From a virus: a stretch of 21,124 nt of DNA. This document shows positions 1 through 21,124 of this stretch, piece by piece. The DNA lies in the IMG/VR virus record IMGVR_UViG_3300024226_000050, positions 1 to 21,124 of that record; one strand, written 5' to 3'. The notes under the pieces are model-generated. The model did no database searches, had not been told where the DNA came from, and worked only from the letters and a program-made list of their open reading frames with translations. Numbering within the stretch: the first letter of the stretch is position 1; the number at the start of each line of letters is the position of its first letter. Made by a program: the position numbers and the translations under genes.

Positions 1-268
1 AACGCACCTACACTGCCCGATTACTTCGGACTCCAAGTGGCTCGTCAATGACCAAGGTCAAACGTAGCCAGCAAAGCTGAAGGTAGGATATCAGTGGGGA
101 CGTTCTCGGTGTGACGAGCATGTTCTTTGTCTCATTTGACTTAGACCCTTGTCCCGTGTCCTAAACTCACAGGGAGTTGACAGGGTATAGCTAATCGTGC
201 AAGGGTTAGCTATGCCATGTGCAATTCAGCGCATGATTAATTAATACTTAAACTTAGGAGTTTTAACC
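1..268. other. Left leader region without a supported gene
   Basis: I see no complete gene here. Two frames are open from the window edge, one ending at 67 and one ending at the TGA at 78-80, so the 3' end of an upstream gene could lie in the first 80 bases, but nothing identifies it. From about 130 on it looks like a transcription leader. It contains a TTGACT (136-141) and a perfect -35 hexamer TTGACA (177-182), but neither has a convincing -10 at 16-18 bases. Two adjacent hairpins follow (184-216 and 216-235), then the Shine-Dalgarno of the first small gene. An early promoter or terminal-repeat region is plausible from its place at the head of the rightward arm; that is inference. Confidence 0.4.
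184..216 (+). promoter_or_regulatory. 11-bp stem-loop or operator-like inverted repeat in the early leader
   Basis: GGTATAGCTAA (184-194) is followed by an 11-base loop and TTAGCTATGCC (206-216). The arms pair over 11 positions with a single G-U/T-G wobble, and the inner eight bases (187-194 with 206-213) are a perfect inverted repeat. It starts one base after a TTGACA (177-182). A second small hairpin follows at once (216-222 with 229-235, loop AATTCA). No T-run follows, so an intrinsic terminator is unlikely. A repressor operator, a 5'-UTR stabiliser or an RNA-processing site are the alternatives. Confidence 0.45.
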
Positions 269-463
269 ATGAACAACGTAGAATTAATCGTAGAAAACCT
301 AAACTTTGAATTAACAGCCGTAGGTAACTACCCGACCGATAAGGTTGTGCATCTAATGCGACAGCTGGCAGAAGCCGTATGGGACTTAGACGATGACCAC
401 TACTTAGTGGAAGCGTACCACCTCTTTGCTGAAGACTTCAGCCTAGCAGGGGAGTTTTACTAA
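269..463 (+). CDS. Small acidic early protein, function unknown
   Basis: A 64-aa, strongly acidic protein with no family I recognise, no signal peptide and no membrane segment. It is rich in Asp and Glu in the second half, with a DLDDDH stretch near residues 39-44. It is the first gene of the rightward arm, where T7-like phages keep small host-takeover proteins; acidic early proteins are sometimes DNA mimics or host-enzyme inhibitors, but nothing specific points to that here. The ATG has a good SD (AGGAG, 257-261), which sits in a small hairpin (TTAAAC/GTTTTAA with one bulged base, 248-266) nearly identical to the leader of the gene at 999. Its TAA overlaps the ATG of the next tiny gene (TAATG), suggesting translational coupling. 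Confidence 0.75.
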   Translation: MNNVELIVENLNFELTAVGNYPTDKVVHLMRQLAEAVWDLDDDHYLVEAYHLFAEDFSLAGEFY

Positions 464-543
464 TGGCATACCAATTCGCAGTAGTGGTAGTACTTATGGT
501 ACTAGGTATATCTTTAAACATATTAGCGGTGGTAGCATTATGA
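463..543 (+). CDS. 26-aa single-span membrane micropeptide
   Basis: This short frame reads MAYQFAVVVVLMVLGISL followed by NILAVVAL. It is almost entirely hydrophobic, so a single transmembrane helix spanning about residues 5-26 is expected. The case for translation rests on placement: its ATG shares a base with the TAA of the upstream gene (TAATG), and its own TGA is embedded in the ATGA that starts the next gene, so it fills the gap between two genes exactly. The upstream sequence GCAGGGGAG (447-455) offers an SD about 7 bases before the ATG. The function is unknown; small phage membrane peptides can be holin-like, superinfection-exclusion or membrane-targeting factors, none of which can be chosen from sequence alone. 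Confidence 0.6.
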   Translation: MAYQFAVVVVLMVLGISLNILAVVAL

Positions 544-803
544 AAGAACGCACTATAGAACACTATAAATACAAATCGTGGGAAATTACTAACTTCTGGG
601 AAGATAAAGTAAATGACCATGGTTGGCCAGTAGACTCACCAATAATGTGGGTACTGTCACATGAGTACAGGAGTTGGCATCTAACTGTATGGAGTAATAC
701 AGATGATTTAATTAACTACTTATCTGTTACAGATAGGGAAGCTTCTAAGGCACTGAATAAAAAGATAAAGGAGAATGAAGAATGGCTAACGAGCAATGCG
801 TAA
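540..803 (+). CDS. Hypothetical early protein, Trp-rich
   Basis: An 87-aa protein with many aromatic residues (six Trp, several Tyr) in the first two thirds and a charged helical C-terminus (about residues 64-87). I recognise no domain. There is no membrane segment or signal peptide. It starts in an ATGA overlap with the membrane micropeptide and ends 22 bases inside the next gene, so the three or four small genes from 269 form one coupled early operon. No strong SD is seen before its ATG apart from GCGGTGG (528-534), which fits re-initiation after the upstream peptide. The function is unknown. Confidence 0.7.
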   Translation: MKERTIEHYKYKSWEITNFWEDKVNDHGWPVDSPIMWVLSHEYRSWHLTVWSNTDDLINYLSVTDREASKALNKKIKENEEWLTSNA

Positions 804-973
804 AGATAAGTTGGAAGTTTAACGATGGCACTGACCATTATGAGCAATTATTTAATGGCGAAGATTCCATTGATAAATATATAAATATCTGGATAGATTT
901 ATATACAGATGATCGGGATTGCAATAACCCTTTGGATTATTGTGATTGGTTTGACATTAAACTAGTTAACTAA
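782..973 (+). CDS. Hypothetical acidic early protein
   Basis: A 63-aa acidic protein with no recognisable family. It is rich in Asp, Asn and aromatic residues (a DWFDIKLVN end), suggesting a small soluble beta/alpha protein. The ATG at 782 is supported by a strong SD (AAGGAG, 768-773) at a normal distance, inside the last 22 bases of the upstream gene. A hairpin containing the SD of the next gene begins right after its stop. The function is unknown; its position suggests an early host-directed role. Confidence 0.7.
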   Translation: MANEQCVKISWKFNDGTDHYEQLFNGEDSIDKYINIWIDLYTDDRDCNNPLDYCDWFDIKLVN

Positions 974-976
974 CAC

Positions 977-994
977 TAAACCTTAGGAGGTTTA
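977..994 (+). promoter_or_regulatory. SD-containing hairpin before the gene at 999
   Basis: TAAACC-TTAGGA-GGTTTA forms a perfect 6-bp stem with a 6-base loop. The Shine-Dalgarno AGGAGG (985-990) lies across the loop and the 3' arm. The same block, slightly diverged, precedes the gene at 269. It may tune initiation or be a target for RNA cleavage or a translational regulator; which of these is unknown. Confidence 0.5.
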
Positions 995-998
995 ACCA

Positions 999-1256
999 AT
1001 GAAAGTAATTCGATACCATAGTGACGAGGGTGTCCGTTCGGGAATCCTCACCAAGGTAGGGCGTAAGTGGATTTACGTTCTACTGATGGATATGCCGATG
1101 AGAGTTAAACGGCTACCAAAGGTAGAGCTACGCTACATCAAGGAGCTTGACTATCCATTGGAATTAGCCCAAAGTAGATTCCGCAATAGCATCTGCTTCA
1201 ATGCTACGGCAGAACCAAGCAACGCAGTACTAGAAGCACTAAACTTAAATACTTAA
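999..1256 (+). CDS. Hypothetical early protein, possible SH3-like barrel
   Basis: An 85-aa basic protein. Residues about 10-48 alternate as short beta strands with glycines (GILTKVGRKWIYVLL, then a Pro and a run of basic residues), which resembles a small SH3-like barrel, while the C-terminal part is helical. This is a fold impression, not a family match. Initiation is supported by the strong AGGAGG SD described in the 977-994 hairpin. Its TAA stop (1254-1256) is itself the first bases of the hairpin that carries the SD of the ArdC gene, so termination here and initiation of the next gene may be physically coupled. The function is unknown. Confidence 0.7.
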   Translation: MKVIRYHSDEGVRSGILTKVGRKWIYVLLMDMPMRVKRLPKVELRYIKELDYPLELAQSRFRNSICFNATAEPSNAVLEALNLNT

Positions 1257-1269
1257 TCTTCGGAGATTA
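1254..1269 (+). promoter_or_regulatory. SD-containing hairpin before ardC
   Basis: TAATCT-TCGG-AGATTA is a perfect 6-bp stem with a 4-base loop. It includes the stop codon of the upstream gene (TAA, 1254-1256) and the SD (CGGAG, 1261-1265) of the ArdC gene starting at 1272. A ribosome terminating upstream would melt it, so coupled translation of ArdC is a reasonable inference. Confidence 0.45.
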
Positions 1270-1271
1270 GA

Positions 1272-2168
1272 ATGAAATCAACTCAACAAGCGCAACAAGC
1301 AATCGAGAACCTTAACAACCAAGTACTAGAGCTTATGGAGACGGCTGGCACTGACTGGCTCAAGCCGTGGACATCTAAGTTGGCTAAGGGTTTACCGCAT
1401 AACTACTTCAACAAGCGTAACTACAACGGGGTTAACCTGTGGTTACTAGCCTGTCATGATTACAACTCAACGGCATGGGCTACCCGTAAGCAATGGGAGA
1501 AAGCTGGCTACACTGAGTTTGAGGGTGAACCTACGGTGGTGACTCTCATCAAGAAAACCAAGTCCGCCAAGCATAAGAATGAGCAGGGTGACCCAATACA
1601 GTACTGGCTACAGCGTCATTACTTCGTATTCAATAGCGATCAAGTGAAGGGTTTTCAGTTACCCGAAGGGTACACCACACCAGACCAGAATCATGCTTTG
1701 CATGGTAGCTGTGCTCTAGCCAACTCTATTGTTGAGGCAAGTGGTGCAGATGTCAGACACGGTGATACTAAGGCCTATTTCGTACCCTCTCAAGACTTCA
1801 TAGGTATGCCCAATGCAGATGACTTCAAGAATCTTGATGGTTACTATGCAACACTACTGCATGAGCTAACTCATTGGACTGGACACAAGGAGAGGCTCAA
1901 CCGATTCAAGTACCTTGATGGTGAGGGTGACCGTAGCCAGTACGCTTTTGAGGAGCTGGTCGCCGAGTTTGGTAGTGCTCAACTATGTGCCTTGACTGGT
2001 GCGACTAGTGGTGAGGTTAGAGAAGACCATGCCAAGTACCTTAACGGCTGGTTGAAAGCTCTTAGAGATAATCCTAAGTACTTACCACAAGCCATGGCAC
2101 TGGCTAACAAGTCTACTCAATACCTACTTGACCTAGAAGCTGAGGCTTCAGCGAGTGAAGTAGCGTAG
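1272..2168 (+). CDS. ardC: ArdC-type antirestriction protein with zincin-like metallopeptidase domain
   Basis: 298 aa. The N-terminal half (about 1-130) matches the ArdC N-terminal ssDNA-binding domain in style: a helical start, then a block like NYFNKRNYNGVNLWLL and a W-x-T-x-K-Q-W segment near residues 70-76. The C-terminal half is a zincin-like metallopeptidase fold with the metal motif HELTH (197-201) followed by WTGH, then FEELVAE (226-232) supplying the third acidic ligand. The length is close to plasmid ArdC (about 300 aa). In plasmids, ArdC protects incoming DNA from type I restriction. Here it heads the rightward arm after four or five tiny genes, the positional counterpart of T7 Ocr, which suggests early protection of the injected genome. 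The SD lies in the hairpin at 1254-1269. The family call is strong; whether the peptidase is active is unknown. Confidence 0.88.
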   Translation: MKSTQQAQQAIENLNNQVLELMETAGTDWLKPWTSKLAKGLPHNYFNKRNYNGVNLWLLACHDYNSTAWATRKQWEKAGYTEFEGEPTVVTLIKKTKSAKHKNEQGDPIQYWLQRHYFVFNSDQVKGFQLPEGYTTPDQNHALHGSCALANSIVEASGADVRHGDTKAYFVPSQDFIGMPNADDFKNLDGYYATLLHELTHWTGHKERLNRFKYLDGEGDRSQYAFEELVAEFGSAQLCALTGATSGEVREDHAKYLNGWLKALRDNPKYLPQAMALANKSTQYLLDLEAEASASEVA

Positions 2169-2174
2169 TACTCG

Positions 2175-2203
2175 ACACCCTGAGCATGGTGTAAAACTGC
2201 TCA
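2175..2203 (+). promoter_or_regulatory. Two overlapping, mutually exclusive inverted repeats after ardC
   Basis: ACACC (2175-2179) pairs with GGTGT (2188-2192), and TGAGCA (2181-2186) pairs with TGCTCA (2198-2203). The two stems interleave, so only one can form at a time. An A-run (2193-2196) and an AT-rich stretch follow, but no terminator U-tract. It lies in the 69-base gap between ardC and the next small gene. This could be a switchable leader or chance; the stems are short. Confidence 0.25.
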
Positions 2204-2237
2204 CTATTAATACTAATATACAACTGGAGATATTGAC

Positions 2238-2408
2238 ATGGGTTCATACGATATTATTTATATTTGCATCTTTTGTTTAAGTGTGTTAATTTGGCTAATG
2301 CTTATTAGCTTGGCGATTAGTGTAGCTTATGATGTTATAGAGTCATTCATAGCTAGACGTAGATCTAAGCTTAAGCCTAGACAATACTTTATGAGGGATA
2401 TTAAATGA
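2238..2408 (+). CDS. 56-aa membrane protein with basic tail
   Basis: A short frame starting MGSYDIIYICIFCLSVLIWL. Residues about 5-33 are a continuous hydrophobic stretch long enough for one transmembrane helix, followed by a basic segment (RRRSKLKPR, 41-49), so by the positive-inside rule the C-terminus should be cytoplasmic. The ATG has a good SD (CTGGAGA, 2224-2230). The TGA at 2406-2408 overlaps the ATG of the next frame (ATGA). It fills most of an otherwise empty 250-base gap, which supports it being real. The function is unknown. It is not long enough for a classical holin but has the topology of small phage membrane effectors. Confidence 0.6.
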   Translation: MGSYDIIYICIFCLSVLIWLMLISLAISVAYDVIESFIARRRSKLKPRQYFMRDIK

Positions 2409-2518
2409 CTGAACAAGTTGATTGGATTATACAAGAAGAAGAGGAGGCTGAGTTACTTCAGCAATACGAGTGGCAACAATCATACGAGGACGCTCTTGAT
2501 GAGATGTACTATATGTGA
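2405..2518 (+). CDS. 37-aa acidic micropeptide
   Basis: A short frame, MTEQVDWIIQEEEEAELLQQ followed by 17 more residues ending in DEMYYM. It is highly acidic, with a predicted helix rich in Glu and Gln. It begins in an ATGA overlap with the 56-aa membrane protein and overlaps the next gene by 20 bases in another frame. The overlap chain and the absence of another way to use 2409-2498 support translation, but the peptide is very short and no SD stronger than ATGAGGGA (2391-2398) is present. The function is unknown. Confidence 0.45.
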   Translation: MTEQVDWIIQEEEEAELLQQYEWQQSYEDALDEMYYM

Positions 2519-2708
2519 TGTGCTGCTGAACGAATTCGAGAGTACTAAGAAGTATGCTCAATGGCATGAGTGTGCTGGCGAGTACCTTGATATTTGTTCT
2601 AAGTGTGAAAAGGAAATTAATCAAACAGTAAACTTTGTCGTGGACTTCAATGCCGCAATGCTTGACCACGACACAATAAGCGAGGAGGATTTGTATGATG
2701 GAACTTGA
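2499..2708 (+). CDS. Small zinc-ribbon protein
   Basis: 69 aa from the ATG at 2499. A CxxC pair at residues 3 and 6 and a second at 33 and 36, with an extra Cys at 25, make a treble-clef or zinc-ribbon knuckle; the C-terminal third is acidic (ISEEDLYDGT). I chose 2499 rather than the upstream in-frame ATG at 2418 because 2499 puts the first CxxC at the N-terminus, has an SD (GAGGA, 2486-2490) and reduces overlap with the acidic peptide at 2405; the extra 27 residues from 2418 look like out-of-frame read-through. The role is unknown; small phage zinc-ribbons often bind nucleic acid or host RNA polymerase. Confidence 0.65.
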   Translation: MRCTICDVLLNEFESTKKYAQWHECAGEYLDICSKCEKEINQTVNFVVDFNAAMLDHDTISEEDLYDGT

Positions 2709-2892
2709 AGACCTTAGAGCAATGGGTAATATCTTAGGCAGGAATGCTTTAGAAAGTGCTGAGGTAAGTAAGGAGATTAAGTGGGTGCAAGACTGGGTTA
2801 ACAGAAACCTATTACTTGCAGAACTTGATCGTAGTATATTAATTAATTCTGCAATCAAACATATACAGGAGGTTAGGTATAAACGTGAGTGA
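2695..2892 (+). CDS. Hypothetical helical protein
   Basis: 65 aa, predicted mostly helical (two amphipathic helices about 3-38 and 40-60) and without cysteines or membrane segments. The start is supported by a strong SD (AGGAGG, 2684-2689) just before tandem ATGs at 2695 and 2698; either could be used. It overlaps the zinc-ribbon gene by 14 bases and the next gene by 8. I recognise no family. The context is the second block of small early or middle genes ahead of the replication module. Confidence 0.65.
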   Translation: MMELEDLRAMGNILGRNALESAEVSKEIKWVQDWVNRNLLLAELDRSILINSAIKHIQEVRYKRE

Positions 2893-3133
2893 TGTAGTAG
2901 TTAAACCAGAACACTATGAACGGTGGAACATAGAGCCAGTAACTTTTGTTATGACTAATGACATGGAGTTTTGGCGTGGCAATATAATTAAGTACGTATC
3001 TAGGGCTGGCTTCAAACAGTACGGTGATCTATCGTCAGCCGATTCAGAAGTGGTTGACTTGCAGAAAGCTATCCGCTACTGTGAGATGCGAATCAACCAG
3101 CTACAGCAAAAGGAGATAACCGATGCAAGATGA
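2885..3133 (+). CDS. DUF3310 family protein (T7 gp1.7-related)
   Basis: 82 aa starting at GTG 2885 (SD AGGAGGTTAGG, 2867-2877). It carries the DUF3310 signature in order: KPEHYERW (7-14), the hydrophobic segment ending MEFWRGNIIKYVSRAG (27-42), and a D-L-x-KA-x-RY motif (DLQKAIRYCEMR, 58-69). Members of this family occur in T7-like and many other phages; in T7 the related gp1.7 is reported as a nucleotide kinase affecting sensitivity to dideoxythymidine, so a role in nucleotide metabolism is the best guess. This protein is only the short core domain and lacks any P-loop that I can see, so the kinase activity should not be assumed. Confidence 0.8.
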   Translation: MSDVVVKPEHYERWNIEPVTFVMTNDMEFWRGNIIKYVSRAGFKQYGDLSSADSEVVDLQKAIRYCEMRINQLQQKEITDAR

Positions 3134-3272
3134 TTTTGGCAATGAGTTACTTGATGTACAGGCTCAAGAAGAGTACCAACTGGCTTGGTGTTTAGCTGAG
3201 GCTGAGGATTATATCAAGAAGTATGGTGTTGAGAAGTTTCTAAGTGAACTACGCAAGAGGATAGAGCAATGA
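3123..3272 (+). CDS. 49-aa hypothetical helical protein
   Basis: A short frame, MQDDFGNELLDVQAQEEYQL then 29 more residues ending LRKRIEQ. It reads as one or two amphipathic helices, acidic at the start and basic at the end. The ATG has an excellent SD (AAGGAG, 3110-3115) located at the end of the DUF3310 gene, and its TGA is in an ATGA overlap with the next gene. Without it, 3134-3268 would be empty. The function is unknown. Confidence 0.65.
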   Translation: MQDDFGNELLDVQAQEEYQLAWCLAEAEDYIKKYGVEKFLSELRKRIEQ

Positions 3273-3556
3273 GAGAACCAAGTGACGACTGGCAAGACGA
3301 GTACCAATCTAAATTCTTAACTACAAGTGAGGAAGATATGTTACTAGATAAAGTAGATGAGTTAGTGTGCGATGACATACAGATGTTATTGATGGACGCT
3401 ATGGCACCCAATGAGGGTTACAAGGGTAGGCATGATGACTTGTTAAAACTGCTTAGTCAGTGTGATGGCGGTGACTTCAGTGGCTTTGGTGAGTATCTAT
3501 ATCTTATGTTACTAGATCATGCAGGTGAAGAAGCAATGAGGTTACTAGACCTATGA
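3269..3556 (+). CDS. Hypothetical acidic protein upstream of primase
   Basis: 95 aa, acidic, with hydrophobic repeats (EDMLLDKVDELVCDDIQMLL, about 22-41) suggesting a helical bundle. I recognise no domain. The ATG lies in an ATGA overlap with the 49-aa gene, and an SD (AAGAGGAT, 3254-3261) is present. Its stop overlaps the primase-helicase ATG (ATGA), so the two are probably translated together. A replication accessory role is possible from position only. Confidence 0.7.
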   Translation: MREPSDDWQDEYQSKFLTTSEEDMLLDKVDELVCDDIQMLLMDAMAPNEGYKGRHDDLLKLLSQCDGGDFSGFGEYLYLMLLDHAGEEAMRLLDL

Positions 3557-5226
3557 CAGATACAGTAAGTAAAGGTAGGCAGGTTGGCACCATGGTTTGT
3601 GATAGCTGTGGTGCTGACAGTGCTTGCAAGGTGTTCGAGCATGATGATGGTAAGCGTGATGCTTATTGTTTCAAGTGTGAGACATACCACCCACTAGATA
3701 GAACTAAGGAGAACGTAGTGCAAATACAATCTGTAAGGAGTGAACCTATGACACAAGATGTTAGGGTAGACATTGAAGGGCTACCAACAACTGACCTACC
3801 TGACAGGGGTATACGTAAAGAAGTAGCCGAACACTTCGGTGTTAAGGTTGCACTGTCGGAACGTGACGGCAAGACTGTCACACATCATTACTACCCTGAT
3901 CGTAGGGGTGGTGACTTAGTTGGCTATGAAGTGCGTAAGATAGAGGGCAAGCAATTCTCCGCAATCGGCGACCGTAAGGGTGAGCTAGATTTGTGGGGAC
4001 AACACAAGCTATCGGGTGGTAACAAGTTGTTTATCACTGAAGGGCGGTGTGATGCTATGGCTTTGCATCAAGCAATCATGGACAATCGACCAGCTAAGTA
4101 CTCACAGTATGCACCATCGGTAGTGTCTATTACTAAGGGTGTCAGTCATGCAGTGAAAGACTTGATGGCTAATCGTGACTTCCTCGGTAAGTTTAAGGAA
4201 GTTATCTTATGCTTTGACCAAGACGATGCAGGGCGCAACGCTACCAAGCAAGTGCTCAAGGTATTCCCTCTGTTCAAGGTAGCCAACTACTCACTGAAAG
4301 ATCCTAACGAGATGCTACTTGAGGGTAAGTCTAAAGAACTCTACTCGTCATGTGTCTTTGAAGCTAAGAACATTAGACAGGGTGAGGTGGTAGATGTAGA
4401 GGACATACTAACCAAGTGTATGGAACGACCTAAGATGGGTATACCATTCCCTTGGCGTACTGTTACTAAGGCTACCTTTGGTATCAGACCTCACACTATC
4501 CATGTTGTAGCTGCTGCACCTAAGATTGGTAAGACTGACTGGCAGCATCAACTGGTGCACCACTTAGTATTTAACGAAGATGAGAAGGTTGGCATGTTTG
4601 ACCTAGAGAATAGTCCAGTGCGTACCGCTAAGAAGTTAGCTAGTAAGGAGGCGCAGCTTGACTTCACTAGACCTGACAAGGACTACGATGACCAGCTACT
4701 GCATGACTCTTTAGTAGCATTGCAAGGTAAGGTTAGGTTCTATGATCGTGGGGCTTCAAGGGATTGGCAAGACATACGGGTAGCCATTGAAGAGATGCAC
4801 CTGATAGATGGCATTAACATCTTTATGATTGACCCTATCACTGCATTGATTAGTAGGTATACATCTAGTGAGGCTAACGACAAGCTCAATGAGATATGTA
4901 CTGACATGGCTGATCTAGTCAACAGCTACCCCATTACATTGTTCTGCTTCTCTCACGTTAACCCTAAGCCTAAGACAAGTAAGCCACATGAGGAAGGTGG
5001 TAAGGTATACAGTAGCGAGATGACAGGCAGTCGTGCCATGGAGAAGTGGTTTCACTATGGTCATGGTATATCTCGTAACCGTACTGATGAGTGTCCTATT
5101 GATGAGAAGAACATGAGTAAGTTTTATATGTTATTCGATAGAGAGTATGGACAATCTTATAACTGTGATGTATACTTCGATGAAGATAAGGTAACTTACT
5201 TAGAACCTAGGGGAGTCTTTGGATAA
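3553..5226 (+). CDS. DNA primase-helicase (T7 gp4-like)
   Basis: 557 aa, close to T7 gp4A (566). The N-terminal zinc ribbon has Cys16, Cys19, Cys39 and Cys42. A TOPRIM primase core follows: ITEGRCD with Glu163 and CFDQDDAGR at 220-228 holding the metal-binding Asp residues. The C-terminal RecA-like helicase (about 290-557) has Walker A PKIGKT (323-328) and Walker B FMIDP with Asp427, then the HVNPK...EGGKVYSSEMTGSRA segment typical of the DnaB/gp4 family. It synthesises RNA primers and unwinds the fork as a hexamer with the polymerase encoded next. It starts in an ATGA overlap, with only a weak SD of its own, and its TAA overlaps the polymerase ATG (TAATG). An internal start for a zinc-less short form is annotated separately. 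Confidence 0.95.
   Translation: MTDTVSKGRQVGTMVCDSCGADSACKVFEHDDGKRDAYCFKCETYHPLDRTKENVVQIQSVRSEPMTQDVRVDIEGLPTTDLPDRGIRKEVAEHFGVKVALSERDGKTVTHHYYPDRRGGDLVGYEVRKIEGKQFSAIGDRKGELDLWGQHKLSGGNKLFITEGRCDAMALHQAIMDNRPAKYSQYAPSVVSITKGVSHAVKDLMANRDFLGKFKEVILCFDQDDAGRNATKQVLKVFPLFKVANYSLKDPNEMLLEGKSKELYSSCVFEAKNIRQGEVVDVEDILTKCMERPKMGIPFPWRTVTKATFGIRPHTIHVVAAAPKIGKTDWQHQLVHHLVFNEDEKVGMFDLENSPVRTAKKLASKEAQLDFTRPDKDYDDQLLHDSLVALQGKVRFYDRGASRDWQDIRVAIEEMHLIDGINIFMIDPITALISRYTSSEANDKLNEICTDMADLVNSYPITLFCFSHVNPKPKTSKPHEEGGKVYSSEMTGSRAMEKWFHYGHGISRNRTDECPIDEKNMSKFYMLFDREYGQSYNCDVYFDEDKVTYLEPRGVFG
3735..3750 (+). promoter_or_regulatory. Internal SD and ATG in primase-helicase: likely 4B-like short form
   Basis: AAGGAG (3735-3740) sits 7 bases upstream of an in-frame ATG (3748-3750), which is Met66 of the primase-helicase. 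Initiation here would give a 492-aa protein that lacks the zinc ribbon (Cys16-Cys42) but keeps the TOPRIM and helicase domains. T7 gene 4 makes exactly such a pair (4A, and 4B from Met64). The internal SD is stronger than the one before the full-length start. Confidence 0.65.
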
Positions 5227-7088
5227 TGACTGACTACGTAATTGATATTGAGACTGATGGTATTGATGCTACTAAGATACATTGTATGTCAATACATGAT
5301 GGTAACAAGATTAATACACTAGTTACCTATGCAGATATGCAGGTGTTCATAGCCAACCTTGATAGTAATGATCGTATCATTGGTCATAACTTCATACGCT
5401 ATGATGCACCTATCATTGAACGCATCTTAAATACTAACCTACCTTGTGAGATTGTAGATACCTTGGCATTGTCTTGGTATCTATATCCTAATCGTACATG
5501 GTCACATGGTTTAGAGAAGTGGGGTGAAGACCTTGGCATAGCTAAGCCTGAGATTAATGATTGGGAGAACTTAACCATAGAAGAGTACTCACATAGATGC
5601 GAGGAAGATGTGCGTATCAATACTAAACTGTGGTTAGGTTTCAATAGTTACCTTGAACAACTATACGATGGTAAGACTGAACGTATACTTAAATACCTTT
5701 CACTGAAGATGAAGTGCGCCATGTTACAAGAGCGAAGCAAGTGGAAGTTAGATGTTGATAAGGCTCAAGCATTACTTGAAGAGCTGACAACTGAGTATGA
5801 CAAGTCTTACGACAGGTTGTTTAAGGTAATGCCACAAGTACCTAAGTATGTTGACCGTAAACGACCAGCTAGTATGTATAAGAAAGATGGTACGTTATCT
5901 ACTGCAGGTCAACGATGGTACGACCTATGCGCTTCACATGGTTATGACTATACTAAACATGAAGAATCTATTAAGGTAATAGCTAAATGGGTTGACCCTA
6001 ACCCTACCTCAATGGTTCAGATTAAAGCGTGGTTAACTGATTTAGAGTGGAAGCCTGACACGTATGATACTAACCCCAAGGGTGATCGCATACCTTTGGT
6101 TAAGTTAAAGGACGGTACGTTATCTAAATCAGTAGAGGCTATGATAACTAAGCACCCTTACTTAGAAGAGCTGGCTACCATGACAGTGGTTAAGAGCAGG
6201 ATAAGTGTAGTTAATAATCTACTTAAGGCGGCTGATGCCAAGGGGTTTGTTACAGCACAGGTGCATGGCTTCACTAACACGCTAAGGTTTAGGCATAGGG
6301 TGTGTGTTAATATACCATCACCACGTAAGCCATACGGTAAAGAGATACGTGCATTGTTTACAGTGCGTAAGCCTGACCATGTGCTATGTGGTAGTGATAT
6401 GTCCAGTCTTGAGGATAGAACTAAGCAACACTACATGTGGGGTTATGATCCTGAGTACGTTAAAGAGATGATGACTGAGGACTTTGACCCACACCTTGAC
6501 TTGGCTTTGTCTGCTGGTGCTGTTACACCTGAGCAAGTTGCAGAGTATAAGGCTGGCAACCATACGCCAGAGGTGACACAAGTGCGTCACAACTACAAGG
6601 GTGGTAACTATGCTTGCACCTATGGGGCTGGTGTGCTTACGTTATCTAGGCAACTAGGTATTACTGAGTCAGAAGCTAGTAAGATACACAGGGCATATTG
6701 GTCACGTAACTGGTCAGTTAAATCTATTGCTGAAGATGCTATCATTAAATCAGTTAAGAACATTAAGAAAGAAGACAACACTTGGTTATACAATCCTGTT
6801 AGTAAGCTTTACTATTACTTAAAAGCTGACAAGGACAGGTTCAGTACACTTAATCAAGGTACTGGTGTGTTCTGCTTTGATGTTTGGATTGCTGGTATAC
6901 TACGTAAACGACCACAACTAACCGCCCAGTTTCACGATGAGATAATCTTAGAGTGTAAGCAGGGTACTGAACAAGAAGTAACTAACCTACTAAAGGAGTC
7001 TGTACATGAGGTAAACAAGAAACTTAAGCTCAACCGTGAGCTAGATTGTGACATTCAATTTGGAAAAGACTATTCCAATATACATTAA
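5226..7088 (+). CDS. Family A DNA polymerase with 3'-5' exonuclease domain (T7 gp5-like)
   Basis: 620 aa (T7 gp5 has 704). The exonuclease domain shows Exo I DIETD (7-11), Exo II GHNFIRYD (Asn55, Asp60) and Exo III HRCEEDV with Asp128; the usual Exo III Tyr four residues before that Asp is Arg124. The polymerase domain has motif A CGSDMSSLE (Asp391, Glu396), motif B RHNYKGGNYACTYG (Arg454, Lys458, Tyr462) and motif C HDE (570-572). Tyr462 aligns with E. coli Pol I Phe762 and T7 Tyr526. It replicates the phage genome with the adjacent primase-helicase and SSB. It starts at an ATG sharing a base with the primase stop. I see no obvious long insertion equivalent to the T7 thioredoxin-binding loop, but that needs an alignment. 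Confidence 0.95.
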   Translation: MTDYVIDIETDGIDATKIHCMSIHDGNKINTLVTYADMQVFIANLDSNDRIIGHNFIRYDAPIIERILNTNLPCEIVDTLALSWYLYPNRTWSHGLEKWGEDLGIAKPEINDWENLTIEEYSHRCEEDVRINTKLWLGFNSYLEQLYDGKTERILKYLSLKMKCAMLQERSKWKLDVDKAQALLEELTTEYDKSYDRLFKVMPQVPKYVDRKRPASMYKKDGTLSTAGQRWYDLCASHGYDYTKHEESIKVIAKWVDPNPTSMVQIKAWLTDLEWKPDTYDTNPKGDRIPLVKLKDGTLSKSVEAMITKHPYLEELATMTVVKSRISVVNNLLKAADAKGFVTAQVHGFTNTLRFRHRVCVNIPSPRKPYGKEIRALFTVRKPDHVLCGSDMSSLEDRTKQHYMWGYDPEYVKEMMTEDFDPHLDLALSAGAVTPEQVAEYKAGNHTPEVTQVRHNYKGGNYACTYGAGVLTLSRQLGITESEASKIHRAYWSRNWSVKSIAEDAIIKSVKNIKKEDNTWLYNPVSKLYYYLKADKDRFSTLNQGTGVFCFDVWIAGILRKRPQLTAQFHDEIILECKQGTEQEVTNLLKESVHEVNKKLKLNRELDCDIQFGKDYSNIH

Positions 7089-7101
7089 TATGTGTTATAC
7101 T
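7073..7101 (+). promoter_or_regulatory. Extended -10 sigma70-like promoter ahead of SSB
   Basis: TGTTATACT (7093-7101) matches the extended -10 consensus TGnTATAAT except at one base. At 17 bases upstream lies TTCCAA (7073-7078), a weak -35, as extended -10 promoters allow. It lies at the end of the polymerase gene and in the 41-base gap before the SSB, the largest gap inside the replication module. Transcription would start at about 7108, giving a roughly 22-base leader with the SD AAGGAG (7119-7124). Confidence 0.5.
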
Positions 7102-7129
7102 ATTTATCCGATTCAATAAGGAGATTTAC

Positions 7130-7795
7130 ATGGCTTTAAAACGTAGAAGTACTATACCTGAAACCAAAACCAACAATGACAATGTTGAGTACACCAACCT
7201 AGAAGCTGGCGAACATGAGGGTAGATTAGTTTATGTAGCAGACTTGGGCTTGCAAGAGCGTGAGTACATGGGCGAATCAAAACCACCTGCTCAACAACTT
7301 TCACTAGGTATCGAGATCATTGGTCAAACAGTAAGCATTGATAACAAGGAAGTACCACGCATCTTATGGACTAAGCCTTTCAATGTATTCTACACTCTTA
7401 CTGAGAAAGGCAATGAGATGAAATACTTTAGTGTCTTTGATGCATCTGCTCAAGAGGGTAGTGTAGCTGACTGGGATTCTGTACTTGGTTTACCCTGTAA
7501 TGTAGTAATTAAACATACCAAAGGTAAGGGTGAGAACTCTAACCGAGTGTATGATAACATCTCTAACCTAACACCTATACCTGCTAAGTATCAAGAGGGT
7601 GTGGGTGCTGCACTTACTACTGACATGGCAGTTGGTGATGCTGATGACGAGAACAATGCGGCAACTAAAGCATTGTTTGGTTTAGCTAAGTTTGTATTTG
7701 ATAAGCGTATCAATGAGAACAAACCTAAGCTATCTGTTGTTAAGGAATCAGTATCAGATGAGGACGATGACTTTGAAGACGATATCCCATTCTAA
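7130..7795 (+). CDS. Single-stranded DNA-binding protein (gp2.5-like role)
   Basis: 221 aa. The body (about 1-180) reads as an OB-fold protein: a disordered basic N-terminus, then alternating strands. The C-terminus is the hallmark, a very acidic tail ending DEDDDFEDDIPF (210-221). The last residues DDIPF are the same tip used by bacterial SSB to dock replication and repair enzymes, whereas T7 gp2.5 ends in an acidic run with a terminal Phe. Its place between polymerase and exonuclease is that of a T7-like replication SSB. It should coat ssDNA at the fork and recruit the polymerase, primase-helicase or host SSB partners. The ATG has a strong SD and its own candidate promoter. The tail coding region overlaps the next gene by 38 bases. 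The family assignment rests on tail and context more than on a body motif. Confidence 0.85.
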   Translation: MALKRRSTIPETKTNNDNVEYTNLEAGEHEGRLVYVADLGLQEREYMGESKPPAQQLSLGIEIIGQTVSIDNKEVPRILWTKPFNVFYTLTEKGNEMKYFSVFDASAQEGSVADWDSVLGLPCNVVIKHTKGKGENSNRVYDNISNLTPIPAKYQEGVGAALTTDMAVGDADDENNAATKALFGLAKFVFDKRINENKPKLSVVKESVSDEDDDFEDDIPF

Positions 7796-8495
7796 ACTGC
7801 TGATTGATGGTGACCCTATCGTATACCGCATAGGGTTTGCCTGTCAGACTACCGATAAAGAAACAGGGTTGGTTGAGGCTGACCCTGTATCTCACACACT
7901 GCATAGCTGCAAACAGTTTGTTAATCAATTACTTAAGGATACTGGTGTATCCAAGTATAAGATATACCTAACGGGTAAGGGTAACTACCGTCACAAGATA
8001 CGTGATGACTACAAGGCTAACCGCAAGTCAAAGGGTAAGCCTGTTCACTATGACCTTATTCGTGACTACCTAGTTGAGAGATACTCTGCTCAAGTGGTAG
8101 AGGGTATGGAGGCTGATGACGCACTAGGTCTTGCCCAAACTGATAGTACAATTATATCAACCATTGATAAAGATTTACTTATGGTTGAAGGGTTGCACTA
8201 CAACTACGGCAAGCAAGAGTGGACAACTGTTACTGCTGATGAGGGAACTTACTTCTTCTACAAGCAGATGCTTACAGGTGATCGAGTAGATAACATAACA
8301 GGTATCCGTGGCATTGGTGAAAAGAAAGCTGCAAAGTTATTAGATGCAACTAAGCGTGACAAGTGGGACGATTTAATTATCGACATGTACATGCAAGAGT
8401 TTGACAATGGCTTTGATCGAGCAGTAGAAAACTCACAGCTACTATGGATACTACAACGAGGCAAGGACATGCCTATTAGGTTCGTTAATGAGTAA
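7758..8495 (+). CDS. 5'-3' exonuclease (FEN/T7 gp6-like)
   Basis: 245 aa from the chosen ATG. It has the 5'-nuclease acid clusters: LLIDGDPIVYR (14-24; Asp17, Asp19), EADDALGL (118-125; Asp120, Asp121) and TIDKDLLM (135-142; Asp137, Asp139). A helix-hairpin-helix type segment, GDRVDNITGIRGIGEKKAAK (174-193), follows. It degrades host DNA and removes RNA primers, as T7 gp6 does. An ATG at 7692 is in frame but would extend 104 bases into the SSB gene and add a non-conserved hydrophobic start; 7758 has AAGGAA (7742-7747) at 10 bases and begins shortly before the conserved LLIDGD, so I prefer it; ATG 7767 is the other option. It overlaps the SSB tail by 38 bases and endonuclease I by 8. Confidence 0.9.
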   Translation: MRTMTLKTISHSKLLIDGDPIVYRIGFACQTTDKETGLVEADPVSHTLHSCKQFVNQLLKDTGVSKYKIYLTGKGNYRHKIRDDYKANRKSKGKPVHYDLIRDYLVERYSAQVVEGMEADDALGLAQTDSTIISTIDKDLLMVEGLHYNYGKQEWTTVTADEGTYFFYKQMLTGDRVDNITGIRGIGEKKAAKLLDATKRDKWDDLIIDMYMQEFDNGFDRAVENSQLLWILQRGKDMPIRFVNE

Positions 8496-8895
8496 GCGCA
8501 ATAAGAAACACAAAGATACAATATACCGCAGTGGTCTTGAAAGCGTACTAGCTCATGGACTTAAAGGTTACAACTTTGAGTACGAACCTTTCAGCGTACC
8601 GTATACTACTCATCGTAAGTATACACCTGACTTTGTAAGAGGTAAGTTTCTTATTGAGGCTAAGGGTTTCTTTAGGGCTGGTGATACAATGAAATACAAA
8701 GCTATCCGAGATAGTATAGATGGTGAGTTAATCTTTGTATTGTCAGACCCCTATAAGAAAGTACGTAAGGGAAGTAAGATGTGTATGGGGCAGTGGTGTG
8801 AGAAAGAAGGCTTGGCTTACTTCACTGTTACTGAGATTGAAGAGTTAGTTAATTACATACAGGAGAAAGAAGATGAAGATAATAGTGATACCTGA
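8488..8895 (+). CDS. Endonuclease I, Holliday-junction resolvase (T7 gp3-like)
   Basis: 135 aa (T7 gp3 has 149). All the catalytic positions of the T7 enzyme are recognisable: RSGLE (Glu18), FEYE (Glu33), TPDF (Asp48) and IEAKG (Glu57, Lys59), followed by the CEKEG block near residues 104-108 that T7 shows as CEKHG. It resolves branched DNA and cuts host DNA before the exonuclease degrades it, consistent with its location directly after the exonuclease. The C-terminus is acidic (EKEDEDNSDT) instead of basic as in T7. The start overlaps the exonuclease stop by 8 bases and has only a weak SD, so coupling is likely. Confidence 0.93.
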   Translation: MSKRNKKHKDTIYRSGLESVLAHGLKGYNFEYEPFSVPYTTHRKYTPDFVRGKFLIEAKGFFRAGDTMKYKAIRDSIDGELIFVLSDPYKKVRKGSKMCMGQWCEKEGLAYFTVTEIEELVNYIQEKEDEDNSDT

Positions 8896-9619
8896 TTGTC
8901 AAGTTAAACCTAACACACCCACGTCACACTTAGAGTGGGCAGGTAAGTACATAGCAGAAAAGAAGCCCGATGTTATTGTTAACATTGGTGACTTCTGGGA
9001 TATGCCTAGCCTGTCATGCTATGATAAAGGTAAGAAAGACTTCGAGGGTAGACGGTATAAGAAAGATGTAGAGGCTGGTAACGCTGCAATGGATTTACTT
9101 CTAGCACCAATAAAGAAAGAGTCCAACAAGCGTGGCAGTAAATGGAAGCCTAGATTAGTTTACACAATGGGTAACCATGAACAGCGTATTGATCGTGCAG
9201 TAGAGAACGATGCAATACTTGAAGATGTCATAAGCTATGATGATTTGAACCTGATAGACTGGGAAGTACATGACTTCTTACAACCTGTTGTGATAGGGGG
9301 TGTCGCCTTTGCCCACTACTTTACAAGCGGAATAATGGGAAGACCTGTATCCAGTGCTAGGGCTTTGTTATCTAAACGTATGATGTCGTGTGTAATGGGT
9401 CACGTGCAAGATCGTGACATTGCATACGGTAAGCGTGCAGATAATGTAAACCTTACTGGGTTGTTTGCTGGCATATTCTACCAACACAATGAAAAGTATC
9501 TAGGCGCGCAGAACAATAGTAGCTGGCGTGGTATTTGGGTGCTGAATGAAGTTAAGAGTGGTGGCTTTGATGAGTTACCTGTTAGCCTTAACTACCTGAA
9601 AGAAAGGTACGGTAAGTAA
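8873..9619 (+). CDS. Calcineurin-like metallophosphoesterase
   Basis: 248 aa. It has the metallophosphoesterase ligand blocks in order: IPDCQ (Asp8, Gln10), GDFWD (39-43; Asp40), GNHE (100-103), a His in AFAHYF and GHVQ (176-179; His177). Compared with the standard D-x-H and G-H-x-H motifs, both second histidines are Gln. The protein should be a metal-dependent phosphoesterase acting on a nucleotide or nucleic acid end, but the substrate cannot be read from sequence. It sits between endonuclease I and the RNR genes, which suggests DNA or nucleotide processing. The ATG has a good SD (AGGAG, 8861-8865) inside the end of the endonuclease gene, with a 23-base overlap. Confidence 0.85.
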   Translation: MKIIVIPDCQVKPNTPTSHLEWAGKYIAEKKPDVIVNIGDFWDMPSLSCYDKGKKDFEGRRYKKDVEAGNAAMDLLLAPIKKESNKRGSKWKPRLVYTMGNHEQRIDRAVENDAILEDVISYDDLNLIDWEVHDFLQPVVIGGVAFAHYFTSGIMGRPVSSARALLSKRMMSCVMGHVQDRDIAYGKRADNVNLTGLFAGIFYQHNEKYLGAQNNSSWRGIWVLNEVKSGGFDELPVSLNYLKERYGK

Positions 9620-9620
9620 T

Positions 9621-9803
9621 ATGTTTGATAGAGATAGCGATGGAGCTTTGTTGGTTCTTGGGTACCCCCTCTTCGGAGGGTGGCTACCTTACATAGGATT
9701 TATAACCTTTTACATTAATGAAGATGAGGACGATCTACTACGCTGCTTTATGATAGAGTGGTTCTGTAGAAGTCTTATCTTTACTAGGAGTAGTAAACAA
9801 TGA
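9621..9803 (+). CDS. 60-aa hydrophobic protein before nrdB
   Basis: A 60-aa frame starting one base after the metallophosphoesterase stop and ending in an ATGA overlap with nrdB. Residues about 9-31 are hydrophobic and Gly-rich (LLVLGYPLFGGWLPYIGFI), then an acidic NEDEDD, then a second hydrophobic stretch (about 38-53) with two Cys, so one or two membrane-associated helices are possible. The tight fit between neighbours argues for a real gene. Against it, a strong RNA hairpin (9661-9688) imposes its own sequence constraint on codons 14-23, and the SD is poor (AAAGGTACGG, 9602-9611). I do not recognise it. Confidence 0.5.
   Translation: MFDRDSDGALLVLGYPLFGGWLPYIGFITFYINEDEDDLLRCFMIEWFCRSLIFTRSSKQ
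9661..9688 (+). promoter_or_regulatory. C(UUCG)G tetraloop hairpin upstream of nrdB
   Basis: GGTA (9661-9664) and CCCCCTC (9665-9671), then loop TTCG (9672-9675), then GAGGG (9676-9680), T, GG (9682-9683), C, TACC (9685-9688). All 11 pairs form with one-base bulges at 9681 and 9684 on the 3' side. The stem closes with the exceptionally stable C(UUCG)G. The next bases (TTACATAGG) contain no U-tract, so it is not a standard intrinsic terminator. A partial terminator, RNase barrier or mRNA-stabilising element for nrdBA is the likely role. Confidence 0.6.
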
Positions 9804-10768
9804 CCTGTCAAATACTGACACCCAAGTCTACATATACAGTAGACTATCCACAAGCATTAGAGTACACAAAGTCACAAGAGAGTATCTTCTGGACAGCAGA
9901 TGAGATTGAGATGGAGAAAGACATACATGATCTCAAGACAAAGCTAACAGAAACAGAACTGCATGGTGTAACTACTGTGCTTAAGTTGTTCACACTGTAT
10001 GAGCTGCATGTGGGTAACGAGTATTGGTTAGACTATGTTCGTAAGACATTCCCTCGCCCTGAGATACAGCGTATGGCTAGCTTGTTTGGTATGTTCGAGC
10101 TGAACGTACACGCTCCCTTCTATGACAAGTTGAATGAGGTAATGGGTTTAAAGACAGATGAATTCTATGAGTCATACACAAAGGACAAGGTGTTGAAAGA
10201 CCGTATGGCATGGATTGATAGACAGTTTAAAGTTGATGACCCACTACTGATTACTGCTATGGGTAGTATCACAGAAGGTGCAATCCTTTACAGTAACTTT
10301 GCTTTCCTCAAGCACTTCCAAGCAGAAGGTAAGAACAAGCTAATGAACATGACTGCTGGTATCAACTTCTCTGTACGAGATGAGAACCTACATAGTGCAG
10401 CAGGCGCGTGGTTGTATAAGAAGTTACTAGAAGAAGAGAAGCCAGATGCTGATCGTATGGGTAGAGTGTTAAGTAAGATTAAACGTACCTGTCGTCAGAT
10501 ACTAGAACATGAGTCACGCATCATTGATATGATATTCGAGAAGGGTACTATCAAGGGTATCACTGATGTGCAGATGAAGAACTTTATTAAGTCTCGTCTC
10601 AATCTATGCCTAGAACAACTAGACATACACCCAATGTTCGAGGTAGAATATGACCCTATTAGTCAGTGGTTCTACAAGAACATTAACAGCGGTACGCTAC
10701 ATGACTTCTTTGCAAAGCAAGGTAACAACTACAGCCGAGACTGGGTAGAGGGTGGATTCTCATGGTAA
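9800..10768 (+). CDS. nrdB: Ribonucleotide reductase class I small subunit (NrdB)
   Basis: 322 aa ferritin-like radical-generating subunit. Metal-ligand candidates are Glu68 (LYELHVG), Glu100 and His104 (FELNVHAPFY), Glu159 (ITEGAIL), and Glu195/His198 (RDENLH). Tyr108 is four residues after His104, as the radical Tyr122 is after His118 in E. coli. The spacing between the second Glu and its His is E-x3-H instead of the usual E-x2-H. The protein ends in a flexible aromatic tail (NYSRDWVEGGFSW) suited to docking on NrdA. It makes the radical that NrdA uses to reduce ribonucleotides, boosting dNTP supply. The SD (AGGAG, 9786-9790) is good; the start overlaps the upstream stop (ATGA) and its stop overlaps nrdA by 7 bases, so the subunits are translated together. 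Confidence 0.93.
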   Translation: MTCQILTPKSTYTVDYPQALEYTKSQESIFWTADEIEMEKDIHDLKTKLTETELHGVTTVLKLFTLYELHVGNEYWLDYVRKTFPRPEIQRMASLFGMFELNVHAPFYDKLNEVMGLKTDEFYESYTKDKVLKDRMAWIDRQFKVDDPLLITAMGSITEGAILYSNFAFLKHFQAEGKNKLMNMTAGINFSVRDENLHSAAGAWLYKKLLEEEKPDADRMGRVLSKIKRTCRQILEHESRIIDMIFEKGTIKGITDVQMKNFIKSRLNLCLEQLDIHPMFEVEYDPISQWFYKNINSGTLHDFFAKQGNNYSRDWVEGGFSW

Positions 10769-12465
10769 AAGAAAGATCAATATACGAGGAGCTTGGGGAA
10801 GAGCGTAAGCTTTTACAGGCAGAGGGTAAGTTACCTATGTGGGTAACAACTGCATCGTGGCAAATACTTAAAGACAAATACACAACTGATAAGTACCCTG
10901 ACCTGTACTCAATTTATAAACGTATATCAACCACTGCTGCAAAGCACATGGAAGATGAAGAGCATTGGCAGAAGATGTTCTTTAACCTAATGTGGAATGG
11001 TTGGTTAGCTTGTTCAACACCCGTGCTAGCTAACATGGGTACTAACAGAGGTTGTCCTGTATCATGCAGTGGTGGCTACGTAGGAGATGGTGTCTATGAG
11101 TTTTATGACGCACAGAGAGAGGCTGCAGTCCTTAGCAAGAATGGTTTCGGAACTTCAGCTTACCTTGGAGCTATACGAGAGCGAGGTAGTGTTATCTCAA
11201 GCGGAGGATTGGCAAGTGGAATACTGCCAGTACTTCGAGACTTTGTCCAGCTTAGTCGCGATGTATCACAAGGAAACACACGAAGAGGTGCATGGGCAGG
11301 GTATGTTGAACTAGACCATGGAGACTTCTGGGAGATTGCTGACCACTTAGTTAACCACCCTGACGATTGTAACTTAGGTTGGATTGTAAGTAATGAGTTT
11401 ATTGATAAGCTAGACAAGGGTGACGAGGACGCAGTCAACCGCTATCAACGAGCTATGAAAGTTAAGATGGTTACAGGTAAGGGTTACTTCTTCTTCATAG
11501 ATAAAGTCAATGGTGCTAACCCCCCTATGTACGCAGAGCATGGCTTGTCAGTTAAAGCAAGTAACTTGTGCACTGAGATTACATTACACAGTGATGAGTT
11601 TCATACGTTTACTTGTGTCTTATCGTCAATGAACCTAGCTAAGTATGATGAGTGGGCTGATACCGATGCAGTGCAAACTGCTATTGTATTCTTAGACTGT
11701 GTAGCCGAAGAGTTTATTCAACAAGGCAGAGGTATCAAGGGTATTGAGAAAGCAGTAAGGGCTACTGAGTATGGTCGTGCGTTAGGTTTAGGCACACTAG
11801 GCTTTCATACGTACTTACAGCAGAACATGATTGACATTGAAAGCTTTGAAGCATACAACATTAATCAGAATATGTTTAAGGTAATTCAGAAGCAAGCCAG
11901 AGGTGCTAGCCAATGGTTAGCTAAGACTAAGGGTGAGCCTAAGTGGTGTAAGGGACATGGTGTACGCAACACACACCTGTTAGCAGTAGCACCAAATAGC
12001 TCAAGCGCGTTGATATGTGGTTCTGTATCACAAGGCATTGAGCCAGTGTATAAGAACGTATTCGTACAGGGTAGCCCTGCTGGGGAGATTAACCGTATTA
12101 ACCCTGTCCTAGTGGATCTGATGAAGTCTAAGGGTGTATACAGTGACGAGACAATCAATCAGATTATCAAGGACAATGGTTCAGTACAGCTAGTCGATTG
12201 GCTAACTGATGAAGAGAAGGCTGTGTTCAAGACTAGCTTTGAGATTAACCAAGAAGTGTTAGTCAGACTGGCTAGTGCAAGGCAGCGTTATATCTGCCAA
12301 GCACAATCACTAAACTTGTTCTTCCCTAGTGATGTACCTGAAGCAGAGATTAGCCGTATACACAAGCTCGCGTTCAAAGATAAATACATAAAATCATTGT
12401 ACTATCTAAGAAGCGAGGCAGGTGTACGTGGCAGCAGTGGTGAATGTGTAGCATGTGAGGGTTAG
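10762..12465 (+). CDS. nrdA: Ribonucleotide reductase class I large subunit (NrdA), short form
   Basis: 567 aa, well below E. coli NrdA (761 aa). It appears to lack the N-terminal ATP-cone, so overall activity would not be shut off by dATP. Catalytic residues are complete: Cys102 (PVSCSGG) and Cys285 (TCVLSSMN) as the redox pair, Asn268-Cys270-Glu272 (NLCTE) at the active site, Tyr547-Tyr548 (LYYLR) for radical transfer from NrdB, and a C-terminal Cys562-x2-Cys565 that takes electrons from thioredoxin or glutaredoxin. An extra Cys98 is nearby. The Tyr pair and the adjacent nrdB mark it as class I, not class II. Short alpha subunits of this kind in marine podoviruses (for example the P-SSP7 group) were once annotated as class II. 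It is the last gene of the rightward arm, ending 3 bases from the convergent gene. Confidence 0.93.
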   Translation: MVKERSIYEELGEERKLLQAEGKLPMWVTTASWQILKDKYTTDKYPDLYSIYKRISTTAAKHMEDEEHWQKMFFNLMWNGWLACSTPVLANMGTNRGCPVSCSGGYVGDGVYEFYDAQREAAVLSKNGFGTSAYLGAIRERGSVISSGGLASGILPVLRDFVQLSRDVSQGNTRRGAWAGYVELDHGDFWEIADHLVNHPDDCNLGWIVSNEFIDKLDKGDEDAVNRYQRAMKVKMVTGKGYFFFIDKVNGANPPMYAEHGLSVKASNLCTEITLHSDEFHTFTCVLSSMNLAKYDEWADTDAVQTAIVFLDCVAEEFIQQGRGIKGIEKAVRATEYGRALGLGTLGFHTYLQQNMIDIESFEAYNINQNMFKVIQKQARGASQWLAKTKGEPKWCKGHGVRNTHLLAVAPNSSSALICGSVSQGIEPVYKNVFVQGSPAGEINRINPVLVDLMKSKGVYSDETINQIIKDNGSVQLVDWLTDEEKAVFKTSFEINQEVLVRLASARQRYICQAQSLNLFFPSDVPEAEISRIHKLAFKDKYIKSLYYLRSEAGVRGSSGECVACEG

Positions 12466-12468
12466 TTA

Positions 12469-15327
12469 TTACCGTGTAGTATCTTTCTTAAACTCTTTGG
12501 TTAAGTTATCTTCTAGCCCTCCATATAGGTAGGCCTTAAGAAACTTACCAAAGGCTGGAAAGTCTTTCATAGTTTCTTCTAACAAACCTTCAGGAGGCAT
12601 ATCCCCTGTTTGTGCGTACTTGAAGAGAGTAGCTAAGTCTGATACAGTGTTATCAATAATAACTGTAGGTGGCATGATTAGATTACCTAACACTTCACCA
12701 GTCTTACCACTACCTACTGCTTTATCTAAGTTGTATCTACTAGCAAATCCCATGGCTAATAATCTATTAAGCATTTCATCAGGTATGTCCTTAGGGTCAT
12801 AACCTTCGCCAAGTATGAAGTCTTGAACTTCAGTCATGTTAGCACCTAGTAACGGTGGTATTGTTGCAAACATAGCAAGGTTCTTTGCAGCTCCAAGTTT
12901 CTTACCTTGCTTCCATTTAGTACGTATGTTATCTTTAACCAAACCTAACTGACGTAAACCAAAAGTCTTAAGTGTATAAAGTAGTCTACCATTCTCCATG
13001 ATAGCGTATTGATAAGGGACTTCTGACATGGATATAGGTTGAGCATCAGCTAACTCATTAAATACATAGAGTTTTACTCTCTCGCTAATCCTACCTTCAT
13101 TTAAGTCTTTGAGGAATAAATCATATTCGTCACCAAAAGCACTTTTATATTTAAGCTCAATGTCATTACCAGCTTTAGGATTCTTAGCAATCTTACGTGC
13201 TTTCTGATAAGCAGCGTTCATTAATGTTTCTTTACCTAACCTATCAGCAAATCTAAAACCTGTATATTTAAACAGGTTATGCAAACCTTTACTAAAGTCA
13301 TTAACAGTAGATAATTCTGCAGTTAAGTAATCATCTAACCCAAAGTCTTTAATCCTTAATGGCTTATTCATATTAAAGAACTGACCAAATGCATTAGCCA
13401 TACCTTGCGTAGTAGCCGTAATACCTAAGTCAGGTATCTGATTTAATGCAGAGAACGGATTACCAATAGTAAACATATAGTTACCTGTTCTATAACCTTG
13501 GAAGAACTTTGAAGGTGACTTCTTAGGTGCTTCAAACCTAGCAGAGAGTAACTTACCTAAATCAGATTGACCTGCATTATTAATCTGACCTTTTGCTAGT
13601 AACTTGTCAGTCATTGAGCCTATAGAACTACCATAGTCTATCTCAAGACCATCATCTGTGTATTTAACTTTACCACCAGCATTACTAAAGAACTTAGCTT
13701 CTTCAAGTTTATCTACTGATCTTACTACATAAGATTGTAATGCAAGCATATCATCTTCATAGAACTCACTTAAGTCTTCAGTTACTTTAGGTATGGTACG
13801 TGACTTGGTAAAACTTAAACCACCTTTGCCTGTGTTAACAGAGTAACCTCTTAAAGTATTGTTTATAACTTCTTCTCTTTGAGATTCAGTTAAAGTATCA
13901 ACGCTTTTACCTAGCGCAGACGCAGCTCTACGTAACTGTACTTGTATAATACCTTGAATAGGTCTACCTAATTTATCTAATAAACCATCTAAGTCTTTAA
14001 CTTTACGAGGGTAGTAGTTTTCAACCCTGTTAACTTTAACACCTATACCTTCTAACTCTTGAGCTGTACCTTCTAAAGTATTACGAAGTTTAGTTACAGC
14101 TTCTTCAGGTGTGTATACTTCTGGTTTAAACTTACTACCTACTTTTATATTACCATGTCTATTTAAGACTTTAATAACTGAATCGTATTCACCATTCTTT
14201 AAGTAAAGACCTACCTCTTTTCTCTCTGACTTAGTTAAACCACCAATAGCTTTCTTACTAATAGCAGTCATAAAAGGTCTAAGCTCTAAAAGCTTTTGAT
14301 GCTTTCGTATATGACCGTTCATATCATGCTCTCTAAGTCTTATCTTTAAGTCACCATTAATTCTACCTACTCTATCAGATATAGTTTCAAGGTAATCAGC
14401 TGCCCATTTACCTCTTTTATAATTAACAGGGTCTGTTACTTCTTGAGTAGTTTCTAGTAAGACTCTAGCTTCTTCAGCACTTGCAGGTACGATAGGTTTA
14501 CGTTCAGCTATAGCAACACCAGCATTTATAGTCTCTTCATCTAAACCTAAGTCATCACTTATAAACTTTCTTAAGTCTTTATTAGGCACACCAGCAGACA
14601 CAGCTTTTGCTGCAGACAAGCTAATGTTGTCAACCATATCGTTTGATGCATTTACAACCTTCGTATCTTTCTTAGCTTTTCTATATTGTGAAAACTTATT
14701 AACAGCTTTAGTTATACCACCTGCTAACGTAGCTTCTATAACACCATCTACAATTACAGATTTAGCATCAGTTATCCTACCTTCAGCTGCCATTTGTTCA
14801 GCTGCAGTGGTTTCTGCACCTAGTACGCCACCTACTGCTGCAGCTTGTAGTGGTTTAGTTACATTTAAGAACGGTAAATTACTTGGTGTAAGGATATAAT
14901 TAGCCATAGCACCAGCAGTTGTTAAACCACTTTCTCTACCTTGTTGACTTAAACTATACAGCTCAGGATAGTCTTGTTGTAGTTTAATTTCATCTGCTTG
15001 TTTAAGAATCTCTAATCTCTCATCAGGGTCAGCTGCTAAGAAGTCTTCACCATATAATTCCGTAGGGCTTTTGTAACCTTCAGTTGTTAGTTGCCCCATA
15101 GGAAACCTAGACTCTAACCACATAGCCCAGTTACCTACATCTGTCTTCTTCTTAGCATAGCCATAAGAAAGCTCTTCCCAATTTGATATATTCTCAAACG
15201 GGTCACTCTCTGCTTGAATAGACCTTTGTTGCTGCAAGTATTCAGTTAATGAAGAGGCAGCTTCTGTATCACCAGCTTCATGTGCGTTTACTAAAGCTTG
15301 TTCAATTTCTTGTACTGTGTAAGACAT
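12469..15327 (-). CDS. Large internal virion (ejection) protein, T7 gp16 position
   Basis: 952 aa, the largest gene here and the last of the leftward arm. The N-terminus is acidic and helical; about residues 140-205 are Ala/Gly-rich and hydrophobic (SNLPFLNVTKPLQAAAVGGV and onward), suggesting membrane-inserting helices; a long mixed helical region follows, with a second hydrophobic Gly/Pro patch near 790-860. This resembles the large multi-domain virion proteins that phages inject ahead of their DNA. Its place after two internal virion proteins corresponds to T7 gp16. I see no lytic transglycosylase motif of the type at the T7 gp16 N-terminus. The start has an SD (AAAGG) 7-8 bases upstream and lies 9 bases after the preceding stop. 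The structural role is fairly sure; the precise function is inferred from position. Confidence 0.75.
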   Translation of the reverse strand: MSYTVQEIEQALVNAHEAGDTEAASSLTEYLQQQRSIQAESDPFENISNWEELSYGYAKKKTDVGNWAMWLESRFPMGQLTTEGYKSPTELYGEDFLAADPDERLEILKQADEIKLQQDYPELYSLSQQGRESGLTTAGAMANYILTPSNLPFLNVTKPLQAAAVGGVLGAETTAAEQMAAEGRITDAKSVIVDGVIEATLAGGITKAVNKFSQYRKAKKDTKVVNASNDMVDNISLSAAKAVSAGVPNKDLRKFISDDLGLDEETINAGVAIAERKPIVPASAEEARVLLETTQEVTDPVNYKRGKWAADYLETISDRVGRINGDLKIRLREHDMNGHIRKHQKLLELRPFMTAISKKAIGGLTKSERKEVGLYLKNGEYDSVIKVLNRHGNIKVGSKFKPEVYTPEEAVTKLRNTLEGTAQELEGIGVKVNRVENYYPRKVKDLDGLLDKLGRPIQGIIQVQLRRAASALGKSVDTLTESQREEVINNTLRGYSVNTGKGGLSFTKSRTIPKVTEDLSEFYEDDMLALQSYVVRSVDKLEEAKFFSNAGGKVKYTDDGLEIDYGSSIGSMTDKLLAKGQINNAGQSDLGKLLSARFEAPKKSPSKFFQGYRTGNYMFTIGNPFSALNQIPDLGITATTQGMANAFGQFFNMNKPLRIKDFGLDDYLTAELSTVNDFSKGLHNLFKYTGFRFADRLGKETLMNAAYQKARKIAKNPKAGNDIELKYKSAFGDEYDLFLKDLNEGRISERVKLYVFNELADAQPISMSEVPYQYAIMENGRLLYTLKTFGLRQLGLVKDNIRTKWKQGKKLGAAKNLAMFATIPPLLGANMTEVQDFILGEGYDPKDIPDEMLNRLLAMGFASRYNLDKAVGSGKTGEVLGNLIMPPTVIIDNTVSDLATLFKYAQTGDMPPEGLLEETMKDFPAFGKFLKAYLYGGLEDNLTKEFKKDTTR

Positions 15328-15336
15328 AAATTACCT

Positions 15337-16140
15337 TTATAAATACTGTTTCGCATAACCTTTAGCAACTTCATTAGTTTCTGTAACTGCATCTATCTTA
15401 CTTGTATCTTGTTCTGTAGTTGTTGCTGTGGGAGCAAATAATTGAAGCACATTACCTTCATCTCTTTTAAGCTGATTAGACTCTTCTAAGTCTGCTATAA
15501 TTTGGTCATATCGCGTTATTGCAGTTGCGTCCTTCCATGCTTGAGTATCACCTAAGTCTTCTTCTCGTTCTCTATACTCTTGAGCTATTAATGCACCTAC
15601 ACCATCATCAATAAGCTTGTAACCTCGGTCTTTTAATCTTCTATTAGCCATTAGTACATCTTGCTCTGATACATTCTTAACAGACCTTTCACCTGCTTTC
15701 TTAGCAGCAGCTAACTCAGCGGCAATCCCAGACCTACCTGCACCAAATAACTGATAACCAAACGAACGGGTTTCATCATCTTCAGATAACATAGCTTTAG
15801 TACCTAGGTCTATAAGCTCTTGGTTACTAGCACCTTTTAATTGTTCTAAGAAAGCTGCCCTGTTAACTTCACGTTGTTCTAACTCTAACTCTCTGGAGTC
15901 TTCTTTACCTGTTAGTTTACGAGCAGCTTGTCCTAGTAGCATACCTACGCCTATTTGTCCACCACTTAAACCTAAGCTTTGACCAAACCGTAACATGTCC
16001 ATTGTCTCTTCACGTTTAGCTTGCTTAAGCTCTTGGGCTGTCATGCCAAATAGACCTGATTGATAATCAGACTGTGCCTTTAATGCTTCCTCTTCCTCTT
16101 GTTGAACAGAGGCTATATTCAGTATATTTCTAATTGCCAT
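15337..16140 (-). CDS. Internal virion protein, T7 gp15 position
   Basis: 267 aa, strongly helical and charged. The first 90 residues have Glu/Gln-rich heptad-like stretches, then a small-residue segment (LGLSGGQIGVGMLLGQAARK, about 56-75), then acidic and basic helices, and a Thr-rich hinge (PTATTTEQDTSK) before the C-terminus. No enzyme motif is visible. It lies between a Gln/Gly-rich core protein and the 952-aa ejection protein, the order of T7 genes 14-15-16, but it is much shorter than T7 gp15 (747 aa). Its SD (AGAGGA) is 8-9 bases before the ATG. I call it an internal core or ejection protein from composition and order; that is inference. Confidence 0.65.
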   Translation of the reverse strand: MAIRNILNIASVQQEEEEALKAQSDYQSGLFGMTAQELKQAKREETMDMLRFGQSLGLSGGQIGVGMLLGQAARKLTGKEDSRELELEQREVNRAAFLEQLKGASNQELIDLGTKAMLSEDDETRSFGYQLFGAGRSGIAAELAAAKKAGERSVKNVSEQDVLMANRRLKDRGYKLIDDGVGALIAQEYREREEDLGDTQAWKDATAITRYDQIIADLEESNQLKRDEGNVLQLFAPTATTTEQDTSKIDAVTETNEVAKGYAKQYL

Positions 16141-16151
16141 TGTCTAATCCT

Positions 16152-16949
16152 CTACTGCTGTAAACCATAGTATGTAGCACCTGCCATTACAGCAGTATCA
16201 AACAAACCACCACTCTTAGGTTGTTGTTGATACATAGAACCTGCCATAGCTCTTGCACGTGCTTCTTCAAACCCAGTACCTTGACCTGCAATAGTACGTT
16301 CAATCTCACCAATAGTACCAGCTGTACCAAACATACCAGTAAACCCAGTACCAAGGTTTTGTAAGTATTGTTGCCTAGCGGTATCTCTAGCTTGATAACC
16401 TTGAAGAGCTTCACCAAATAACTGATCCTGCTCTTGCATAGCTTGTGACCTAGTAGAAGCAGCCAGCTCACCTAAGGTTTGAGACTGCGCCCTAGCTAAA
16501 CCAAAGGCATCAGGATTAACCATGCCTCCACCTGTGCCAGCCCCTGCTGCACCACCAGATAGCATTAGACCCATGCGACCAGAACCAAACAAGTCTGATT
16601 GTAGTTGCTGTCGTTGTTGTGCAAACGCTGGCTCTAATAAAGCAGATTGCTCTGCAAACATTTGCTGTTGTGCAGCACGAGGGTCATAACCAAATTGGAA
16701 TTGTTCAGGTCGCTGTTGTATCTGTTCTAAGTATTGTGGAAATAAACCAGAAGTAGCTGCCAAGCTTTGTGCTTGTAATGCCTGTAACTCAGGTGATAAT
16801 TCAATACCTATATTAAAACTGTCACCTTCTTTAGTACCAGTAGCTGTACCTTGACTTGTCTTGTAAGTAAAGGGTTGAAACTGTGCACCACCCATAGACT
16901 TCATCTTAGGTGCTTTACCACCTAAAACACTACTAACCGCCTTACCCAT
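16152..16949 (-). CDS. Internal virion protein, T7 gp14 position
   Basis: 265 aa, rich in Gln, Ala and Gly. Residues about 50-120 are helical with many Gln (QQQMFAEQSALLEPAFAQQR), then a flexible Gly/Ala patch (GGAAGAGTGGG, about 133-143), another Gln-rich helix, and a short hydrophobic C-terminus (FDTAVMAGATYYGLQQ). This composition is typical of small podovirus ejection proteins that line the capsid core and cross the outer membrane. It has a strong SD (AAGGAG) 6 bases before the ATG, which overlaps the stop of the upstream gene by 8 bases. No catalytic motif is seen. A long hydrophobic frame in the same strand inside it is a coding shadow. Confidence 0.65.
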   Translation of the reverse strand: MGKAVSSVLGGKAPKMKSMGGAQFQPFTYKTSQGTATGTKEGDSFNIGIELSPELQALQAQSLAATSGLFPQYLEQIQQRPEQFQFGYDPRAAQQQMFAEQSALLEPAFAQQRQQLQSDLFGSGRMGLMLSGGAAGAGTGGGMVNPDAFGLARAQSQTLGELAASTRSQAMQEQDQLFGEALQGYQARDTARQQYLQNLGTGFTGMFGTAGTIGEIERTIAGQGTGFEEARARAMAGSMYQQQPKSGGLFDTAVMAGATYYGLQQ

Positions 16950-17256
16950 TGTTTATCTCCTTAATCCATACCTGACGATACAAACCATCTAGGCAATGTT
17001 CTGTGCTAAAGTAATTAAATCCGTACATCTCTAAGAATTTCCTATGTTTGTTATCGTCTATATCATGTAGTGCGTATATAGCTTTATAAGTATTTACTAA
17101 ACTATCTAAAGCTGTATGTATCTCTTTCTTTGTTGTCTTGTCCCATTTAAGCACATCGACATGCCCAAATACTTTATCGTTATACCACTCTATGTAGGCT
17201 TCAAACCTATCTGTAGTAAATACAGGTATCTTACCTTCTATGCTGTGCGCTTCCAC
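16942..17256 (-). CDS. Short GNAT-like virion-module protein (T7 gp13-like)
   Basis: 104 aa. The C-terminal part (DDNKHRKFLEMYGFNYF, about 66-82) looks like the end of a GNAT acetyltransferase domain, where a helix leads into x-GF; the protein is too short for a full domain and the acetyl-CoA loop (R/Q-x-x-G-x-G/A) is not seen, so it is probably non-catalytic. T7 gp13 has the same context, before gp14, and has been described as a GNAT-like internal core protein. Start: the only sensible initiation codon is GTG at 17256, 19 bases inside the tail-tip gene, with a poor SD, so coupling to termination at 17238 is likely. The GNAT relation is suggestive only. Confidence 0.6.
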   Translation of the reverse strand: MEAHSIEGKIPVFTTDRFEAYIEWYNDKVFGHVDVLKWDKTTKKEIHTALDSLVNTYKAIYALHDIDDNKHRKFLEMYGFNYFSTEHCLDGLYRQVWIKEINNG

Positions 17257-17978
17257 ATATATACCGTAATGTATGGTTGTAGGTTAGCGTTAGTACCATC
17301 ACCAGTACCTTGGCTACCAGTAGTGCCAGATACACTGTGAGTATGCGTAGGCGCTGTACTTGTTAAACCAATAGTTGCGCTTCCTCCGTCTACACCTGTA
17401 TTCTGAGTGGCAGAGCGCGAACCAGGGTCGTATCCTCTGGCTGGGACATTAGTTGCAGACAATGAAGTAGCACTATTACCATTTACATCATGACTAAAGT
17501 GAGTGTGCGCCCCTCCTGCTCCTGTAGTAGCATTAAAGCTATGAGTGTGAGCTAGGTTAGCTTGGTTAGCACTACCGCCAGTTTCTTCTAGTGTATTAAA
17601 TGCTGCGTTACCACTATCTAAACCTACTAGTACACGACCAGCAGCATAGGCTGTCCATGTACCAAAGCCTAGTAAGGTAGCTGGGTTAGTAGATACAGCA
17701 GCATTACTATAGATAGAACCTACTGGATATACAGCAGCCATAGCAGCTTGTACGAAAGCAGTGGTAGATATTTGTGTACTGTCCGTACCAAAACTAGCTG
17801 TAGGTGCAGTTGGTGTACCTGTAAGTGCAGCATTATTCTTATCTGCTTTACTATTTACAGCAGTTTGTAGTGCTTCAAACTCGTCATCAATCTCTGTACC
17901 TTTGACAATCTTATTAGCATTGCCAGTAGCCAGTGCATCTTTAGCTGCAAAGTCTGTAGTTTTAGAATAGTTACTCAT
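17238..17978 (-). CDS. Tail fibre or tail-tip protein with HxH metal motifs
   Basis: 246 aa. An N-terminal adaptor segment (1-48) is followed by the phage tail-fibre repeat LTGTPTAPTASFGTDSTQIS (52-71) leading to TTAFVQAA. Then comes YPVGSIYSN...LLGFGTW (84-108), typical of phage tail collar or fibre tips, and a Gly/Ser/Thr-rich region with three HTH triplets (144-146, 158-160, 212-214). The end, LQPYITVYMWKRTA, is the common terminus of this family. In T4 gp37 similar HxH motifs hold iron in a trimeric needle, so a trimeric metal-stabilised tip touching the host surface is likely; receptor binding is inferred. The start shares a base with the stop of the hub gene (TAATG). A probable host-range determinant. 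Confidence 0.82.
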   Translation of the reverse strand: MSNYSKTTDFAAKDALATGNANKIVKGTEIDDEFEALQTAVNSKADKNNAALTGTPTAPTASFGTDSTQISTTAFVQAAMAAVYPVGSIYSNAAVSTNPATLLGFGTWTAYAAGRVLVGLDSGNAAFNTLEETGGSANQANLAHTHSFNATTGAGGAHTHFSHDVNGNSATSLSATNVPARGYDPGSRSATQNTGVDGGSATIGLTSTAPTHTHSVSGTTGSQGTGDGTNANLQPYITVYMWKRTA

Positions 17979-19540
17979 TATATAATCCTGCCTTGTTTAG
18001 CGTAAACGTCTAGTTTCTGCACACTTAATTGTGCGCCATCAATATGTGATTCAATACCAATCTGTATTATGTCGCCTGAGCCAGATACTTGTGAAGATAA
18101 TCTATCTAGTGATACACCTAAGTTGTATTCAGCTATAGTAGCTGCATTGTCGCCATACTCTGCTGTACCATACTCTGATATGTTAATCTCTTTTAATGTA
18201 AACGGTGTACTAAAGTAAGAGGTCTGATAGTCATAGCCAACCTTTAATGTAAAGTCTTGTCCTGAACTACCTATAGCTGTAACACTTGCTTTCTTTAGAA
18301 TCTTATTTATATTAGGAATCTCTAAGTCAAAGTGATTAGTAAAGTAAGACATAAGATAACTATTACCATTGTCCTGATAACCTATATACTCTGCTATACC
18401 ATCTGCTTGTGTTAAGTATAGTGCTTTAGCTTTAGGGTCATAAACATAATCGGTATGGTCTAAGTTATTCCATGTTGTTACACGAAGTGAAGCATCTTCA
18501 AGTGTACCTTTAGTATCAAATACAAACTGTGTCTTTGCGTCAGGTAAGCTAATTAAATAGAAAGCTTCTTCAGGAAAGTATGTTGACTTAATTAAATCAA
18601 AGTCATCTTCTCTATTTACAATGTCCATGAATGTATCTCGTACATTCTTAGACAAATCATTTAGTGGTTGTGACTTTTCTTGTATGACACGACCTAACGA
18701 ACGTAAGCCAGTGGCTGATAAGAATACTACATCACTGCCATTATTCTGTATACTACCTTTTGCTATACAACCTACACCACTAATAACTTCTACTAGTCGT
18801 AGTGTGTTTACATCAAAGCTACCTTGAAAGCTATCTTGGTCAGCATAAATAATAATGTTATTACGACAGAATACAATTAGGTAACCATTGTGTTCAGCAA
18901 GCCCTGTAATCACATCAGAGCCTTTAGGTAAAACACCTGCTATGTTGAGACTACCTGCACTACCAGAACCCCACTTAGCTCCATTGAGGAGGTCTGAGAA
19001 GAATACAGTAGTCTTGTTAGTGGGTGTGTCAGCAGCCCATAACCTACCAAACGCAGACATAACTATGCTAGCTAGTGGTGCTGTACCGTTATAGTCAGCA
19101 TGGTTTTCTATTGCCTCAAACTCATCTGCCGTAGATTCGTTAGTGTAGTATAGTGGCTTGTAACCGCCTTGAAAGAAGTAAGCTCTATCATTTAAAGTTA
19201 CTGCTTCCCAATTACCATCACTTAATGTGTCAGTGGTAGTTACAGTTAAGGCACTAAGCGTAGTAAAACCTTTATAGAAACCTGTAGCGTTCCACGAGAT
19301 TATATTCTTAGCATCAGTAACATCTATAAATGGGTGCATACCTAAAAGGTTAAGACCGGTACCACCACTAGTAGTACGATATATCCAACCTTTACGAGCA
19401 CCTAGTCTACCAAACTCATCTATGACGCAGTTGTTAGCCTCCAGTGCAAATCTTGGGTCATTAGCTACAGAGCTTTCCTGTGTATTCAAACCTAAGAAAG
19501 CAGGAGCTACTAGTGATGCTGTTACTAAAGGTTTTGCCAT
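17978..19540 (-). CDS. Tail hub/nozzle protein (P22 gp10 or T7 gp12-like role)
   Basis: 520 aa, almost entirely beta-rich with repeated blade-like units, each containing aromatic-Gly turns (AYFFQGGYKPLYYTN; SAFGRLWAADTP; NGYLIVFCRNNIIIY; DVVFLSATGLRSLG), suggesting a beta-propeller. The opening FLGLNTQESSVANDP...NNCVIDEFGRLGARKGW (about 16-52) is the standard start of podovirus tail stabilisation or nozzle proteins. It should assemble as a hexamer below the adaptor and form the DNA exit channel. The position, after the adaptor and before the fibre, matches T7 gene 12. The ATG overlaps the stop of the preceding gene (TAATG). Confidence 0.85.
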   Translation of the reverse strand: MAKPLVTASLVAPAFLGLNTQESSVANDPRFALEANNCVIDEFGRLGARKGWIYRTTSGGTGLNLLGMHPFIDVTDAKNIISWNATGFYKGFTTLSALTVTTTDTLSDGNWEAVTLNDRAYFFQGGYKPLYYTNESTADEFEAIENHADYNGTAPLASIVMSAFGRLWAADTPTNKTTVFFSDLLNGAKWGSGSAGSLNIAGVLPKGSDVITGLAEHNGYLIVFCRNNIIIYADQDSFQGSFDVNTLRLVEVISGVGCIAKGSIQNNGSDVVFLSATGLRSLGRVIQEKSQPLNDLSKNVRDTFMDIVNREDDFDLIKSTYFPEEAFYLISLPDAKTQFVFDTKGTLEDASLRVTTWNNLDHTDYVYDPKAKALYLTQADGIAEYIGYQDNGNSYLMSYFTNHFDLEIPNINKILKKASVTAIGSSGQDFTLKVGYDYQTSYFSTPFTLKEINISEYGTAEYGDNAATIAEYNLGVSLDRLSSQVSGSGDIIQIGIESHIDGAQLSVQKLDVYAKQGRII

Positions 19541-19875
19541 TATGCTGTACTCACTAGGAATGGTGTTTCTTCAAAGGTTAGTATACATGATACGCCTGTA
19601 GAACCTGCATCACCTGTAATCTCATAACCAGATTCTAGCATTACATAACCACCATCAGTTTCTAATTGTATATATTCACCTGAGCTTAAAGACTTAGAAC
19701 CTATAACTGTAATGGTAGAACCATTCTCAATCTTTATATGTACGTTACTAATTGTAGAACCTGTACCATTTGATACAAATGCTAGTACCCACTTTGCTCT
19801 AGTATTAGGTGGTACTGTATATAGAACATCATTAGTTGTAGGTAAGTTATCAATCAGTATAGTCTTAGCTTTCAT
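19540..19875 (-). CDS. Small beta-rich structural protein
   Basis: 111 aa, almost all beta strand by pattern (alternating hydrophobics, many Thr, Ser, Gly and Asn), with no cysteine cluster except one Cys near the end. It resembles small head- or tail-decoration proteins that sit between adaptor and nozzle genes in marine podoviruses, but no family signature is clear. It has a good SD (AGAGGAG) upstream, overlaps the adaptor gene by 11 bases, and its stop shares a base with the ATG of the nozzle gene. A structural role is inferred from context. Confidence 0.65.
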   Translation of the reverse strand: MKAKTILIDNLPTTNDVLYTVPPNTRAKWVLAFVSNGTGSTISNVHIKIENGSTITVIGSKSLSSGEYIQLETDGGYVMLESGYEITGDAGSTGVSCILTFEETPFLVSTA

Positions 19876-20512
19876 ACCAGATTGTCTCCTCTGGGTATTT
19901 AGCAGCGTCTAAACTAATAAAGTCATTTAGTGAAGTAGTAGCTCTAGCATAAGCAGATACTGGGTTAACACCCCCATCTTCACCACGTTCTTCTACAGCC
20001 ATAGCGTATGTTAATAACTCTATAGGTTTAGTAGGTATAAGAATAGTGTCTGTGTCTTCAGTTAAATCATCTGTACGTTGGACTACATTAAACCTTAGCT
20101 CGTATACACCATCAGGTATTGGATACACATCTACTAACGTGTCACCATCTGCACTAATACCATTAAAGTTATAGTAGTATGGTGCACCTCTTTGTGGTGT
20201 ACTGTTTAAGAATAATTCATTAAAGTGATGTGAACTTTTGTGCTTCATAAATACATCATCAGTGTCGTTAATAACATCAAGTATAGTAAGCCTATTAAGC
20301 GTACCATTTAACTCATAGTTAAACACAGTTGACGATGTAGTCACTGTTAAAGTGTTACGTAATGCTGACCAACTCCAAGCAGTTTCTACTGATTCCTTAG
20401 CGTCATTAATTAAGGTTGCAATAAGTGCAGAGTAAGTTGATTCATTTACTGTAGATACAGTACGTTCTCGTAATCGTTTTAGAACATTGTTTACTATATT
20501 AAGATATGTCAT
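19865..20512 (-). CDS. Head-tail adaptor (tail tubular protein A / gp11-like)
   Basis: 215 aa. The opening MTYLNIVNNVLKRLRERTVS with TYSALIATLINDAKESVETAWSWSALR (to about residue 52) is the characteristic helical start of podovirus adaptors that dock under the portal, followed by a beta-rich central part (about 53-150) and helices near the C-terminus (PIELLTYAMAVEERGEDG). It should form a dodecameric ring between portal and nozzle, as T7 gp11 and P22 gp4 do. The conserved N-terminus fixes the ATG at 20512, yet there is no SD before it; instead a sigma70-like promoter ends 5 bases upstream, so a leaderless mRNA is possible. It is separated from the upstream basic protein by 37 bases, the largest gap of this arm. 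Confidence 0.85.
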   Translation of the reverse strand: MTYLNIVNNVLKRLRERTVSTVNESTYSALIATLINDAKESVETAWSWSALRNTLTVTTSSTVFNYELNGTLNRLTILDVINDTDDVFMKHKSSHHFNELFLNSTPQRGAPYYYNFNGISADGDTLVDVYPIPDGVYELRFNVVQRTDDLTEDTDTILIPTKPIELLTYAMAVEERGEDGGVNPVSAYARATTSLNDFISLDAAKYPEETIWYES

Positions 20513-20517
20513 GTATT

Positions 20518-20546
20518 ATAATACCATATATTTGATAGAATGTAAA
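20518..20546 (-). promoter_or_regulatory. Sigma70-like promoter positioned for a leaderless adaptor mRNA
   Basis: Read on the minus strand: TTTACA (20546-20541, -35, 5/6), a 17-base spacer, then TGG-TATTAT (extended -10; hexamer 20523-20518, 5/6). The expected start, about 6-7 bases after the -10, falls on the ATG (20512-20510). An alternative perfect TATAAT (20520-20515) would have a 20-base spacer. Being AT-rich, some of this could be chance, but hexamers, spacer and extended TG agree together. Confidence 0.55.
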
Positions 20547-20549
20547 GAG

Positions 20550-20840
20550 CTACCACTTGGATTTGTTAGCCCAGTAAGCTGCAGACATCTTACCTTTAGC
20601 TATGTTCTTACCATGGCGTGCTTTAAATGATTTACGTTTAGCTTTCATACGTGCACCTTCGCCAGCTTTAGGTTTACCTGCTGTTTTAGCCCCTTGCTCT
20701 CCGTAACGGATAGTCTTAATCTTATCCCCCTCTTTAGCCACCACTACGTGTGACTTCTTAGGGTGGTTAGGTGTACGCTTAGGTTTGTTGTAACCTGATA
20801 CACCAGCCCTTGCTAGTCTTGGATCTTTCTTTGCTGCCAT
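20550..20840 (-). CDS. Small highly basic conserved phage protein
   Basis: 96 aa, about a third Lys and Arg. The start KKDPRLARAGVSGYNKPKRT and the end KGKMSAAYWANKSKW are strongly patterned, and similar short Lys-rich proteins with an R-x-x-RAGVSG-x-NKPKRTP opening recur in marine phages; I recall this as a domain of unknown function and cannot name it with certainty. High positive charge and no membrane segment suggest DNA or RNA binding, perhaps packaged with the genome. Its ATG shares a base with the stop of the upstream cupin-like gene (TAATG); the SD is weak. It precedes the candidate promoter for the tail genes. Confidence 0.7.
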   Translation of the reverse strand: MAAKKDPRLARAGVSGYNKPKRTPNHPKKSHVVVAKEGDKIKTIRYGEQGAKTAGKPKAGEGARMKAKRKSFKARHGKNIAKGKMSAAYWANKSKW

Positions 20841-21124
20841 TACTTATATCTCTTTGTCAGTCTAGTGTAAGGATAAACCTTGTCTCGCCACTTAGCTGTA
20901 ACGTCTTGCTGCTTCCTACCCATAAAGAGTAATGTCCAAACAGGCTCATCACAATGTACTCTATGGTACTCGTCACTCCTTACTACATTAATAAACTTAG
21001 AGTGCCTAGTAGTAACAAGTCCTGCTACTTCTACATCTTCCCAGTAACTACCCTTCAGTAAGAAGGATACAAAGTTACCTTCGTGGTTATGGTATATCTG
21101 TTCTATTGGGTATATCTTACTAAG
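20840..21124 (-). CDS. Cupin-like protein, 3' end only
   Basis: The last 94 codons of a gene running off the right edge. The pattern is that of a cupin (double-stranded beta-helix) domain: H-N-H-E-G near the start of the visible part (residues 12-16), SFLLKGSYWED (20-30) as the central strands, and SDEYHRVHCDEPVWTLLFMGRK (50-71) as the second cupin motif with a conserved His. The end is basic (KWRDKVYPYTRLTKRYK). Cupins bind metal and can be dioxygenases, epimerases or only binding modules; the substrate is unknown. Being in the leftward arm upstream of the tail genes is unusual for a metabolic enzyme. The stop overlaps the ATG of the basic protein. The start and any N-terminal domain lie outside the window. 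Confidence 0.65.
   Translation of the reverse strand, partial: LSKIYPIEQIYHNHEGNFVSFLLKGSYWEDVEVAGLVTTRHSKFINVVRSDEYHRVHCDEPVWTLLFMGRKQQDVTAKWRDKVYPYTRLTKRYK

Follow-up and report, generated by a model that had tools for sequence, protein, structure and literature searches.

Leaderless phage mRNA is an already known kind of transcript. The textbook case is the cI gene of phage lambda, which is transcribed from the sigma70 promoter PRM with the -10 element directly before the ATG, so that the mRNA begins at the AUG. The virus gene described here, encoding a head-tail adaptor, resembles cI in that its sigma70 promoter also places the -10 right in front of the ATG. The two differ in that cI encodes a repressor, has 6 nt between -10 and ATG, and its 5′ end has been measured, whereas the adaptor is a virion gene with a 5-nt gap, known from sequence alone. 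Lambda is also cited as a leaderless case in PMC3160421 and PMC9031893, and a TANNNT signal with its first T ~12 bp before the start codon has been used to recognise leaderless genes (Zheng et al. 2011, PMC3160421). These ‘TA-led’ genes share with the adaptor gene a TANNNT just before the start codon; its first T stands 11 bp before the ATG, one base off the published bacterial signature. The ‘TA-led’ signals come from bacterial and archaeal genomes, whereas the adaptor is a phage tail gene and also has a -35 and an extended -10.

The window, i.e. the whole stretch of DNA analysed, is the 21,124-base virus record IMG/VR IMGVR_UViG_3300024226_000050, and its source is an uncultured bacterial virus, probably a marine one. 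Early and replication genes lie on the plus strand, including those for a family-A DNA polymerase, a primase-helicase, endonuclease I, ribonucleotide reductase subunits and an ArdC-like antirestriction protein, and structural genes lie on the minus strand. The ArdC-like protein (1272-2168, plus strand) has ArdcN and zincin-like metallopeptidase domains and is placed amid the early genes. On the minus strand, the adaptor gene (19865..20512; SU10_adaptor family, 215 aa) is preceded by a gene for a 96-aa protein of unknown function (20550..20840; phrog_7595). A gap of 37 nt separates the stop codon of the latter (TAG, 20552-20550), which serves as anchor for the promoter position, from the adaptor ATG. 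Just upstream of the phrog_7595 gene, a gene clipped by the window edge (20840-21124, minus strand) matches phrog_4786, annotated ‘cysteine dioxygenase’. Two downstream minus-strand genes would belong to the proposed operon. One encodes 111 aa and has a normal Shine-Dalgarno (SD) sequence, AGAGGAGA (19540..19875); the other encodes a 520-aa structural protein (17978..19540), for which the best PHROG label is ‘amidase’ and, weakly, ‘head closure Hc3’, while distant matches in pelagiphages and a roseophage carry structural-protein annotation.

The adaptor protein matches PF24175 (SU10_adaptor) with 42.3 bits, above the curated cut-off of 27, and also the tail protein phrog_10775. Its relatives were collected in three viral-contig scans, which gave 213 usable loci with 92 distinct upstream sequences; none was found among isolated phages or in GTDB genomes. 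All 213 loci have an MTYL..VNN-type N-terminus in common, in several unrelated upstream contexts and many with a normal SD, which fixes the start codon at 20510..20512.

Upstream of this ATG, the -35 element TTTACA (20541..20546, minus strand) starts 3 nt past the upstream stop codon and is the same in the relatives L005-L007, L293, L364 and L300. It is followed by a 17-nt spacer ending in TGG (20524..20526), an extended -10 of the TGn type. Then come the -10 element TATTAT (20518..20523), which reads TATAAT in relatives of the same arrangement, and a 5-nt discriminator, AATAC (20513..20517). TTTACA-17-TATTAT matches the sigma70 consensus at 10 of 12 positions, and with TGG before the -10 it has the makeup of a sigma70 extended -10 promoter. 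An alternative -10, TATAAT at 20520-20515, was dropped, as it would need a 20-nt spacer to the -35 and, in this register, does not occur in the kin.

SDs are present at most of the 26 gene starts in the window. The adaptor start has the weakest anti-SD duplex energy among them (-2.8 kcal/mol), and even this pairing stems from the promoter's own GGUAU (TGGTAT). Leaderless mRNAs are expected to have a -10 ~5-8 nt from the start codon and no SD, and to start with AUG, not GUG or UUG. At the adaptor gene the distance from -10 to ATG (N) is 5, ATG is used in all leaderless-type haplotypes, and no SD is found, although this last feature is not independent of N=5 because the -10 fills the SD position. 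A sequence-only reading of the same DNA had already described a head-tail adaptor gene with a start codon fixed by a conserved N-terminus, this motif at this spacing with the -10 ending 5 nt before the ATG at 20512, and no SD. Its motif and coordinates are exact, and its gene assignment, start codon and lack of an SD agree with the profile matches, the 213 loci and the duplex energies.

The relatives fall into three kinds by what precedes the gene. In the first, TTTACA-17-TGGTAT(A/T)AT stands at N=5 without an SD. Five haplotypes are of this fused form (the window's own, present in five identical copies with itself counted; L005-L007; L293; L364; L300), no indel occurs anywhere among them, and all keep TGG. 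In the second kind, ~22 haplotypes, the same gene follows a TTGACA- or TTGACT-17-TGnTATAAT-like promoter at N=15-34, with TGn in nearly all; mostly an AGGA-type SD follows, often as TAGGAAACGCAA-ATG, and a few have a weak SD only. In one locus, L411, the gap measures 10 nt and contains GAGG. All other loci form the third kind; these lack a promoter and usually have an SD, which in some cases lies within the last part of the upstream gene (e.g. AAGGTGAAATGGTAATG in L012).

When fused and leadered haplotypes have the same upstream gene, their -35 elements occupy the same position shortly after its stop codon, often 2-6 nt past it; the clearest pair is TAATAC-TTTACA (L005) and TAATAC-TTGACA (L342). 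The leadered relatives L342, L349, L282, L284, L291 and L295 are like the window in gene pair, -35 just past the stop, 17-nt spacer and TGn, but have a leader with an AGGA- or AGG-type SD and N=21-26. The natural reading is one promoter position with a leader present or absent behind it, and this lineage's adaptor gene has probably lost its mRNA leader. Among the promoter-bearing relatives, 11 loci (L307, L309, L349, L365, L342, L284, L291, L358, L295, L299 and L347) have a perfect TTGACA-17-TGnTATAAT directly before the adaptor gene, unusually exact for a structural gene. Four leadered loci (L294, L315, L337 and L348) depart consistently from the -10 consensus, with TTGAC(A/T)-17-TACCCT and TGC before the -10, which may reflect a different host or sigma factor.

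The promoter has been kept while its surroundings changed. Core bases are identical at 14 of 15 positions between the window and L005 and other gap bases at 11 of 22 (Fisher p=0.006), against L293 the figures are 14/15 and 13/22 (p=0.02), and since the four other leaderless-type haplotypes are near-identical in the promoter, partly spread by recombination, these amount to about two independent comparisons. The sole core change relative to L005 turns TATTAT into the consensus TATAAT. At fourfold sites in the flanking genes, 26-30% differ between the window and L005-L007. The discriminators of the fused forms (AATAC, ATTCT, ATTAT, ATCTT) are constant in length and variable in sequence, and their last base is a pyrimidine. 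Thus, promoter sequence and a fixed distance to a start codon set by homology are conserved in the kin. The five fused and ~22 leadered haplotypes strongly support the promoter that had been proposed at the adaptor start, and likewise a clade-wide promoter of the tail operon. Of the two comparisons that had been suggested with it, conservation of -35 and -10 is borne out across these haplotypes, and absence of an SD holds in the five N=5 haplotypes but not in the leadered ones, which usually have one of AGGA type.

The L005 adaptor gene is a mosaic. Its promoter and first ~115 nt are nearly identical to L293, and the rest is mostly 90% or more like the window. In the adaptor tree, leaderless rows stand in two places, among promoterless rows. 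Together, these observations indicate that the promoter has probably moved by recombination, and promoter and gene start appear to move together. The tree did not uphold a nesting of the leaderless form inside the leadered form, so whether a leader was lost or a promoter gained is read from the promoter position only.

In the explanation that we favour, a host-type sigma70 promoter with extended -10 in the 37-nt gap would start a tail-assembly transcript. The leader of more distant relatives is missing from the window lineage and from its close kin, so the -10 ends 5 nt before the ATG. In a useful fraction of initiations, transcription would most likely begin on the A of the ATG (20512), the adaptor would be translated from the resulting 5′-terminal AUG by the known 70S/leaderless route, and downstream genes with their own SDs would be translated normally. 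The most likely consequence of the fused promoter would be a leaderless adaptor mRNA. From the arrangement of the sequence we infer that host RNA polymerase uses the promoter, where exactly it starts, and that translation is leaderless. The predicted fold leaves the proposed mRNA unpaired over its first 13 nt.

The choice of start nucleotide bears on this most directly. In E. coli, positions 6, 7, 8 and 9 past the -10 take about 8, 55, 29 and 7% of starts (PMC5730371, citing Vvedenskaya 2015). At the adaptor site, position 6 is the A of the ATG, 7 its T, 8 its G and 9 the following A. T is a disfavoured initiating base, and A and G of the ATG are each preceded by a pyrimidine. With C or T ending the discriminator, the preferred pyrimidine-purine step falls at the A of the ATG. 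Hence, under E. coli rules, a start on A is possible but not favoured, and it competes with a start on G, which lies at position 8 after a pyrimidine; a start on G would destroy the adaptor start codon. Because of this competition, the chief weak point of the leaderless explanation, our confidence that a sigma70 promoter without leader drives a leaderless adaptor mRNA is modest, somewhat above even.

The same rules leave room for a real promoter that starts inside or just past the ATG (G 20510 or A 20509) and makes a transcript for the downstream tail genes. The adaptor would then be translated off read-through mRNA, at a start codon that lies in unstructured, AU-rich sequence and lacks an SD. 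E. coli's preference for positions 7-8 over 6 speaks for it, as does the weak structure predicted around the ATG in a longer transcript. So does a window scan in which no terminator-like site turned up between the adaptor gene and the phrog_7595 gene, which makes read-through possible. However, a promoter serving downstream genes only need not keep exactly 5 nt in every haplotype, and the adaptor usually has an SD in its promoterless or leadered relatives, which the fused form gives up. We therefore regard this explanation as unlikely, though deserving serious weight. The terminator scan also bears on the proposal of the sequence-only reading that transcription is independent of upstream capsid genes. 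This finds no support, as the phrog_7595 gene lies on the same strand with no terminator-like site after it, and capsid genes are absent from the window.

The leaderless explanation itself allows that upstream read-through probably adds some mRNA. A version with two modes, in which read-through would supply adaptor at a basal level and the leaderless promoter would boost the tail genes later or more strongly, is compatible with the shared strand, the 37-nt gap and the missing terminator-like site; we consider it improbable.

To assess the strength of the promoter signal, sites within 60 nt upstream of the 26 gene starts were scored by the number of bases agreeing with TTGACA and TATAAT, plus TGn. 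Only the adaptor start, with a score of 11, exceeds 9. Dinucleotide shuffles of its 60-nt and 37-nt upstream stretches equal this score in 0.04% of 5,000 trials. Seven 10-of-12 sites occur in 20 kb, the adaptor site included, two of which have TG before the -10; the second of these is on the strand opposite to its surrounding genes. Over the whole window, promoter-like sites are fewer than in shuffles (36 vs 50), and with no excess the argument rests on position and conservation, since the motif count alone proves nothing. That a chance promoter-like sequence in an AT-rich gap precedes an operon expressed by read-through only would suit this lack of excess, but it is scarcely credible given the positional shuffles and the occurrence of a promoter ahead of this gene in about 27 haplotypes, the majority of which match at least 10 of 12 consensus bases. 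A pattern scan did not find the motif repeated elsewhere in the window, which therefore has no shared phage-specific promoter of this type.

For a wider view, viral contigs were scanned for TTTACA-N14-TGGTATWAT-N(2-14)-ATG. Among the matches listed, ATGs opening ORFs of at least 60 aa concentrate at N=6 and 7 (23/51; uniformity rejected, p=7e-6). When the first such ATG is at least 18 nt away, an SD is nearly always present among the matches listed (96% at or below -4 kcal/mol), a contrast by N that partly follows from the layout itself, since at small N the promoter takes up the SD site. Genes at N=5-7 among these listed matches encode a T4-like DNA polymerase, UvsY, an exonuclease and a heptose nucleotidyltransferase, with several profile matches beginning at residue 1 or 2; a single conserved gene among them is at N=5 (L219). 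This pattern increases the prior probability that promoters of this form are used to make leaderless mRNAs. Tentatively, and with slightly less than even confidence, we suggest that start-codon-fused sigma70 promoters (TTTACA-14-TGGTATAAT, 5-7 nt, ATG) are common in uncultured viruses and yield leaderless mRNAs for core tail-assembly and replication/recombination genes, and that in the window's group they arose via loss of a short SD-bearing leader and afterwards spread through recombination.

Whereas lambda cI, the textbook leaderless phage mRNA, codes for a regulator, the gene that appears to have shed SD and leader here encodes a virion protein. Leaderless and leadered lineages with the same promoter position offer a natural before-and-after pair for the cost or gain of leaderless initiation. 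The T4-like contigs suggest that the fused arrangement occurs commonly among uncultured viruses. Operon maps and gene callers that rely on SDs may misread starts of this type.

In the T4-like phages C48C1 and HTVC008M, the fused promoter form is absent from the first 50 kb, so that the T4-like contigs with this form probably belong to another group. T4-like and other viral contigs with TTTACA-14-TGGTATAAT include L177, L210, L211, L213, L220, L222, L227, L192, L194 and others listed. The genes that follow the promoter in these contigs encode DNA polymerase, UvsY, a DNA-binding protein and other conserved products, and their ATG is only 6-7 nt away, too close for an SD to fit.
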